Below are positions 1 through 64,000 of a DNA stretch of 64,000 nt, piece by piece. Each line of letters opens with the position of its first letter. Within the stretch, counting starts at the first letter, position 1. The stretch lies in contig NZ_CP091786.1 in the NCBI RefSeq assembly GCF_022024015.1, positions 124,001 through 188,000 of the forward strand, given 5' to 3'. The notes beneath the pieces are model-generated. The model did no database searches, had not been told where the DNA came from, and saw nothing but the letters and a program-made list of their open reading frames with translations. The DNA is from Prevotella sp. E9-3 (GTDB lineage: Bacteria > Bacteroidota > Bacteroidia > Bacteroidales > Bacteroidaceae). The translations under genes were made by a program, and so were the position numbers.

Positions 1-35
1 ACTTCAAAAATAGTGCCTTCTAAGGTACGGCCCAT
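1..35 (-). CDS. Partial CDS, N-terminal codons only
   Basis: A start codon at 33-35 opens a frame reading M-G-R-T-L-E-G-T-I-F-E on the minus strand and runs off the window. AAAAAGG lies just upstream and the previous minus-strand gene stops about 25 nt before, so it would be the third gene of the SPFH operon. Too short to name. Confidence 0.4.
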   Translation of the reverse strand, partial: MGRTLEGTIFE

Positions 36-60
36 TTTTACCTTTTTGTTATTCTTTTGC

Positions 61-261
61 TTAAACAGTTTCATCTTCTTTCGTGCTATTAGTTTTGTTA
101 TTCTTTGGCAGTCGATGCGCCTTGCGCAGAGCTTCGTTGATGATCCATTGAAGTTGGCCGTTGGTAGAGCGAAACTCATCAGCGGCCCAGGCTTCAATGG
201 CATTCATTGTTGCGGCATCGATGCGCAGAATAAAACTCTTTGTTGCAGTATCTTTTGCCAT
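61..261 (-). CDS. Arc-like ribbon-helix-helix protein, 66 aa
   Basis: A small basic protein with the Arc/MetJ ribbon-helix-helix pattern: a short strand (S-F-I-L-R-I, about residues 9-14), a first helix (T-M-N-A-I-E-A-W-A-A), a turn, and a second helix ending Q-W-I-I-N-E-A-L, followed by a lysine-rich tail. Such proteins dimerise and bind operator DNA. It lies 46 nt after the SPFH gene on the same strand, so it is probably in the same operon and may autoregulate it or act on another target. No toxin partner is visible, so I do not call it an antitoxin. Confidence 0.75.
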   Translation of the reverse strand: MAKDTATKSFILRIDAATMNAIEAWAADEFRSTNGQLQWIINEALRKAHRLPKNNKTNSTKEDETV

Positions 262-307
262 TACGTTTTTCTAAATTATACAGACAACCTTTTCTTATAG
301 GGTATCT

Positions 308-1270
308 TTATTTATACAGGCTGCCAGTGTTTACAACAGGTTGGGCTGCATCGTCACCGCAGAGTACAACGAGCAGATTGCTCACCATGGCAGCCTTCTT
401 TTCGTCGTCCAGCTCAACAATGCTTTCTTTCGACAGTTTGTCAAGGGCCATCTTCACCATAGAGACAGCACCCTCCACAATCTTTTCGCGTGCTGTGATA
501 ATGGCTGAGGCTTGCTGACGGCGCAGCATAACGGCTGCAATTTCGGGGGCATAAGCCAGATAGTTGATGCGGGCTTCTACCACTTCGATACCTGCCAGGG
601 CCAGACGTTCGTCGAGTTTCTCTTCCAACTGTTTGTTGATCTCGTCACCACCGTCGCGAAGGGTCATTTCCTGTGAGTTCTTTTCGTCGGTATCATCGTA
701 GGCATATTGACCGGCTACTTGACGGAGGGCTGCATCGCTCTGAACCTTGACAAAGTTCTCCAAAGCCTGCATAATACCTTTCAGACTGCTACCGCCAATC
801 TCTTCCTGGTTTGTTGGTGCCATGGTCTGTGAGTCAATCTCAAAGAGGGCCTTATAGGTGTCTTTCAGTTTCCATACCAATACCAAGCCAATCATCACAG
901 GATTACCTACTTTGTCGTTCACCTTGATAGGTTCGGCATCAAGATTACGGGCACGCAGCGACAGCTTCTTTGTTCCGTAGAAAGGATTCACCCAGTAATA
1001 GCCTGTTTCAGTAAAAGTGCCGGCATACTTGCCAAACCAGGTCAGCACACGTGCCTCATTGGGCTCAAGCATCAGGAAGCCGCACATCATGATAATAGAG
1101 AAAATCAGCAGAGCTATACCGCCGAATAAAAGATACAGACCGTCAGTTTTATCATCCGACAACATGATGATACCTATAATGGTCCATGCAATACTGAGAA
1201 TGGTTAATGCTAAAGTGACAAACAGCATCAAAAAGCCGTTAAATACACTGCCTTCAAATTTCTTCTCCAT
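308..1270 (-). CDS. SPFH/Band 7 domain membrane protein
   Basis: A 320-aa protein with two hydrophobic segments near the N-terminus (about residues 12-35 and 45-67), then a Band 7 domain that begins L-E-P-N-E-A-R-V-L and contains the G-Y-Y-W-V-N-P-F stretch typical of SPFH proteins. The C-terminal half is charged and helical, as in oligomerising flotillin/HflK-like proteins. Members form membrane-associated ring assemblies and organise membrane proteins; the role of this subgroup is not established. Expression probably starts from the minus-strand TATATTTG -7 box at 1321-1328. An RHH gene follows in the same direction. Confidence 0.88.
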   Translation of the reverse strand: MEKKFEGSVFNGFLMLFVTLALTILSIAWTIIGIIMLSDDKTDGLYLLFGGIALLIFSIIMMCGFLMLEPNEARVLTWFGKYAGTFTETGYYWVNPFYGTKKLSLRARNLDAEPIKVNDKVGNPVMIGLVLVWKLKDTYKALFEIDSQTMAPTNQEEIGGSSLKGIMQALENFVKVQSDAALRQVAGQYAYDDTDEKNSQEMTLRDGGDEINKQLEEKLDERLALAGIEVVEARINYLAYAPEIAAVMLRRQQASAIITAREKIVEGAVSMVKMALDKLSKESIVELDDEKKAAMVSNLLVVLCGDDAAQPVVNTGSLYK

Positions 1271-1320
1271 GTCTTTTAAAGTTTAAATAGTTAAGTTAAA
1301 GTGATATCAAAATGATATTG

Positions 1321-1328
1321 CAAATATA
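1321..1328 (-). promoter_or_regulatory. -7 box of the SPFH operon (TATATTTG)
   Basis: CAAATATA on the plus strand reads TATATTTG on the minus strand, matching the Bacteroidetes TAnnTTTG element, about 50 nt before the SPFH start codon. With the divergent TAACTTTG at 1416-1423 it accounts for the 1271-1428 intergenic stretch. Confidence 0.6.
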
Positions 1329-1415
1329 TTACATTTTTGAAATGCGACAATGGAAATAGAGAAATATATAACGTTATTTAACAAACCAATGATTCGTGCT
1401 TTTTCGAGCATTTGT

Positions 1416-1423
1416 TAACTTTG
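1416..1423 (+). promoter_or_regulatory. -7 box five bases before the LOG start codon
   Basis: TAACTTTG is followed by only five bases (TGCCC) before the ATG at 1429. Because initiation in Bacteroidetes falls a few bases past this element, the mRNA would have little or no 5' untranslated region. Confidence 0.65.
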
Positions 1424-1428
1424 TGCCC

Positions 1429-1959
1429 ATGAAACTATGTGTTTTTTGTTCGGCCAATCAACAGATTGACCCACTTTTTTTTGAGATGACCCATGCGTTA
1501 GGTCGCTGGGCAGCAGAGAACGGACATAGCATCGTGTTCGGTGGTCATGATGCCGGACTGATGCATTCAGTAAGCAAAGCCTGTAAGGAGGCTGGCGGAC
1601 AAGTGATTGGCGTGGTGCCCCGTAAAATTGAGGAGATGGGCAAACTGAGTCCTTGGCTCGATGTGCATATTCCTACTGAAGACCTAACCGACCGTAAGGA
1701 ACTGATGATGGTGCAAAGCGATGCTTTTATTGTGTTGCCAGGAGGAATAGGTACGCTCGACGAGCTGTTTACCGTAGTTGCAGCTGCCACGCTTAACTAT
1801 CATCAGAAACCCATCATTCTCTGGAATATGAATGGTTTCTGGAATTCACTCATTGCCTGTCTTGACGATTTGGAGGCAAAAGGGATGATGCGCAACAGTT
1901 GGCATACTTATATAAAAACAGCTACCACCCTTGATGAGGTGGCAGCTGCTCTTTTTTAG
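1429..1959 (+). CDS. LOG family (TIGR00730) nucleotide phosphoribohydrolase-like protein
   Basis: A 176-aa Rossmann-like protein of the lysine-decarboxylase-like/LOG family. The defining P-G-G-I-G-T-L-D-E-L-F motif is intact near residues 104-114, as is the upstream V-F-G-G-H-D-A-G-L-M nucleotide-binding loop. Family members remove the base from cytokinin-type nucleoside 5'-monophosphates or related nucleotides; the bacterial substrate is often unknown. A longer in-frame reading begins at 1396, but the -7 box at 1416-1423 lies inside that extension, so the start at 1429 (M-K-L-C-V-F-C-S-A) is preferred. Confidence 0.9.
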   Translation: MKLCVFCSANQQIDPLFFEMTHALGRWAAENGHSIVFGGHDAGLMHSVSKACKEAGGQVIGVVPRKIEEMGKLSPWLDVHIPTEDLTDRKELMMVQSDAFIVLPGGIGTLDELFTVVAAATLNYHQKPIILWNMNGFWNSLIACLDDLEAKGMMRNSWHTYIKTATTLDEVAAALF

Positions 1960-2053
1960 TGAAACAGCCCCATCTACGGGATGCTGTTTTTTTCTGTTTA
2001 ATAAACGACCATTTCTTGTCCTGTGTGTTGCGACTCGGTCGCAACATACAGAA

Positions 2054-3295
2054 CTACTTCTTTAGCGCTTCGGCCATTGCGCGGCCCAGTGCCTCACACT
2101 GTGCAATGGTTTCGCTATTAAGGGCCTGTTTGATTTCCACAGGCGTACCAACGGCATCGTAGTGCAGGCGCTCGTCGTTCCATTTCTGAATCTCACTCAC
2201 TGCTTTTGATGCCCAGCTGTAAGAGCCGAACCAACCGAAGAGACGGCCTTTTATATCCTTCTGCGACAGTTCGTCCAGGAGCACGTTCATCTCGTGGTAG
2301 AGTCCGGTGTTATAGGTAGGAGCACCTACGATGAGACCTTTATAGCGGAACAGATCGCGGATGATGTAGGAGTGGTGAGTCTTCGACACATTATACATCA
2401 CGATATTCTTTACACCGGCTTCGGCAGCACTGCGGGCAATAACTTCGGCAGCACGCTCGGTATTGCCATACATGGTGCCATAGCAGATCACAAGACCGGG
2501 CTCGGCTTCATAACGCGACAACTGGTCGTAGATGCCAATCACCTTCTCTACATTCTCGTGCCATACCGGTCCGTGGGTAGAACAGATATAGTCAACCTTC
2601 ACCCCAGCGAGTTTCTTCAGGGCCATCTGTACGGGAGTACCGTATTTTCCTACGATATTGGAATAGTAGCGCACCATCTCCAACCAGAAGGTGTCGCAGT
2701 TCATTTGCTCGTCGATAAACGCGCCGTTCAAGGCACCGAAGCATCCGAAGGCATCACCAGAGAAAAGTATCGTTGCATCTTCAGCATTACTGTGAGCGGT
2801 AGCCAACTCTACACTCTCCACTCTACACTCTCCACTCTTACATAGTGTCATCATGGTCTCAGGCCAGTGCACCATAGGAGTGAGTACAAACTGAAGCTCG
2901 TGGTTGCCCAATGAAAGAGCGTCTCCGTTCTTCACCTCGTGCAGTCCGTCGGTAAGTTTGTAGAAACCGGCCATCATATCGAATGTCTTCTTATTGCCGA
3001 CAATCTGAATGTTGGGATAGAACTGGCGCAGCAGGGCCAGCGAGCCGCTGTGGTCGGGTTCCATGTGGTTCACTACAACATAGTCGATAGGACGGTCACC
3101 GATCACCTCGCGTATGTTTTCGAGGAAAGGTATGAAGAAGTCAACCTCAACAGTGTCGATGAGGCACACTTTCTCGTCGTTGATCAGATAAGCATTGTAA
3201 CTAACGCCGTTTGGCAATGGCCAAAGGCCTTCGAAGAGCGTCTTGTTGCGGTCGTTGACGCCTACGTAATAGATGTTTTTGATGATTTCTTTCAT
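2054..3295 (-). CDS. Flavodiiron protein (FprA-type A flavoprotein)
   Basis: A 413-aa protein with an N-terminal metallo-beta-lactamase-like diiron domain and a C-terminal flavodoxin domain. Diiron ligands are visible as H77-x-E79-x-D81-H82 and later in V-H-W-P-E and S-G-D-A-F-G; the FMN-binding loop is Y-G-T-M-Y-G-N-T-E near residue 272. Family members reduce O2 to water or NO to N2O in the cytoplasm of anaerobes. The start overlaps the upstream kinase stop (ATGA), so the two are translationally coupled. Residues about 152-164 (K-S-G-E-C-R-V-E-S-V-E-L-A) come from an in-frame CTCTACACTCTCCA low-complexity insert at 2808-2846 just before the S-G-D metal ligand segment. Confidence 0.93.
   Translation of the reverse strand: MKEIIKNIYYVGVNDRNKTLFEGLWPLPNGVSYNAYLINDEKVCLIDTVEVDFFIPFLENIREVIGDRPIDYVVVNHMEPDHSGSLALLRQFYPNIQIVGNKKTFDMMAGFYKLTDGLHEVKNGDALSLGNHELQFVLTPMVHWPETMMTLCKSGECRVESVELATAHSNAEDATILFSGDAFGCFGALNGAFIDEQMNCDTFWLEMVRYYSNIVGKYGTPVQMALKKLAGVKVDYICSTHGPVWHENVEKVIGIYDQLSRYEAEPGLVICYGTMYGNTERAAEVIARSAAEAGVKNIVMYNVSKTHHSYIIRDLFRYKGLIVGAPTYNTGLYHEMNVLLDELSQKDIKGRLFGWFGSYSWASKAVSEIQKWNDERLHYDAVGTPVEIKQALNSETIAQCEALGRAMAEALKK
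2808..2846. repeat. Low-complexity ACTCTCCACTCTAC repeat inside the flavodiiron gene
   Basis: Imperfect tandem copies of CACTCT(A/C)CACTCTC lie within the coding sequence and keep frame. Similar tracts occur at 41970-42013, 45137-45170, 51846-51912 and 60697-60832. Confidence 0.7.
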
Positions 3296-4227
3296 AATGT
3301 ATTGATTAGTTTTCCGAATTCGGGTTCAATATAGTTATTGAAGCTGTGGCAAACATTTGCAGCGAAACGGTTGCCGCTTTCTATGAGACGGTCCCACTGC
3401 TGTTCGGTGAGTCCGTTTTCAATATTCTCACGAGTGATGCCGTCGCGGATGAGGCCGAACACAAAACCTGCATTGAAATTATCGCCGGCACCAATAGTGC
3501 TTACCACCGTTCCATCATTCTGGATGGGATATTGTTTGGCAAAACCATTGTCGGCTCTTACCTCAACGGGTTGGGCGCCGCGTGTATAGATGAATTTCTT
3601 GGTGTAGAAAGATATTTCAGAGCGATACACAGAGTCGGCATCCTTTTTCTTGTACATAATCTCAAAGTCCTCTTCGCTGCCGCGTACTATATCGGCCATT
3701 TCCAGATTTTCGATGATATTGGGCGTTACGCGCAGCAGGTCGGTCTTGTGCGATGCACGGTAGTTCAGGTCGTAATAGAGAATAGCTCCCTGTTTGTGGG
3801 CATAGTCGAGAAAAGCTGCCACCTGTGGGCGAACCACGGGGTTGATGGCAAAGAACGAGCCGAATATCACCACGTCGTCCTCATGGATGTCAGGGTAGGT
3901 AAAGTCTATCTGGTCGTGTGGATGGTCTTTGTAAAACAGGTAGTCGGCATTGTTCTCCTCGTTGAGGAAAGCCAGTGAGATAGGCGATTTAGAATCAGGA
4001 AAAGTACAAACGCCCGACTCATCGACACCATTGTCTTTCAAGAAATTTTTGATTAACTGGCCCACACGGTCATTACCTGTTTCGCCGATAAAAGAAGCAG
4101 GAATGCCTGCGCGTCCTAAAGAGATGATTGCATTGAAGGCAGAACCACCGGGCACTGCCTGTACGGGCTGATCGCCCTTGAAAATAATGTCGAGAACGGT
4201 CTCGCCTATACCTATAACTTTTCGCAT
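3292..4227 (-). CDS. PfkB family carbohydrate kinase (fructokinase-like)
   Basis: A 311-aa ribokinase-fold sugar kinase. The N-terminal G-G-S-A-F-N-A-I-I-S-L-G-R substrate motif and the C-terminal G-A-G-D-N-F-N-A-G-F motif, with the catalytic Asp, are intact. The family phosphorylates sugars with ATP; fructose is the commonest substrate in this subgroup, but specificity cannot be read from sequence. The start at 4227 (M-R-K-V-I-G-I-G-E-T) is preferred over an upstream in-frame ATG because conserved sequence begins there. It shares an ATGA overlap with the flavodiiron gene downstream. A minus-strand TAATTTTG box at 4260-4267 is the likely promoter. Confidence 0.9.
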   Translation of the reverse strand: MRKVIGIGETVLDIIFKGDQPVQAVPGGSAFNAIISLGRAGIPASFIGETGNDRVGQLIKNFLKDNGVDESGVCTFPDSKSPISLAFLNEENNADYLFYKDHPHDQIDFTYPDIHEDDVVIFGSFFAINPVVRPQVAAFLDYAHKQGAILYYDLNYRASHKTDLLRVTPNIIENLEMADIVRGSEEDFEIMYKKKDADSVYRSEISFYTKKFIYTRGAQPVEVRADNGFAKQYPIQNDGTVVSTIGAGDNFNAGFVFGLIRDGITRENIENGLTEQQWDRLIESGNRFAANVCHSFNNYIEPEFGKLINTL

Positions 4228-4331
4228 ATTGCAGATAAATAATCCTATTGAAGTTTTTGCAAAATTACAAATTAGCTTGTTAATAACCAAATTTTAACGT
4301 GAGAAAGACTCTTGTTTTTATTATTTTTCCT

Positions 4332-4339
4332 ATCTTTGC
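4332..4339 (+). promoter_or_regulatory. Promoter of the glycan operon (TATCTTTG)
   Basis: TATCTTTG at 4332-4339 with a TTG at 4312-4314 (17-nt gap) fits the Bacteroidetes -33/-7 pattern, 50 nt before the GH43 start. Confidence 0.6.
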
Positions 4340-4389
4340 AAATTGAACTTGATCCTATAAATAATTACAAATCAAAACATTGCTATATA

Positions 4390-7284
4390 ATGAAAAAACT
4401 ACTATCACTACTATTATGTGCCTTACCCTTTACAGCCGTGATGGCGCAAGAGGAAACAGAGATCACTACAACTCAGGCAAAGAGCATGTACAAGAATACT
4501 TCTAAGAAGCGAATCAGTGTGCATGATCCGTCTGTTGTCTATGAGCCGGTATCCAAGCGTTATTACATTTTCGGCTCGCATAAATCCGGTGCTTATTCTA
4601 CCAATTTGCAGAACTGGACCTCGTCGGCTCCAACATGGCAAGTTGGTACTAACACAAATGCTGCCAATAAGGATGCTTTCGTGACTCCTGCCGTCACCAA
4701 GGTGATGAAGGGTGGGGTGGAAGTTGATTTCCCCGCTTTCAATGCCATGGAATGGTCGGGGCGTACGGATGAGTCCTATAATATAGACGGCAATATGTGG
4801 GCTCCTGACGTGTTGTGGAACCCAATCATGGAGAAATGGTGCATGTATCTGAGCATCAATGGCGATGCGTGGCATTCCAGTATTGTGTTGCTTACTTCCG
4901 ACAAGATTACGGGCCCGTATCTCTATCAGGGGCCTGTAGTGATGAGTGGTTTCCAGGATAGTGGTCACTCTTATAAAGGTACAGACCTTGAACTTGCATT
5001 AGGCACGCTGACATCATTGCCCACACGCTATGCTGTCGGTAGTGGATGGGGGCGTCGCTGGCCTCACACTATTGATCCTTCCGCATTCTTTGACGAAGAC
5101 GGAAAACTGTGGCTGGTATATGGTTCGTGGAGTGGAGGTATCTGGATGCTGGAGCTCAACGAAGAGAATGGCTTACGTGATTATGATGTGGTATATCCAT
5201 CTACGGGCGGCAGTACCGATGGCGTGACCAGCGATCCTTATTTCGGCAAGAAGATAGCCGGCGGCTATTATGTGTCGGGCGAAGGGCCTTATATTGAGCA
5301 TATAGGCAATTACTACTACCTGTTTGTGAGCTATGGAAACTTTACTGCCGGCGGCCGCGACGATAAGAACAATCCCGTAGGTGGCTACGTGATGCGTATG
5401 TTCCGTTCGCAGAAACCCAACGGCCCCTATGTTGATGCCAATGGAGTAAGTGCTATCTTCAATAACTATGTGCTGAACTATGGCAATGGCAGTGACACCC
5501 GTGGCGTGAAGGTGATGGGCGCTTACGACCATTGGGGATTCATGTCGGAAGGCGCGAATAAGGAAGGTGAACTGTCGCAGGGCCATAACTCTGTTATTGC
5601 CGCCGAGGACGGGCGTACCTATTTGGTTTATCACACTCGCTTTAACGTGGGCTATATGGCCGATGGAAAGGTTTATGAGGGTCATTCCGTACGTGTTCAC
5701 CAGATGTTCCTCAATGCTAATAACTGGCTGGTGGCTTCGCCCTTTGAGTATAATGGCGAAACACTTACCGACGAGGAACTGGCCACCACCCAGAATGTTC
5801 CTGATAGTGAAATACCTGGTGTCTACCAGATTCTCGTTCATAAATACAAGACCGATATTGCCAATTTTGAAACCGTAGAACCTGTAAAAATCACACTTAC
5901 CGCCGATGGTAAGATTTCAGGAGCTTATACGGGAACGTGGAGTCTGAAGGAAGGCACCAGTTACATCACCTTGAAACTGGGCTCTACAAACTATCATGGT
6001 GTGCTGTTTGAACAGCAGATAGATGGCAAGAGTATTAAGACTGTGGCCTTCTCGGCATTGGCTCTCAACGGTGTCAACGTGTGGGGCTATAAGTTCCGCG
6101 ACGACTATTCAATTGCCTGGCAGTTGAACAATCAGACCGAGCCGTTGTCCAATGGTCAGCGTGTGAACAAGAATATCGACCTCTATGCTATGAGCGAGAA
6201 TGTAGATAATGTTTCTCTGCACTGGACCACCAGTAATCCCGAGGTCATTTCCGCTTATGGTAAGTATTATCCTGTAGGTTTGGAGGAAAACACCACCGTT
6301 CAACTCACTGCCCGCCTTGAAGCCGGCCATTATTTCTGGCAGAAAGATTATAATGTGACTGCTCAGTCGGAGGAAAATTCGCAGACCACCTACACTACTT
6401 GGAAAGATGGCATGCTGGCCCACTATGAGTTTGACAATGCTGAATTGTCTAACTCGCTGAATCCTTCAGAGAAAGCCCAGTTGAAAAAGAACGGTACTGG
6501 CAAACAGCCTACATTGGTTGAGGGCGAAGTGTTGCGCAATGGAAATGTGGTGCACACCGTCTTTGGTGCCAAGGGTAAGGAAAGTTATGTTGCCATACCT
6601 AACCCCCTGAAGGGAAAGGAACTTGCCAATGGCGCTACCGTCTCATTCTTCGTGAAGCGTAGCGATGCCAATCTGTGGGATGCCCTCTTTGGCGCTACAG
6701 CCGGTACTGCTCAGCTCTATATGACGGGCAATCTCTATATGGGCTTTAACAGTGGCGATGGCAATTACATCGATATTAACCATCCCGAGACCGTACAGCC
6801 TACCGACCTTACCGTTGACCGTTGGCATTTGGTGACAATCACCTTTGAGCGCACGGCAACTGCCACTTCTGGCGGCATCACCATGTATATAGATGGTGTG
6901 GCCCATAAGAGCGACCGCTACAAGGAGGAACTCAATGGCAAGTCGGCCACTACCCGTCAGGGATTCAACTACAACCTGATTGTTGACCATCTCGCCGCTG
7001 CCGACGAACTGATGCTTGGCAATGGCTCGTTCTGGGGTACTGCCGATGCCTCGTTCGACGATGTGATAGTCTATGACCGTGTGCTTTCTACTCTTGAGAT
7101 TAGGGCACTGAACCAGATGGTGAACCGTTCGAACATCAACGGCAAACTGGATGGTATCAGCGACGTAACGACGGCTCAGCCCGTGAAGAGTTCCGATGCT
7201 GTGTTTGACCTCTCGGGTCGTCGCATCACTGTGCTCCGTCCAGGACTCTATATCAAGAACGGAAAGAAGTTTGTGATCAAGTAA
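4390..7284 (+). CDS. Secreted GH43 family glycoside hydrolase with LamG-type domain
   Basis: A 964-aa secreted enzyme beginning with a signal peptide (M-K-K-L-L-S-L-L-L-C-A-L ending M-A-Q). A five-bladed propeller GH43 domain covers about residues 35-370: the base Asp46 lies in H-D-P-S, a second Asp in I-D-P-S-A-F-F (229) and the acid Glu near 298 in G-E-G-P-Y-I-E-H. GH43 enzymes cut alpha-L-arabinofuranosyl or beta-xylosyl links, so an arabinan or arabinoxylan substrate is likely but unproven. Beta-rich accessory domains follow, then a LamG/concanavalin-like domain (about 705-935) and the tail F-D-L-S-G-R-R...G-L-Y-I-K-N-G-K-K, a type IX-like sorting tail. First gene of a three-gene operon. 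Confidence 0.88.
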   Translation: MKKLLSLLLCALPFTAVMAQEETEITTTQAKSMYKNTSKKRISVHDPSVVYEPVSKRYYIFGSHKSGAYSTNLQNWTSSAPTWQVGTNTNAANKDAFVTPAVTKVMKGGVEVDFPAFNAMEWSGRTDESYNIDGNMWAPDVLWNPIMEKWCMYLSINGDAWHSSIVLLTSDKITGPYLYQGPVVMSGFQDSGHSYKGTDLELALGTLTSLPTRYAVGSGWGRRWPHTIDPSAFFDEDGKLWLVYGSWSGGIWMLELNEENGLRDYDVVYPSTGGSTDGVTSDPYFGKKIAGGYYVSGEGPYIEHIGNYYYLFVSYGNFTAGGRDDKNNPVGGYVMRMFRSQKPNGPYVDANGVSAIFNNYVLNYGNGSDTRGVKVMGAYDHWGFMSEGANKEGELSQGHNSVIAAEDGRTYLVYHTRFNVGYMADGKVYEGHSVRVHQMFLNANNWLVASPFEYNGETLTDEELATTQNVPDSEIPGVYQILVHKYKTDIANFETVEPVKITLTADGKISGAYTGTWSLKEGTSYITLKLGSTNYHGVLFEQQIDGKSIKTVAFSALALNGVNVWGYKFRDDYSIAWQLNNQTEPLSNGQRVNKNIDLYAMSENVDNVSLHWTTSNPEVISAYGKYYPVGLEENTTVQLTARLEAGHYFWQKDYNVTAQSEENSQTTYTTWKDGMLAHYEFDNAELSNSLNPSEKAQLKKNGTGKQPTLVEGEVLRNGNVVHTVFGAKGKESYVAIPNPLKGKELANGATVSFFVKRSDANLWDALFGATAGTAQLYMTGNLYMGFNSGDGNYIDINHPETVQPTDLTVDRWHLVTITFERTATATSGGITMYIDGVAHKSDRYKEELNGKSATTRQGFNYNLIVDHLAAADELMLGNGSFWGTADASFDDVIVYDRVLSTLEIRALNQMVNRSNINGKLDGISDVTTAQPVKSSDAVFDLSGRRITVLRPGLYIKNGKKFVIK

Positions 7285-7346
7285 TTTTCCCGAATCTTTT
7301 GATAAAAGGTGAAGTTTAGACCTTTACTATAGACAATTTATTTTTT

Positions 7347-9809
7347 ATGACTTTGAATAGTTTTTTTAAGTTATGCCTTGTCATTTGCCTGCCCCTTTTG
7401 GCTGGTGGACAAGGTATGGCTGTGAATCGGGCTTCAGTAGAAAATCCTGAAGACCGTACCAGTCTTATTCAGAATCCATCATTCGAAACCAATGGTACCA
7501 CAGGTTGGACGGTTAATAATATGTCCACGCAGAACAACTCCGTGTTTTCTCAGAAAAGAGGCGTGTACTATCTGGAGTCGTGGGTCAGTATGGGGCAGAA
7601 ACTCGGTTCGGCCTCCGTTACACAGACGTTGAAGGACCTGCCACAAGGCAATTATATTCTCAAGGCTCATGCCCTGCATATTCAGCAGTCTGCCAGTGGC
7701 AGTACGGCCAATAAAGGAACTGCCCAGACGGGTGTTGTGCTTTTTGCCGGCACTTCCGAGACCGTGGTCACGGCCATGAAACAGTATGAGGTGGCTTTCT
7801 CGGTAATCGGCGAAAAGAGCGATGTTGAGATAGGCTTGAAGGCCGAAGGGGCTACGGGCAACTATTTGTGCGTGGACAATTTCATCCTTCAGTATGTGGG
7901 CGAACTGACCACTGACAGCTATGTGGAGACGATATGCCAGCTGATGACTCAGGCACAGGGCCTGTTGGACAAGGGCGTGCAGAATACCGTTGCCCAGCAA
8001 CTGCAGACCGCCATTGCCGCGGGGCGTGAAGCCACGCTGACGCAGGAGGGCACTCCGCTTACTGAATATGATGCCGACAAGCTCACCGCTGCCTATCAGC
8101 AACTCGTTGCTGCCGTTGAGGCCGGTCTGTCGTCGCGTGCTCTCTACGATGCCCTTCAGTTGCGTATCGACTATGCCCAAAAGGTAGTGGGCTGGTGGCA
8201 GAACACAGAACGAAAGGCTACGGCCGTGGCCAATCTGACCGAAGCCATCAGTGTGGCCACTCAGGCTGTCACCGACTATTCGCTGGCCGATACCGATTTG
8301 AAAGGGGCTGTTACAGCCTTGAACAGTAAGATATCGGCTGTCGATAAGAAAATCTACTGCAGTGGCAATGCCTGTGGCAGTGATGCCGACTTGAAGAAAA
8401 CCACCAGTCAGTGGTGCTACGAACGCAGTCTGCAGTCAAAGCATTGGATTCTTTTCTGGGAAGCAGGCTATGGCATGACGGCCCCGTCGGTGGTGCCTGG
8501 CATTCTTGAGACTGCCGATAAAATCTTTGAGTTCTACGCCGACAGTCTGAAGTATATCACCATCAATCAGGGTAAGTCAAAGACTGATACCTACAAGATG
8601 ATTATCCGCCTGCGCCACACCACCGACTGGGAGGCCAGCGGTAGTGGTATCGACAATATGATTGGATTGCTGACGCTCTCGAACGGCGCCCATACCTCGC
8701 GCTCAGGACAGACCGTGGCCCACGAGATAGGTCACTGTTTCCAGTATCAGACTCACTGCGACAACAACAATAACAACGGATGGATGTACAACTGGGGGCA
8801 GTCCACGCTGAACGTGTTCTGGGAGATGTGTGCACAGTGGCAGGCCTATAAGTTCTATCCCGACATGCAATTCAACAACGAGTGGTTCACCAATACCATC
8901 AACGGTCTGCACCGCCATCCGTTGTGCGTGGATCTGCGCTACAACAACTTCTTCATTCAGGACTATATGTGCCACAAGCATGGCATGGACTTCTTAGGCC
9001 GTATGTGGAACGAGTCAAAGAGTCCGGAAGACCCGCTGCAGGCTTATATGCGACTCACCATGAGCGGACTGTCATCCAAAAAACTCAGTCAGTTGGGTGA
9101 TGAGATGTGGGAGTATGGTGCCCGCATGACCACATTCGACATGGATCCTATCCGTGATCGTGGAAAGAGCTCTATCAACAAGCGCAATCAGACTGCTCTG
9201 GTGAATGCCGGAGACGGATTCTGGAGTCCGACGGCAGCCAACTGCATAGAGAACTTTGGTAATAACGCTATCCGACTGAATGCTCCTTCTACCGAAAAGA
9301 CTATCTATGCCGAACTGGTGGGACAGGCAGGAAAGGCCGGCTATACCTCACACAACAAGACAAAGGCCGGTTGGCGTGTAGGTTTTGTGGCCCTTCAGAA
9401 AGATGGTACTCGCTTGTATAGTGAGGTGGGAACGGCCACCTATAAGGACTCGGTGACGATTGTATCGTTCGACTGTCCGGCCAAATGCTCTTATGTGTGG
9501 CTTGTGGTGAGCGGAGCTCCCACCAGTTATTGGACACGCGACTGGCTGAGCTGGGATAAAGAGGGTGTCGCCGAACAGTGGCCCTACCGTGTGAAACTCT
9601 ATCAGACCAATGTCTATGGCAAGGCCAACAACAACACCCTGCCCAGTGGTATCGACGATATCCGCATTCTGAATGGTGAAAAGCCTTGCGCAGATACAAA
9701 CGTCTATGACTTGCAGGGACGTAAGGTCAGCTCTTCACTCACAGATGGCTGTTCAAGTCTGAAGAGTGGCGTTTACATCGTTGGTGGAAAGAAAGTACTA
9801 ATGAAATAA
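7347..9809 (+). CDS. Secreted HEIGH zincin-like protein (DUF6055-type)
   Basis: An 820-aa secreted protein. After a signal peptide come a galactose-binding-like jelly roll (N-P-S-F-E-T-N-G-T-T-G-W opening, about residues 38-185) and helical repeats (about 190-330). The catalytic-looking region is about 345-610, with the zinc motif H-E-I-G-H-C-F-Q at 458-465 and a conserved W-E-M-C-A-Q-W-Q segment downstream. The HExxH implies a metallopeptidase-like fold, and I recall this arrangement as DUF6055, but no substrate is known. It ends in a sorting-type tail (V-Y-D-L-Q-G-R-K...G-V-Y-I-V-G-G-K-K). It lies 62 nt after GH43 and 19 nt before the DUF2264 gene, so it may expose glycans on glycoproteins. 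Confidence 0.75.
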   Translation: MTLNSFFKLCLVICLPLLAGGQGMAVNRASVENPEDRTSLIQNPSFETNGTTGWTVNNMSTQNNSVFSQKRGVYYLESWVSMGQKLGSASVTQTLKDLPQGNYILKAHALHIQQSASGSTANKGTAQTGVVLFAGTSETVVTAMKQYEVAFSVIGEKSDVEIGLKAEGATGNYLCVDNFILQYVGELTTDSYVETICQLMTQAQGLLDKGVQNTVAQQLQTAIAAGREATLTQEGTPLTEYDADKLTAAYQQLVAAVEAGLSSRALYDALQLRIDYAQKVVGWWQNTERKATAVANLTEAISVATQAVTDYSLADTDLKGAVTALNSKISAVDKKIYCSGNACGSDADLKKTTSQWCYERSLQSKHWILFWEAGYGMTAPSVVPGILETADKIFEFYADSLKYITINQGKSKTDTYKMIIRLRHTTDWEASGSGIDNMIGLLTLSNGAHTSRSGQTVAHEIGHCFQYQTHCDNNNNNGWMYNWGQSTLNVFWEMCAQWQAYKFYPDMQFNNEWFTNTINGLHRHPLCVDLRYNNFFIQDYMCHKHGMDFLGRMWNESKSPEDPLQAYMRLTMSGLSSKKLSQLGDEMWEYGARMTTFDMDPIRDRGKSSINKRNQTALVNAGDGFWSPTAANCIENFGNNAIRLNAPSTEKTIYAELVGQAGKAGYTSHNKTKAGWRVGFVALQKDGTRLYSEVGTATYKDSVTIVSFDCPAKCSYVWLVVSGAPTSYWTRDWLSWDKEGVAEQWPYRVKLYQTNVYGKANNNTLPSGIDDIRILNGEKPCADTNVYDLQGRKVSSSLTDGCSSLKSGVYIVGGKKVLMK

Positions 9810-9828
9810 TAAAACTTAGTTAATTAAC

Positions 9829-11133
9829 ATGAGAAAAACGATTTTTAGCGCGATTATGTTGCTGGCTGTGCTGGTGGCAATGCCTGTCGATGCAAAGAAA
9901 AAACAGGCTAAACAAGCACAGAGCGAGCGTGAGTATTGGGTGGAACAGGCCTGGAAAATGGCGCAGCCCGTGTTGGAGAATATGGCAAAGGGCGAACTGC
10001 AGAAGAACATGCAGACAGAGTTCTCACCCTCGTTTGACAACCGCAACCGTAAGGTGGTATATATGGAGACCTTCGGCCGACTGATGGCCGGTATTGCTCC
10101 TTGGCTGGCTCTGCCCGACACCCTGCCGCTGAATGCCACAGAGGCAGACAAGAAAGAACTGGAACAGCGCCGCCAGCTGCGTGAATGGGCTTTGGCTTCT
10201 TACAAGCATTCGGTGGATCCCGACTCGCCCGACTATCTGGTATGGGGCGCATCAGGTCAGAACCTGGTGGATGCCGCCTATATCGCCGAGTCGTTCATCC
10301 GTGCCTATGACGCCCTGTGGGTGCCACTCGACAAGGTGACCAAGGAACGCTATATCAAGGAGTTCAAGATGCTGCGTAAGTATGAGCCGCCTTACACCAA
10401 TTGGTTCCTCTTCTCTTCAACTATCGAGAGTTTCATTGCCAAGGCTGCCGGACTGAAGGAGTATGATGATTTCCGCGTGATGATGCCTATCCGCAAAACC
10501 GAGGAATGGTATGTGGGCGACGGATGGTATGCCGACGGACCGGTGTTCGCTTTCGACTATTACACCAGTTATGTATTCCATGCCATGTATCTGGAAACAC
10601 TGAAGAATATGATTGATGCCAAGCAGAGCGGCACCCGCCTGGAGTACCAGAAATACTACAACCGCGCCATGAAGCGTGCACAGAAGTTTGCCATCATCCT
10701 CGAGCGCTTCATCTCGCCCGAAGGCACCTTCCCCGTCATTGGTCGTTCAACGCCTTACCGTATGGCAGCCCTTCAGCCACTGGCCCTGCTGGCCTGGTAT
10801 CAGAAACTTCCGCAAGACCTTTCCAACGGACAGGTTCGCGCAGCGCTCACACAGGTGATGCACCGTATGTACGACCATCAGAACAACTACAACGAGAGTG
10901 GATTCCTCACCATCGGCTTCTGCGGTCATCAGCCCGAAACGGCCGACTGGTACACCAACAACGGTTCGCTCTATATGACCTCCCTCTCGCTGATGCCTCT
11001 CGGTCTGCCTGCCGACCACGATTTCTGGACCTGTAAGGCTGAGCCTTGGACCCAGGTGAAGGCATGGAACGGACAGCCCTTCCCGAAAGACCATCGCTGG
11101 GCCGACGACATCGTGACCAAGGATAAGTGGTAA
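9829..11133 (+). CDS. DUF2264 family protein, putative uronic-acid glycosidase
   Basis: A 434-aa protein with a signal peptide (I-M-L-L-A-V-L-V-A-M-P-V-D-A) and a single all-helical DUF2264 domain, recognisable from Y-M-E-T-F-G-R-L-M-A-G-I-A-P-W-L, the S-P-D-Y-L-V-W-G region and W-Y-V-G-D-G-W-Y-A-D-G-P. The fold belongs to the (alpha/alpha)6 barrels of unsaturated uronyl hydrolases; from memory the family has been assigned to GH154 with beta-glucuronidase activity, which should be verified. There is no sorting tail, so it probably stays periplasmic. Last gene of the operon, followed by a strong terminator. Confidence 0.82.
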   Translation: MRKTIFSAIMLLAVLVAMPVDAKKKQAKQAQSEREYWVEQAWKMAQPVLENMAKGELQKNMQTEFSPSFDNRNRKVVYMETFGRLMAGIAPWLALPDTLPLNATEADKKELEQRRQLREWALASYKHSVDPDSPDYLVWGASGQNLVDAAYIAESFIRAYDALWVPLDKVTKERYIKEFKMLRKYEPPYTNWFLFSSTIESFIAKAAGLKEYDDFRVMMPIRKTEEWYVGDGWYADGPVFAFDYYTSYVFHAMYLETLKNMIDAKQSGTRLEYQKYYNRAMKRAQKFAIILERFISPEGTFPVIGRSTPYRMAALQPLALLAWYQKLPQDLSNGQVRAALTQVMHRMYDHQNNYNESGFLTIGFCGHQPETADWYTNNGSLYMTSLSLMPLGLPADHDFWTCKAEPWTQVKAWNGQPFPKDHRWADDIVTKDKW

Positions 11134-11146
11134 GAAGCGATGTGCT

Positions 11147-11195
11147 AAAAAAGCTAGGCGTTCTGGGAGTTTAATCCAGAACGCCTAGCTTTTTT
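11147..11195 (+). terminator. Rho-independent terminator after the glycan operon
   Basis: A perfect 20-bp stem (11147-11166 pairing with 11176-11195) around a 9-nt loop. It begins with A6 and ends in T6, so it can terminate in both directions, including transcripts arriving from the minus-strand peptide gene. Confidence 0.93.
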
Positions 11196-11245
11196 AATTT
11201 CTGCGTGGTAATATTTTTAATTGTTAAACTTACTTGATACAGTGA

Positions 11246-11419
11246 TTATGACTCAGAGGTTACCTTACCTCCACGGGGAATACTATCTTTTACTCGAACT
11301 TTTACTCGAATACCACCATTTACTTCCTCCAACTCTTCCTTTGTCAGAGTGCGTTCGTCCTTTTCATTCTTTTGTGTCAATTGAACTAAAAGGCAAAGAA
11401 AATTGCCGAATTTTGTCAT
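11246..11419 (-). CDS. Small peptide with double-glycine leader (57 aa)
   Basis: A 57-aa reading frame with the leader T-L-T-K-E-E-L-E-E-V-N-G-G at residues 24-36, the classic pattern recognised by C39 peptidase/ABC exporters. The predicted mature part is 21 residues, basic and strand-like (I-R-V-K-V-R-V-K, then D-S-I-P-R-G-G-K). This suggests an exported bacteriocin, signal or modified peptide precursor. The start is the only Met before the leader. A near-consensus -7 box (TAATTTTT) lies upstream. No exporter or maturation enzyme is in the window, so the function is unknown. It is divergent from the HTH gene at 11487. Confidence 0.6.
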   Translation of the reverse strand: MTKFGNFLCLLVQLTQKNEKDERTLTKEELEEVNGGIRVKVRVKDSIPRGGKVTSES

Positions 11420-11458
11420 ATTTTTGTTTCTTCTTGCACATTTTATATGAAAAATTAG

Positions 11459-11466
11459 TATTTTTG
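11459..11466 (+). promoter_or_regulatory. -7 box before the HTH/DUF1016/Fic cassette (TATTTTTG)
   Basis: TATTTTTG matches TAnnTTTG, 20 nt before the ATG at 11487. Confidence 0.55.
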
Positions 11467-11486
11467 CTACATTAAAATTTCGTATA

Positions 11487-11696
11487 ATGGCAAATAAAGA
11501 TCTCAACAGATTGAAAGTGGTGCTTGTTGAACAGCACAAAACAGCAAAATGGTTAGCAGAGCAAATGGAAAAAGACCCTGCGACAATTAGTAAGTGGTGT
11601 ACCAACAAAGCACAGCCTTCATTAGAGACAATCAAAAAGATTGCAGAAATCCTACAGGTTAAAATGAGCGACCTTGTAAGCAATGAACAACTCTAA
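11487..11696 (+). CDS. XRE-family HTH regulator, 69 aa
   Basis: A single Cro/CI-type domain: a first helix (D-L-N-R-L-K-V-V-L-V-E), the H-K-T-A-K-W-L-A-E-Q-M HTH helix, the recognition helix D-P-A-T-I-S-K-W-C-T, and the conserved S-L-E-T-I-K-K-I-A-E-I-L-Q-V. At 69 residues it is a bare DNA-binding domain. It lies 14 nt before the DUF1016 nuclease gene and is probably the cassette's autoregulator, a common arrangement for selfish or defence modules. Confidence 0.85.
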   Translation: MANKDLNRLKVVLVEQHKTAKWLAEQMEKDPATISKWCTNKAQPSLETIKKIAEILQVKMSDLVSNEQL

Positions 11697-11710
11697 ACAC
11701 GAAGTAAATC

Positions 11711-12799
11711 ATGGCAAATGAGATAAAACCAATAATGTCAACCGATATTTCAGCAAAGGATGCAGCAGTTGGAAATTTGATGACTGACCTCCGCCAAATC
11801 ATTGACGAAGCGCGAATTCATGTGGCATCTACAGCCAACTATGAGCTAACCATGATGTACTGGCATATTGGCGAGCGAATTAACCGCGACGTGCTCGGAA
11901 ATGAACGGGCTACATACGGAAAACAAATTATCGCAACAGTGTCACGACAATTACAGACATGGTATGGCAGTAAGGGTTTTGAGGAGAGAACAATCAGGAG
12001 AATGGTGCAATTTGCGCAAGAATTCCCTGATTGGCAAATAGTGTCACCGCTGGTGTCAAAATTGTCTTGGACTCATTTCCTGACTATTATGACACTGAAA
12101 GACCCACTTCAACGAGAGTTTTATCTCACAATGGCAGCAAACGAGAGGTGGAGTAAACGTACACTTCAATCAAAGATTGATGGAATGCTATACGAACGTA
12201 CAGCATTGTCTTCAAAGCCTGAGGACGTTGTAAAACAGGAACTAGCCAATGTCAGAGATAATAAAGTTGTTTCTCCTGATGTGGTATTCAGAAGTCCCTA
12301 TTTCCTTGAATTTACCGGATTAAAAGGCTTGTATAGCGAGAAGGACTTGGAAGATAGTCTTGTCGCACATCTGGAACAGTTCATTCTTGAACTTGGAAAT
12401 GGATTCTGCTTTGCAGAGCGTCAAAAGCGAATGATTATTGATGGAGAGGACTTCTATCTTGACCTGCTATTCTATCACCGCAAACTACATCGCCTTATTG
12501 CCATTGATTTGAAACTCGGTCGTTTCAAAGCTCAATACAAAGGTCAGATGGAGCTCTATCTACGTTGGCTTGAGCAGAATGAAATGGAGCCAGGGGAAGA
12601 AACACCACTTGGTCTTTTACTCTGTACCGAAGGTAGTGAGGAACAGATTGAACTTCTCCAACTCGACAAATCGGGAATAAAGGTCGCTCAGTATATGACA
12701 GAATTGCCTCCGCGTGACATTCTCGTTCAACAGATACAAAAGTCCCTTGAAGTTGCAAAAGCTAAATGGGGAAATGAAAGAAAGGAGGATGAGGTATGA
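11711..12799 (+). CDS. DUF1016 (YhcG-type) PD-(D/E)XK nuclease
   Basis: A 362-aa protein with an N-terminal DUF1016 helical domain (M-M-Y-W-H-I-G-E-R-I to the S-W-T-H-F segment, about residues 20-170) and a C-terminal PD-(D/E)XK nuclease domain. The nuclease core is visible as E-D-F-Y-L-D-L-L-F-Y-H-R followed by I-A-I-D-L-K-L-G, supplying the Asp and D-x-K. Proteins of this family are repeatedly found in type I restriction loci and defence islands; the biochemical target is not settled. The stop overlaps the Fic start (ATGA), so the two are co-translated. Confidence 0.9.
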   Translation: MANEIKPIMSTDISAKDAAVGNLMTDLRQIIDEARIHVASTANYELTMMYWHIGERINRDVLGNERATYGKQIIATVSRQLQTWYGSKGFEERTIRRMVQFAQEFPDWQIVSPLVSKLSWTHFLTIMTLKDPLQREFYLTMAANERWSKRTLQSKIDGMLYERTALSSKPEDVVKQELANVRDNKVVSPDVVFRSPYFLEFTGLKGLYSEKDLEDSLVAHLEQFILELGNGFCFAERQKRMIIDGEDFYLDLLFYHRKLHRLIAIDLKLGRFKAQYKGQMELYLRWLEQNEMEPGEETPLGLLLCTEGSEEQIELLQLDKSGIKVAQYMTELPPRDILVQQIQKSLEVAKAKWGNERKEDEV

Positions 12800-13797
12800 G
12801 TGAAATGGCAGATAAGTTTAAGAAGGCTGACGAGAACAACCGTTTGCTGTCAGCATACAGACCTTTACCGCCCGAAACACTAAAATCGTTAAGAGAGTAC
12901 TACCGCGTAGGGCTCACTTATACGAGTAATGCCCTTGAAGGCAATAGCCTGACAGAGTCAGAAACCAAAGTAGTCATTGAGGACGGATTGACGATTGAGG
13001 GTAAGCCCCTGCGCGACCATTACGAGGCAGTAGGTCATGCCAAGGCCTACGACTATATCTACCAGATTACCGAAAAGGAAGGTCTTGAAGAAGAGGACAT
13101 TCTGGCTCTTCATCGCCTGTTCTATCAGCAGATAGATGCCGAAAAGGCAGGAAAATATCGTGAAGTAAAGGTTTATATCAGCGGCAGCCGTTATGCGGTA
13201 TCGGCAGTATCTAAGATTCCTGCTGAGATGCAGAAACTTGTTAAATGGTACAATGACAACGAGAAGAAGTTGCACCCAATAGAGTTGGCGGCTACGTTGC
13301 ATCAGCGTTTTGTCTTCATTCATCCCTTTGTGGATGGCAACGGGCGTGTGGCGCGTCTGCTGATGAATTTCGCTTTGTTGCGCAACGGCTTTACCATTGC
13401 CATTATTCCTGCTGTTCTGCGTCATGAATACATCTATTCGTTAGAGGCAGCCCATACTCGTCCAGAGGTCTTTGTTGACTTTATTGCCGACCGTGTGATA
13501 GCCACCCAACTTGACCTGATCAGGCTGATGCGGGAAGACGATGATACTGTAAATGATACTGTAAATGATACTGTAAAAGCAGTCGCGCCCCAGCTTTCAA
13601 AGACCGAACAGACCGTCTTGAATGCGATAAGTACGTACCCCAATTATTCTTATGAGAAGCTTGCCACATACTGCCAGCTTTCTCGTCCTACTATCGCCCG
13701 TACCATCAAAGCCCTCCAAAGCCGCGAGTTCATCCGACGCATAGGCTCTGATAAAACTGGTCATTGGGAAGTTATCGGAAAGGGGGATGAGGTATAA
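12796..13797 (+). CDS. Fic family AMPylase-like protein with C-terminal winged HTH
   Basis: A 333-aa Fic protein. The N-terminal inhibitory helix is present (S44-N-A-L-E48-G-N), the catalytic motif H176-P-F-V-D-G-N-G-R-V-A-R is complete, and a winged-helix DNA-binding domain closes the protein (about residues 270-325). Fic enzymes transfer AMP or related groups to protein hydroxyls; with an intact inhibitory Glu it should be auto-inhibited. A linker near residues 250-261 is coded by three copies of GATACTGTAAAT (13543-13576), giving D-T-V-N repeats. The 4-bp overlap with the DUF1016 gene implies a joint role. Confidence 0.92.
   Translation: MSEMADKFKKADENNRLLSAYRPLPPETLKSLREYYRVGLTYTSNALEGNSLTESETKVVIEDGLTIEGKPLRDHYEAVGHAKAYDYIYQITEKEGLEEEDILALHRLFYQQIDAEKAGKYREVKVYISGSRYAVSAVSKIPAEMQKLVKWYNDNEKKLHPIELAATLHQRFVFIHPFVDGNGRVARLLMNFALLRNGFTIAIIPAVLRHEYIYSLEAAHTRPEVFVDFIADRVIATQLDLIRLMREDDDTVNDTVNDTVKAVAPQLSKTEQTVLNAISTYPNYSYEKLATYCQLSRPTIARTIKALQSREFIRRIGSDKTGHWEVIGKGDEV
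13543..13576. repeat. 12-bp tandem repeat in the Fic linker
   Basis: Nearly three copies of GATACTGTAAAT, in frame, encode D-T-V-N units; copy number could vary by slippage. Confidence 0.85.
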
Positions 13798-13902
13798 GTG
13801 AGATCATGAAAGAATGGAATAACTTAACTTTCGCAAGCTCCGCTTGCCTTGAAGAATAAAGGGAGACTTCGTAACATGCGAAACTTGAATGAAGAAATAA
13901 TA

Positions 13903-14220
13903 ATTCTCTTAGGAAGTAAAACAATAAGAATTGCATTCTAATTCTTTTCAAGCATAATTCTATTGGTTTTCATGCTCAATAGAATTATAGCTAAAATTCA
14001 AAAAATTATAGCTATAATTTTCGCAATTATAGCTATAATTTTTTTTACGTGTTTATCTGTTGCTTCTTAACAGACAGCAAAGAAGTTAGCAATATTCATT
14101 ATTTTGGCACGCACCTTTTTGTTTGCTCCGCCCCCGAATCATATATAGTTTTCCTTACTTGCTATCTCAGTAGTACTTTCACGCTCTTCTGACCAATCTT
14201 TACGATGGCGATGGAACCAG
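13903..14220. repeat. Direct repeat A, left flank of the capsule locus
   Basis: These 318 bp match 31498-31773 (repeat B) with three substitutions and one 42-bp length difference. Contents in order: the inverted repeat AATTCTATTG/CAATAGAATT (13956-13965 and 13977-13986), three 16-bp palindromes, a minus-strand remnant of the last codons of a DUF3332 gene (14067-14114, ending N-F-F-A-V-C-stop), and the last ~19 codons of an LRR gene (14162-14220, minus strand). The stretch 13798-13902 holds no gene beyond an 18-codon frame at 13806, and 14221-14372 holds nothing recognisable. Confidence 0.93.
13983..14040. repeat. Array of three 16-bp palindromes at 21-bp period (AGCT core)
   Basis: AATTATAGCTAAAATT (13983-13998), AATTATAGCTATAATT (14004-14019) and AATTATAGCTATAATT (14025-14040), separated by 5-bp spacers CAAAA and TTCGC and followed by T6. 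The period equals two helical turns. Confidence 0.9.
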
Positions 14221-14372
14221 GCTTCATCGATATGTCACTCCTAGACTTCATTTTTTAACTCCATTTTGCCCCAATAATGAATAATTTTTTATGTTTTGGG
14301 GCAAAAATATGTCGAACAATGGAGTATTCTCAGTAATTGTTTGTATTTGCCAGCAAATAAAAGATCATCAAT

Positions 14373-14687
14373 ATGGAACAGAAGCTTATTGCGAGAGACC
14401 AAGAGTGCTCTATGCTACGGGACTGCATGGAGTCAGACCGTTCGGAATTTGTTATCGTTTATGGAAGAAGGCGCGTGGGAAAGACCTTCCTCATAGATCA
14501 GTATTTCAAGATGAATTATGATTTCAGTTTCGTGGGCTCGCATCGTTCCACGCAAAGGGTTCAACTACGTAACTTTGGGAAAGCCATGAAACAGTATGCA
14601 GGTTTAAAGACTGTACCAAAGTATGCCGACTGGTTTGTCACTTTTGACAACTATTTGCGCAAAAAAAATGAACAAATATTTTATTAA
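14373..14687 (+). pseudogene. Truncated AAA/ATP-binding protein (archaeal-type ATPase family)
   Basis: The N-terminal ~100 residues of a DUF234-type ATPase are readable, with a Walker A motif Y-G-R-R-R-V-G-K-T-F-L-I and the following D-Q-Y-F-K and L-R-N-F-G-K-A segments. Family members are normally 400-480 aa; this frame stops after L-R-K-K-N-E-Q-I-F-Y, with no Walker B or C-terminal nuclease domain downstream. It lies between repeat A and the capsule promoter, consistent with a recombination scar at the locus edge. Confidence 0.8.
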
Positions 14688-14734
14688 AATCGACGGAAAT
14701 TGAAAGTTTTTTGCTTTCGTTTGACTTTTTTTGC

Positions 14735-14742
14735 TACCTTTG
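14735..14742 (+). promoter_or_regulatory. Capsule operon promoter (TACCTTTG)
   Basis: TACCTTTG with a TTTG about 15-20 nt upstream. Transcription from about 14748 gives a leader of 200 nt or more before the antiterminator gene. Confidence 0.6.
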
Positions 14743-14747
14743 TAAAG

Positions 14748-14952
14748 ATTTTCCGCATTCTCTGTTGGATGACTGTCGTTTTAAGCGACTATTTGAAAAC
14801 AAAACAGCTCACGCCGTGCTGAGAGAGGCGAAGTCTTCGGACGGAGTCGAACGAGGCGGGCTGCATCGGAAAAGCCGCAAGGCGATTCCGCCAGAGGTGG
14901 GAAGCGGGGAATGGCATCGAACCGATGAACGAGCGATAGCTCAGCCGATGAA
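14748..14952 (+). promoter_or_regulatory. GC-rich leader of the capsule operon
   Basis: In contrast to the AT-rich flank, this stretch is GC-rich and rich in short inverted repeats (for example GGCG-ATTC-CGCC, GAGC-GATA-GCTC, and CATCG/CGATG pairs). In Bacteroides, UpxY proteins act on the 5' leader of their own capsule operon, so this is the expected target. I see no clear U-tract terminator. Confidence 0.45.
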
Positions 14953-15681
14953 ATGCAAAAAAGGTCCGATATGAGCACATTGTCTAATGTGGAAACTGGA
15001 CGAGGCCAGGCCAATCCTCCGAGTGTCAGGGTTCTTCGAAGTATCGAAGCGACCGAAGGTCGATTAGCCCCTGATACCATCCCCGAAGCTAGAAGCGCAC
15101 AAACCGGGGTGTCGGTAAAATATGTACCTACACCTGACAAGAGTTGGTATGTGTTCCGCGCCTCTTACGGCAGAGAAGATAGGGCATCGGACTATATCGT
15201 AGAAGACGGCACATTTGTATATATCGCCAAGCGCTATGTTCGCAAGACGGTAAACGGTAAACAAAAGAAGGTTTTGGAGACTTTAATCCCGAACCTTCTT
15301 TTCGTATATTCCACTGAAGAAAAGGCTGAGGAGTATGTTAAGAACACACCAGCCCTGTCCTTTCTCACCTATTACTACAATCATTTTGAGTTGGACAAAG
15401 ACCAGAAGAATCCTCCATTGACTGTTTCCCGTAAGGAAATGGAGAACTTCATCATTGCCACCTGCAACCAGAGTGAGCATCTGAAGTTTGTCACCGAATC
15501 GCAGTGCCATTTCAAGGGCGGCGAGACGGTGATGGTCATCGACGGCATGTTCAAGGGAGTCGAGGGAAGGGTCGCCCGGGTATCAGGACAACAGCGGGTG
15601 GTCCTTTCTTTGTCAAACGTCGGACTCATTTCTACGGCTTATATACCAACCGCCTTTCTGAGAATGAAGAATGAAAAGTGA
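14953..15681 (+). CDS. UpxY-type NusG-like transcription antiterminator
   Basis: A NusG N-terminal domain starts at about residue 63 (S-W-Y-V-F-R-A-S-Y-G-R-E-D) and a KOW-like C-terminus is seen (F-K-G-G-E-T-V-M-V-I-D-G-M-F-K-G-V-E-G). UpxY proteins let RNA polymerase read through the long capsule operon. The first ~52 codons are unlike the family and share the leader's GC-rich composition; starts at 14971 (ATG) or 15109 (GTG, V-S-V-K-Y) are possible. The stop overlaps the next gene by 11 bp. First gene of the locus, as is usual for UpxY. Confidence 0.85.
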   Translation: MQKRSDMSTLSNVETGRGQANPPSVRVLRSIEATEGRLAPDTIPEARSAQTGVSVKYVPTPDKSWYVFRASYGREDRASDYIVEDGTFVYIAKRYVRKTVNGKQKKVLETLIPNLLFVYSTEEKAEEYVKNTPALSFLTYYYNHFELDKDQKNPPLTVSRKEMENFIIATCNQSEHLKFVTESQCHFKGGETVMVIDGMFKGVEGRVARVSGQQRVVLSLSNVGLISTAYIPTAFLRMKNEK

Positions 15682-17254
15682 AAAATTTACTACCGCAACA
15701 GGTAATTTAACTGTTACATCACCGTTGCTGCCCGACCTCGAAGAGTTTCACGGACTGCTGAAGGAGATTTGGGCGAGCAAGTGGGTAACGAACATGGGAC
15801 AGTTCCACCGTCAGTTGGAACGTGCCCTTGCCGAGTATCTGAAAGTGCCCTACATCAGCTTGTTCACCAACGGAACCCTGCCGCTCCTGACGGCCCTGCA
15901 GGCACTACGTATCAAGGGCGAGGTGATTACCACACCCTACAGCTTTGTTGCCACCACCCATGCCATCTGGTGGAACGGCTGTACGCCGGTGTTTGTGGAC
16001 ATCGAGGAAGACACCTGCGGCATCGACCCAGACAAAATTGAAGCCGCCATTACGCCTCGGACCACAGCCATCATGCCTGTGCATTGCTATGGCCATCCGG
16101 TGAAGATGAAGCGCATACAAGAGATTGCTGACCATTACGGTTTGAAAGTCATCTATGATGCTGCCCATGCCTTTGGGGTGGAATGCCTCACCCCCGACCC
16201 CTCCCCCGTAGGGAGGGGAGAAAGTCTCGGGAGTGGCGCTTACCGAGAAACAGCCGCAGAGGCGGATTATCCATTCTTGAAGGAGCGTGCTCGGGAGATG
16301 CGCAAGAAACCAACGCAAGCCGAGGAGGTCTTATGGCAAGCACTGAGAAATGAAGGTATAGGCTATAAATTTCGCAGACAGCATCCTTTTGGAGAGTACA
16401 TCGCTGATTTTATCTGTTTTGAGACATCTGTCGTTATCGAAGTCGATGGCGGTTATCATCAGACTCCCGAACAAAGTAATTCGGATAAGCTACGCGATAT
16501 CTTTTTCAGGAAAAAAGGATTTGATGTATTACGTATCTCCAATGACGAAGTCCTCTTTAATTTCGACCAAACTATTTCGCGTATCAAAGACTATCTAAAG
16601 GACTTCCCCCTACAAGGGGGACAGAGGGGGGCTTGGACCTCTGTTCTTTTGGCGGGCGATATGAGTACCCTTTCATTTCATGCCACCAAAGTGTATAACA
16701 CGCTGGAGGGAGGTGCCTTGATAGTACATGATGAGGAAACCAAGAAGCACATTGACCACCTGAAGAACTTCGGGTTTGCAGGAGAGACAGAGGTGGTCGC
16801 ACCCGGCATCAACAGCAAGGTGGACGAGGTGCGCTGTGCATACGGATTGCTGAATCTGAAGCAGGTGGATCATGCCATCGCCCATCGGCAGATGGTGGCA
16901 CAGCGGTACCGTGAGGCACTTCGAGACGTTCCTGGCATCCGTTTCTTTGACGACATGCCGGGTGTCAGACACAACTACAGTTATTTCCCTGTTTTTGTCA
17001 ATGCCGCGGATTATGGCATGACGCGCGATGAACTCTATTTCAAGTTGCAAGAACAGGGCATCTTTGGCAGAAGATACTTCTATCCGCTCATCAGCACTTT
17101 CAATACTTATCGCAGTCTGCCGTCCGCAGTCCCTGCGAATCTGCCTGTAGCCACGAAGGTTGCAAACGAAGTAATTTGCCTGCCCATGCACCACGCGCTG
17201 AGTGAGGATGATATTGAAAGAGTTGTGAGTGTAGTGAAAAATCCCAAAAAGTAA
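15671..17254 (+). CDS. DegT/DnrJ/EryC1 aminotransferase interrupted by an in-frame DUF559 nuclease domain
   Basis: A 527-aa chimera. Residues 1-172 and ~322-527 together form an ordinary ~380-aa PLP-dependent sugar aminotransferase: N-terminal S-K-W-V-T-N-M-G, D-A-A-H-A-F-G-V-E for the PLP ring, and S-F-H-A-T-K340-V-Y-N-T-L-E-G-G with the Schiff-base lysine. Between G-V-E-C and V-L-L-A-G-D-M-S-T lies ~148 residues containing a complete DUF559 (Vsr-like) endonuclease domain: K-K-P-T-Q-A-E-E-V-L-W, K-F-R-R-Q-H-P-F-G, Y-I-A-D-F-I-C, V-I-E-V-D-G-G-Y-H. The reading frame is open throughout. Whether the aminotransferase still folds is unknown. It would supply a 4-amino or 3-amino deoxysugar for the polysaccharide. 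Confidence 0.9.
   Translation: MKSEKFTTATGNLTVTSPLLPDLEEFHGLLKEIWASKWVTNMGQFHRQLERALAEYLKVPYISLFTNGTLPLLTALQALRIKGEVITTPYSFVATTHAIWWNGCTPVFVDIEEDTCGIDPDKIEAAITPRTTAIMPVHCYGHPVKMKRIQEIADHYGLKVIYDAAHAFGVECLTPDPSPVGRGESLGSGAYRETAAEADYPFLKERAREMRKKPTQAEEVLWQALRNEGIGYKFRRQHPFGEYIADFICFETSVVIEVDGGYHQTPEQSNSDKLRDIFFRKKGFDVLRISNDEVLFNFDQTISRIKDYLKDFPLQGGQRGAWTSVLLAGDMSTLSFHATKVYNTLEGGALIVHDEETKKHIDHLKNFGFAGETEVVAPGINSKVDEVRCAYGLLNLKQVDHAIAHRQMVAQRYREALRDVPGIRFFDDMPGVRHNYSYFPVFVNAADYGMTRDELYFKLQEQGIFGRRYFYPLISTFNTYRSLPSAVPANLPVATKVANEVICLPMHHALSEDDIERVVSVVKNPKK
16186..16633 (+). mobile_element. DUF559-encoding insertion element within the aminotransferase
   Basis: The insert begins near CCTCACCCCCGAC (16186) with the hairpin CCCCTCCC-CCGTA-GGGAGGGG (16198-16218) and ends with CCCCCT-ACA-AGGGGG (16606-16620) followed by CAGAGGGGGGC. 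The DUF559 frame lies between them. Edges are estimated from where aminotransferase homology stops; a CCTC near both ends (16186 and about 16638) could be a short duplication. There are no transposase or intein motifs. Confidence 0.75.
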
Positions 17255-17275
17255 AAGACAATAAAGAAACGCATT

Positions 17276-18718
17276 ATGCTTTTCAATTCTCTTGAGTTTC
17301 TTATTTTCCTGCTTATAGTATTCCTGCTCTATTGGTTCGTTTTTTGTGGACGACGATGGCAAAACCTATTGGTAGTCGTTGCGAGCTACGTATTTTATGG
17401 TTGGTGGGACTGGCGTTTCCTACTGCTGATAGCCTTGACTTCGCTTTGTAGCTATGGAAGTGGCAGGTTTTTGGAACACTATGAGGGTCAACGACGGAAA
17501 CAACAGTTGATAAGCGCACTAAATATCGTGCTGAACCTCGGCATTCTCGGCGTTTTCAAGTACTACAACTTTTTCGTTGAGAACCTGGATGCGCTATTCG
17601 GAACTATAGGATGGCATTTAGACTGGGGGACGATGAACATCATTCTGCCCGTCGGCATCAGTTTCTATACCTTTCAAGCACTTAGTTATACGATTGATGT
17701 CTATAAGAAAAAGTTGCCGGCTACCCATGACATAGTAGAGTTCTTTGCTTATATCAGTTTCTTCCCGCAGTTGGTGGCAGGACCTATTGAACGGGCAACG
17801 AATCTGCTGCCCCAGTTTCAGCGGCAACGCCACTTCGACTATGCCAAGGCCGTGGATGGCATGAGGCAGATGCTTTGGGGATTCCTGAAGAAAATGGTTG
17901 TTGCCGATAATTGCGCAACAGTAGTCAACGACTTTTATCCGCAATATTCAGAACTTCCAGGAATAACGCTTCTCCTTCTTGGCATTCTGTTTACAATTCA
18001 GGTCTACTGCGACTTTTCTGGCTATTCGGACATAGCCATCGGTTGTGCGCGGTTGTTCGGCTTCAATCTGATGCGCAACTTCAACATCCCCTTCTTCTCG
18101 CGAAGCGTGCCTGAGTTCTGGCGACATTGGCATATTTCGCTGACCACCTGGTTTCGTGACTACGTTTTCTTCCCTCTCGGTGGCAGCCGGTGCAGCCGAT
18201 GGAAAACCGTCCGTAACGTATATATCGTCTGGGGCATCAGCGGCCTGTGGCATGGCGCCAACTGGACCTTTGTCTGCTGGGGACTTATCCATGCCACTCT
18301 GCTTGTTATCTACACACTGTTAGGCATCAATACCAAATATAAGAATACAGTGGCATACGACCGCTATCTGCCAAGCATCAAAGAAACATTGCAAATGGTA
18401 TTGACATTCCTCCTTTTTGCCATGAGCATGATCGTCTTCCGTGCCGAAAACATGGGGCAGGCAGTTGACTATCTGACGGTCATGGTAACCAATAAGTTTT
18501 TTGATGCGACAATGCTTCAGGGGAAACAACCTTTGTGCTTCGCCCTGTTGCTTCTTAGCGTAGAATGGCTGCAAAGAGACAAACTACACGCATTGCAGTT
18601 CACGGACATAAAGCCTTTCAAATACAGATTTGTCCGTTGGAGTGTATATTACGTCATTCTATTGGTCATATTCAAATACGCCGGTTCAAGCCAAACATTT
18701 GTATATTTTCAATTCTGA
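17276..18718 (+). CDS. MBOAT family O-acyltransferase (AlgI-like)
   Basis: A 480-aa polytopic membrane protein with the MBOAT signature: F-F-P-Q-L-V-A-G-P-I-E-R, D-F-S-G-Y-S-D-I-A-I-G, F-W-R-H-W-H-I-S-L-T-T-W-F-R-D-Y and S-G-L-W-H326-G-A-N-W-T-F with the catalytic histidine. These proteins pass acetyl groups across the inner membrane for O-acetylation of exported glycans. The next gene encodes an SGNH-like protein, the usual partner that completes transfer, so the capsule repeat unit is probably O-acetylated. Confidence 0.93.
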   Translation: MLFNSLEFLIFLLIVFLLYWFVFCGRRWQNLLVVVASYVFYGWWDWRFLLLIALTSLCSYGSGRFLEHYEGQRRKQQLISALNIVLNLGILGVFKYYNFFVENLDALFGTIGWHLDWGTMNIILPVGISFYTFQALSYTIDVYKKKLPATHDIVEFFAYISFFPQLVAGPIERATNLLPQFQRQRHFDYAKAVDGMRQMLWGFLKKMVVADNCATVVNDFYPQYSELPGITLLLLGILFTIQVYCDFSGYSDIAIGCARLFGFNLMRNFNIPFFSRSVPEFWRHWHISLTTWFRDYVFFPLGGSRCSRWKTVRNVYIVWGISGLWHGANWTFVCWGLIHATLLVIYTLLGINTKYKNTVAYDRYLPSIKETLQMVLTFLLFAMSMIVFRAENMGQAVDYLTVMVTNKFFDATMLQGKQPLCFALLLLSVEWLQRDKLHALQFTDIKPFKYRFVRWSVYYVILLVIFKYAGSSQTFVYFQF

Positions 18719-18724
18719 ATAGCG

Positions 18725-19633
18725 ATGAAAAAATTCCTCACATATTGCGCTATTTTTTGCTTGCCTGTCCTGATTTGTGCTTTTCTCGCAGAGTATCTGA
18801 CAAGACAAGTCCCCAATCCATACAAATACAAATATGAGTGGATGCAAAAACATGCAGAAGACGTTGAAATTCTGGTCTTGGGCAGCTCACAAACATTTTA
18901 TGGCGTTCGACCAGAATTGTTTGAAGGCAAAGTGTTTAATCTAGCCAATGTCAGTCAAGGAAACAAGCAGAACCTCTTCTTGCTGAAATATTGGGCTGAC
19001 AGATATAAACAGTTAAAAACTGTCATCATCCCCATATCTCTATATACTTGGTTTACGCCTGGATTGGAACAAGGTGTAGAATCGTATCGTTGCAGATATT
19101 ATAGAATTTACATGGATTGTGACCTGTATTCCAATTGGTCGCTCAACAATCTGGAATTGTCTGATAGGCGGACGGCATTAGGGAAATTGGAAAAATACTT
19201 TTCTGGCGACAGTTCTCTTGGCTGTGACAAGTATGGATGGGGCAACATATACAAACTGTCGGAGAAGAATATGGGGAAATGGGATGATGAGACTGAAGTT
19301 GAGACTGCCGTCAAAATGAACACAGCCGGAAACTGGGATTATATAGAGCCGAACTACAACCTACTGAAAGAGATAGCAGAATTCTGCCAAAGCTGGAACA
19401 TCGAACTGATTCTTGTTACCCCTCCCTGCTGGACTTCATATAATAAAAAATGTGATAGCAAACAACTAGCAAAAATGTATGAGCTGACACACAAATTCCA
19501 ACAGGAATACCATCTGACATATCTGGATTACCTGAAAGACCCGCGCTTTGACGCTGATGACTTCTATGACTGCAACCATTTGTCGGATGTTGGAGCCATC
19601 AAGTTTACAAAGATACTTATTGGGGATATATAA
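18725..19633 (+). CDS. SGNH-like partner of the MBOAT acyltransferase
   Basis: A 302-aa protein with one N-terminal hydrophobic anchor (Y-C-A-I-F-C-L-P-V-L-I-C-A-F-L) and a periplasmic SGNH/GDSL-like domain: block I is L-V-L-G-S-S-Q-T-F-Y-G with the nucleophile Ser, and the C-terminal D-C-N-H-L-S-D-V-G-A supplies Asp and His. It lies 6 nt after the MBOAT gene, matching AlgI/AlgJ-type pairs. The likely role is periplasmic O-acetyl transfer to the polysaccharide. Confidence 0.82.
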   Translation: MKKFLTYCAIFCLPVLICAFLAEYLTRQVPNPYKYKYEWMQKHAEDVEILVLGSSQTFYGVRPELFEGKVFNLANVSQGNKQNLFLLKYWADRYKQLKTVIIPISLYTWFTPGLEQGVESYRCRYYRIYMDCDLYSNWSLNNLELSDRRTALGKLEKYFSGDSSLGCDKYGWGNIYKLSEKNMGKWDDETEVETAVKMNTAGNWDYIEPNYNLLKEIAEFCQSWNIELILVTPPCWTSYNKKCDSKQLAKMYELTHKFQQEYHLTYLDYLKDPRFDADDFYDCNHLSDVGAIKFTKILIGDI

Positions 19634-19862
19634 AACACTGGGCATCACCGACTATGTGAACCCCATAGGGGGAACAGAATTCTACGACAAAGAGGACTGG
19701 GCGTAGCGAGGACTGACCCTCAGTTTCCTGCATCGTCGCGATACTATCAGTTACCCTCAATTTGGAGGCGAGTTTGTTCCAGACCTCTCTATCATCGACA
19801 TGCTGATGTTCTGCTCGAAAGAGGAAATACAGCAAATTCTTAACGAATACGATATATTGTAA
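19629..19862 (+). pseudogene. C-terminal fragment of a WbqC family gene with an in-frame stop
   Basis: The frame reads Y-K-T-L-G-I-T-D-Y-V-N-P-I-G-G...Y-P-Q-F-G-G-E-F-V-P-D-L-S-I-I-D-M-L-M-F-C-S and ends at TAA 19860-19862. It closely parallels the C-terminus of the intact WbqC gene at 21109-21870 but carries TAG at 19704-19706 and lacks the N-terminal two thirds. It is a relic of an earlier WbqC gene, and its terminal TAA overlaps the next start (TAATG). Confidence 0.88.
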
Positions 19863-21100
19863 TGAAGAGTGATGAACTAAAAGGTAAACGGCTTGCTGTA
19901 TTCGGTGCCAATAATGTGGTGGACGAGGTGACGGCCTACGCTCGGCGACACGGCATCGTGCTTGTGTCGGTAGGCAATGTGCCGGAAGCACCGATTCATC
20001 AGGTCTCCGATGAACAATACTATATGGACTGCACCGACGAGGCCGCGATGTTACGGTTCTTCAAGGAGAAACACATCGACGGACTGTTGTCGTGCTCTGG
20101 CGAGATGGTCATCCGCAAGACGGTAGGATTCATCGGCAAGACGGGATTTCACTATTATGCCACACCCGAACAGTGGGATGTGCTGATGAACAAAAAGCAC
20201 TTCAAGGAGGCTTGCCTTCGCTACGGTATGCCTGCCATACCAGCCTTCCGCTTAGAGGACAAAGACATTCCCTTCCCCGTCATCGTGAAGCCTGTAGATA
20301 ATGGCGGCTCATTCGGCATTACTGTCTGTCATCACAGGACAGAGATGGAAGAAGCCATCGCCAAAGCTGTCCGGCACTCCACTGTTGGCGAATATCTCTG
20401 CGAGAAGTTCATTGTGGGTCCTTATTTCCAGTTTGAGATATGGCGGCAAAACGGGAAGTCGTATTTTCCCTATACCAAGGGACGTGTGTTCTACGATGCC
20501 ATCGGCACCTCTCCCCAACAGCCGTTCTTAGACCTTTACCCTTCGCCCGAGGCTGACATCATCAAGAGGCTTTATGAACCCATGTCGCGATTGTTCGACG
20601 ACTTCGGCGTCGACAATGGTTCCTGTATGTTCCAGGGTATCATCAGTGACGGCGTGCCTTATATCATGGACAATGCTTTCCGCCTGAGCGGAGGCATGGA
20701 CTTTCGTGTGGTTCACGAAGACAAGGGCATAGACCTTGTGGCCTGCTATATGCAACATGCGCTGACGGGGCAGTTTGGCGACGACTTCTCAGCACTTTCA
20801 GAGCCTCTTCACAGTCGGTACGCCACCATCTGCATCGGCCTGAAAAATGGTCTAATCACCCGCATCAAGGGAATAGACGCAGTGAGACAATTGCCCTTTG
20901 TCTATAGCCTGTATCAATATTACCATGAGGGCGACATCATGCAGTACTCCGGCCTCTTCCTGCAAGTGCTATGCCGCATCTTTGTGCGAGCCAACAGCCG
21001 GCAGGAACTTCAATCGAACATCAACACCATTCTTGGCCTCATTGAAGTGGAAGGAACTGATGGAAACTCCTTACTACGTAATTACCCAAACAAATATTAA
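19862..21100 (+). CDS. ATP-grasp domain ligase
   Basis: A 412-aa ATP-grasp protein: an N-terminal Rossmann-like domain (R-L-A-V-F-G-A-N-N-V-V-D-E-V), the K-P-V-D-N-G-G-S-F-G-I nucleotide loop, the E-K-F-I-V-G-P-Y strand and the metal-binding D-N-A-F-R-L-S-G-G. ATP-grasp enzymes form amide or ester bonds through an acyl-phosphate. In a polysaccharide locus beside DegT and WbqC genes it could couple an amino acid or similar group to an amino sugar; that is inference. Confidence 0.85.
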   Translation: MKSDELKGKRLAVFGANNVVDEVTAYARRHGIVLVSVGNVPEAPIHQVSDEQYYMDCTDEAAMLRFFKEKHIDGLLSCSGEMVIRKTVGFIGKTGFHYYATPEQWDVLMNKKHFKEACLRYGMPAIPAFRLEDKDIPFPVIVKPVDNGGSFGITVCHHRTEMEEAIAKAVRHSTVGEYLCEKFIVGPYFQFEIWRQNGKSYFPYTKGRVFYDAIGTSPQQPFLDLYPSPEADIIKRLYEPMSRLFDDFGVDNGSCMFQGIISDGVPYIMDNAFRLSGGMDFRVVHEDKGIDLVACYMQHALTGQFGDDFSALSEPLHSRYATICIGLKNGLITRIKGIDAVRQLPFVYSLYQYYHEGDIMQYSGLFLQVLCRIFVRANSRQELQSNINTILGLIEVEGTDGNSLLRNYPNKY

Positions 21101-21108
21101 AAAAACTT

Positions 21109-21870
21109 ATGATTCTTGAGACCCTTCGGGAACAAGCCAGCAAAGCTGGAGCAGACGGAAAGCGATACATCGCCATCATGCAGCCGTACTTCTTCCCTTA
21201 CATCGGCTATTGGCAGCTCATCCATGCTGCCGACTTGTTTGTGGTTGGCGACAGTGTTCACTATATTAAGCATGGCTGGATTAACCGTAACCGTATCTTG
21301 GGCGAGGGTGGGCAGCCTCAGTACTTCGGTATTGAAGTGAGCCATGCCTCCTGCAACCGACTCATCAGCGAGACGAAACGCGTGGTCAGCCGCAAACAGG
21401 CTGAGTACCTCTGTCGGGTGCTGAAGTTCTACTATGGTCATGCACCAAATTACAGCGAGGCAATGGAAGTCATCAGGCCTATATTGTTGGACGAAGAACC
21501 CGACCTGACGCGCTATCTCGTCAGCAGCTTGCGGACCGTGGCTGACTATCTCGGCATCACGACGGAGTTCCGTATGCTCTCGGAGGTGTCAGACCGCTGG
21601 GAGTACAGAGCGCCCGAGATTATCAGTCGCACGTGCGAGCACTTCGGTTTCACCGACTATATCAACCCCTCCGGTGCCGGCATGGGCTATTACGACAAGG
21701 ATGCTTTCCGCGAGATGGGCATCAACCTCCAGTTCCTGCGGCGCAACGAGGACATCCGCTACAAACAATTTGGTGGCGAGTTCGTTCCCGACCTGAGCAT
21801 CATCGACCTGATGATGTTCTGCTCACGCGATGAGCTTCACGACATTCTGAATCGTTATCATTTCTTATGA
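21109..21870 (+). CDS. WbqC family protein
   Basis: A 253-aa WbqC-like protein, recognised by A-I-M-Q-P-Y-F-F-P-Y-I-G-Y-W-Q-L, the W-I-N-R-N-R-I segment, and the C-terminal Y-K-Q-F-G-G-E-F-V-P-D-L-S-I-I-D-L-M-M-F. WbqC proteins are found in O-antigen and capsule loci and are thought to act on amino-sugar precursors, with the exact reaction unsettled. It follows the ATP-grasp gene by 8 nt; the two probably work in one step or in sequence. A decayed relative lies just upstream at 19629-19862. Confidence 0.9.
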   Translation: MILETLREQASKAGADGKRYIAIMQPYFFPYIGYWQLIHAADLFVVGDSVHYIKHGWINRNRILGEGGQPQYFGIEVSHASCNRLISETKRVVSRKQAEYLCRVLKFYYGHAPNYSEAMEVIRPILLDEEPDLTRYLVSSLRTVADYLGITTEFRMLSEVSDRWEYRAPEIISRTCEHFGFTDYINPSGAGMGYYDKDAFREMGINLQFLRRNEDIRYKQFGGEFVPDLSIIDLMMFCSRDELHDILNRYHFL

Positions 21871-21874
21871 TCAA

Positions 21875-23326
21875 ATGTCAGAATCGCTGAAACAGAAAAC
21901 GGTGAAGGGCCTGGGCTGGTCGGCATTGGACAATGCCGCCCGCTATGGCATGCAGTTCGTCATCGGCATTGTGCTGGCCCGTCTGCTCACACCCGATGAC
22001 TACGGGCTGTTAGGACTGGTGGGCATCGTCACCGTTGTCTGTACGGCACTGGTCAACGGCGGGTTTACAACAGCATTGATTCGCAAGAATGATGCCACAG
22101 ACGACGACTACAACACGGCGTTCATCTGCAATCTCTGTATGAGCCTGCTACTCTTCGCGACGGTGTTCCTCTGTGCCCCGCTGATTGCCGACTTCTTCGG
22201 ACGCGTCGAGTTGACAGCCTTGGTTCGAGTGTCATCCTTAGGCTTGATCATCGGAGCACTGGGCATGGTACAGCAGACACGCCTGACCAAGCGCATCGAC
22301 TTCAAAACACAGACGAAGATTACGATTGCGGCCACTGCTTTGAGCGGCATCATAGGCATCGGCATGGCACTGACGGGCTTTGGCGTATGGTCGCTGGTAG
22401 CCCAGCAGCTTACTTCACAGGTCATGACCACCATACTGTTATATATATATAATAGGTGGATGCCCAGGCTCCGATTCTCTTCTGAGAGTTTTCACGATTT
22501 GTTCGGATTTGGCTGGAAGATGATGGTGAGCGGAGTGCTTGATACGGTATGGAAAGAGTTGTATCAGGTTGTCGTCGGCAAGTTCTATACGCCGGCAACG
22601 CTGGGACAATATACCCGAGCCAAGCAGTTCTCCACCTTGTTTTCGAGCAATCTGACTTCTGTCATACAGCGTGTCACCTATCCGGTACTAAGCCATATCC
22701 AAGACGACCAGTCACGGATGGTCTCTGCCTATCGGCGTATCATCAAGGTCACCATGTTCGTCACTGCAACGGGCATGTTTTTCCTCGCAGCCATTTCGGA
22801 GCCGTTGCTTTATTGTCTGATTGGCCCCAAGTGGCACGATGCTGCGGTCTATCTTCCATTGATTTGCATCAACGGCTCTCTTTATCCACTCCATGCCATC
22901 AACCTGAATATGCTGCAGGTGCAAGGACGCAGCGATCTGTTCCTCGGTCTGGAAATCGTCAAAAAGCTGATTGGCCTTATTCCTCTTGCGGTATGCGTCT
23001 TTTGGGGCATCATGCCCATGCTCTATGTGAATCTTGCCGTTGGAGTAGTGGCTTATTTCCTTAATTCGCATTATTCAGGCCGCCTGATAGGCTATAGTTC
23101 GTGGATGCAGGTAAAAGACATTGCCCCTTCTTGTCTGGTTGCCGCCATTGTAGCCGTCAGCGTATTTTTCGTCAAGTATCTTCCTGTAAGCTATTGGGTG
23201 ATATTGCCGCTACAGATAGTAACGGGGGCCGCCGTCTTCATGGTGTTATGCCAACTGACAAGAAACCCGGAATACATAGAGATGAAAACGATGCTTGCTC
23301 CATATCTAAGAAAGGTAAAAAGGTAA
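21875..23326 (+). CDS. Wzx-type polysaccharide flippase (MOP superfamily)
   Basis: A 483-aa protein with about 12-14 hydrophobic segments and the typical opening T-V-K-G-L-G-W-S-A-L-D-N-A-A-R-Y-G and L-A-R-L-L-T-P-D-D-Y-G-L-L-G-L. This family exports lipid-linked repeat units from the cytoplasmic to the periplasmic face of the inner membrane. With the polymerase at 25523 it marks the locus as Wzx/Wzy-dependent. Confidence 0.92.
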   Translation: MSESLKQKTVKGLGWSALDNAARYGMQFVIGIVLARLLTPDDYGLLGLVGIVTVVCTALVNGGFTTALIRKNDATDDDYNTAFICNLCMSLLLFATVFLCAPLIADFFGRVELTALVRVSSLGLIIGALGMVQQTRLTKRIDFKTQTKITIAATALSGIIGIGMALTGFGVWSLVAQQLTSQVMTTILLYIYNRWMPRLRFSSESFHDLFGFGWKMMVSGVLDTVWKELYQVVVGKFYTPATLGQYTRAKQFSTLFSSNLTSVIQRVTYPVLSHIQDDQSRMVSAYRRIIKVTMFVTATGMFFLAAISEPLLYCLIGPKWHDAAVYLPLICINGSLYPLHAINLNMLQVQGRSDLFLGLEIVKKLIGLIPLAVCVFWGIMPMLYVNLAVGVVAYFLNSHYSGRLIGYSSWMQVKDIAPSCLVAAIVAVSVFFVKYLPVSYWVILPLQIVTGAAVFMVLCQLTRNPEYIEMKTMLAPYLRKVKR

Positions 23327-23341
23327 AAAAGGTGAAACCGC

Positions 23342-24391
23342 ATGGAAGAAAGACAATATAGATGGATGGTCTGCACAAGGTGTGTCACTTTCAACCAAGC
23401 GCCCTATATCGAGGATGCCATGAATGGCTTCACGATGCAACAGACCACATTTCCGTTTGTCTGCACAATTATTGACGATGCCAGTACCGACGGCGAGCCG
23501 GAAGTCATCCGCCAATATCTGCAGGAACATTTCGACTTGGAAGACAAGTCTGTGGTACGTAACGAAGAAACAGACGACTATGTGCTTTGTTTCGCCCGGC
23601 ATAAGGAAAACCGGAATTGCCACTTTGCTGTGCTGTGGCTGAAATACAACCACCACAGCAGGCATAAGTCGATTATGCCGTATATAGCAGAATGGAAGGG
23701 AAACTCGAAATATTATGCCCTATGCGAGGGTGATGACTATTGGACGAGCCCCCAAAAACTGCAGCGGCAAGTTCTGTTCCTTGAGCAGCATGACGATTAT
23801 GTCATGTCGTACTCGCAAGCTGCGGTTCGCAGTGGCAACGACATTGTCGGTCTCAGGAAATTCAATACGTGTGACTTCGAGTCGATTATCTGTTTCAATG
23901 GAATAACGACCTTAACCGTTTTATTCAGGGAGGAACTGAGGGAACGGTTTGGGGATGAGATTAGACCGATAGCCCCCGGTGGTTGGCTGATGGGCGACTA
24001 TCCTATATGGCTCTATCTGAGTCTGAAGGGCAAAATCCATTATATCGCAGAGCCCTTGGGCGTGTATCGGCTGCAGTCTGAAAGTGCTTCTCATAGCGCA
24101 GATTTGCAAAAATCGTTGGACTTTGCTGATAATGTCTGCCAAGTAAGACTGTTTTTCATGGACTATGCGGAAAGAATAACGGGAGTTCGAAATGCGAAGT
24201 TGAGAAAGAAGGTAGCGGTCGAGAATATGAAAAGAATGTTGTCGGTCTATTATTCCTTTAATGATTTTACAGGCGCAAAGAATTATTTGAAAGGAAATAG
24301 GAAAAAACTTTCATTCTTGTCTTTTTTTATATTGAAACTGAAAGTCATTAAGGAAAGTTATATTGCTGGATGGAAAAACGTATATCGATAA
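23342..24391 (+). CDS. Glycosyltransferase family 2
   Basis: A 349-aa GT-A enzyme: the nucleotide-sugar fold begins C-T-R-C-V-T-F-N-Q-A-P-Y-I-E-D-A, followed by I-I-D-D-A-S-T-D-G and the metal-binding C-E-G-D-D-Y-W-T. The C-terminal part is longer than a minimal GT2 and basic. It adds a sugar to the lipid-linked repeat unit on the cytoplasmic side; donor and acceptor cannot be deduced. Overlaps the next gene by 22 bp. Confidence 0.9.
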   Translation: MEERQYRWMVCTRCVTFNQAPYIEDAMNGFTMQQTTFPFVCTIIDDASTDGEPEVIRQYLQEHFDLEDKSVVRNEETDDYVLCFARHKENRNCHFAVLWLKYNHHSRHKSIMPYIAEWKGNSKYYALCEGDDYWTSPQKLQRQVLFLEQHDDYVMSYSQAAVRSGNDIVGLRKFNTCDFESIICFNGITTLTVLFREELRERFGDEIRPIAPGGWLMGDYPIWLYLSLKGKIHYIAEPLGVYRLQSESASHSADLQKSLDFADNVCQVRLFFMDYAERITGVRNAKLRKKVAVENMKRMLSVYYSFNDFTGAKNYLKGNRKKLSFLSFFILKLKVIKESYIAGWKNVYR

Positions 24392-25536
24392 TATTTGAAT
24401 CGGATATTTATGCCCAGTACGGTGTATTCAACTCCGTACGCAATCGGGTTTTGTATTTAAGTAAAATATCAGATTACGTCATAGATGTTTATATCGTTAC
24501 AAAATACCTTCCATGGTATCTGCGCTTATTACGCAATATTAATAAACAGGACAGGAAAAAAGAAATCATTCTTGATGGAATAACTTATCACATATTGTGG
24601 TATCGCAAATCCATTTTGGAACATATCATAACAGAATGGTTTAGATTGCCTCCCTATTTTCTGAATCGGTTTATATGTAGAATGGCAAAGGAAATGCGCA
24701 ACTATGATTTCCTGTCTGTCCATTCTGGTTTAGCCGGCAAAATAGCACAAAAAACAAAGGAACTCTATCATATACCATATTGTATAACTTGGCATGGCTC
24801 AGACATACACACGCATCCATTCCAAAGCAAGTTGGCTTTTGCGCAAACAAAGTTATTGCTTAATAATGCATACTGCAATTTTTTTGTGTCACAGGCATTA
24901 TGTGACAAAGCCACAACGATAACAGACAGTTTTCGGAGTGAAATACTGTATAATGGGATTAATAGTAAATTCTGTTGCTATAGTGTTGAAGAAAAGAAAA
25001 AACTGAGAAAAACAAAAGGTGTGCCTGACGGGAAAAAAGTAGTTGCCTTTTGTGGTGCATTGTTAGATGTAAAGAATCCACTATCATTGCCACCTATTTT
25101 CAAGTCTGTGATGGATAATAGGGAAAACAATTTGATTTTTTGGATAATAGGTGATGGCCCTTTAAAACCACAAGTGGAGAGTGAGGCGGAATCCCTTCAT
25201 CTGCCATGCGTTTTTTGGGGTAACCTCCCTGCAGAAGAAATGCCTGTAATGATGAATTGTATCGACGTTTTAGTACTTCCAAGCAAAAAAGAGGGGTTGC
25301 CTCTCGTAGTGATAGAGGCATTGGCTTGTGGCTCAAATGCTGTTGGTAGTAATGTTGGGGGGATAAAAGAAGCGGCAGGTGAAGACAATGTATTTGATTT
25401 GGATGATAGTTTTGTTAGTCAAATATCAACTCGTATAAATTATTTGCTTCATCATACTGTTGAACAGCCTTTAAATGAAGTGTTTGACTGGAAAAAAACA
25501 GCAAGCAAAGAAAAAAGTGTTTATGACGCCATTTAG
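24370..25536 (+). CDS. Glycosyltransferase family 4
   Basis: A 388-aa GT-B enzyme. The N-terminal acceptor domain contains C-I-T-W-H-G-S-D-I-H-T, and the C-terminal donor domain contains V-V-A-F-C-G-A-L-L-D-V-K-N-P, I-I-G-D-G-P-L and P-S-K-K-E-G-L-P-L-V-V-I-E-A-L-A-C-G, with the conserved E-x7-E pattern that contacts the nucleotide sugar. The coding sequence is markedly more AT-rich than genes before 23 kb, as are the following ones up to about 28.3 kb, suggesting a segment of different origin. Confidence 0.92.
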   Translation: MEKRISIIFESDIYAQYGVFNSVRNRVLYLSKISDYVIDVYIVTKYLPWYLRLLRNINKQDRKKEIILDGITYHILWYRKSILEHIITEWFRLPPYFLNRFICRMAKEMRNYDFLSVHSGLAGKIAQKTKELYHIPYCITWHGSDIHTHPFQSKLAFAQTKLLLNNAYCNFFVSQALCDKATTITDSFRSEILYNGINSKFCCYSVEEKKKLRKTKGVPDGKKVVAFCGALLDVKNPLSLPPIFKSVMDNRENNLIFWIIGDGPLKPQVESEAESLHLPCVFWGNLPAEEMPVMMNCIDVLVLPSKKEGLPLVVIEALACGSNAVGSNVGGIKEAAGEDNVFDLDDSFVSQISTRINYLLHHTVEQPLNEVFDWKKTASKEKSVYDAI

Positions 25537-26773
25537 AATGACAAAGATGGTCAGATACATATTGCTAATTATATGCTTGTTGATATATATTTATAACATC
25601 CAACTGCAAGCAATACCTATTGCTGCGAAGACATTGTTAGCTGTTCCTGGGTTTATTTATTTCCTTACAGACAAAAAAAGCAAGGTAACATACCAGAAGT
25701 TGCAAAAGTACATTAAACTATTTGGCGTCGCACTTCTACTTTTTTTATGGGGTCTTTTCACAATGGCCATTAACGGGTCTGACGAAATGCTTTATCTCGC
25801 ATATATCAAGAATTTCCTCTTGTGGTTTTTTGAAGTTTATTTTCTTTGCCATTTAGCCAAAGGCATAGTAAGCTCTTTCCTTGACCTGTGTAAAATCATC
25901 ACAATAGTGGTTGCATTTGAAAGTTTATTAGCTCTCTGTTTGAAGTTTAATCCTTCATTTGCTGAGATAGTTAGTAATATAGTAGAAATGAAAGTGTATC
26001 AAGTTAGTTTCGATAATTATATGGATACAAGTGATTTGACGGACTTTTCACGAATCATCGGTTTTGGTAATGCCATATACTTTGGTGTTTTGACATCTTG
26101 CACGCTTGGTTTGATTTCGGGTGCATACGTATTATATCACAGCAAAAGTATTTTTATTTATATCGTTTGCTATATTATCATATCAATTGTTTCTATTATG
26201 ACAGCACGCATTGCGGTCGTTCCCGTTGTACTCGGATTGGCTCTGGTATTGTTGTATCATGCGAAAGAACGTAATGGCCATGTCATCGGAACAACCATTT
26301 TGATTTTCTTGAGCGCATTTGTAACAATTCACCTTGCTCAGACATTTTTGCCAGACAATATGCTTGAATGGCAGATGGAATTATTTGGAAATATGACTGA
26401 AAATTCAGAATCAGAGCGTTTGCAAAAATGGCTAATAAATACGGAATTTGAGGATAAAACATTATTTATAGGAGATGCTCATTATAAGGTGGGTGATTTC
26501 GCATACTATAAAAATGTTGATATTGGCTTCTATAGGCAAATTTTCTACTCTGGGTTAATCGGACTAAGCATCATTCTCTATTATAATATAATGATACTGA
26601 AATACATTAAAAAGAGTGATATCTCAGACAAAAGCCTTGGCCCATACGTTGCGGTACTCTTTATTTGTTACTTGATATCCATGTTTAAAGGTGATATTAA
26701 TTATGTGGAGCTGTATTTGCTGGTCTTAATGATGTTTGATTTTTCTATTAAAAAGAATGTTCTTACAAAATGA
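25523..26773 (+). CDS. Wzy-like O-antigen/capsule polymerase
   Basis: A very hydrophobic protein of about 416 aa with roughly ten membrane segments and a large periplasmic loop rich in D/E/N (about 26380-26520), the layout of Wzy polymerases. No conserved catalytic motif is expected in this family. Starts at 25475, 25523 (M-T-P-F-R) or 25538 (M-T-K-M-V-R-Y, one base after the upstream stop) are possible. It would polymerise repeat units in the periplasm. Confidence 0.8.
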   Translation: MTPFRMTKMVRYILLIICLLIYIYNIQLQAIPIAAKTLLAVPGFIYFLTDKKSKVTYQKLQKYIKLFGVALLLFLWGLFTMAINGSDEMLYLAYIKNFLLWFFEVYFLCHLAKGIVSSFLDLCKIITIVVAFESLLALCLKFNPSFAEIVSNIVEMKVYQVSFDNYMDTSDLTDFSRIIGFGNAIYFGVLTSCTLGLISGAYVLYHSKSIFIYIVCYIIISIVSIMTARIAVVPVVLGLALVLLYHAKERNGHVIGTTILIFLSAFVTIHLAQTFLPDNMLEWQMELFGNMTENSESERLQKWLINTEFEDKTLFIGDAHYKVGDFAYYKNVDIGFYRQIFYSGLIGLSIILYYNIMILKYIKKSDISDKSLGPYVAVLFICYLISMFKGDINYVELYLLVLMMFDFSIKKNVLTK

Positions 26774-27564
26774 AACTATTGATCGTTTGTGTGAACTATA
26801 ATTCATACGGGGAACTATGCAACTATCTTCAGTCGGTTGACAAATCTGCATCAAATGTAGAGGGTGATTTACAACTGGATGTAATAATAGCAGATAATTC
26901 TTCCTCAAAAGAGGTCGTTGATTGTGGTGCATATAAAGCTATACAGGTAAAACAGGTCGAACTGCAAAACCTTGGATATTTAGGTGGAGCTCAGGCTATC
27001 ATTAACAACCTTGAAGATGTCAGTCAATACGACTATATAATCATTTCTAATGTTGATTTACAGTTTGAAGATGAAACCATCAAACAGCTGAAAAACTTTA
27101 AAGCAGGAGACGACGTAGCATGGGTTGCTCCGAGTATTTATTCCGAAAAGTTCAAAAGAAATCTTAATCCGAGTATTATAAATAGATATAAACGGTGGAA
27201 ATTAACTTTGCTGAAGCTAACGTACAATAGCTTATTCTATAGTATTTATACAAAGTATTACTATGCCAACAAAGGGAAGAATGTGGTGTACCCAATGATG
27301 GATATTTATGCAGGTCATGGCTCCATTATTATACTCACCACCAACTTCTTTAGAATCTATCCAAAGATAGATTATCCAATATTCCTTTATGGTGAAGAGA
27401 TATATCTTGCAGAACTCATCAGAAGAAAGCGAATGAGGGTAGTGTACGCTCCTTCGGTTGAAATAAAAACGACAGGAGGGGTTTCTACATCTAAGATGCC
27501 GTCAGACTCTTACTTTAAGTTCAATAAGGCAGCAATCAATTTCATATTGAAAACCTTTTATTAA
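26770..27564 (+). CDS. Glycosyltransferase family 2 (rhamnosyltransferase-like)
   Basis: A 264-aa GT-A protein: L-L-I-V-C-V-N-Y-N-S-Y-G-E-L at the N-terminus, I-I-A-D-N-S-S-S, then L-Q-N-L-G-Y-L-G-G-A-Q and the metal motif I-S-N-V-D-L-Q-F. The N-L-G-Y-x-G-G pattern is typical of GT2 rhamnosyltransferase-like enzymes, but the donor is not proven. It overlaps the polymerase stop by 4 bp (ATGA) and the following GT2 gene by one base, so all three are coupled. Confidence 0.88.
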   Translation: MKLLIVCVNYNSYGELCNYLQSVDKSASNVEGDLQLDVIIADNSSSKEVVDCGAYKAIQVKQVELQNLGYLGGAQAIINNLEDVSQYDYIIISNVDLQFEDETIKQLKNFKAGDDVAWVAPSIYSEKFKRNLNPSIINRYKRWKLTLLKLTYNSLFYSIYTKYYYANKGKNVVYPMMDIYAGHGSIIILTTNFFRIYPKIDYPIFLYGEEIYLAELIRRKRMRVVYAPSVEIKTTGGVSTSKMPSDSYFKFNKAAINFILKTFY

Positions 27565-28361
27565 TGGACAATAATAATTTGGTGTCAATCATTATGCCTT
27601 CATATCAATGTGGGCGTTTTATAGAAGAGAGTATAAGGTCAGTACGGGCCCAGACGTATCCGTATTGGGAGCTGATAATAGTCGATGATTGTTCAGACGA
27701 TAGTACCGTTGAGATTGTTTCGGAAGCAAAAAAACATGATAACAGAATATGTTTCATTCGGAATGGTTCCAACCTTGGAGCTGCAGTTTCCCGTAATTTG
27801 GCAATAAGAAAAGCAAAAGGGCGTTGGATTGCTTTTCTTGACAGTGATGATTTGTGGGAACCGACAAAATTAGAAAAACAAATCAAGTTTATGGTAGAGA
27901 ATGGATATGTTTTCTCTTATCATGAATATGTTGAGATAGACCTACATGGTAATGAACTTGGCATCCATGTAAGCGGGAAAAAACACGTGAAGAAGTTTGA
28001 TATATTTGCGTGTTGCTGGCCAGGATGTCTCTCTGTAATGTATGATGCTTCGGCAGTTGGTCTTATTCAAATAAAAGATATTAAGAGAAATAATGATACG
28101 GCGTTGTGGCTGAAAGTAATCCGTAGGGCTGATTGTTATCTGCTGCCAGAGATTCTTGGTAAATATCGTAGACGTGATGGCAGTATTACCCCAAAAAGGT
28201 TATGGGATCGTATTCTGGCCCACTATCCGTTGTTCCGTGTTGCAGAGGAAATGAATCCTATCTCGGCAATATTCTGGGTGATTATGAATATGTTTGGGAA
28301 TGCATATAAGAAGATGAAGTATGTTAAACAGTATGAGGTGAAAGGCCCCTATCGCGTGTAA
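27564..28361 (+). CDS. Glycosyltransferase family 2
   Basis: A 265-aa GT2 with canonical features: V-S-I-I-M-P-S-Y-Q-C-G-R-F-I-E-E-S-I, I-I-V-D-D-C-S-D-D-S-T, N-L-G-A-A-V-S-R-N and the D-S-D-D metal motif in A-F-L-D-S-D-D-L-W. The C-terminal W-L-K-V-I-R-R-A-D-C-Y and Y-R-R-R-D-G-S-I segments resemble WaaE/WfgS-like teichuronic or O-antigen GTs. One-base overlaps on both sides (TAATG) indicate tight coupling. Confidence 0.92.
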   Translation: MDNNNLVSIIMPSYQCGRFIEESIRSVRAQTYPYWELIIVDDCSDDSTVEIVSEAKKHDNRICFIRNGSNLGAAVSRNLAIRKAKGRWIAFLDSDDLWEPTKLEKQIKFMVENGYVFSYHEYVEIDLHGNELGIHVSGKKHVKKFDIFACCWPGCLSVMYDASAVGLIQIKDIKRNNDTALWLKVIRRADCYLLPEILGKYRRRDGSITPKRLWDRILAHYPLFRVAEEMNPISAIFWVIMNMFGNAYKKMKYVKQYEVKGPYRV

Positions 28362-29305
28362 TGGAAATGATAAGCATCATCATACCTTGCTATAACCAGG
28401 CCGAATTTTTGCCTGAAACGTTGAAATATGTTCAAAGCCAGACCTATGCCGACTTCGAGTGCATCATTGTCGATGATGGTTCCACAGACAACTCGGCAGA
28501 AATAGTCCATTCATTTATGGTCAATGACCCTCGCTTTTGCCTGGTTTCAAAACAGAATGGAGGAACGGCCACGGCACGGAATGTCGGCCTAAAGGCTGCA
28601 TCTGGCGACTATGTGATTTTCCTCGATGCCGATGACTTCCTGCATCCAGAGGCATTGGCCAGGCAATTGGAGCATACGACGAAGCGTCAGTTGGACGTCT
28701 CGCTCATGGAGTGGAGTTACTTTGTCGAGAGGGAGAACCGCGAGATTGTCTTTATGAAGCATACGCCCATTAAGACGCGCATCTTCGTTTCGCTTCATGT
28801 CTCAATGCTGACGCGCTGGGGCTTAGATTTTACTTATCCGCCACACGCCATAATGTATCGTATGGATTTCTTGCGTTCGCTCGGATTGACCTTTTCCGAG
28901 AAAATCCGTTACCGCGAAGATTGGGATTTCCTGCTTGACGTGAGCGGTATCCACGGTGTGCGTGTGGCTCAATTGCGCGATTATGAAGGTGCCTACTATC
29001 GGCAGAACCCGAAAGGAAAAACCTGCTCGGGCAGCAAGATGTCGAAAGGCAATTTCATCTATCTCCAATATAAGTGTCGAGAGGTGGGGTTTGCCGATTT
29101 CCTCCTGCTTTCCTACAGGTTGTCAAGTGAAATGGTCTTGTTGGTGGGACGAATGGTGAAGTTCCGTGACTATACGATGCTGTCACACCTCGGCATCCTA
29201 TTCAGACATTGGCGTTCGGTTCTGATGCTTTTTGGAGGCATCTGTTTTCTGCCTTTAGCTGTTTTGCATGTGGCAGTACGTTCTGTGTGGGAATATAGCG
29301 CATGA
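28361..29305 (+). CDS. Glycosyltransferase family 2
   Basis: A 314-aa GT2: I-S-I-I-I-P-C-Y-N-Q-A-E-F-L-P-E-T-L, I-I-V-D-D-G-S-T-D-N-S, N-G-G-T-A-T-A-R-N-V-G and F-L-D-A-D-D-F-L. A C-terminal extension with a hydrophobic end (R-S-V-L-M-L-F-G-G-I-C-F-L-P-L-A-V-L) may anchor it to the membrane. Composition returns to the higher GC of the first part of the locus here. Confidence 0.92.
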   Translation: MEMISIIIPCYNQAEFLPETLKYVQSQTYADFECIIVDDGSTDNSAEIVHSFMVNDPRFCLVSKQNGGTATARNVGLKAASGDYVIFLDADDFLHPEALARQLEHTTKRQLDVSLMEWSYFVERENREIVFMKHTPIKTRIFVSLHVSMLTRWGLDFTYPPHAIMYRMDFLRSLGLTFSEKIRYREDWDFLLDVSGIHGVRVAQLRDYEGAYYRQNPKGKTCSGSKMSKGNFIYLQYKCREVGFADFLLLSYRLSSEMVLLVGRMVKFRDYTMLSHLGILFRHWRSVLMLFGGICFLPLAVLHVAVRSVWEYSA

Positions 29306-29334
29306 TTATTAAATTAAGATAAAAGAAACGTAAT

Positions 29335-30612
29335 ATGACAAAAATGAAATCGATGAAAATTCCTTTCTCACCTCCTGATATGAGTGAGGAAGAGGCAAAA
29401 GAAGTAAGAGAGGCTATATTGTCTGGATGGATTACGACAGGGCCGCGAACAAAGAAACTGGAGGCACAGATATCAGAATACGTTGGGACTGTTAAAGCAG
29501 TTTGTCTGAGTTCGGCAACAGCAGCCATGGAGATGATGCTCCATTTGCTGGATATACAACCGGAAGATGAAGTAATCGTTCCAGCATACACCTATACGGC
29601 TACGGCCTCAGTTACACAACATGTGGGTTGCCGGTTGGTCATGGTGGATAGCCAGAAGGACAATGTTGAGATGGACTATGAGCAGCTGGAGCAGGCTATC
29701 ACGGAGAAAACCAAGGTAATCATGCCAGTGGATATTGCAGGCATCGTGGCAGACTATGACAGGGTGTATGAAATTGTAGAGCGGAAAAAGAGCCTGTTCA
29801 GACCTGCCAACGCGCTGCAGGCGAAGATAGGCAGAATTGTTGTGACGGCTGATTGTGCCCATTCATTTGGTGCTGTACGAAAGGGAAAGAAGGCTGGCGC
29901 CATCGCTGATTTCAGCGCATTCAGTTTCCATGCAGTGAAAAACTTCACTACTGCTGAGGGGGGTGCTCTGACATGGAAATTGCCTTTCGGGAATGATATT
30001 GTACCGACTGATGTTGATTATATGCCAACTGTGCCGAAGATAGAAGATGAAACTTGGAATGAGATGCTGTACAGAATTTCCCAACTGTTCAGCCTGCATG
30101 GACAGAACAAGGATGCTCTAGCCAAAACAAAGGCCGGTATGTGGGAATACGACATCATCGGCCCTTGGTATAAATGTAACATGACGGACATCATGGCATC
30201 TCTTGGCTTGGTGCAGATGCGGCGTTATCCCAAGATGTTGGAGAGAAGACAGGAGATTGTGGCTCGCTACAATGCCGCACTCGACGGTCTGAATGTGGCT
30301 GTACTGAATCACAAGGATGCGGAGCATTGTAGTTCGCATCACTTGTATATGGTTCGCCTGCCGGGTAAGAGCCGCGAGGAGGTGAATCGGGTGATGGAAC
30401 AGATGGCAGAACGAGGTATTGCCACGAATGTACATTTCAAACCACTGCCGATGATGACGGCATACAAGACACTGGGTTTTGATATTGCTGATTATCCGAA
30501 TGCGTACCACCTGTTTGAAAATGAGATAACACTGCCATTGTACACCCGGCTCACCGATGAGGAAGTGGACTATGTGATAACTAACTTCGTAGACGTCATC
30601 AGGGATTTGTGA
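29335..30612 (+). CDS. DegT/DnrJ/EryC1 family sugar aminotransferase
   Basis: A 425-aa PLP enzyme without interruption: P-P-D-M-S-E-E-E near the start, V-P-A-Y-T-Y-T-A-T-A, T-A-D-C-A-H-S-F-G-A binding the PLP ring, and the Schiff-base lysine in S-F-H-A-V-K-N-F-T-T-A-E-G-G. The reaction is transamination of a nucleotide 4-keto- or 3-keto-sugar. It is the natural comparison for the interrupted paralogue at 15671-17254: here only about ten residues separate the two motifs. It shares GTGA with the next start. Confidence 0.92.
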   Translation: MTKMKSMKIPFSPPDMSEEEAKEVREAILSGWITTGPRTKKLEAQISEYVGTVKAVCLSSATAAMEMMLHLLDIQPEDEVIVPAYTYTATASVTQHVGCRLVMVDSQKDNVEMDYEQLEQAITEKTKVIMPVDIAGIVADYDRVYEIVERKKSLFRPANALQAKIGRIVVTADCAHSFGAVRKGKKAGAIADFSAFSFHAVKNFTTAEGGALTWKLPFGNDIVPTDVDYMPTVPKIEDETWNEMLYRISQLFSLHGQNKDALAKTKAGMWEYDIIGPWYKCNMTDIMASLGLVQMRRYPKMLERRQEIVARYNAALDGLNVAVLNHKDAEHCSSHHLYMVRLPGKSREEVNRVMEQMAERGIATNVHFKPLPMMTAYKTLGFDIADYPNAYHLFENEITLPLYTRLTDEEVDYVITNFVDVIRDL

Positions 30613-31229
30613 AAAGATTATTCGATATCGTTGCGAGCGGACTTGGACTCATTCTGCTAAGTCCCCTCTTTTTGATTCTTGCCATTTGGATCAAGGCAGA
30701 TTCAAAGGGACCGGTGTTTTATCGCCAGGTACGTGTAGGAAGGTACAACAGGGATTTCCGTATCTTTAAGTTCCGCTCCATGCGAGCCGGTTCTGATACG
30801 GGAAGCCTTATTACGATTGGTGGCCGCGACCCTCGCATAACCCGTTCCGGTTACTTTATCCGCAAGTTCAAGTTCGATGAACTGCCTCAGCTCATCAATG
30901 TATTGGTGGGCGATATGAGCCTGGTGGGGCCGAGACCGGAGGTTCGCCACTATGTGAATTTTTGGACTCCCGAACAAATGCACGTGCTGGATGTCCGCCC
31001 TGGTATCACCGATCCTGCGTCTATTAAATTTCTCAACGAGAGTGAATTGCTGGAAAAGGCTGAAGACCCGGAAAAATACTATATAGAGGTCATCATGCAG
31101 GAGAAGATAAGGCTGTATTTGGAATATGTCGAGAAGCATAACTTCTTTTATGACTTGGCGTTAATATTTAAAACCTTTGGGGTAATCGTGAAAGAAAAAT
31201 TATTCAGCGGCTCCTCTATGCAAAGTTAG
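30609..31229 (+). CDS. Undecaprenyl-phosphate sugar phosphotransferase (initiating transferase)
   Basis: A 206-aa bacterial sugar transferase: one N-terminal membrane segment, then P-V-F-Y-R-Q-V-R-V-G-R, K-F-R-S-M-R, the catalytic D-E-L-P-Q-L-I-N-V-L and D-M-S-L-V-G-P-R-P-E. It transfers a sugar phosphate to undecaprenyl phosphate and so starts each repeat unit. It begins with GTG, overlapping the aminotransferase stop (GTGA). Last intact gene of the locus. Confidence 0.93.
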   Translation: MKRLFDIVASGLGLILLSPLFLILAIWIKADSKGPVFYRQVRVGRYNRDFRIFKFRSMRAGSDTGSLITIGGRDPRITRSGYFIRKFKFDELPQLINVLVGDMSLVGPRPEVRHYVNFWTPEQMHVLDVRPGITDPASIKFLNESELLEKAEDPEKYYIEVIMQEKIRLYLEYVEKHNFFYDLALIFKTFGVIVKEKLFSGSSMQS

Positions 31230-31244
31230 CGAATTTCACAAATT

Positions 31245-31457
31245 ATGGATAAGATAAACTTGAATGATAAGACCTTATTGGTTACTGGTGCTGCCGGGTT
31301 TATCGGTAGTAATTTAGTAAAGAGACTGCTTAGAGATGTGAAAGGAGCTACCATTATTGGCATTGACAATATCAATGACTAAAAAGTTGATATTGCTGAC
31401 CGTGGCAATATCGATGATATATTTAGTAAGTATAAGCCAGCAGTGGTGGTGAATCTC
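31245..31457 (+). pseudogene. Truncated NAD-dependent epimerase (UDP-glucuronate 4-epimerase-like)
   Basis: The frame begins M-D-K-I-N-L-N-D-K-T-L-L-V-T-G-A-A-G-F-I-G-S-N with an intact NAD-binding glycine motif, hits TAA after I-D-N-I-N-D, continues in frame as V-D-I-A-D...Y-K-P-A-V-V-V-N-L, and stops matching exactly where the repeat shared with 38647 begins. Both an internal deletion and a 3' truncation are evident. Confidence 0.85.
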
Positions 31458-31773
31458 GATAAGAAAAGTCGAATAATCCTCTTAAGAATAAATAATGATT
31501 CTCTTAGGAAGTAAAACAATAAGAATTGCATTCTAATTCTTTTCAAGCATAATTCTATTGGTTTTCATGCTCAATAGAATTATAGCTAAAATTTTTTTTA
31601 CGTGTTTATCTGTTGCTTCTTAACAGACAGCAAAGAAGTTAGCAATATTCATTATTTTGGAACGCACCTTTTTGTTTGCTCCGCCCCCGAATCATATATA
31701 GTTTTCCTTACTTGCTATCTCAGTAGTACTTTCACGCTTTTCTGGCCAATCTTTACGATGGCGATGGAACCAG
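31458..31773. repeat. Direct repeat B, right flank of the capsule locus
   Basis: 31498-31773 matches repeat A with three substitutions, minus 42 bp, and the left part 31458-31590 matches 38648-38780. Only one palindrome unit remains (AATTATAGCTAAAATT, 31578-31593). A DUF3332 tail remnant (minus strand, 31620-31667) is followed by the 3' end of the LRR gene, so this copy overlaps a living gene. Confidence 0.93.
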
Positions 31774-33112
31774 ACTGAAGAGAGGTGCTAACAGTTGCCT
31801 GTCCGTTCTGAACAACGGCAGTACCTACCTGAGTGCCATTAACATTATAGATACTAACTTGGGTGCCATCATCAATACCTTGAACGGTCAGTGCTCCACC
31901 CTCGTTCTTTATCAGCACGGCAAAGGCAGGTACCTCAGCGACGCTCTCTGTTCTCGGATCTACGTCTATCCAACAAAGGGTTGCCGTAGCCGTCTCAGAA
32001 TTCTCATAACCTTCCTTCGAGGCAAAAACATTAATGGTATAGGTGGCACTTAGCTGCACCTCATTGCCGCTACCGGATTTGATATCCTCATCAGTAATAG
32101 AGTATTGGCAAACGGCTCCCTCTGTATCACTATTGAAAGTCAGCACACCGTTCAGATAGCTGATAGTTGGTGTCTGGCACGTGGGAAGATCATCCGAAGT
32201 ATCAGTACCATAATCATACTCTTCAATGTTGGCAAAGTTGAGCCACCACGGAGTATCTTCATAATAAACTTTCTTACCTATAGGAACATACAACTTTGCA
32301 TTACTATAAGTATTGTCAGCAAAAGCATTTTTGGAAATAGTAAAGACATCCTCAACCTTGCTATAGATAGACTGAATATTAGAGCAGCCAGAGAATGCCT
32401 GCTGAGCAATGCTCGTCACATTTTTACCAATCACAATCTCCTTGATGGATGATAAATCACTAAACCATGTTCCGATCTCTTTGCAGTTGAATGTTACAGA
32501 GTTTAGACGAGAACAGCCATAGAACGCATGAGTTCCAATGCTCGTCACAGTATTAGGAATAGTGACGGAGGTAAGGCCAGAACAGCCAAAGAACGCCCCA
32601 TCTCCAATACTCGTCACACTATTAGGTATAGTGACGGAGGTAAGGCTGGAGCAACCATAGAACGTATAACCTTCAATGCTCGTCACACTATTAGGTATAG
32701 TTACGGAGGTAAGGCTGGAGCAACCATAGAACGCACTGGCTCCTATGGTCGTCACACTATTAGGAATAGTAATGGCGGTAAGGCCAGAGCACTTATAGAA
32801 CGCGACATCTCCAATACTCGTCACACTATTGGGGATTGTGATAGAAGTAAGGCCAGAGCAACCTCTAAACGCGTTATTTCCAATGCTCGTCACCTTACGT
32901 GTTTTGTCCATATAAGTAACCTCTTCAGGGATAACGACATTGCCTTGATATGAATCAGGATAGTAACCCTTGTACGTTACCTCCAACTCTGTAGCATTAT
33001 TGATATAGTTGTAATAAATGGTGACACCATCGGTATTTTTTACTTCGATTTCGTGGGCACTGACTACTAATGGCAGTAGCATCAATGCGAATAAAAGTAA
33101 TTGTTTCTTCAT
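31715..33112 (-). CDS. BspA-type leucine-rich repeat surface protein
   Basis: A 465-aa secreted protein: a signal peptide ([14 protein letters not shown] to S-A-H), a beta-rich lead-in, then about seven LRR_5 repeats of the form [16 protein letters not shown], a linker, a beta-sandwich-like module (C-Q-T-P-T-I...) and a C-terminal domain ending V-S-I-Y-N-V-N-G-T-Q-V-G...K-V-L-L-R that resembles a sorting tail. BspA relatives bind host proteins or other bacteria. The start at 33112 is used; ATG at 33118 is also possible. Its N- and C-termini are nearly identical to those of the LRR gene at 36666-38240. Confidence 0.9.
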   Translation of the reverse strand: MKKQLLLFALMLLPLVVSAHEIEVKNTDGVTIYYNYINNATELEVTYKGYYPDSYQGNVVIPEEVTYMDKTRKVTSIGNNAFRGCSGLTSITIPNSVTSIGDVAFYKCSGLTAITIPNSVTTIGASAFYGCSSLTSVTIPNSVTSIEGYTFYGCSSLTSVTIPNSVTSIGDGAFFGCSGLTSVTIPNTVTSIGTHAFYGCSRLNSVTFNCKEIGTWFSDLSSIKEIVIGKNVTSIAQQAFSGCSNIQSIYSKVEDVFTISKNAFADNTYSNAKLYVPIGKKVYYEDTPWWLNFANIEEYDYGTDTSDDLPTCQTPTISYLNGVLTFNSDTEGAVCQYSITDEDIKSGSGNEVQLSATYTINVFASKEGYENSETATATLCWIDVDPRTESVAEVPAFAVLIKNEGGALTVQGIDDGTQVSIYNVNGTQVGTAVVQNGQATVSTSLQSGSIAIVKIGQKSVKVLLR

Positions 33113-33414
33113 AATCATATAATTGCTTTAGTTCTTGAAATATACAAAAAAGAAAAACGTGGACATTTTACTTCGTCTACGTCATTCGAGGCATCGCCAA
33201 ACGCCTTACAATCTATAACGAGTAAATGCCCACGCCAAACGGCGTGAACTCCTACTTTAGTTCTTGATTGTGATTTATGAAATTTGGCGAATTTCGAATG
33301 ACAAGAATCTAAAAGTGGATATTCATCCTATATGTCCTTTTCTGTAATAATCTTTTCTCAGCCCATAGGCAATCTCTTGTTTTAAAAGTTAAACATTTAG
33401 CGTTTCACTTTTCT
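33113..33414 (-). ncRNA. Structured 5' leader of the LRR gene (copy X)
   Basis: Transcription from the TATCTTTG box at 33420-33427 (minus strand) gives a leader of about 300 nt. Plus-strand segments 33182-33202 and 33283-33301 pair, ACGCC(33232-33236)/GGCGT(33241-33245) form a hairpin, and 33167-33180 can pair either locally or with 33218-33235. Copy Y before the other LRR gene has different bases but the same pairings. Confidence 0.75.
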
Positions 33415-33419
33415 GCGAG

Positions 33420-33427
33420 CAAAGATA
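33420..33427 (-). promoter_or_regulatory. -7 box of LRR gene 1 (TATCTTTG)
   Basis: CAAAGATA on the plus strand, about 310 nt before the start codon; conserved at 38548-38555 in front of LRR gene 2. Confidence 0.6.
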
Positions 33428-33531
33428 CAAACTTTTCTGTAACTTCCAAAGAACAACGCTGCAATTTCTTTAATCTATCGAAGCAATGGGATAGGGACAA
33501 GAAAAATCTTGCCCCTCGTTTTTATGTACTT

Positions 33532-33666
33532 TTATCTAACGACTGAAGACGCCAGGACATGCCATGACTTGTCTAGGTCGCTGCGCTGGATATAGCCCTT
33601 TCCAGTCTTGCCGTCAAGGAGTTTCTGGATGGCGTAGATGACTATTTGCGATACTTTCGCCAGCCT
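33532..33666 (-). pseudogene. Orphan C-terminal gene fragment
   Basis: An open stretch without a start codon reads L-L-D-G-K-T-G-K-G-Y-I-Q-R-S-D-L-D-K-S-W-and on to V-L-A-S-S-V-V-R-stop. Codon choice looks protein-like, but I cannot name the family. It lies in the 33430-33713 gap, which otherwise shows nothing clear. Confidence 0.35.
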
Positions 33667-33713
33667 TTAGTCACTTTTGCGGCATAATCGCATTGTTATT
33701 CAAAAAGAATTCG

Positions 33714-33721
33714 TAACTTTG
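33714..33721 (+). promoter_or_regulatory. -7 box of the DUF3791/DUF3990 cassette (TAACTTTG)
   Basis: TAACTTTG 22 nt before the DUF3791 start. Confidence 0.6.
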
Positions 33722-33743
33722 TCGCTGTAATACTTCATTCATC

Positions 33744-33968
33744 ATGTCACAGGAGATTCAAAATAAAGCGGAATACATCGTCATTTTCATTAGCGAGTTT
33801 GCTCGTTGCTTCGGTCTGTCAGCGGTGCAGGCTTATCGCTATCTGAACCGCTATAAGGCCATTGACTTTCTGGATGAGCATTATAACGTAGCACATACTC
33901 AAAGTTTTGAAGACATGGTGCAGAATATGGCTGGGTACTGCCAGCGTCATGGAGGGGCGCTTGTATGA
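33744..33968 (+). CDS. DUF3791 family protein, 74 aa
   Basis: A small helical protein matching DUF3791 in its K-A-E-Y-I-V-I-F-I-S-E-F-A-R, G-L-S-A-V-Q-A-Y-R-Y-L and the D-F-L-D-E-H-Y-N-V-A-H-T pattern. DUF3791 genes typically sit next to DUF3990 genes, and the pair behaves in genomes like a toxin-antitoxin or regulatory module; the function is not established to my knowledge. Its stop overlaps the next start by 4 bp (ATGA). Confidence 0.82.
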   Translation: MSQEIQNKAEYIVIFISEFARCFGLSAVQAYRYLNRYKAIDFLDEHYNVAHTQSFEDMVQNMAGYCQRHGGALV

Positions 33969-34441
33969 AACTTTATCATGGAACAAATATAGATTTCTTG
34001 GCGATTGACTTAAACCAATCCCAGCGAGGCAAGGACTTTGGTCGTGGATTCTACCTATCAGAGTCAGAGACACAAGCAGAGGAGATGGCCAAGTTCAAGG
34101 TACAATTGATCGGTGGAGAGTGTATCGTTCAAAACTATGAGTTCGACGAGGCCCACTTGAATGACGGGACATTGCGTTTTTTGCGTTTCGATGGTTATAC
34201 GAAAGATTGGGCCACGTTCATCCTTGCCAACCGCCAGAATAAGAGTGAGGTAAACATTCATAACTACGATGTTGTCTATGGTCCAATAGCAAATGACAAG
34301 GTAGGTGCACAAATCCGTAATGTCATTGAGCAGAACATCAATATGGACACCTTTCTCGAGCGCTTGAAATACATGAAGGGCATCACTTTTCAATATTTCT
34401 TCGGAAGCGAGAAAGCCATTCAAATGCTGAGGCGCCTATGA
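33965..34441 (+). CDS. DUF3990 family protein (ADP-ribosyltransferase-like)
   Basis: A 158-aa protein: L-Y-H-G-T-N at the N-terminus, G-K-D-F-G-R-G-F-Y-L-S-E-S at 24-36 and a late E-K-A-I-Q-M-L segment. The Y-H-G-T and G-x-G-F-Y-x-(S/T) arrangement resembles the NAD-binding core of ADP-ribosyltransferase-fold proteins. If active it would modify a macromolecule using NAD. It is coupled by ATGA overlaps to DUF3791 upstream and to a 71-aa gene downstream. Confidence 0.82.
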   Translation: MKLYHGTNIDFLAIDLNQSQRGKDFGRGFYLSESETQAEEMAKFKVQLIGGECIVQNYEFDEAHLNDGTLRFLRFDGYTKDWATFILANRQNKSEVNIHNYDVVYGPIANDKVGAQIRNVIEQNINMDTFLERLKYMKGITFQYFFGSEKAIQMLRRL

Positions 34442-34653
34442 GTACAATAGACTATATGAATGAATGCACCGTGCGAGACCTCGTTTTTATGCTGATGGAA
34501 GAGCGCGGATTGTCGCTTCACGAAGCGCTTGACGCGGTCTATAACTCTGAGACATACGCCAAACTGACCGATCCCGCAACGGGACTCTATTTCCAAAGTC
34601 CTGTTTACATTTACTGTTATCTTGACAGAGAACTTACTACGGGAAAGATGTAG
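34438..34653 (+). CDS. Small third gene of the DUF3791/DUF3990 cassette, 71 aa
   Basis: An acidic 71-aa protein (T-V-R-D-L-V-F-M-L-M-E-E-R-G-L-S-L-H-E-A-L-D) ending L-Y-F-Q-S-P-V-Y-I-Y-C-Y-L-D. It resembles helical partner proteins that travel with DUF3990. It overlaps the DUF3990 stop by 4 bp. I cannot assign a domain; an antitoxin-like role is inferred only from size and coupling. Confidence 0.7.
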   Translation: MSTIDYMNECTVRDLVFMLMEERGLSLHEALDAVYNSETYAKLTDPATGLYFQSPVYIYCYLDRELTTGKM

Positions 34654-34754
34654 GGGCTGAGCACCTTTCCAAAGCAAAACAATTCAGCCGCTCTCAAACG
34701 CTCCATCTATCCAAGAAACGAACCATGTAAACGATAAGGGTGTGCCAAGAAAAT

Positions 34755-34800
34755 GAAGTGAACCCCAGAAGTATTCTGTCCAACTTCTGGGGTTCACTTC
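34755..34800. terminator. Perfect inverted repeat between convergent genes
   Basis: GAAGTGAACCCCAGAAG (34755-34771) pairs with 34784-34800 around a 12-nt loop, between the cassette and the convergent LRR gene. There is no T-tract on either side, so termination is possible but not typical; it may be a remnant repeat. Confidence 0.6.
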
Positions 34801-34825
34801 ACACTTGTCCCTCTGCCATCATTCC

Positions 34826-35821
34826 TTAATCCTTAATCACCTTTCTTGTGGTTCCATCACTCATTTTCTGGATATTCACACCTCGTTGAGGTTGAGCTAG
34901 CAAATTACCATCTATAGAATAATGTTTTAATATACGAGTTGCATCAAAAGAACTTCTTTCTGATACTGCTGTTTCTTCTATTTCAGTAATACTCAAGAAT
35001 CTCCCCCATTCAGGAGTATTTCTATATAATTCCAAAGTTCCTGCCGGAATTTCCAAATTAACCACTTCATAGTGGTATTTTTCAAAAGGACTCCAATCTT
35101 CAACGTATTTGCGTGGAAAATATGTTTGACTGCTAAAATTGGTTAGTCTTGTACAACCTTTAAACACAGACGAACCGAAATAATCTAAGTCTGCGGCAAG
35201 AATAACTAAACTCAAGGAAGTACATCCTTGGAATGCATTATCTTGAATTTTCTTAAGGTTATTAAAAAGGCCAGGGAATATCACTATTTCTGTTATACCA
35301 GTGCACCCTTTGCAAACCTCATAAGGAACTTCCTTGAGATTTCCTCCAAAAATCATGACTGTTAAACAGGTACAACCTTCTAAAGCATTACGCCCCATTT
35401 CTTCCAAAAGAGGGGGGATTGAAAAAACCTGAAGTTTTGTACATCCTGCGAATGCATAAGCTCCAATCTTTTTTGTTGCATCGCCAGGCCATGACATTGA
35501 CCATAACTCTTTATTATCTCTAAATGCTGCTGTTCCAACCTCTTCTATGGTAGGTGGAAAGTTTATCCATTCTATTGCTGGATCAAATTTTGAACTGTAA
35601 AAAGCGTTGTCTTCTATTCTAGTAACCAAGTAATTCTTTTCTTCATATGTAACATATTCAGGGATGGTTAATATACCACCTAGTGCCACATCTTTAGTTG
35701 CACCCTTAATGGTTGCTGTACGGGTGGATTCATGAAGAGCACATTCAAATTTACCAATTCGAACATCAGCTTTTATGGTTACAACTGGCAATAATAACCA
35801 TAATATAAGAATTCTTTTCAT
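34826..35821 (-). CDS. BspA-like leucine-rich repeat protein (divergent)
   Basis: A 331-aa protein with a signal peptide (M-K-R-I-L-I-L-W-L-L-L-P-V-V) and five to six degenerate LRR_5 units (for example I-E-D-N-A-F-Y-S, V-G-T-A-A-F-R-D-N-K-E-L-W, I-G-A-Y-A-F-A-G-C-T-K-L). The end has I-D-G-N-L-L-A-Q-P-Q-R-G-V-N-I-Q-K-M, a tail-like sequence. Unlike the other two LRR genes it shows neither their signal peptide nor the structured leader, so it is a separate lineage. Start 35821 is chosen because the signal peptide begins there. Confidence 0.82.
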   Translation of the reverse strand: MKRILILWLLLPVVTIKADVRIGKFECALHESTRTATIKGATKDVALGGILTIPEYVTYEEKNYLVTRIEDNAFYSSKFDPAIEWINFPPTIEEVGTAAFRDNKELWSMSWPGDATKKIGAYAFAGCTKLQVFSIPPLLEEMGRNALEGCTCLTVMIFGGNLKEVPYEVCKGCTGITEIVIFPGLFNNLKKIQDNAFQGCTSLSLVILAADLDYFGSSVFKGCTRLTNFSSQTYFPRKYVEDWSPFEKYHYEVVNLEIPAGTLELYRNTPEWGRFLSITEIEETAVSERSSFDATRILKHYSIDGNLLAQPQRGVNIQKMSDGTTRKVIKD

Positions 35822-36139
35822 ACCTCTCAAAAATATTAGTTTGATTTTAATTGTACTTATCAAATGGGCAGTAGTGATACGTTTGCACCTTATTCTATGC
35901 TGTGACGAAGATACGAATTTAATTTGAAATAACAAAGGAAAAGAGATGAAAAAAATAACGAAACAGCAAAAAAATGGCGAGGTGGATTACGGGGCACTCC
36001 GTCCCTTGACATGAATCTTACATAATTAGTAAGCAAGGATGAACTTCGGTCTCGATTCTGAATAAAAGCTATCGCTGCTTTGTCTTTTCCACATCATAAG
36101 TAGCAACTTATCTTTGCAGCAACCAACAAAAATTGAATC
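35822..36139. other. Intergenic, 318 nt
   Basis: Divergent upstream regions. I see a -7 box TATCTTTG at 36109-36116 for the plus-strand gene at 36140 and no clear box for the LRR gene. Nothing else is recognisable. Confidence 0.5.
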
Positions 36140-36406
36140 ATGACAACAAACAGTAAAGAATGGATTCAGTACTCAACCGCAGCACTCATGGTGGTGTCTG
36201 GGGTTGTACTGTCCTTTATCTCGTTCTTCACCAAGGGCGATGTCACCGACGGTGTGCTCTGGTACATGGCGCATGGCCTGACCTTCGCAGGGGCCGTCTT
36301 CGGGGTGAGCGTGTACTTTAAAACGAAACTCGGAGAATCCGAGTATCGTATCAAAGAATTCTTATCCAAACAAATCAGAAATGAAACAGACAATGAGACG
36401 CATTGA
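36140..36406 (+). CDS. Small membrane protein, holin-like
   Basis: An 88-aa protein with two hydrophobic segments (A-A-L-M-V-V-S-G-V-V-L-S-F-I-S-F-F and L-T-F-A-G-A-V-F-G-V-S-V-Y-F) separated by a short acidic loop, and a charged C-terminus. Its position immediately before, and overlapping, an N-acetylmuramoyl-L-alanine amidase suggests a holin-like or amidase-export role, as in the small holin/amidase cassettes found near Bacteroidales capsule loci. The -7 box is at 36109-36116. Confidence 0.7.
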   Translation: MTTNSKEWIQYSTAALMVVSGVVLSFISFFTKGDVTDGVLWYMAHGLTFAGAVFGVSVYFKTKLGESEYRIKEFLSKQIRNETDNETH

Positions 36407-36542
36407 CAGAATTATCGTTCATTGTACGGCCACGCCTGAGGGCAGGCATGTGACCGTCAAAGACGTGGATAGCTGGCACCGTGACAGAGGCTGGGCCAAC
36501 GGTATCGGCTACCATTATCTGATTTACCTTGACGGCAGCATC
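36381..36542 (+). pseudogene. N-acetylmuramoyl-L-alanine amidase, truncated
   Basis: The N-terminal ~52 residues of an amidase_2 (T7 lysozyme-like) enzyme: R-I-I-V-H-C-T-A-T-P-E-G with the first zinc His, H-R-D-R-G-W-A-N-G-I-G-Y-H-Y-L-I-Y-L-D-G-S-I. Homology stops at G-S-I, where repeat C starts (36543); the remaining ~100 residues, with the other zinc ligands, are missing. The start may be 36381 or 36393. Confidence 0.88.
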
Positions 36543-36730
36543 TTTTTTTTACGTGTTTATCTGTTGCTTCTTAACAGACAGCAAAGAAGTTAGCAATATT
36601 CATTATTTTGGAACGCACCTTTTTGTTTGCTCCGCCCCCGAATCATATATAGTTTTCCTTACTTGCTATCTCAGTAGTACTTTCACGCTTTTCTGGCCAA
36701 TCTTTACGATGGCGATGGAACCAGACTGAA
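36543..36730. repeat. Repeat C
   Basis: From its T8 tract onward this copies 31586-31773 and continues as homology through the 3' part of the adjoining LRR gene. It contains the DUF3332 tail remnant (36571-36618, minus strand). The palindrome units are absent: the copy starts exactly at the T8 that follows them elsewhere. Confidence 0.9.
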
Positions 36731-38240
36731 GAGAGGTGCTAACTGTTGCCTGTCCGTTCTGAACAACGGCAGTACCTACTTGAGTGCCATTAACACTATA
36801 GACACTAACTTGCGTGCCATCATCAATACCTTGAACGGTCAACGCTCCACCCTGAGAACTGATTGTAGGTGTCTGGCACTTTGGCTGATCTACAGGAGCG
36901 TCAGTACCGTAATCATACTCCTCAATGTGAACAAAGTTACTCCACCATGGAGTATCCTCATAATCAACTTTCTTGCCTATAGGAACATACAACTTTGCAT
37001 GACTATAAGTATTGTCGGCAAACGTATTCTTAAAAATAGTAAAGACGTCCTCAATCTTGCTATAAACAGATTGAAGGCTAGAGCAGCCATAGAACGCCCC
37101 ATCTCCAATGCTCGTCACACTATTAGGTATAGTTACGGAGGTAAGGCTGGAGCAGTCATAGAACGCAGCATTTCCAATGCTCGTCACACTATTAGGTATA
37201 GTTACGGAGGTAAGGCTGGAGCAACCATAGAACGTATAATCTCCAATGCTCGTCACACTATTAGGTATAGTTACGGAGGTAAGGCGAGAGCACCTATAGA
37301 ACGCATAAGTTCCAATACTCGTCACACTATTGGGGATAGTGACGGAGCTAAGGTTATTACATTTCTCAAACGCACCACTTCCAATGCTCGTCACACTATT
37401 AGGTATAGTGACGGAGGTAAGGCCGGAGCAGCCTAAGAACGCGTTATTTCCAATGCTCGTCACGCTATTACCGATAGTTACGGATTTAAGGATAGAGCAG
37501 TCAGAGAACGCCCCATTTCCAATACTCGTCACACTATTACCGATAGTGACGGAGGTAAGGTCTAAGCAGCCAGAAAACGCATATTCTCCAATGCTCGTCA
37601 CACTATTAGGAATGGTGATGGAGGTAAGGCCGTAACAGCAAGAGAACGCCCCATCTCCAATGCTCGTCACACTATTAGGAATAGTTATGGAGGTAAGACT
37701 GGAGCAACTATTGAACGCAGATTCCCCAATACTCGTTACACTATTGGGGATTGTGATGGAGGTAAGGCGATAGCAACCAGAGAACGTGTGATTTCCAATG
37801 CTCGTCACGCTATTACCGATAGTGACGGAGGTAAGGCTAGAGCAGCTAGAAAACGCACTGGTTCCAATGCTCGTCACACTATTGGGGATAGTGACGGCGG
37901 TAAGGCCAGAGCAGTCACGGAACGCAGAATTTCCAATGCTCGTCACGCTATTAGGAATAGTGACGGCGGTAAGGCCGGAGCAGCCATAGAACGCTTCATT
38001 TCCAATACTCGTCACCTTACGTGTTTTGTCCATATAAGTGACTTCTTCTGGGATAACGACATTGCCTTGATATGAAGATGAAGAAGAATAGTTACCCTTG
38101 TACGTTACCTCCAACTCTGTACTATTATTGATATAGTTGTAATAAATGGTGACACCATCGGTATTTTTTACTTCGATTTCGTGGGCACTGACTACTAATG
38201 GAAGTAGCATCAATGCAAATAAAAGTAATTGTTTCTTCAT
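36666..38240 (-). CDS. BspA-type leucine-rich repeat surface protein
   Basis: A 524-aa secreted protein built like the one at 31715-33112 but with about 14 LRR_5 repeats of 23 residues ([20 protein letters not shown]). The signal peptide and first ~55 residues are nearly identical to the paralogue, as is the C-terminal domain ([12 protein letters not shown]...K-V-L-L-R), whereas the repeat number differs. The nearly identical 69-bp DNA repeats allow expansion and contraction by recombination. Translation is taken from 38240, where the signal peptide begins. Likely surface adhesin. Confidence 0.9.
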
Positions 38241-38542
38241 AAGCTTATAATTGTTTTTGTTATTAATTGAATAGACACAAAAAGAAAACGTGGACAATTT
38301 ACTTCGTCTACGTATTCTGAGGTATTGGGGAAAACCTATTAGTCTTAAACGAGTAAAAGTCCACGCTACTAAGCGTGAACTCCAACTTTCGTTCTTGATT
38401 GTTTCTTCCAATTCCCCAATATTCAGAAAACAAGAATCTAAAAGTGGATATTCATCCTATATGTCCTTTTCTGTAATAATCTTTTCTCAGCCCATAGGCA
38501 ATATCAGTTTTAAAAGTTAAACATCTAGCGTTTTACTTTTCT
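38241..38542 (-). ncRNA. Structured 5' leader of the LRR gene (copy Y)
   Basis: Same position and length as copy X. Plus-strand 38315-38334 pairs with 38412-38428; ACGCT (38363-38367) pairs with AGCGT (38372-38376); CGTGGAC...ACTTCGT at 38289-38307 can pair with ACGAGTAAAAGTCCACG (38350-38366) or locally with GTCTACG. The -7 box is TATCTTTG on the minus strand at 38548-38555. Confidence 0.75.
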
Positions 38543-38647
38543 GCGGGCAAAGATACAAACTTTTCTGTAACTTCCAAAGAACAAGGTTGCAATTTCTTTA
38601 ATCTATCATTATTACCAAGGACAAGTGGTAAGAAAGCGGAACCGCGC

Positions 38648-38825
38648 GATAAGAAAAGTCGAATAATCCTCTTATGAATAAATAATGATTCTCTTAAGAA
38701 GAAAAACAATAAGAATTGCATTCTAATTCTTTTCAAGCATAATTCTATTGGTTTTCATGCTCAATAGAATTTTGGCCAAAATTCAAAAAATAATGGCCAG
38801 AATTTTAAAAATTTTGGCCATTATT
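38648..38825. repeat. Repeat D with GGCC-core palindrome array
   Basis: 38648-38769 matches 31458-31579 with three substitutions. It is followed by three palindromes at 21-bp period: AATTTTGGCCAAAATT (38768-38783), AATAATGGCCAGAATT (38789-38804) and AATTTTGGCCATTATT (38810-38825). They end 26 nt past the DUF3332 stop codon. Confidence 0.88.
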
Positions 38826-38851
38826 GGTATTAACTATTTATCTGTTGCAAC

Positions 38852-39400
38852 TTAACGGGCTGCGAAGAAGTTGACAGTGCTCATCACTTCGGCACGCACC
38901 ATGTCAAGTCCTGCCTGGTCGTTAGTAACATTGATCTTCTCACCGTTCTTCATGGTAGCCTGGATGGTTCCATCGGGATTGAAACGGAAAATCTCCTTTA
39001 CCACACCGTTCTGCTTCATTGACCAAGAGTCGGTAGCCTCGTCGTGCAGGAAATAGGTCACCTCGCCGGTAGGAGCCTTTATCTCATAGCCCTGACGTGA
39101 AGTCTTCACTACATAGTAGCGACCGTCCTGACCCATCACGGTCTGGGTGTTGTCGGCCAGAGGATTGTTGCCGCTCCAGAATTCGATGGTGTTCAGCACC
39201 AGACTGTCAACAAACAGGCAGATAGGAGCAACGAGCCACTCGATCAGTAAACCAACGATACCGTTCACATACTTGTTGCTGGTCATGTGGGTCTGCCACT
39301 TCTCATACTTGTTGAACAGGGCATAAGAACCGATACAAGAACTGTAGATGAATGAAGCTGCGAGCAATACGGCTGCTACACTGAGATTAATTTTTTTCAT
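38852..39400 (-). CDS. DUF3332 family lipoprotein
   Basis: A 182-aa protein. The signal region A-A-V-L-L-A-A-S-F-I-Y-S-S-C gives a lipobox cysteine, followed by I-G-S-Y-A-L-F-N-K-Y-E-K-W, a hydrophobic stretch (G-L-L-I-E-W-L-V-A-P-I-C-L-F-V-D) and a beta-rich C-terminus, the DUF3332 layout. Function unknown. Its last ~15 codons (V-R-A-E-V-M-S-T-V-N-F-F-A-A-R) are the source of the decayed tails in repeats A, B and C. The minus-strand -7 box TATCTTTG lies at 39457-39464. Confidence 0.88.
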   Translation of the reverse strand: MKKINLSVAAVLLAASFIYSSCIGSYALFNKYEKWQTHMTSNKYVNGIVGLLIEWLVAPICLFVDSLVLNTIEFWSGNNPLADNTQTVMGQDGRYYVVKTSRQGYEIKAPTGEVTYFLHDEATDSWSMKQNGVVKEIFRFNPDGTIQATMKNGEKINVTNDQAGLDMVRAEVMSTVNFFAAR

Positions 39401-39585
39401 AAGCTGAAGTTTATTAGGTTGTTTTAATAAATGGTTATTAAATAGAAATTCTGTGGCAAAGATACACACTTTGCCACATATTGCCAACACTTTTCCACAA
39501 AAACTTGCTATTTTTTTGTGGTTAACCAGTTCGCAGACTTAACCGCATACTGCTTTAGTCGGACTCACGTTAATATTAACAGATG

Positions 39586-39660
39586 GGTGGGAATTTCATT
39601 CGCATGAACAAAATTCACGGCTATTCGTTTGGTCGTATCGGAAATAAGTACTAATTTTGC
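39586..39660. repeat. 75-bp direct repeat, copy 1 (before the Rpn gene)
   Basis: Pairs with 40566-40640 at about 60 of 75 identical positions and no gaps. It holds a degenerate hairpin (GGTGGGAATTTCATTC / GAACAAAATTCACGG) and, at its end, the TAATTTTG -7 box (39652-39659) of the Rpn gene. Confidence 0.85.
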
Positions 39661-39664
39661 AAAT

Positions 39665-40543
39665 ATGAGTAAATATGTAAGATTCGACTGGGCCATGAAG
39701 CGGCTGCTCCGCAACAAGGCCAACTATGTGGTGCTGGAAGGGCTTATTACCACCCTTCTGGGCCGGTCAATCCATATCAAGAAACTTTTGGAGAGCGAGG
39801 GCTACAAGGAGAACGAGGACTCGAAGGCCAACCGTGTAGATTTGCTGGCTGAGGACGACCACGGACATCTCTATCTCATGGAGGTGCAGAACGAGTCAGA
39901 GGTGGCCTACTTCCAGCGCATGCTCTTCGGAGCATCCAAGCTGGTGACGGAGTATATCAACAGCGGCGAGGGCTACGAGAATGTTTCTAAGGTTTACAGC
40001 ATCAATATCGTCTATTTCAACCTGGGTCAGGGCAAGGACATCGTTTACCACGGCAAGACTGAGTTCCGTGGTCTTCACGATGCGGACGATGTGCTGCAGC
40101 TTTCGCCTTTCCAGCGCCAGAAGTTCAATGTCGATGCCGTGAGCGACCTCTATCCGGAGTACTATGTTTTGAAGGCCAACGACTTCGACCGCTGGTCGCG
40201 CGTGCCCTTGGAACAATGGATTTATTTTCTCTCTACGGGCGACATTCCTGACGATGCTGATGCTCCAGGACTGGCTGAGGCACGCCAGAAGATGCAGATA
40301 GCCAGCATGACGCCTGAAGAGCTGACAGCCTACCGCCGTCACTTGGATAATGCCGTCATTCTGCGCGACAATATTGAGACAGCAAAAGGAGAAGGTCGTG
40401 CTGAGGGTCGTGCTGAGGGTCGTGCTGAGGGTCGTGCTGAAGAGCGCGTTGTAATGGCTCGTAATATGAAGACTGACAACATGCCGGTGGAGTTGATTGC
40501 CAAGTACACTGGACTTACTCATGAGGAAATAGCCTCGCTGTAG
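39665..40543 (+). CDS. Rpn family PD-(D/E)XK nuclease / putative transposase
   Basis: A 292-aa protein. The catalytic core is N-R-V-D-L-L-A-E-D followed by Y-L-M-E-V-Q-N-E (D...E-x-Q). Rpn-type nucleases promote RecA-independent recombination in E. coli, and Bacteroidetes relatives are multicopy. Near the C-terminus four copies of GGTCGTGCTGAG (40396-40442) encode A-E-G-R repeats, a coiled and length-variable region. The start at 39665 leaves five bases after the -7 box, so the mRNA is probably leaderless. It is bracketed by 75-bp direct repeats and followed by a strong hairpin. Confidence 0.9.
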   Translation: MSKYVRFDWAMKRLLRNKANYVVLEGLITTLLGRSIHIKKLLESEGYKENEDSKANRVDLLAEDDHGHLYLMEVQNESEVAYFQRMLFGASKLVTEYINSGEGYENVSKVYSINIVYFNLGQGKDIVYHGKTEFRGLHDADDVLQLSPFQRQKFNVDAVSDLYPEYYVLKANDFDRWSRVPLEQWIYFLSTGDIPDDADAPGLAEARQKMQIASMTPEELTAYRRHLDNAVILRDNIETAKGEGRAEGRAEGRAEGRAEERVVMARNMKTDNMPVELIAKYTGLTHEEIASL

Positions 40544-40565
40544 CCTTCATCTTAATAGTTATATA

Positions 40566-40640
40566 GGTGGGAATTTTGCTCGCATGAGCAAAATTCCCAC
40601 CTTTTCTTTTGGTTGAATCAGAAATAAGTCGTACTTTTGC
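40566..40640. repeat. 75-bp direct repeat, copy 2, with terminator and promoter
   Basis: It contains a perfect 16-bp stem GGTGGGAATTTTGCTC-GCAT-(complement) at 40566-40601 followed by TTTTCTTTT, a good terminator for the Rpn gene, and then a new -7 box TACTTTTG at 40632-40639. Confidence 0.88.
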
Positions 40641-40645
40641 TGCCG

Positions 40646-40850
40646 TGTTGATGAAAAAAACTGACAAGAGAGTCGGCGACACATCTTTTTAATTGCTCAA
40701 TTCCCAGACGAATTGCGACCTCGAAAAGGAAAAATAGAGCATTATATCACCATTTGAGTGTGTGCATTATTGCGCAAACTTCAACGTATGGTGATTTAGG
40801 TCGTCGCAAACCTGTCTGGGAATACGGAGAGGTCTGCGCTTTTTTGTGTC
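40646..40850 (+). ncRNA. Candidate rod-shaped structured RNA (6S-like?)
   Basis: Downstream of the TACTTTTG box. Nested pairings: ATTCCCAGAC (40700-40709) with 40814-40823; TTGCGAC (40713-40719) with 40803-40809; ATCACCAT (40746-40753) with 40788-40795; and an inner TGTGC/GCGCA hairpin. A one-sided bulge (40721-40745) gives a long hairpin with a central bubble, the general shape of 6S RNA. It ends near T6 at 40840-40845. No coding frame covers it. Identity as 6S is only a guess from shape. Confidence 0.5.
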
Positions 40851-40908
40851 CATGCCTTTCTGCTGGTGATACTAATTATTAATCTATTAATAACTTAAAC
40901 AAAAAGGT

Positions 40909-41337
40909 ATGGAAATGAAAAAAACTACTAATGAAAAGACTACTCGTCGCAGTGGGAGTGCTCATGGGAGTAACAAATGAGAAGTAATAACCCTTGGTGG
41001 TGGTGCAGGAGACAGTGACATGACTTTCTACCTGACCTGTGACAATGGTTATGGAAAAATTCACAGTGTGGTAGGTAGTAGTTGTGTTGGAACAACAGAA
41101 AACGAAACCGTATGGTGGAACAACCTCTCCGATTATTTCACAGTTGCTGCCAACAAGACACTTACGCTTAATTTCAAGAACTATTCGAGTAAGTCTGATA
41201 ATTGGAATAACAGAACTGCCCAAAATGATTGCTGCATCGGAATTAATTCGTATGGGCAACGATTATAATGGTTCAACCACGATCGAGTCGCGCAGCAATA
41301 GCAATAGTGTCTGGGACGACGAGGAGGAAGATTATTA
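40909..41337 (+). pseudogene. Decayed secreted-protein gene with in-frame TGA and a frameshift
   Basis: The frame from ATG 40909 (M-E-M-K-K-T-T-N-E-K) meets TGA at 40978-40980, then continues in the same frame as E-V-I-T-L-G-G-G-A-G-D-S-D-M-T-F-Y-L and F-K-N-Y-S-S-K-S-D-N-W-N-N to a stop at 41268. A different frame takes over near 41205 with sensible sequence (I-R-M-G-N-D-Y-N-G-S-T-T-I-E-S and an acidic end) to 41337. One nonsense and one frameshift mutation explain this. I do not recognise the family with certainty. Confidence 0.65.
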
Positions 41338-41461
41338 ATCGTCAACGACAAAAAAGGAATATTTCATTTTTTTTTCTTTCCCTTCGGGGAAGATTGTTTA
41401 AATTAGTATTAATAAACACGCTCTTCATAAACTGTGAAGTCGTAAGGAGAGCAGAAACTAT

Positions 41462-41500
41462 GGGAGGATGTAGTCCGTGAGGATCGCATCCTTTTTTTTT
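41462..41500 (+). terminator. Hairpin with T9 tract
   Basis: GGATGT (41464-41469) pairs with GCATCC (41484-41490) and an inner GTCC/GGAT stem, followed by a run of nine T. It would end plus-strand transcription from the decayed gene. A UUCG-type hairpin (TTCCC-TTCG-GGGAA, about 41378-41391) lies upstream. Nothing else is seen in 41338-41540. Confidence 0.65.
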
Positions 41501-41540
41501 GATAGAATCATTAATCGTTGGAAAGGAATGAGGATGAACT

Positions 41541-42182
41541 CTAAAGCAAAAAAACGCTTTCCGGCCCCATATTGCACAGCAAATCGAGGATGCTGAGGTT
41601 GGGCAGGAAACCGTGCTTGAGCGCATATACTTGATAATATGTACGCGCGTTGAACTCGCTGTCGGGTCCAGGATGCTTCGGATTAATAGTATCGCGGAAA
41701 TCAACAATCCCGTCTTGTTCAGACAGTGCCGAGGGTGAAACGTATTCAGATGTTAGGGCCACGTTCGGTTGGATGTCTATCAGTTCGCACATTTTTTGTC
41801 GGATGGCCTCGTTGAAATCGTAGAGAAACTCCCATTTCTCCGTGAAGAAGGGGCGCAGGTCGTCCTCATAATACTGAAAGAAGGGTGAGTCGCCATAGGC
41901 CGAGGTGATGGCCTGCCAGTGCTGGTGGCGCCAGTTGCCGTGATCGGAAACACGTATTTTGCTCTGGAGGTAATCATACCTCTCAGCTCTCAGTTCTAAG
42001 TTCTCAACTGAAACAGGAACGGTAAGCGCCTGCACGCCGTTGGTGGTAGCTATCAGACAACGGTTGCGATAGGTCTGCTTCTGATAGCTGTCGCAATGCT
42101 CAATCAGCACTTCGTCGTAGCGGTTCAGCTTCTGATACCACTGTACGGGTCCGAAATATGTAGAGGAAAGGATTGCTTTCAT
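41541..42182 (-). CDS. WbqC family protein (core genome copy)
   Basis: A 213-aa WbqC-like protein: S-S-T-Y-F-G-P-V-Q-W-Y-Q-K-L, R-N-R-C-L-I-A, S-D-H-G-N-W-R-H-Q-H-W and D-L-L-C-N-M-G-P-E. It is the last gene of the dapB-lepB-lepB2-WbqC run, so it is unlikely to be part of the capsule locus; function unknown. Residues about 59-70 (E-N-L-E-L-R-A-E-R-Y-D-Y) derive from a low-complexity CTCTCAGCTCTCAGTTCT insert at 41970-42013 that keeps frame. The start at 42182 (M-K-A-I-L-S-S) is preferred. Confidence 0.88.
   Translation of the reverse strand: MKAILSSTYFGPVQWYQKLNRYDEVLIEHCDSYQKQTYRNRCLIATTNGVQALTVPVSVENLELRAERYDYLQSKIRVSDHGNWRHQHWQAITSAYGDSPFFQYYEDDLRPFFTEKWEFLYDFNEAIRQKMCELIDIQPNVALTSEYVSPSALSEQDGIVDFRDTINPKHPGPDSEFNARTYYQVYALKHGFLPNLSILDLLCNMGPESVFLL
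41970..42013. repeat. Low-complexity repeat inside the WbqC gene
   Basis: AATCATACCTCTCAG plus CTCTCAGTTCTAAGTTCTC; the first 13 bases recur at 51884-51896, where they are intergenic. Confidence 0.75.
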
Positions 42183-42218
42183 CTTCTTTTTGAAAAGCGT
42201 GTTCAAAAGAAAGGAAAA

Positions 42219-42761
42219 TTATTTTAGCAACAGGAAACGGTCGTTGCGGAACCCTCGCAATACTGAACTGTCTGACGGGTGTGAATAGACAATGAGGAAA
42301 GCACGTCCTATGATAGACTTTTCACTGATGAATCCAAACAGGCGGGAGTCCATCTGGTTCTCTTCGTTGAGCGACTGAATCCAGTAGTAGTCGGCATCGG
42401 CGCAGTTCACCAATCCGGGAACCAGTTCGAGATTGCCCTCATAGCGGACAGTATCGCCCGGTAGGGCGCTCAACCTGCCGAAGAGTACACGCCGGTTCAG
42501 ACTGTCGGTGGGGTCATCGTAGGCCACGATGTCGCCTCGCTGCATGGGTTGTCGGCACAGGCGACCATAGCTGAACAACCGGTTTCCTCCTGTGCGCAGA
42601 CCATAGCTCCATCGGTTCACCATCACCCTGTCGCCATTGATAAAATCGGGCTCTAAGCCTTCGCCATCTACAGAATAGATGGTGAAAACCAAGGCTCGGA
42701 ATGCCAACATCAGTAGGAAGGCAACGGCCAGCGAAAGGATGAATTTTAGTAGACTACGCAT
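42219..42761 (-). CDS. Signal peptidase I-like protein lacking catalytic residues
   Basis: A 180-aa S26-family paralogue with one N-terminal membrane helix and conserved G-D-R-V-M-V-N-R-W-S-Y-G, R-G-D-I-V-A and A-L-P-G-D-T-V boxes. At the site of the catalytic serine (S-M-x-P in active enzymes) it reads G-E-G-L-E-P, so Ser is Gly, and the usual Lys before G-L-P-G-D is replaced (F-G-R-L-S-A-L-P-G-D). It is therefore probably not an active peptidase and may be an accessory subunit of the neighbouring enzyme. Confidence 0.8.
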   Translation of the reverse strand: MRSLLKFILSLAVAFLLMLAFRALVFTIYSVDGEGLEPDFINGDRVMVNRWSYGLRTGGNRLFSYGRLCRQPMQRGDIVAYDDPTDSLNRRVLFGRLSALPGDTVRYEGNLELVPGLVNCADADYYWIQSLNEENQMDSRLFGFISEKSIIGRAFLIVYSHPSDSSVLRGFRNDRFLLLK

Positions 42762-42802
42762 AGGTTTTACTGTGAGCTGCGAGTCAGTCGCAGCTCACAC
42801 CA

Positions 42803-44377
42803 TTATTTGATGTCATCGACAAAACGGAACAGACGGTTCCAGCGCACTCCTCCATTGAATAGCGAACGGTCGGGATCGCTTGACCACCAGATGAAGATAG
42901 GTTTGCCCACGATGTGATCCTCGGGCACAAAACCCCAGTAGCGTGAGTCGGCTGAGTTGTGGCGGTTGTCGCCCATCATCCAGTAGTAGTCCAGTTTGAA
43001 GGTATAGCTGTTGGCCTCTTCGCCATTAATGAATATCTTGCCGTCGCGCACCTCCAGACTGTTGTGCTCATACACTTTGATGGGGCGTTCGTAAATGGGC
43101 AGGTTGTCGAGTGTAAGGTCGATGCTCTCACCCTTGGCAGGAATCCAGATAGGACCGTAGTTGTCGCGTGTCCAGTGCATGTTTCCGTTCTGAGGATAGA
43201 TGGCACGCTCGGGCTGGAAAGGAGCAAGGTCGGCATCGCTCACAGGCTGAACGGTCTTGGCTATACCGCGGCGCTTCAGTTCGCTGGCTGTATGGTGAGT
43301 CATAGGCATCACGCCCATCCGACTGAGCTGAATGACATCCTCTTTCGTGATTTGCAGTTCTTTGCGCAGGGCGTCCATCTGTTCGCCCATCAAGTCATAG
43401 ACCGAGATGTTGTTCAGTTCTACGAAGTAGGTGTACTGCACGTTGTCGGGCTCTTTGTTGGCCTTGCCGTCGAGATAAACAATCTGGTCGCGAATCTCGA
43501 GTGTCTGTCCAGGCAGGCCCACACAACGTTTCACATAGTTTTCACGACGGTCGGTAGGACGGTATTCAACCTCGCCAAACTCGTTTTGATTGTTCTTCAG
43601 GAATTCCGATCCCAGACTATAGATAATATCGAAGAACTTGCGGCGCTGTTCGGCAGTCATGGAGTCTGGCTGCATTTGCATGCCGGGATACTGCTCCTCC
43701 AACAGACGATAGCCATTGTCGTAGCACAGTTCGTAGTAACGTGTCTTGTTGGTGGGATCGTAGTGGTTCACCAGTACGGAATCGCCGGCAGGGTAGTTGA
43801 ACACCACGATATCGTTCACTTCCACCTTGCCCAGTCCGCTCACACGGCGGTATTCCCAGTGGGGCCAGCCAATGTACGATTTGATGGATGGACCTACAAA
43901 GGGAGGCATCTGCATCTCGTCCTGAGTCAGGGGCATGGTGAGTGGTGTCTCAGGAATACGGGGACCGTAGCTCACTTTCGACACAAAGAGATAGTCGCCC
44001 GTGAGCAATGACTTCTCCAGCGAACTGGAGGGAATCACATAGTTCTGGAAGAAGAACAGGTTGATGAAATAAACTGCCACGAGGGCAAACACGATAGCAT
44101 CAACCCAAGACATGATTGTGCGGGTGACAGGGCTCTCTGACTCGCGCCACCACTGCCATTTTATTTTCTTTGTGATATAGATATCAAAAATGAAAGGAAT
44201 GACCAGCAGTCCCCACCATGAACCAAGCCAATAGAGGAAGAGAAGGTAGAGAATCAGTACGCTGATAAATTTCAGCCACTGGATTTTCTTGTTTACTGTT
44301 TTTTCAGAATCTTTCTTCGGGCGTTCGTAATTGGGACGGCTGCTGAATAGATCCCAGATAGATATTTTTCTTGACAT
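42803..44377 (-). CDS. lepB: Signal peptidase I
   Basis: A 524-aa enzyme, longer than usual because of Bacteroidetes-type insertions between boxes. Membrane segments lie at about residues 33-67 and 89-110. The catalytic serine is in V-I-P-S-S-S-L-E-K-S-L and the general-base lysine in N-Y-V-K-R-C-V-G-L-P-G-Q; G-D-N-R-H-N-S-A-D-S-R is box E. It removes signal peptides from exported proteins on the periplasmic side of the inner membrane. Lies 6 nt after dapB and is followed by the degenerate paralogue. Confidence 0.95.
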   Translation of the reverse strand: MSRKISIWDLFSSRPNYERPKKDSEKTVNKKIQWLKFISVLILYLLFLYWLGSWWGLLVIPFIFDIYITKKIKWQWWRESESPVTRTIMSWVDAIVFALVAVYFINLFFFQNYVIPSSSLEKSLLTGDYLFVSKVSYGPRIPETPLTMPLTQDEMQMPPFVGPSIKSYIGWPHWEYRRVSGLGKVEVNDIVVFNYPAGDSVLVNHYDPTNKTRYYELCYDNGYRLLEEQYPGMQMQPDSMTAEQRRKFFDIIYSLGSEFLKNNQNEFGEVEYRPTDRRENYVKRCVGLPGQTLEIRDQIVYLDGKANKEPDNVQYTYFVELNNISVYDLMGEQMDALRKELQITKEDVIQLSRMGVMPMTHHTASELKRRGIAKTVQPVSDADLAPFQPERAIYPQNGNMHWTRDNYGPIWIPAKGESIDLTLDNLPIYERPIKVYEHNSLEVRDGKIFINGEEANSYTFKLDYYWMMGDNRHNSADSRYWGFVPEDHIVGKPIFIWWSSDPDRSLFNGGVRWNRLFRFVDDIK

Positions 44378-44383
44378 ACGATG

Positions 44384-45097
44384 TTAGAATTTGAACATGT
44401 CGCTAATAGTCAGCAGGCCGTTATGCTCCTTTGTGTATTCGGCAGCAAGTACGGCACCAAGGGCGAAGCCACGGCGTGAATGGGCATCGTGAGTGATGGT
44501 GATGCAGTCGGCATCGCTGTCATAGCGAATAGTGTGAATACCAGGAACTTCGCCACGACGAATATGGTCTATTCGTAGCAACTTCGGGTCGGTAGTGTCT
44601 TCAGCCCAGGCTTCCTTGCGATCGATGGCCTCGACAATCTCTTCGCCCAGTGTAATGGCTGTGCCTGAGGGGTGATCAAGTTTGTGTACGTGGTGTGTTT
44701 CCTCCAGTTCTACATCATACTGAGGAAACTGGTTCATAATTTTGGCAAGATAGCGGTTGACAGCCGAGAAAATGGCTACACCGATACTGAAGTTGGAAGC
44801 CCAGAAAAGTGTCTTGCCGTTGGCGCAGGCCTCGCGAACATCATCGCCGTGCTCTTTCAGCCATCCTGTAGAACCGGAAACTACCTTCACACCAGCTTTC
44901 CAAGCTTTCAGGTAGTTGTCGTAGGCAACAGTAGGATTAGTAAACTCAATGGCTACATCGGCCGATGCAAATGCTTCGCTCTCGAAATCCTGTTGATTGT
45001 CGATGTCAATTATACTAACAATCTCATGACCACGGCTAAGGGCTATTTCCTCAATCATCTTGCCCATCTTGCCGTAGCCTATTAAAGCTATTTTCAT
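44384..45097 (-). CDS. dapB: 4-hydroxy-tetrahydrodipicolinate reductase
   Basis: A 237-aa DapB: nucleotide-binding G-Y-G-K-M-G-K-M-I, the E-F-T-N-P-T segment, S-G-S-T-G-W, A-S-N-F-S-I-G-V and the catalytic region E-T-H-H-V-H-K-L-D-H-P-S-G-T-A with His and Lys. It reduces the cyclic intermediate of the diaminopimelate/lysine pathway with NAD(P)H. First gene of a four-gene run; a minus-strand TATCTTTG (45123-45130) is its promoter. Confidence 0.96.
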   Translation of the reverse strand: MKIALIGYGKMGKMIEEIALSRGHEIVSIIDIDNQQDFESEAFASADVAIEFTNPTVAYDNYLKAWKAGVKVVSGSTGWLKEHGDDVREACANGKTLFWASNFSIGVAIFSAVNRYLAKIMNQFPQYDVELEETHHVHKLDHPSGTAITLGEEIVEAIDRKEAWAEDTTDPKLLRIDHIRRGEVPGIHTIRYDSDADCITITHDAHSRRGFALGAVLAAEYTKEHNGLLTISDMFKF

Positions 45098-45136
45098 TTT
45101 ATTATGAATTATAATTCGTGTGCAAAGATAGTAAAG

Positions 45137-45170
45137 AGTTGGCAGTTAGGGGTTAGGAGTGGGGAGTTAT
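45137..45170. repeat. Low-complexity GTTAGGGGTTAGGAGTGGGGAG tract
   Basis: An imperfect 7-8-bp reiteration between the divergent dapB and GH2 promoters; same kind of sequence as the in-gene repeats on the opposite strand. Confidence 0.6.
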
Positions 45171-45250
45171 TTTCTTCTGTTTAACTTTTTTTTGGTAGGT
45201 TTTGTATTAATTCCTTCAATAATTGAGCGTTAAAGTATGAAAGTTTTTCG

Positions 45251-45258
45251 TAACTTTG
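45251..45258 (+). promoter_or_regulatory. -7 box of the GH2 gene (TAACTTTG)
   Basis: TAACTTTG 33 nt before the GH2 start, in the frequent local context TTTTTCGTAACTTTGCCC. Confidence 0.6.
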
Positions 45259-45291
45259 CCCCAATTATGAACTAATAACTATAAAAACTAT

Positions 45292-47853
45292 ATGAAAACG
45301 AGTCTTCTTTCGGCAGTACTTTTGTTGGCTGTCAGTTCTCTCTCTGCGCAGAATAGACAGGAAATCACCCTTACAGATAATTGGCAATTCTCTCATGACA
45401 GTCAGTCGTGGGAAACGGTTAGCGTGCCTCACGACTGGGCTATCAGCGGACCATTCGACAAGAAGTGGGACCTGCAGGTTGTGGCTATCGAGCAGAATGG
45501 TGAAAAAGAAGCTACTGAGAAGAGCGGACGCTCGGGCTCTCTGCCTTGGATAGGCGAGGGGCATTACAAGCGCAGTTTTACGATTCCGGAAGAATTTAAA
45601 GGGCATGCCGAACTGGTGTTCGACGGCGCAATGGCAGAGCCAACGGTATTCATCAACGGAAAGAAAGCAGGCTATTGGGCTTATGGATATAATACTTTCA
45701 GAGTAGATGTGACTCCTTTTATAAAGACTGGCGAGAATGAACTGACTGTCGATTTGCAGAACTTGGAAGAGAGTTCGCGCTGGTATCCCGGGGCGGGCAT
45801 CTATCGCCCTGTGAAGCTGGTGCTTACACCTACGCAGGCTCGTATTGACGACTGGGGAATAACCACCTCGACGGAGTTGCACGCTAAGACGACGAAAGAC
45901 AAGGACATCACCCAGTTTACCATCGAGATACCCATAGCCAATGCCGCGAAAGGCGCCGTGCTGAACCTGGCGCTCATCGACCCCGACGGCAACAACAAGG
46001 CCAACTTGTATCCCGCGCCTGTGAAAGACGGTAAGGCCATCGGCAAGTTCTACATACCCAATGCCAAGCTGTGGACCCCCGAGACACCTTATTTATATAA
46101 GGTACGGGCCGTGCTCTTCGACGGAAAGAGCTCATCCGACCATAAAGTCTACGACGACTTCGGCACGGCCATCGACGAGAAGATCATCAACGTGGGACTG
46201 CGCACCGTCAGCGTCAGCAAGGAAGGAGGCTTCCAGCTGAACGGCGTCACGCGCAAGCTGAAGGGCGTGTGCCTGCACCACGACCTGGGGCCGCTTGGCG
46301 CTGCGGTGAACAAAGCTGCTCTTATTCGTCAGATTCAGATTCTGAAGGACATGGGATGCGATGCTATTCGTACCGCCCACAACATGCCTTCGCAGATGCA
46401 GATGGATGTGTGCGACTCGCTGGGAATGATGGTGATGGCCGAGAGCTTCGATATGTGGATTTACAAGAAGTGCAAGAACGGCTATGCCCGCTTCTTCAAA
46501 GAGTGGGCCGACAGAGATATAGAAAATTTGGTTCGTGCTAACCGCAACCACCCCAGTATTGTGATGTGGAGCATCGGCAACGAGATTCCCGAACAGGGGA
46601 TGCAGGGCGGTCGTGAGATGGCTATGCACCTGCAAGACCTCTGTCACCAGCTGGACCCCACACGTCCCGTAACGCAGGGAATGGACCGTGCTGAGAGTGC
46701 CCTCTCCACCGGTTTTGCACAGGTGATGGATGTACCGGGCTTCAACTATCGTGTACACAAGTATGACAATAACATCAAGCAACTGTGGCAGGGCTTTCTG
46801 TTGGGTTCTGAAACAGCATCTACCGTCTCTTCACGCGGGGTGTATAAATTCCCAGTGGTGGTGACCGACAATTCTCAATATTCTTCTTGGGCAAAGAACT
46901 ACGATCCCGAAGCCATCAAGAAAGCCGACGGACAATGCTCGTCTTATGACGTGGAATACTGCTCGTGGTCGAACTTGCCCGATGACGACTGGGTGTGGCA
47001 GGATGATAAAGACTGGGTGATTGGCGAGTTTGTGTGGACGGGCTTCGACTATCTGGGCGAACCGACTCCCTATGATGAGTACTGGCCTTCACGCAGCAGC
47101 TATTTTGGCATCTGCGACTTGGCTGGCTTGCCCAAGGACCGCTTCTATCTCTACCGTTCAAAGTGGAATAAGGACGAACATACCATTCACCTGCTTCCAC
47201 ATTGGACTTGGGGCAACGAAAGCGGTGTGACGAAGAATGGCAAGAGTCGTCGCGGCGAAGTAACACCCGTGTACTGCTATACTGACTACAACGAGGCTGA
47301 ACTCTTTGTCAACGGCAAGAGTCAGGGACGTATCAAGAAAAATCCGAAGGAACGCCTGGATCGCTATCGCCTTCGTTGGAACGAGGTGAAATATGAGCCA
47401 GGCGAACTGAAAGTCGTTGTTTACGATGAAAACGGACAGGCTGCAGGCGAGAAGACCCTGAAAACTGCCGGTAAACCCGCTCAACTGCAATGCAGCGTAT
47501 GGACTCAGCAGTCAAGTCACACTCCTCTTCCATTGGAAGGAACAGACGGAAAGCTCTTTGCCGATGGTACAGATCTGGCTTTCGTCACTGTTTCTTTGGT
47601 CGATAAGAAAGGAACCTTAATTCCCGATGCTCAGGATCAGCTATCGTTTGAGGTGTCAGGAGCCGGTTCGTTCCGTGCTGTCTGCAATGGTGATGCTACT
47701 TCGCTGGAACCCTTCACCAAACCTACTATGAAACTGTTCAACGGTCAGCTTGTGGTCGTTGTCCAGGCAGCCAAGCATCCAGGCTCTCTCACCCTGAAAG
47801 TAACCGATAAAGAGCGCAAACTGAAACAGACAATAACGATACCTGTTCAATAA
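45292..47853 (+). CDS. Secreted GH2 family beta-galactosidase-like enzyme
   Basis: An 853-aa enzyme with a signal peptide (L-L-S-A-V-L-L-L-A-V-S-S-L-S-A-Q), a sugar-binding jelly roll (V-P-H-D-W-A-I), an immunoglobulin-like domain, and the TIM barrel with acid/base Glu in S-I-G-N-E-I-P-E and nucleophile Glu in V-I-G-E-F-V-W-T-G-F-D-Y-L-G-E. C-terminal DUF4982-type and invasin-like beta domains follow. Beta-galactosidase is the usual activity of this architecture in Bacteroidales, though other exo-glycosidase activities are possible. Monocistronic, with a -7 box at 45251-45258. Confidence 0.92.
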   Translation: MKTSLLSAVLLLAVSSLSAQNRQEITLTDNWQFSHDSQSWETVSVPHDWAISGPFDKKWDLQVVAIEQNGEKEATEKSGRSGSLPWIGEGHYKRSFTIPEEFKGHAELVFDGAMAEPTVFINGKKAGYWAYGYNTFRVDVTPFIKTGENELTVDLQNLEESSRWYPGAGIYRPVKLVLTPTQARIDDWGITTSTELHAKTTKDKDITQFTIEIPIANAAKGAVLNLALIDPDGNNKANLYPAPVKDGKAIGKFYIPNAKLWTPETPYLYKVRAVLFDGKSSSDHKVYDDFGTAIDEKIINVGLRTVSVSKEGGFQLNGVTRKLKGVCLHHDLGPLGAAVNKAALIRQIQILKDMGCDAIRTAHNMPSQMQMDVCDSLGMMVMAESFDMWIYKKCKNGYARFFKEWADRDIENLVRANRNHPSIVMWSIGNEIPEQGMQGGREMAMHLQDLCHQLDPTRPVTQGMDRAESALSTGFAQVMDVPGFNYRVHKYDNNIKQLWQGFLLGSETASTVSSRGVYKFPVVVTDNSQYSSWAKNYDPEAIKKADGQCSSYDVEYCSWSNLPDDDWVWQDDKDWVIGEFVWTGFDYLGEPTPYDEYWPSRSSYFGICDLAGLPKDRFYLYRSKWNKDEHTIHLLPHWTWGNESGVTKNGKSRRGEVTPVYCYTDYNEAELFVNGKSQGRIKKNPKERLDRYRLRWNEVKYEPGELKVVVYDENGQAAGEKTLKTAGKPAQLQCSVWTQQSSHTPLPLEGTDGKLFADGTDLAFVTVSLVDKKGTLIPDAQDQLSFEVSGAGSFRAVCNGDATSLEPFTKPTMKLFNGQLVVVVQAAKHPGSLTLKVTDKERKLKQTITIPVQ

Positions 47854-47995
47854 AAGGAAACAGAATGTATAAATAAAGGAAGTCCGTGCGGCTTCCTTTT
47901 TTTGTTGAGTGATGGATATTTTGTTGTTTGATAGGATATTTAGTGTAAAAAATAAAATAATTTGTGCGGAATCGATAAACATAAAGAAAAAACAT

Positions 47996-48003
47996 TATCT
48001 TTG
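47996..48003 (+). promoter_or_regulatory. -7 box of the membrane protein/kinase operon (TATCTTTG)
   Basis: TATCTTTG 34 nt before the TTG start at 48038. Confidence 0.6.
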
Positions 48004-48037
48004 CAACCTGAATTAACTACAGAGAACAAAACTGAGG

Positions 48038-48775
48038 TTGGAGCATTTTTTCTATCAATTAGCATTATTTTCGACAGGCATTATCAATATGGTGATGGCT
48101 TGCATACTTTTTATAGGTAGTAAGCATTATAGGCAATATGCTATTTACTACCGCACACGCCTGCTTACCACCTTGTGGATTGCCGCTTTTGGATTGGGCT
48201 ATATGATTCACGGCGTGTTTATGTGGCGCTACACCTGGCCCACGGCTGCATCGGCACTCACCGTTACCTATTTCCACCTTGGAGCCATCTGTTTCAACTG
48301 GGGCTATATTCCATTACTGAATCCAAAGTATCTTACCAAAAGAAAGGTTTGGACTCATGGACTGTTCTATCTCGTCGGACTGGTAAGCTATTGGTCGGTT
48401 GCTGCCATCAAGCAACAGGCACCGATGCTTACTTTGCTGTCGTTCCTTTTCTTTTTTGTTTATGCTGCCTGGACTATTTTTAAGTTCTATCGAACCTATA
48501 ATCAGGTGAGCTTCCGACTGTTGCGACTTTCGTTTGGCAATGTGATGGATTTTGTACGCTGGATGCAAGTGTGCTGCGACCTGATAGTACTCTTTGGTAT
48601 TAGCAGCGTGGCCATCACCGCCATCTTCCCCAACGAGTTCTGGCCCTACACCCTGTTGCTGTTTGCCGGTGTGCTCATGTTTGCATATATTGCCTATTCG
48701 CTGCAAAAATATGGTTCTACCATCGATGTAGCTACAGAGGCAACTAATAATATCGCACCAACAATTTACAAATAG
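48038..48775 (+). CDS. Polytopic membrane protein, possible sensor partner
   Basis: A 245-aa protein of about seven hydrophobic segments with short loops (for example I-I-N-M-V-M-A-C-I-L-F-I-G, L-T-T-L-W-I-A-A-F-G-L-G-Y-M-I and Y-T-L-L-L-F-A-G-V-L-M-F-A-Y-I). No motif is recognised. The likely start is TTG at 48038; ATG at 48089 would cut the first helix. It ends 18 nt before a histidine kinase gene and shares its promoter, so it may sense a signal for that kinase. Confidence 0.75.
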   Translation: MEHFFYQLALFSTGIINMVMACILFIGSKHYRQYAIYYRTRLLTTLWIAAFGLGYMIHGVFMWRYTWPTAASALTVTYFHLGAICFNWGYIPLLNPKYLTKRKVWTHGLFYLVGLVSYWSVAAIKQQAPMLTLLSFLFFFVYAAWTIFKFYRTYNQVSFRLLRLSFGNVMDFVRWMQVCCDLIVLFGISSVAITAIFPNEFWPYTLLLFAGVLMFAYIAYSLQKYGSTIDVATEATNNIAPTIYK

Positions 48776-48793
48776 AAGACTTAATAAAGAAAT

Positions 48794-50800
48794 ATGATAC
48801 ATTTACGACTCCTAAACCGATTTTTGGCAGTGGCTTTCGCCTTAGTCTCTTTGCTGTCGTGTGAAAATAAGGATACCGAGCATACTCCAAAAATTATGGA
48901 GGCCGATGCATTGATTAGTGCCGCCCATAAGAATCATGAGTACCAGCAACTGCTGAAACTTGCCGACCAGTTGGAGGCTGCAGGTCAGATTACTGATATT
49001 CAGGCCGACTATTGGCGTGGCTATTCCTATTCGCGTCAGCACATGATGCGACTGTCTGAGAAATACTGGAAGGAAGCCATCAACACTGAAATCACTAATC
49101 ATGAGGGATTGGTTTATTATGCTAAATCGGCCAACCGTCTGGCTGGTGTGCTGATGGTCAAAGGTGAATATGAGACAACGATGAAAGTGGCTGTTACTGC
49201 CATCGAGAAATTGAACAAAGCCGATTATAGGTATAATAGTGACTATGCCTATCTGCAGGCTGCCATCGGCTGCTGTCAGTTGAAGTTTGGTAATCTGAAC
49301 GAAGCAAAATCAAGTTTCCGTAAGGCTTACAACCAGTTTCATGCCATTGTAGAAATAGAACCAACCCGTCCTAACTATACTACAGCCATTGCAGCTGTGA
49401 TTACTATTACAGAAAACTATCTTCAGGAGAATTTATATCAGGAAGCTCATGACTGGACCATGAAATTGCGCGAACTGCTCGACTACTATGAGAGCAAACC
49501 TCATGCCGAGGCCGATTTCCTTGACAAGCAGAGAGCCCGGCAGAATCTCTACTATGCCAGTTCTCTTGAAGGCTTAGGCAATTCTGTTGAGGCCCGGCGC
49601 GCATATAATGAAGCCTTGAAGTCGAAGTATATCCAGACAAACGAAGGAAAAGTTGAGGCTATCAATTATCTTATATCAGCAAAACGATGGACTGAGGCTG
49701 CCGACAACTTTGAAGTTCTTGACAAGCAATTTCAGCAGTATGGAATCACAGAGCCTTCTGTCGATATCATACAACAGTATTTGCTGCCCAAATACCGCGC
49801 TAATATAGGAGCCCATCGTGATAAGGAGGCCAATGAAGTGAGCAGGAAAATCTGTAACCTGTTGGATTCGGCTATTAATCTTGCACAGCGTGATGCTGCG
49901 ATGGAACTGGCTGCCATCTACAACACCCAGCAGAAAGAGAAGGAGATTGCGGCACAGCATACCGATATGGTGCGCCAGCGCTATATGGCTACTGTCGTCA
50001 CTCTGCTGTTGGTCATTATCTGTTTTGTTCTCATCATCTATTTCCGTCATCAGTCTTCCATCCGTCTGGAAAAGGCCTATAGCAAACTGGAAATAGCCAA
50101 CGAGCGCATCAAGGAGTCATCGCGCATGAAGACCTCGTTCATTCGCCAGATGTCTCATGAAATACGTACGCCGCTGAACATTCTCTCTGGTTTTACTCAG
50201 ATTATCACATCGCCCGGCATTGAACTGAATGATGAGACAAAGCGCGACCTGAACAAGAAAATCATCGAGAATACCGACCGCATCACTGAACTGGTGAACA
50301 AGATGTTGGAGATGAGTGATGTGAGCAGTCAGACGGTGCTCGATCGTAATGACAAAATCAAGGCGGTGCAGATTGCCTTAAAGGCCGTAGCCGACATTTC
50401 AGCGAATCCGAAATGTCATATTCCTGTTGATTTGCAGATGGAAAAGGGTATTGAAGAGTTGGAATTGCTGACCAACGAGAATGCCGCCACTCGTGCGCTC
50501 CTCCTGTTGCTTGACAATGCTGAACAATTTACCAAAGAAGGTACCGTAATATTGAAAGTGAACAGAATAAATAATATGGTACAGTTTGTTGTCGAAGATA
50601 CTGGCGTTGGTATTCCTGCCGATGAGGCTGAACATATATTTGAGGAGTTCGTTCAGCTGGACGAATATGAAGAGGGTACCGGCATAGGACTGACCGTTGC
50701 CCGCAGCATCTGCCGTCGTTTAGGTGGTGATCTGGTTTTGGATACCAGCTATACCCATGGCGCACGCTTTGTAATGACCCTCGCGGGCCTAATTGCATAG
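48794..50800 (+). CDS. TPR-containing sensor histidine kinase
   Basis: A 668-aa kinase. The N-terminus is a lipoprotein-like signal (V-S-L-L-S-C), followed by periplasmic TPR-like helices (about residues 35-380), a membrane helix (T-L-L-L-V-I-I-C-F-V-L-I-I-Y-F), a short coiled coil, HisKA with H455 in M-S-H-E-I-R-T-P-L-N and a HATPase domain with L-L-D-N-A-E-Q-F, D-T-G-V-G-I-P and G-T-G-I-G-L. This resembles Bacteroidetes TPR-type kinases. No receiver domain or response regulator is encoded nearby, so the partner lies elsewhere. Confidence 0.92.
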   Translation: MIHLRLLNRFLAVAFALVSLLSCENKDTEHTPKIMEADALISAAHKNHEYQQLLKLADQLEAAGQITDIQADYWRGYSYSRQHMMRLSEKYWKEAINTEITNHEGLVYYAKSANRLAGVLMVKGEYETTMKVAVTAIEKLNKADYRYNSDYAYLQAAIGCCQLKFGNLNEAKSSFRKAYNQFHAIVEIEPTRPNYTTAIAAVITITENYLQENLYQEAHDWTMKLRELLDYYESKPHAEADFLDKQRARQNLYYASSLEGLGNSVEARRAYNEALKSKYIQTNEGKVEAINYLISAKRWTEAADNFEVLDKQFQQYGITEPSVDIIQQYLLPKYRANIGAHRDKEANEVSRKICNLLDSAINLAQRDAAMELAAIYNTQQKEKEIAAQHTDMVRQRYMATVVTLLLVIICFVLIIYFRHQSSIRLEKAYSKLEIANERIKESSRMKTSFIRQMSHEIRTPLNILSGFTQIITSPGIELNDETKRDLNKKIIENTDRITELVNKMLEMSDVSSQTVLDRNDKIKAVQIALKAVADISANPKCHIPVDLQMEKGIEELELLTNENAATRALLLLLDNAEQFTKEGTVILKVNRINNMVQFVVEDTGVGIPADEAEHIFEEFVQLDEYEEGTGIGLTVARSICRRLGGDLVLDTSYTHGARFVMTLAGLIA

Positions 50801-50885
50801 AAACAAGTTCACCGTTTTCAGTTAGGGGGCAAGGAATATTTTCTTTGTCCCTTTCTTTGTCTTTATAAGGTATCCTCCCTTGGGT

Positions 50886-51845
50886 CTAAGGTTTTTCCTC
50901 TCCGAGTAATGCTCGCGTGCTCTCCAGAATGTCGGTGAGCTCGCTGACGGTGGTGGCGCGTAGCATGGCAATACGTGTCTGACGGAAATTCGGGATTGAC
51001 TTGAAGATGGGGGTGGCAGCCAAATGTCGGCGTGTATGGAGTATGCCGCGGGGCTCGTCAATCATCTCGACATTGATGCGCAATTGTTCCAGAAGAATAT
51101 CAAGTTTCTGATTGAAAGTAAGTTGTTCATGACTGAACAGCCAGGGACAACCAAAAGTGGCACGGCCTATCATCACTGCGTCAACACCATAACGGTCGAA
51201 AGCCTGGTCGGCCTCGTCGATGGAGTGAATATCGCCATTGCCGATGATGGGGATATGAATGCGAGGGTTGTTCTTTACCTCGCCTATAAGCGTCCAGTCG
51301 GCCTCGCCGGTGTACATCTGACTGCGTGTGCGGCCATGAATGGTCAGCGCCTGAATACCGCAGTCCTGCAGTTGTTCGGCCAGAGTAGTGATAATCAGTT
51401 GCTCGTGGTTCCATCCAAGTCGAGTCTTTGCTGTGACAGGAAGTTTCACCGCATTGACCACCTTGGCAGTGATATCCAGCATTTTGGGGATGTTCTGCAG
51501 CATTCCGGCACCGGCACCTTTTCCGGCAACCTTCTTCACCGGACAACCGAAGTTCAGGTCGATAACGTCTGGTCCGGCCTGTTCCACAATCTTTGCAGCC
51601 TCTACCATGGCGTCGGTGTCGCGTCCGTATATCTGTATGCCAACGGGGCGCTCATCGTCGCTTATCTGCAGTTTCTTTATGGTTGATTTCACATCGCGCA
51701 CCAAGGCCTCTGCCGATACAAACTCTGTATAGACCATCTTGGCTCCAAACCGCTTGCACAAACGACGGAAACCAATATCTGTCACATCCTCCATCGGAGC
51801 GAGGAACAGTGGACGCTCACCAAAATCAATTGTACCTATCTTCAT
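50886..51845 (-). CDS. dusB: tRNA-dihydrouridine synthase
   Basis: A 319-aa FMN-dependent TIM-barrel enzyme: F-L-A-P-M-E-D-V-T-D, the catalytic cysteine in D-L-N-F-G-C-P-V-K-K-V, K-T-R-L-G-W, I-H-G-R-T-R-S-Q and the FMN-phosphate loop I-G-N-G-D-I...M-I-G-R-A-T. It reduces uridines in the tRNA D-loop with NADPH. A low-complexity repeat separates it from the pyridoxamine kinase gene upstream. Confidence 0.95.
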   Translation of the reverse strand: MKIGTIDFGERPLFLAPMEDVTDIGFRRLCKRFGAKMVYTEFVSAEALVRDVKSTIKKLQISDDERPVGIQIYGRDTDAMVEAAKIVEQAGPDVIDLNFGCPVKKVAGKGAGAGMLQNIPKMLDITAKVVNAVKLPVTAKTRLGWNHEQLIITTLAEQLQDCGIQALTIHGRTRSQMYTGEADWTLIGEVKNNPRIHIPIIGNGDIHSIDEADQAFDRYGVDAVMIGRATFGCPWLFSHEQLTFNQKLDILLEQLRINVEMIDEPRGILHTRRHLAATPIFKSIPNFRQTRIAMLRATTVSELTDILESTRALLGEEKP

Positions 51846-51912
51846 CTCAACTCTCAGTTCTTAATTCAGTAGCAAGTCTAATCATACCTCTCATCTCTCA
51901 CCTCTCACCTCA
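51846..51912. repeat. Low-complexity CTCATCTCTCACCTCTCACC tract at the end of the kinase gene
   Basis: Begins CTCAACTCTCAGTTCTTAATTC, then AATCATACCTCTC and CTCACC units. It fills the gap between two genes, and the kinase stop codon (51910-51912) lies at its edge. Confidence 0.75.
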
Positions 51913-52755
51913 CAACAAGTCCAGGCATTGCTCAATGGGAATACCGCGGCATTTGTCGGGCAGATCACGATTGCGCTCAATAAGTCGGCTCACCACGGTC
52001 ATGGCCGTCTGTGTGCTCTCCTTGAGCGGTTCGCCTTTCATCAGATGACCAATGAGTACTGCCGAGAAAATATCGCCAGTTCCATGAAACAGTACAGGAA
52101 TCTCCTCGTAGTCGAGGCGGAAATAGAGACCGTCGCTGAGGTCCTGCTGAAAACCAGACAGTGGCTCATTGCTGCGGCGTCCCACTACACAACTGTGTCC
52201 ATCGATGCGGGCACTGGTGATGACAACCGACTTGGCGCCCAGTTCTACCAACCGGTCGAGCATCTGGCACGCCTCTTCCCAGGTCATGCCATCGGCGCTG
52301 TAGGGGGTGTCTGTCAAGTAACAGGCCTCGGTATAGTTAGGAAAAGTGAGATCGGCCACCGAAACCATGTCGCGCATCAGTTCCACTTGTCGTTCTGTCA
52401 TACCGTTGTAGAGTCGGCCGGCATCGCCCATGATGGGATCTACAAAGATGGTCGTTCCCTCGGCATGCAGTTGCTTGCAGTAGTCGGCCACCAAACAGGC
52501 CTGTTCCTCACTGAACATCAGGCCTGTGCACACGGCATCGAAATGAAAGCCCAGCTGGTGCCAAACGGGAAGGGCGCCTCGCATGTACTCAGTCGTTTCC
52601 AATACGTTGAACTTACCATAGTCTAAGGTGTTGGAAACCAGTGCAGTGGGCAGGTTGTAAGTAGGGTGTCCGAGGTAGGTGAGGATGGGCAGCATGGCTA
52701 CCATTCCCACGTGGCTATAGCCCACTACGTCGTTAATCAGCAGAATTTGTTTCAT
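51910..52755 (-). CDS. Pyridoxamine/pyridoxal kinase (PdxY-like)
   Basis: A 281-aa ribokinase-fold enzyme: I-N-D-V-V-G-Y-S-H-V-G at the substrate site, P-I-M-G-D-A-G-R-L-Y, F-P-N-Y-T-E-A-C-Y-L-T and the anion-hole motif F-H-G-T-G-D-I-F-S-A-V with the catalytic Asp. It phosphorylates B6 vitamers to give PLP, the cofactor of the two DegT aminotransferases and others. A minus-strand -7 box TAACTTTG lies at 52790-52797. Confidence 0.9.
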   Translation of the reverse strand: MKQILLINDVVGYSHVGMVAMLPILTYLGHPTYNLPTALVSNTLDYGKFNVLETTEYMRGALPVWHQLGFHFDAVCTGLMFSEEQACLVADYCKQLHAEGTTIFVDPIMGDAGRLYNGMTERQVELMRDMVSVADLTFPNYTEACYLTDTPYSADGMTWEEACQMLDRLVELGAKSVVITSARIDGHSCVVGRRSNEPLSGFQQDLSDGLYFRLDYEEIPVLFHGTGDIFSAVLIGHLMKGEPLKESTQTAMTVVSRLIERNRDLPDKCRGIPIEQCLDLL

Positions 52756-52896
52756 ATATGTCTGATCGCGATATGATAGAATTGGCGTGCAAAGTTAGTA
52801 ATTATTATTGAAAAGCCTATTATTAACAGTTGTTAAATTTATATCTATTCAAAAAAAATGATACATAGTTTATATTTAGGTTTGTCGCTTTTTTCA

Positions 52897-52904
52897 TAAT
52901 TTTG
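52897..52904 (+). promoter_or_regulatory. -7 box of the small HTH gene (TAATTTTG)
   Basis: TAATTTTG with TTTG at 52880-52884 upstream; the start codon lies about 80 nt downstream. Confidence 0.55.
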
Positions 52905-52984
52905 CAAAAAATAGGATATTTCAGTTGATGAAAAATCCATTGAGAATTTATTTATCCATATCAAAACAAAAAAGCTAGACAAGA

Positions 52985-53194
52985 ATGCACGTCGGACAAA
53001 GAATCAAGGAAGTTATGGAGCAGCGTAAGCGTTCTGTAATTTGGATTTCGCAACAAATTGCATGCGAGCGCACAAATGTGTATAATATTTTTGCCCGCGA
53101 GGATATAAATACCAATTTGCTGCGTAAGTTGAGTATCATTTTGGAATATGATTTCTTCAAGGAACTTTCTAAAGATACATTCGGTAAGAAATAG
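52985..53194 (+). CDS. Small XRE-like HTH protein, 69 aa
   Basis: A single helix-turn-helix domain: V-G-Q-R-I-K-E-V-M-E-Q-R-K-R-S-V-I-W-I-S-Q-Q-I, the C-E-R-T-N-V-Y-N-I-F recognition segment and N-L-L-R-K-L-S-I-I-L-E-Y-D-F-F. Such proteins are widespread in Bacteroidales as stand-alone regulators of unknown targets. It is alone in its transcript, and a long inverted repeat follows at 53216-53264. Confidence 0.85.
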   Translation: MHVGQRIKEVMEQRKRSVIWISQQIACERTNVYNIFAREDINTNLLRKLSIILEYDFFKELSKDTFGKK

Positions 53195-53215
53195 TTTTTC
53201 TTATCTTACATTTAT

Positions 53216-53264
53216 CTTAACGCTCGTAACTTTTCAGCCCAATGGCTAAGTTACGAGCGTTAAG
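53216..53264. terminator. Long perfect inverted repeat after the HTH gene
   Basis: CTTAACGCTCGTAACTT (53216-53232) pairs with 53248-53264 around a 15-nt loop. No T-tract follows, so it is an atypical terminator or an operator. Confidence 0.6.
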
Positions 53265-53280
53265 TGTTAGAATAAGCAAG

Positions 53281-53401
53281 TTTTGTTTTGCATTTCGCTC
53301 GACTTTTCGTAACTTTGGCTGACGCCGGAGTCACTTCGTCTCGGAAATGAAAAGAAAAGCAAGCATTTCTTTTGCACTTCTCTCGACTTTTCGTAACTTT
53401 G
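53281..53401 (+). promoter_or_regulatory. Duplicated promoter before coaD
   Basis: Two copies of a TTTTGCA(T/C)TTC(G/T)CTCGAC + TTTTCGTAACTTTG unit at 53284-53315 and 53370-53401, 86 bp apart. Each contains TTTTG near -33 and TAACTTTG at -7; the second is nine bases from the coaD start. Confidence 0.75.
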
Positions 53402-53410
53402 CCCACAGAT

Positions 53411-53857
53411 ATGAAGAAAGGTGTTTTTGTGGGTAGTTTTAATCCCTTTACTATTGGTCACGATTCGATAGTGCGTCGTGCCTTGCCACTGTTCGACAAA
53501 CTGGTGATCGGTGTGGTTGGCGATAATGTGCAGAAACCGTCGCTGTCGCCGGCCGAAGACCGCATTGGAACTATCCGCCAATTGTATGCCGCCGAACCTC
53601 GCATTGAAGTGAAACCCTATTACGGACTGGCAGTTGACTTTGCCCGCGAACAGCAGGCCCATTATATAATAAAAGGTGTGCGTTCGGTCAAAGATTTTGA
53701 ATATGAGCGTGAACAGGCTGATATCAACCGTCAGATAACGAATGGAGAGGTGGAAACGTTGCTGCTTTTTGCCGAACCGCATCTGTCGAGCATCTCTTCT
53801 TCTATGGTGCGCGAACTGCAGCACTTCGGGCTGGACGTCAGTCAGTTCCTTCCATGA
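53411..53857 (+). CDS. coaD: Pantetheine-phosphate adenylyltransferase
   Basis: A 148-aa enzyme with the nucleotidyltransferase motif G-S-F-N-P-F-T-I-G-H, the K-G-V-R-S-V-K-D-F-E-Y-E segment and S-S-I-S-S-S-M-V-R-E-L. It catalyses the penultimate step of coenzyme A synthesis (4'-phosphopantetheine plus ATP). The start at 53411 is nine bases past a -7 box, so the 5' UTR is only a few bases. A longer frame from 53372 would overlap the promoter and is rejected. Confidence 0.95.
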   Translation: MKKGVFVGSFNPFTIGHDSIVRRALPLFDKLVIGVVGDNVQKPSLSPAEDRIGTIRQLYAAEPRIEVKPYYGLAVDFAREQQAHYIIKGVRSVKDFEYEREQADINRQITNGEVETLLLFAEPHLSSISSSMVRELQHFGLDVSQFLP

Positions 53858-53897
53858 TTTTTTTTAGTGAACAGTGATTAGTGAATAGTTTATAGAT

Positions 53898-54314
53898 ATG
53901 ATTAGTTATAGCACTGAGAATGTAAAAATGCCTGCCATCAAAAAGCGCGACACCACAGCATGGATTCGTCGGGTGGCTGCTACCTACAATAAAAAGGTGG
54001 GCGAGGTAGGCTATCTGTTTTGTGACGACGAGCATATACTTGAGGTAAATCGCGAATATCTGGGGCATGATTACTACACCGACATCATCACTTTCGATTA
54101 TTGCGAGGATGATGTGCTGAACGGCGACTTGGTTATCTCGCTCGACACCGTGCGCACCAATGCCGAACTGTTCCACAAAACCTACGATGAGGAGTTGCAC
54201 CGCGTCATCATCCATGGTATTCTGCATCTTTGCGGTATCAACGACAAAGGTCCAGGTGAGCGCGAAATCATGGAAGCTGCCGAGAACAAAGCTCTTGCTT
54301 TGCTCAAGCAGTAG
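53898..54314 (+). CDS. ybeY: rRNA maturation endoribonuclease YbeY
   Basis: A 138-aa UPF0054 protein. The metal site H-G-I-L-H-L-C-G is intact; the third His of the usual H-G-x-L-H-x-x-G-x-D-H is not obvious (I-N-D-K-G-P-G-E), a change I believe is shared by other Bacteroidetes. It functions in 16S rRNA 3'-end processing and ribosome quality control. It lies 40 nt after coaD with an AT-rich reiterated spacer (GTGAACAGTGATTAGTGAATAG). Confidence 0.92.
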   Translation: MISYSTENVKMPAIKKRDTTAWIRRVAATYNKKVGEVGYLFCDDEHILEVNREYLGHDYYTDIITFDYCEDDVLNGDLVISLDTVRTNAELFHKTYDEELHRVIIHGILHLCGINDKGPGEREIMEAAENKALALLKQ

Positions 54315-54414
54315 TGCACTGTCCTGCAGTATAACAACTCTTGCGCTGGAGTATAATAGTTATTGCCCGGTTGAACAATAACTATTGCTTGTTAAGAGAA
54401 AAACAATTAAAAAA

Positions 54415-54472
54415 AATTATAGCTATAATTTCCGCAATTATAGCTATAATTTTTTGAATTTTAGCTATAATT
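54415..54472. repeat. Array of three 16-bp palindromes at 21-bp period after the S41 gene
   Basis: AATTATAGCTATAATT (54415-54430), AATTATAGCTATAATT (54436-54451), AATTTTAGCTATAATT (54457-54472), directly abutting the S41 stop codon. Read on the minus strand it equals the array at 13983-14040 except for one 5-bp spacer, and ends in a T-tract. Confidence 0.92.
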
Positions 54473-56047
54473 CTATTCCGCCAATATTTCAAGAGCCTTC
54501 TTTACAATGTCACTTTCCTCGTTAAAGACGCTAAAATACTCGCTCATATCCCACAAATCGCGGGCTATGAGTGCTTTCAGTTGTAGTTTGAGGTAGGGGA
54601 TGGTTTTCTGCAGTTCGTCGTCATCCTTCGGCAGGATGTTCTGTTTCTTGCCCTCTTCCATGATGGTGTCGATGTACGACTGTGGAATTTCATAATTGGC
54701 CTTGAACTGTTGGAAATCGGGATATTGCTTTTTCAGTTGCTTGCGATTCTTGTCCATGAAGCGCAGATTCTGATTGATAATCACGCTCTTGGCAGCCAGT
54801 TCGCGGTGGAACTTGGTGTATTGAAGTGTGTCCAGAGGCACGAAATGGTCGGGCATAATACCGCCCCCGCCGTAAACCACTCGTTTATGGTTTAGTGTGT
54901 AGAATTTCAGTGAGTCGGCAAAGTGAATAGAGTCCTTATTGGTCAGTTCACCGTGCTTCAGTCGGTTTACCACATCCATGGCATAGTCTTTCTGCTTTCC
55001 CTTTTCGTAGGGCTTCTGTATGCAGCGTCCTGATGGGGTGTAGTAGTGGGCAATGGTGAGTCTGATCATCGAACCGTCGGGCAGGTCGATGGGGCGCTGT
55101 ACCAGTCCCTTGCCAAATGTGCGGCGGCCTACCACCAAGCCACGGTCCTGGTCTTGTATGGCGCCAGTCACAATTTCGGATGCTGAGGCAGTATATTCAT
55201 CCACCAGAACCACGATGCGGCCTTCGCGGAAGTTTCCGCTGGCCTGAGCAGTATAGTCACGACGGGGCACTCGGCGACCTTCGGTATATACAATCATGTC
55301 GCCCTGTTTCAGGAATTCCGATGACACATCGACAGCCGCCTGCAGATATCCGCCTCCGTTGCCCTGAAGGTCGAGTATCAGATCTTTCATGCCCTGCGCT
55401 TTCAGTCCTTTCAGGGCGTCCATAAACTCCTGATAGGTGGTGGCTCCGAAACTGCCTATGCGGATGAGGCCTATTCCCGGACGTACGATATAGGCGGCAT
55501 CGACCGATTTGACGGGAATCTTGTCTCTTACCACTTTGAATAACAGGGTGTCCTTAATGCCCTGGCGCACAATCTTCAGTCGGGCCACGGTGCCTTTCGG
55601 ACCGCGCAGACGGCGCATGATTTCCTCACGACTCATCTTTACGCCCGCAATAGCCGTGTCGTTCACCCCTACAATGCGGTCGCCGGCTATGATACCCACC
55701 TTCTCGGAAGGTCCTTTTGTGGTGGGCTGAATCACTACGAGGGTGTCCTCCATCATGTTGAACTGCACACCAATGCCTTCAAAAGATCCCTGCAAAGGTT
55801 CGTTCATCTGTTTCACCTCCTTGGGCGTAGAATAACTGCTGTGAGGATCCAGTTTTTCGAGCATGCCGCGAATGGCATCCTCTACAAGTTTCTGCTCATC
55901 GACAGAGTCCACATAGAGGTTGGCCACCGACATTTCGGCTATAGAAAGTTTACGAAGTGCATTTTCGCTGTTTTTGCTTGAGAAAAACTGTGCTTGTGTG
56001 GCAAGCGTGATTATGAGCGTAGTAGCTACTGTGAGAAAACGTTTCAT
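54473..56047 (-). CDS. S41 family C-terminal processing peptidase
   Basis: A 524-aa periplasmic protease: a signal peptide (T-L-I-I-T-L-A-T-Q-A-Q), a PDZ domain (G-I-G-V-Q-F-N-M-M-E-D...G-D-R-I-V-G-V-N-D) and the S41 catalytic core with the Ser in T-A-S-A-S-E-I and the Lys in T-F-G-K-G-L-V-Q. Such proteases trim or degrade exported proteins. Start 56047 is chosen at the signal peptide. The minus-strand -7 box TAATTTTG is at 56078-56085. The palindrome array begins right after its stop codon. Confidence 0.93.
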   Translation of the reverse strand: MKRFLTVATTLIITLATQAQFFSSKNSENALRKLSIAEMSVANLYVDSVDEQKLVEDAIRGMLEKLDPHSSYSTPKEVKQMNEPLQGSFEGIGVQFNMMEDTLVVIQPTTKGPSEKVGIIAGDRIVGVNDTAIAGVKMSREEIMRRLRGPKGTVARLKIVRQGIKDTLLFKVVRDKIPVKSVDAAYIVRPGIGLIRIGSFGATTYQEFMDALKGLKAQGMKDLILDLQGNGGGYLQAAVDVSSEFLKQGDMIVYTEGRRVPRRDYTAQASGNFREGRIVVLVDEYTASASEIVTGAIQDQDRGLVVGRRTFGKGLVQRPIDLPDGSMIRLTIAHYYTPSGRCIQKPYEKGKQKDYAMDVVNRLKHGELTNKDSIHFADSLKFYTLNHKRVVYGGGGIMPDHFVPLDTLQYTKFHRELAAKSVIINQNLRFMDKNRKQLKKQYPDFQQFKANYEIPQSYIDTIMEEGKKQNILPKDDDELQKTIPYLKLQLKALIARDLWDMSEYFSVFNEESDIVKKALEILAE

Positions 56048-56220
56048 CAAGTGTATGAATTGAATATTTATAGAACGCAAAATTACTATTTTTCTTCCGA
56101 AAAGAGTGCCTTTTTCTTTATATTTTGAATGGATTGATAAAAATAAGTAGAAAATAGTATTGCAATTCAAAAAAAATGTATAAATTTGCCAACAAATATT
56201 CTACTAATTATAAATTTATT

Positions 56221-56868
56221 ATGAAAAAGAACTATTTAAAAACGATTGCTACTTTTGCAATGATGGCTTTTGCCGCAGTGTCTATGGTTTCATGTGGAAG
56301 TGATGATGACAACGATTCAGGTAAGGACTCTGGCGGTGGTGATCAGGGAGTCACTATTACAGCCTATGAGTTCGATGTCAGCTTCGAGAACCAGGGAGTA
56401 GAGACGAATGATTACGGAATTTCTTTCCCACTGATGTTGGCATATTATGATGCCGAAGGAAAGATGAATACCGAGCGCGTTGAGCCTGGTAAGACAGTGA
56501 GGAAGACCATTGTCTATGATAGAAAGAATAATTTTGGCATGTGTCTGGTTCGTCTCGTTAAGCCCGAGAATCCTCAGGCCATACAGAATGTTCCTGATGA
56601 TGTAGAATTTGTAGTAGGTATGGCTGTTTCAGGAAAGGTTACCACTAAGTATAGCGACAACACGAGTGAGGTTGCTGATGCTAAAACGATTTTCGGCGGA
56701 ACTCCTATATCGAAAATCTCTGGCGAAAAGCTGAAGAAATCATTTGCCTCAAGAAACTATCTCGGCTACTACTGCTATTATGCTAATGACGAGACTGCCG
56801 GTTCTGCTTTCCTTTTCAACGAGGACTTTGTGAAGGCATTGGGCATTGAATATGCTAAGGACAAGTAA
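56221..56868 (+). CDS. Lipoprotein of unknown function, 215 aa
   Basis: A signal peptide with lipobox (F-A-A-V-S-M-V-S-C) is followed by a linker rich in Asp, Gly and Ser (G-S-D-D-D-N-D-S-G-K-D-S-G-G-G) and a single beta-rich domain with no motif I recognise. It is likely anchored in the outer membrane, and the acidic start of the mature protein suits surface display. TAAATTTG at 56181-56188 fits the -7 pattern. A bidirectional terminator follows. Confidence 0.85.
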   Translation: MKKNYLKTIATFAMMAFAAVSMVSCGSDDDNDSGKDSGGGDQGVTITAYEFDVSFENQGVETNDYGISFPLMLAYYDAEGKMNTERVEPGKTVRKTIVYDRKNNFGMCLVRLVKPENPQAIQNVPDDVEFVVGMAVSGKVTTKYSDNTSEVADAKTIFGGTPISKISGEKLKKSFASRNYLGYYCYYANDETAGSAFLFNEDFVKALGIEYAKDK

Positions 56869-56916
56869 TCGTCTGAACAGAGGTTGAGAAGTTAGGGACT
56901 TCTTACAGATAAGACA

Positions 56917-56974
56917 AAAAAAGAATCTCACACAAGTTGTGGCTACTCCATCCAACTGTGTGAGATTCTTTTTT
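56917..56974. terminator. Bidirectional terminator between lipoprotein and parE
   Basis: A stem of 18 bp plus 4 bp (56917-56939 with 56953-56974), A-rich on the left arm and T6 on the right, so it serves both convergent genes. Confidence 0.9.
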
Positions 56975-59020
56975 CTATTCTTCAATTTCTTCCTCTTCAG
57001 GCCGGTCTTCCTCAATCACCAGATTGTCGATGATAAAGTTCTGACGCTCCATGGTGTTCTTGCCCATGTAGTATTCCAGCAGTTTCTGAACCTGGTCGGT
57101 CTTGTGCAGGGTGACCTGTTCCAAACGGATGTCAGGACCTATAAAACCGGCAAACTCATCGGGCGAAATTTCTCCAAGTCCTTTAAATCGGGTGATTTCA
57201 GGGTCAGGACCAAGGTCGTGGATAGCCTGCATGCGCTCTTCTTCTGAATAGCAGTAGCGTGTGATGAAGTCTGACTTTGCGGGTGCTTTGCTATTGGGCG
57301 CCTGCGCTTTTTGGCGTGCCAGCTTTTCATCCTCATCGGCCAGCACCTGCTTGTTCTTGATTTTGGTGCGGCGGTTGCGTACGCGGAACAATGGGGTCTG
57401 CAGCACATAGACATGGCCTTTGCGAATCAGTTCGGGGAAGAACTGGAGGAAGAAGGTGATGATCAGCAGGCGGATGTGCATACCGTCCACATCGGCATCG
57501 GTGGCCACAATCACTTTGTTATAGCGCAGCGTGTCGAGTCCTTCCTCAATATCGAGTGCAGCCTGCAGCAGGTTGAACTCTTCGTTCTCATACACCACTT
57601 TCTTGGTAAGACCGAACGAGTTCAGCGGTTTTCCGCGCAGTGAGAATACAGCCTGTGTGTTCACATCGCGGCTCTTGGTGATACTTCCGCTAGCCGAATC
57701 ACCCTCGGTGATGAAGATTGACGATTCTTCCTTACGGTCGTTCTTCACGTCGCTATAGTGAATGCGGCAGTCGCGCAGTTTGCGGTTGTGCAAGTTGGCT
57801 TTCTTTGCACGCTCACGGGCCAGTTTTGTTACGCCGGCCATGGCCTTTCGCTCTTTCTCGCTCTCCTGAATCTTCTGCATCATCACCTCGGCAGTGTCGG
57901 GGTTCTTATGCAGGTAGTTGTCAACCTCAGTCTTGATAAAGTCGCCAACATATTTATTGATAGAGGGGGGCATGGGATGGTCGGCATCTACTGTTGTGGG
58001 AACGGGAGCCATGGTGAGCGAACCCAGTTTGATCTTTGTTTGACTCTCAAACATCGGTTCTTCCACGTTCAGGGCAATGGCAGCCACAATACCGTTGCGT
58101 ATATCGCCATACTCGAAATTCTTCTGGAAGAACTCCTTGATGGTTTTGGCGATATGCTCCTTGAAGGCACTCTGATGGGTACCGCCCTGGGTGGTGTGCT
58201 GACCGTTCACGAACGAGTAGTATTCCTCGCCATACTGGTTGGCATGGGTGAAGGCTATCTCGATGTCTTCGCCTTGCAGGTGGATGATGGGATAGAGGGC
58301 ATCGGCACTCATGCGGTCTTTCAGCAGGTCTTCCAGTCCGCGGCGCGAAAGGATGCGTCGGCCGTTATACATGATGGCCAGTCCGATGTTCAGGTAGGTA
58401 TAGTTGCGCAGCATGTTTTCCACAATGTCATCGTGGAAACTGTAGTGCTGGAACAGTGTGTCGTCGGGTTCGAAATAGATGTAAGTGCCGTTCTCGTCTT
58501 GTGTATCCTCGGTAGTGTCGCTCACCAGTTTGCCTTTCTCAAAAGTGGCGCGTCTCACCTTTCCGTCGCGGAACGAGGCCACTTCAAAATGAGAGCTGAG
58601 CGCATTGACGGCCTTCACACCCACACCGTTCAATCCGATAGACTTCTTGAACGCTTTCGAGTCGTACTTACCGCCGGTGTTCAGTACGCTGACGGCCTCA
58701 ATCATCTTGCCTTGAGGAATACCACGGCCGTAGTCGCGTACGGAGACGCGCAGATTGTCGTCAACATTAATCTCGATTCGGTCGCCGGCTTTCATCTTGA
58801 ACTCATCGATAGAGTTATCGATCACCTCTTTCAGCAACACGTAGATACCATCTTCGGCCAGTGAGCCATCGCCCAGTCGGCCTATATACATACCCGGACG
58901 CAAGCGGATATGCTCCGTTCCGGAAAGAGTGCGGATATTGTCATCGGTGTAAAGACTCGCCTCTGGTCCTTCTGTAGCAGGGAGGGGAGCGTTTATATTT
59001 TCAAATTGGTTTTCTTCCAT
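56975..59020 (-). CDS. parE: DNA topoisomerase IV subunit B
   Basis: A 681-aa type IIA topoisomerase ATPase subunit: [35 protein letters not shown], the Q-T-K-I-K-L-G transducer loop, and the TOPRIM motifs E-G-D-S-A-S-G and D-A-D-V-D-G-M-H-I. The T-H-x-x-N region and short acidic tail fit ParE rather than GyrB in Bacteroidetes. It unlinks replicated chromosomes with ParC, which is not in the window. Start 59020 follows AAAGGA; 59047 is also possible. Confidence 0.9.
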
Positions 59021-59064
59021 TCCTTTTCTCTGTTTACTGCCTCGCAAATAGGGAGGGGGTGGGA

Positions 59065-60228
59065 CTATTCAAGTACTTTCTTATAGCATCTTCTACGCTT
59101 ATGCTGCTCGTGCTCGTAGTACATCCACTGGTTCTGAACCTTACCGTTGGTTTCCATCTCAACATGGGTCTCACCCCATTCGAAACCGAACTTCTGGTAA
59201 CGGGGAATCAGGTCGTAGAACAACAGTGAGTTGGCACCCTTTGAACGGTATTCGGGCAGCACACCGATGAGCAGACAGTCAACGATATTGGTCTTCTTGA
59301 ACTTCAGTGCACGCAGCAGATACCACCATCCGAAGGGGAAGAGGCGTCCGTTCTTACATTTCTGCAGGGCTTTTGAGAGTGAAGGATAGCTGATGCCTAC
59401 ACCAATGCACTTGTGGTCGGGTGTGTTCCAGTCTTCAATAACAGTCACCAGACTCAGGTCCAGGAAACGGAAATACATGTTCACGTACTGGTCCATCTGT
59501 TTCTTTGACAGTTCAGAATAGCCGTAGAGATGGCTGAAGGTGCCGTTGATCACATCAAACACTTTGTGTCCATACTGCTCAGGACCGAAGATGTCCTTCT
59601 TGGTCAGTTTTCTGATGTGCAGATTGTAACGTTCCATGGTCAGTTCGGCCACACGGCGGAACTTGGCGGGCACACCGTCTTTGGGCACAAAGACCTTGTA
59701 TTCCACATAGTCGTTGTCTTTCTCATATCCCTCCATCTGTTCCATGTGACGGGGGTAGTACTCGTAGTTGTAGCCGGTGGCCATGCAGCTCAACTGGTCG
59801 AAACCGTAGGTGAGCATGCCTTCTTGGTCCATATCGGTGAATCCCAACGGACCGATAATCTCTTTCATTCCCTCACGGCGACCAAAGTCTTCTACTGCCT
59901 TCAGCAGTGCCTGCGACACTTCCTGATCATCAATGAATTCAAGCCAGCCGAAACGCACGCAGGGACGGTTCCACTGCTCGTTGTAACGGCGGTTGATGAT
60001 AGCGGCTACACGTCCGGCTATCTTGCCATTCTTATAGGCCAGATAGTATTCTACATCACAAAAATCAAAAGCTGCATTGGGATTCTTGCTCCAGGGATTC
60101 AGTGTGAACATCTCGTCACTATATAAGTTGGGAGCATCGTATTTATTGCCACGGTACAGGTCATAGCGGAATTGAATAAATTTTTCCAAATCGCGCTTGT
60201 TGGCAACTTTCTTTATCTCTACGGACAT
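59065..60228 (-). CDS. GNAT-fold acyltransferase-like protein
   Basis: A 387-aa protein with an N-terminal region [14 protein letters not shown] and [17 protein letters not shown], then a GNAT-like fold (G-R-V-A-A-I-I-N) and a second GNAT-like C-terminal part ([19 protein letters not shown]), whose R-x-K-G-A resembles the acetyl-CoA pyrophosphate loop. The substrate is unknown. Minus-strand -7 box TATCTTTG at 60262-60269. It lies 44 nt before parE on the same strand. Confidence 0.83.
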
Positions 60229-60336
60229 GATTTAAAATAGTTTTTGGAATTAAAAAACGTACAAAGATACTGTTTTTTTGTCATAAAAGTGTACAAAAAC
60301 ATGTTTTTTTAAGAAAAAACACGAATATTGGGACAG

Positions 60337-61533
60337 CTAAAATAGCTGCTGACAAACAATCAATACATGATTTCCATCTGCAAGGGTGGTGGCGAAAATG
60401 TAGTGTTCTCCTCCATCGCTCAGTTTCAGTCGCTTGCGCAATTCGGCCACCGTCTGGGGAAAGTTGCGTACGGCTATATTTGCTTTGCCGAGAAGCAGTA
60501 CTTTTTCTTTCAGTTCTTTTTTGTTAAGGCTTGAAATGGCCTTGATATGAAAGCGACGGCCGGGGAAGTCTTCAATAAGGCGGTCGCTGACGAATAGGTG
60601 ACTGTTGGATGCTATCTGGGAAACCGACAGTCGTGAGGCTAACTCGTCAAAGCAACCTGCTTTCATGATAGAGGCATTGGGCTCGTAGAGGTATTGGGAA
60701 GGGAGAGGTGAGAGGTGAGAGGTGAAATGTGAGAGGTGAGAGGTGAGAGTTGAGACCTCAAAAACGTGATCGTCGTTGACGCAGAAGAGATGAGGAGAAC
60801 TGATAGGTGATAGGTGGGAGGTGAGAACCACCAACAGTTCCTTACATTCATTCTGTACCGACACGATGTGCACCTCCTTTACCCATTGCACGCCCAGGTC
60901 GTTGACGGCTTTACGCCAGTCGAGCATGGGCGAGAGTTTCAGTATTACGAAATCGGCTTTCTTCAGCAACTGGTCGCGCAGGCTCAGCACATCGGGGGTG
61001 CAGTCGCTGATGTCGTAGGTGCGCCCTCCGTGCTCATTGCGACGGGCCGGATCAAGGAAAATTACAGTACTCTTAGACATTTGCTTCAGGTAGTCGGTGC
61101 TATTGGCGCAAACCACCTCGCTGTTGAGTCCCAAAACGTTGAAATTGTGGCGAGCCAGTTGGCAGAGATGTTCCTGCTGTTCAACGTAGGTGGATTTTTG
61201 AAAGAGGGGGGCAAGGAACGAGAAATCAACACCGAAACCGCCAGTGAGGTCGGTGAGGGTTTCGGGCTTTTCTGTCAGGGCTTGGCATACAGACTGTTTG
61301 TAACGGGCGGTCTGCTCGCTGCTGCACTGCTCCATCGACAGGTGAGGGGGATAAAGAATCTCCTCATGCTCTGCCCAGGAAGGAAGTTTCTTGCCTGCGG
61401 TCTGTCGTCCGGCTATCTGCTGGAGTGCCTGTTGCAAGTCAACTTCGGGCGTCTTGCAGCCACGAAGCGCCAGTTGCCGAACGTCGTCGTTGGCATGCTG
61501 GCGCACGTATTGAAGGGTTGCCTCGTTCATCAA
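60337..61533 (-). CDS. THUMP-like, class I SAM methyltransferase-related protein
   Basis: A 398-aa protein with a methyltransferase fold: motif I L-T-D-L-T-G-G-F-G-V-D-F-S-F-L, Y-V-E-Q-Q-E-H-L, and D-P-A-R-R-N-E-H-G-G-R; a C-terminal THUMP-like half has A-N-I-A-V-R-N-F-P and F-A-T-T-L-A-D-G. It probably modifies or binds RNA. About 45 residues in the middle (T-S-H-L-S-P-I-S-S-P-H and T-S-H-L-S-H-F-T-S-H-L-S-P) are coded by two low-complexity insertions at 60697-60832 that keep frame. Confidence 0.85.
   Translation of the reverse strand: MMNEATLQYVRQHANDDVRQLALRGCKTPEVDLQQALQQIAGRQTAGKKLPSWAEHEEILYPPHLSMEQCSSEQTARYKQSVCQALTEKPETLTDLTGGFGVDFSFLAPLFQKSTYVEQQEHLCQLARHNFNVLGLNSEVVCANSTDYLKQMSKSTVIFLDPARRNEHGGRTYDISDCTPDVLSLRDQLLKKADFVILKLSPMLDWRKAVNDLGVQWVKEVHIVSVQNECKELLVVLTSHLSPISSPHLFCVNDDHVFEVSTLTSHLSHFTSHLSPLPSQYLYEPNASIMKAGCFDELASRLSVSQIASNSHLFVSDRLIEDFPGRRFHIKAISSLNKKELKEKVLLLGKANIAVRNFPQTVAELRKRLKLSDGGEHYIFATTLADGNHVLIVCQQLF
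60697..60832. repeat. Two low-complexity GAGAGGTGAGAGGTGAGAG tracts inside the THUMP-like gene
   Basis: A tract at 60697-60757 (about eight GAGAGGT-type units) and a second at 60794-60830 (ACTGATAGGTGATAGGTGG), separated by about 35 bp of normal-looking coding sequence. Confidence 0.85.
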
Positions 61534-61561
61534 GTCTTATAGAAGGTGTCCTTATCCGTGA

Positions 61562-63211
61562 TTATCTTATCAGAACTTTCTTGCCGTTACAGATGTAAAT
61601 GCCTGCTTTCATCGGCCGCTTTTCGATGTGCTGTCCGGAGAGTGTGTAGAAGGCATCCTCGTCCTGCTTGCCGATGGCGGTACTATGAATACCAGTCTCG
61701 GATGAGTGAAGAGTCACCTTTACGCCCGACAACTGCATGTTGCCACTACCGTCATTGACATTGAACACCACACTGGTGGCATTGCCAGTCCATGTGAGGT
61801 CTGTGACACTGCCTGTTGAGGCCTGCAACTTCTTACTGGTATCTTTGGCCAGTTGGAATTCCAGTTCCACAAGGCTGCCGTCGCTGGTGCTGATGGTCAG
61901 CGTATTCTTCTGGTAGAGGCGAATCTGTTCGTTGTTGATAAACTGGTTGGTTCCGTCACCCTTTGCATAGACAACGGTGATGTCGCCTTCTGTTCCTGAG
62001 AAGGTACCAAGATTATTCCCTGATATCGAACCGTCGAAATTAGTGTTGAACAAATCGTTTCCGAAAGCTATCATGCCCTCAACAGGCTTCGGATCGCCTC
62101 CATCGTTGGTGATGGTATAGGTGGCAGTGGTCTGGAAACTGGAGGTTCCATCTTTCACGGCAATGGCCTTCAGTGTGGTGGTCTCGGTGAGGGTGATAGG
62201 TTCGGTATATACCTTGCTTCCCGTAGTGGCATTGGTATTGTTGGTGGTATAGTAGATGACGGCTCCCTCGGTAGCGCAGCTCATGCTGACCACCACCTGG
62301 TCTTTGTAGCTTCCACCCTCTGGGGTGAATACAGGCTGAGCCACGTAGTCCACATCAGTTCCGGTGCCTTCATAGTTGTCATAGCTGAAAGCCTGCTCTT
62401 TCTTGCTGCCCCACACATATTCCTCCAGTCCGGGGTAGTCAACGAACGGGTTGCGATTGCCCTGCACATCATTGCCGGCCACGGCATTGTTGCGTGCCAG
62501 TTCCACCTCGTCAATGGGGTCTTGCTTTGACCAGCGGAAGAGCATGTCCAAATACCACTGTTGCAGTCCTGGGTAGGCATCATTCGTAAACACCTTTTTC
62601 GCCTCGCCCTTGGACCAGTTATTCAGTTTGTCCTGATAGCAGGTAGCCATATAGAAATAGATGCGTGCAATATCACCTTTTATCTCGTCGTTAGGTTCAA
62701 ATACCGTACCGCTGTAGCCTGGCGTCTTGCACGAGCCCAGAATGCTGTAGTTGTTGGCCGATGCCTTTGAGATGTTTCCCACCTCGGCGATGACGTACGC
62801 TGAGCGCATATTGTTGATCTTGGCGTCAGTAGGCACCACGTGGATGATGTCGCTTTTCATCGGACTAGCCTCGTTAAACCAGCTCTGTGGCACGGTGTGT
62901 TCCTTGTTCCATCCACTGCCTTCACTTTTGTTGCCATGCTGGTTCCAGTCGTAGTTGGTAATGTTAGAGTACCAGTCGCGCACATGACCGTCTGGTCGCA
63001 TGTCGGTCTTCTTGTAGTAATCCTCCAACGACGAATAGCTGAGCGTCGTGTGGTTCTTGATGATGCTATATAAAGCTGTCTTCAGGGATTCGCCTTTCTT
63101 TCCGTCAGCGTTTTGATAATAGTTACCACTATTGTTCGGCCCCTGTGCCAGAGCACTTGCCGCTATGATAATAAGCGTTGTAACAAGGGCAAAAAACTTT
63201 CTGTTCATCAT
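61562..63211 (-). CDS. Secreted endonuclease I family nuclease with beta domains
   Basis: A 549-aa secreted protein: a signal peptide (F-F-A-L-V-T-T-L-I-I-I-A-A-S-A-L-A-Q), an endonuclease I domain (about residues 25-265) with W-N-K-E-H-T-V-P-Q-S-W-F and H-V-V-P-T-D, a chitobiase/hexosaminidase C-terminal-like beta domain (A-V-I-Y-Y-T-T-N...L-K-A-I-A-V-K-D), another beta domain and the sorting tail Y-T-L-S-G-Q-H-I...G-I-Y-I-C-N-G-K-K. It should degrade extracellular DNA or RNA. Start 63211 or 63208 (tandem ATG). Minus-strand -7 box TATCTTTG at 63233-63240. Confidence 0.9.
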   Translation of the reverse strand: MMNRKFFALVTTLIIIAASALAQGPNNSGNYYQNADGKKGESLKTALYSIIKNHTTLSYSSLEDYYKKTDMRPDGHVRDWYSNITNYDWNQHGNKSEGSGWNKEHTVPQSWFNEASPMKSDIIHVVPTDAKINNMRSAYVIAEVGNISKASANNYSILGSCKTPGYSGTVFEPNDEIKGDIARIYFYMATCYQDKLNNWSKGEAKKVFTNDAYPGLQQWYLDMLFRWSKQDPIDEVELARNNAVAGNDVQGNRNPFVDYPGLEEYVWGSKKEQAFSYDNYEGTGTDVDYVAQPVFTPEGGSYKDQVVVSMSCATEGAVIYYTTNNTNATTGSKVYTEPITLTETTTLKAIAVKDGTSSFQTTATYTITNDGGDPKPVEGMIAFGNDLFNTNFDGSISGNNLGTFSGTEGDITVVYAKGDGTNQFINNEQIRLYQKNTLTISTSDGSLVELEFQLAKDTSKKLQASTGSVTDLTWTGNATSVVFNVNDGSGNMQLSGVKVTLHSSETGIHSTAIGKQDEDAFYTLSGQHIEKRPMKAGIYICNGKKVLIR

Positions 63212-63282
63212 AGTTTGTATTATTTTTGATGGCAAAGATACGAAAAATATTAATACATATCGCATGAATCACTAAAAAGTAT

Positions 63283-63290
63283 TACCTTTG
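63283..63290 (+). promoter_or_regulatory. -7 box five bases before the M16 start codon
   Basis: TACCTTTG, then GCGCC, then ATG at 63296, the same geometry as at 1416 and 39652. Confidence 0.65.
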
Positions 63291-63295
63291 GCGCC

Positions 63296-64000
63296 ATGTT
63301 TTATCAAACCCATACATGCGCCAATGGTTTGCGCATCATTCATTTACCTTCGTCATCGGCAGTTGTTTACTGCGGATTGGCAGTAAAAGCCGGCACACGA
63401 CACGAACAGCCAGGTGAGGAAGGACTGGCCCATTTCTGTGAACATCTGATGTTTAAAGGCACCCGTAGGCGCACGGCAGTGCAGATTATCAATGCACTGG
63501 AAGGCGTGGGAGGCGAACTGAATGCTTTCACCAACAAAGAGGATACCGTTTACTATGCTGCCACTACGCGCAATCATTTCCGTCAGGCTGTCGATGTGTT
63601 GTGCGATATTGTTTTCAATAGTCAGTTTCCTGATTTGGAAGTTGAGAAAGAGCGTGAAGTGGTGTGCGACGAGATTGAGAGCTATGAGGACTCGCCGGCC
63701 GAACTGATTTTCGATGAGTTCGAGAACCTGATATTCAAAAATCACCCTCTGGGGCATAATATCTTAGGTACCAGCAGTCAGGTGCGTGGCTATACATCTG
63801 AGCATGCACGTCGGTTCACTGAGCGCTACTATCGTCCCAACAACTGCATCTTTTTTGTCAGTGGCGATATTGACTTCAAGCTTTTGGTGAAGACATTGGA
63901 GAAGAAGTGTTCTGAGTATTCTGAGTGTTCTGAGTGTTCTGAATATTCTGATTATTCTGATTCTTCTGAAAACTCTGATTCTTCTGAAAGCTCTGATTCT
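63296..64000 (+). CDS. M16 family zinc peptidase (partial, N-terminal 235 codons)
   Basis: The frame opens M-F-Y-Q-T-H-T-C-A-N-G-L-R-I and carries the inverted zinc motif H-F-C-E-H-L-M-F-K-G-T-R with the distal Glu in E-K-E-R-E-V-V-C-D-E-I. No signal peptide is seen. The gene continues past the window. Near the edge (63905-64000) ten or more TTCTGA(G/T) units encode a Ser-Glu/Ser-Asp repeat (Y-S-E-C-S-E-C-S-E-Y-S-D) after L-E-K-K-C, another in-frame low-complexity insertion. Confidence 0.92.
   Translation, partial: MFYQTHTCANGLRIIHLPSSSAVVYCGLAVKAGTRHEQPGEEGLAHFCEHLMFKGTRRRTAVQIINALEGVGGELNAFTNKEDTVYYAATTRNHFRQAVDVLCDIVFNSQFPDLEVEKEREVVCDEIESYEDSPAELIFDEFENLIFKNHPLGHNILGTSSQVRGYTSEHARRFTERYYRPNNCIFFVSGDIDFKLLVKTLEKKCSEYSECSECSEYSDYSDSSENSDSSESSDS
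63905..64000. repeat. TTCTGA 9-bp repeat inside the M16 gene
   Basis: Units such as TGTTCTGAG, TATTCTGAT and TCTTCTGAA in frame; the tract reaches the window edge, so its full length is unknown. Confidence 0.85.

Follow-up and report, generated by a model that had tools for sequence, protein, structure and literature searches.

The window analysed here, a stretch of 64,000 nucleotides from the single 3.73-Mb contig of Prevotella sp. E9-3 (a genome with many relatives in one genus, referred to below as G000), contains an open frame of 527 codons in which a DUF559 nuclease domain lies within an enzyme of the DegT family (Table 1). A sequence-only reading had described the ends of this frame as a DegT enzyme enclosing a DUF559 domain, and both the open reading frame and Pfam confirm the description: the DegT_DnrJ_EryC1 match is split into two stretches around a DUF559 (PF04480) match at residues 204-309, with an E-value of 5.8e-31 and a score of 107 bits, compared to a gathering score of 20.6. 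The insert size of about 148 residues given earlier agrees with alignment to empty orthologues, in which four codons (V-D/N-G-E) stand in the place of the insert for a net difference of 148 codons. Its position between the aspartate segment and the Schiff-base lysine segment was also correctly placed, D163 being the first residue of DAAHAFG and K340 the lysine within SFHATKVYNT. The paralogue downstream is indeed intact, matching DegT and not DUF559 in Pfam. Solved relatives are available for both halves of the fusion (2po3 and 3hrl).

Table 1. Features of the fused frame and of the comparison gene, in window coordinates.
Feature	Position	Strand	Evidence
Whole fused frame, DegT-DUF559-DegT, 527 aa	15671..17254	+	ORF list; Pfam
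DegT/DnrJ/EryC1/StrS enzyme, N-terminal part, ending ...DAAHAFGVE	15671..16183	+	Pfam; orthologue alignment
Inserted element, 152 codons, replacing about 12 nt (4 codons) of the empty loop	16184..16639	+	Comparison with empty alleles L007-L010, L263, L264
5' end arm, GCCTCACCCCCGACCCC plus hairpin; encodes CLTPDPSPVGRG	16184..16220	+	Same arm elsewhere in genome; folding
DUF559 nuclease domain (PD-(D/E)XK, Vsr-like)	16280..16597	+	Pfam; column alignment
3' end arm, inverted; degenerate hairpin CCCCCTTGTAGGGGG and AAGCCCCCC end	16603..16639	-	Alignment; folding
DegT C-terminal part with Schiff-base lysine K340	16640..17251	+	Pfam; residue mapping
Intact DegT paralogue without insert, comparison only	29335..30612	+	Pfam

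Alignment of the inserted domain shows that the E, D, E-x-DG and H columns, which we take to be catalytic, are kept, while two other near-invariant columns are altered, from L to F and from F to I. In an AlphaFold model the DegT blocks have pLDDT values mostly of 64-97, with a few lower; the insert reaches only 32-64 on a 19-row alignment, so that the model is uninformative regarding the nuclease. Hairpins had been proposed at both ends of the insert. The 5' stem (16198-16205 pairing with 16211-16218) folds better than shuffled sequences (z -2.75), but the candidate at the 3' end (about 16605-16621) does no better than shuffles (z -0.56).

An assembly slip is an unlikely origin for the insert, since the genome is a single contig and inserts are present at the same DegT codon in two further genomes, G141 and G374, each likewise listed with one contig. 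An intein or intron is unsupported, there being no Pfam match to a Hint domain in the fused frame and no Rfam match anywhere in the window; as far as sequence can tell, the frame is unspliced. A megablast search of positions 15000-18700 against PLSDB, for a plasmid home, gave no match.

Occupancy of the DegT site was assessed across the genus, where 66 of 398 genomes have a DegT match at E 1e-60 and 59 of these, counted by hand, hold an orthologue (at least 69% identity) spanning the insertion site. The nuclease is present in three of the 59, namely G000, G141 and G374; in the remaining 56 the match crosses the site unbroken. The loop of close orthologues consists of ten residues, E-V-(D/N)-G-x-S-x-L-x-x, and the empty loops displayed have this length save for three of 23-28 residues that do not resemble hairpin peptides. 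A DUF559 search of 42 fetched DegT loci matched only that of G374. The empty sites that the sequence-only reading had suggested seeking are thus present in close relatives. In the metagenome genome of a Bacteroidaceae bacterium (L263) the two DegT parts are 93.8% and 91.5% identical to those of the window, and in that of Xylanibacter ruminicola SIG140 (L264) identity is 97.7% over the first 171 residues and 88.9% over the rest; both are empty. A third metagenome genome (L265) carries a hairpin arm alone at this position, and such hairpin-only insertions had previously been missed.

The host parts of G000 and G141 are 87.7% identical in nucleotides and 92.5% in amino acids, yet the nucleases at the shared codon are only 43% identical in amino acids and their arms differ. 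With two nuclease lineages in similar host alleles, either the DegT codon was filled at least twice or the cargo was exchanged. In a quick tree the nucleases of G141 and G374 (L067 and L243) form one branch (SH-aLRT 99) with that of a third locus, L068, and the nuclease of the window falls outside it. L068 sits in genome G140 in a protein unrelated to DegT; its host part, guessed by eye to be an ATP-grasp enzyme, has no Pfam match at E 1e-8, and that guess was dropped. Comparison of these alleles shows an insertion polymorphism, one codon filled by unrelated lineages and one lineage present in two unrelated genes. The insert in the window looks like a recent mobile insertion rather than an old fusion.

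Filled and empty alleles are also seen in leucyl-tRNA synthetase (LeuRS), where the gap between two motifs flanking a loop of the editing domain is 16 residues in 20 of 29 loci (L184-L212). A pair of alleles 98% identical over 290 residues has 177 residues here in G113 and 16 in G157. Six further loci (L188, L190, L198, L204, L206 and L211) have 20-63 residues, with hairpin-like peptides and no nuclease, at the loop. DUF559 was found in two of 38 LeuRS loci, both already known. In the coding sites, DegT and LeuRS, 12-16 nt present in the empty loop are missing from the filled alleles, a loss that departs from textbook homing.

A match to the etfA region is found in 146 genomes, and the downstream junction was sampled in 30 loci, those most closely related to the window's genome; three of them, G000, G141 and G074, contain DUF559. 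The filled junction of G000 reads AAATAAG-element-TAATTATGG, that of G141 starts AAGTAAG and relatives read AAATAATTATGG. This is a clean insertion, with a possible 3-bp duplication of TAA suggested by the junction sequences; elsewhere, no target duplication is evident by eye in the arms inspected. The nucleases of G000 and G141 are 98% identical here. Nine of the 30 loci have a junction of 11-15 bases, 15 have other inserts and four, including G074, are unreadable as far as the next gene. The G074 nuclease (L369) matched in two frames and is possibly decaying. The small inserts downstream of etfA vary between genomes (L350-L379), as if at an insertion hotspot; by eye these include ORFs of about 200 bp and four-helix-bundle-like and GxxExxY-like genes.

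Comparison of nuclease loci more widely reveals the architecture to which the hairpins belong. DUF559 is present in 121 of 200 genus genomes, and 80 loci, all selected for DUF559, were fetched from about 160 matches listed. The first 20 were chosen mostly for long frames (L077 and L079 among them coming from other families of the order) and the next 60 mostly by E-value, some matches, including three other elements of the window's genome, being skipped. An inverted repeat was sought in 420 bases on each side of the nuclease and accepted if it outscored the best of 20 shuffles by more than 4. By this measure 70 of the 81 loci (the 80 fetched plus the window, all chosen for DUF559) have inverted arms. 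Similar hairpins, which had been suggested as something to seek elsewhere, are common at these loci, and what had not been recognised is that the hairpins of the window are the degenerate ends of a widespread inverted-repeat element. The window copy is itself among the 11 loci that fail; lacking arm symmetry, it may be dead.

The arms are 25-83 bases long and the elements 437-915 bp, with 66 of 70 falling within 440-750 bp. Most arms begin A(A)GCC or ACCC and have a nested hairpin inside, for example CCCCTCCC..GGGAGGGG. The two arms of one element often match almost perfectly (45/45 in L092, 43/43 in L125); those of separate elements are dissimilar. Arms are GC-rich and encode linkers rich in Pro, Gly and Ser, the content of these residues being 52% compared to 34% in shuffles and 23% in random stretches. 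The idea that arms are arranged to be free of stop codons was discarded: 42 of 129 have no stop in any of the six frames, compared to 67 of 645 random stretches, but the same holds for 225 of 645 shuffles, and composition explains the excess.

Most fetched copies lie between genes or at gene starts rather than inside genes. Interior, in-frame copies number 13 of the 80 fetched loci besides the window, which, the loci being non-random, is not an unbiased rate. Their hosts are LeuRS (four, two of them from other families of the order), epimerase (two), AAA helicase (two), DegT (two: L067 and, in L076, a second paralogue 35% identical), ABC-F, MazG and the L068 protein. Fusions at gene starts involve IspF, SufD, guanylate kinase, amino-acid kinase and SpoU, and other elements occupy gaps between the genes of operons. 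Pfam, run on one member per group with common flanks, supplied the names LeuRS, epimerase, ABC transporter (ABC-F by eye), MazG, DegT, AAA helicase, IspF (as YgbB), SufD, guanylate kinase, amino-acid kinase, SpoU and glutamate synthase; etfA, korAB, argC, dapF, ABC permease, HsdR/M, MetH and PurL were named by eye. Inspection by eye of a korA/korB-like junction (L080, L081, L085, L089 and L111) suggests that the upstream protein takes its C-terminal tail, and the downstream protein its N-terminal tail, from the element, and that stop and start codons overlap around the nuclease ORF.

Across the phylum, DUF559 occurs in 170 of 296 genomes and, among the matches listed, a good share lies in frames of 1000-1480 codons. 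Thirty such loci examined by eye include LeuRS (two), HsdR (four), HsdM, MetH and PurL, several again flanked by Pro/Gly/Ser-rich stretches. In four phylum genomes (L327, L329, L333 and L342) DUF559 appears by eye at a similar place in an HsdR-like protein.

Thirteen insertion sites are each shared by at least two loci and together cover 56 of the 81 elements. On a nuclease tree of 82 rows (L243 included, 57 rows in shared sites) the shared sites need 17 changes, compared to a minimum of 12 and a mean of 41.5 for shuffled sites; none of 200 shuffles was as low. Nuclease lineages appear, from this tree, to be tied to sites, a pattern also compatible with vertical descent, and two lineages share the DegT site. 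When loci of one site are compared, host identity rises with nuclease identity at korAB (rho 0.80) and etfA (0.56); the correlation is weak at argC (0.32) and absent at ispF (-0.03) and at LeuRS (0.14, from four rows). The within-site pattern suggests a mixture of inheritance and movement. Site-bound lineages, the correlated divergence at some junctions and the near-identical etfA nucleases of G000 and G141 are what would be expected if nuclease domains had been recruited long ago, inherited vertically with their hosts and lost in most lineages. We regard that history as improbable in general, given the sparse filling of DegT orthologues, the nearly identical LeuRS pair differing by the insert and the ordinary sequence in most empty loops read. 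As the main reading an old stable fusion, which had been named as what would overturn a mobile origin if junctions were conserved and mobile copies absent, is rejected in view of near-identical empty alleles and of two lineages at one codon.

Three comparisons among the nucleases of L067, L068 and L243 give amino acid identities of 83-85%, exceeding the nucleotide identities of 73-75%; dN is near 0.1, and dS could not be computed (-1), which is taken to mean saturation. Amino acid identity above nucleotide identity, together with the dN and dS values, indicates that purifying selection seems to keep the nuclease. Selection of this kind might reflect a domesticated function in which the fusion serves its host, for instance in defence or in mismatch repair of the Vsr kind; copies in HsdR- and HsdM-like proteins (names by eye) throughout the phylum would fit such a role, as would a Caulobacter DUF559 protein which, in the part of the report consulted, is linked to cytosine methylation (PMC12907096). 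Nevertheless, the hosts are unrelated housekeeping genes, DegT, the only widely surveyed site, is rarely filled and PADLOC gives only a marginal match (DpdF, 1.3e-4), so that we consider domestication very improbable.

The hairpins extend well beyond the nuclease loci. With up to three mismatches, the arm pattern has 48 copies in the window's genome and the reversed pattern none. Ten convergent pairs less than 600 bases apart, and no divergent pairs, were found there by hand, along with six same-strand neighbours within 40 bases that resemble nested copies. Eight of the ten pairs were read: one is a DUF559 element, three enclose a short stretch that no frame crosses, and the other four fall within open frames, dapF-like, glutamate-synthase-like (two) and ABC-permease-like, whose bracketed portion reads as host protein of roughly 30-80 residues. 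The idea that these nuclease-free pairs in open frames are plain MITEs was rejected, the DNA between reading as host sequence. The host-bracketing pairs lie outside the window at G000:C1:61401-61636, 65399-65672, 67511-67685 and 2010443-2010667. Among 26 sequences of the GltB bracket, scored by hand, 10 have both loops filled or rewritten, one has only the first and 15 have neither (Fisher 2e-6, without kinship correction and with very short changes in some of the ten); for a second bracket the figures are four, six and 14 (p 0.02). Often, though not in every case, the two hairpins of a pair seem to act as a unit that encloses a host segment. A further family of short repeats within proteins may be represented by small in-frame inserts containing PLGSSKNxQ, which were seen in genes resembling, by eye, those for GDP-mannose dehydratase and fucose synthase (L005, G000:C1:2651536-2654760).

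The exact core CACCCCCNNCCCCTC occurs in 129 of 200 genus genomes, its reversed control in few. Core counts follow strong DUF559 matches (best E under 1e-15; 111 of the 200 genomes) with rho 0.60 and medians of 13 and 0, or rho 0.40 and medians of 7 and 0 after subtracting two arms per nuclease, all without correction for kinship or incomplete assemblies. Four or more hairpins are present in 79 of 111 strong-DUF559 genomes and in 21 of 89 others. A role of the RAYT-type Y1 transposase in moving the hairpins is unsupported: hairpin counts hardly follow it (rho 0.14, p 0.046), Y1 matches are absent from the window's genome and the exact core is absent within about 1.5 kb in all 30 Y1 loci, compared to 26 of 80 DUF559 loci, the stretches of the latter being longer. 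Seventeen of the 111 DUF559 genomes have no hairpin of this core, and 11 of the 89 others have at least ten, four of them at least 20 (66 in G125). Those four hairpin-rich genomes, the hairpin-only inserts at the LeuRS and DegT sites and the preponderance of host-like or frameless DNA among the eight pairs read would all suit independent REP-like hairpins moved by another enzyme or by recombination, with DUF559 as cargo caught between two of them. Such a passenger role for the nuclease appears rather unlikely to us, as nuclease lineages are bound to sites and no alternative enzyme was found, the comparison having covered Y1 transposases, which are absent from the window's genome, although the latter argument is weak for loci selected by DUF559.

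Probably, then, the insert is a homing-like nuclease element that is not spliced and has REP-like ends. The earlier suggestion of a mobile nuclease reading frame is upheld as regards mobility and the lack of splicing by empty alleles in close relatives, related copies elsewhere and the absence of Hint and Rfam matches. Mobility is well supported by comparison of alleles, and a proposed scheme would account for cleavage, for copying and for what the arms do. Each element of the family would consist of a hairpin arm, a DUF559 nuclease gene and the same arm inverted, inserting at gene-internal loops (there read through in frame, unspliced), at gene starts or between operon genes, and the Pro/Gly/Ser linkers encoded by the arms may allow host and nuclease to fold side by side, so that the element could spread through proteins and leave them intact. 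Each nuclease lineage would recognise its own conserved gene site and cut an empty allele in the presence of foreign or sister DNA; repair would then copy the element in, and rare jumps to new sites might occur via the hairpin ends. A broader and more tentative reading, somewhat less probable than its negation, is a 'nuclease REPtron', in which inverted hairpin pairs mobilised by DUF559 would set bracketed DNA, whether the nuclease itself or a host segment as in dapF and gltB, in frame into genes without splicing. Such an entity could be the autonomous partner that RPE, CGTC repeats and similar orphan palindromes inside genes lack.

The existence of filled and empty alleles in genes as important as that for LeuRS makes movement directly testable, and the bacterial group concerned has cultivable members. 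The elements illustrate how a protein can acquire an entire domain at once, and they caution that enzymes annotated as DUF559 fusions may be selfish insertions. Open full text, a body that leaves most subscription journals and bioRxiv outside, yielded no description of DUF559 elements of this kind.

Among known systems, the REPtron is a RAYT (Y1 transposase) gene flanked by inverted REPs. The present elements share with it a gene between inverted hairpins (in 70 of 81 loci, the window copy failing) and hairpins elsewhere in the genome, but the enzyme there is an HUH Y1 transposase of the RAYT type and here DUF559 of the PD-(D/E)XK class. Homing endonucleases, which include Vsr-like EDxHD enzymes, are alike in being small nucleases with sporadic occupancy of conserved genes, in site-bound lineages and in a nuclease apparently under selection; the elements differ in having no intron or intein, in being read through in frame, in their inverted hairpin ends and in the small target loss at coding sites. 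The stand-alone DUF559/Vsr-like protein 3hrl, a lone 104-residue chain named endonuclease-like, has the same domain by sequence, embedded here in a host protein. Rickettsia palindromic elements (RPE) and intragenic CGTC-type REPs are described as short palindromes placed in frame in unrelated protein genes, commonly as inverted dimers (PMC10969869, PMC3733652), and the CGTC repeats seem to lack a dedicated transposase (PMC3733652). Both resemble the present elements in placing short palindromes in frame inside unrelated proteins, but as far as the consulted parts of PMC10969869 and PMC3733652 go those repeats contain no gene, whereas here a nuclease gene lies between the arms. In-frame palindromes have long been known from the Rickettsia elements, some without a known mover, and here such an architecture carries a nuclease; a nuclease-bearing counterpart might bear on the transposase gap of the CGTC repeats. 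The element fits the REPtron, the homing gene and the RPE/CGTC repeat each in part: in layout it resembles REPtrons, in population pattern homing genes and in its life inside proteins RPE and CGTC repeats.
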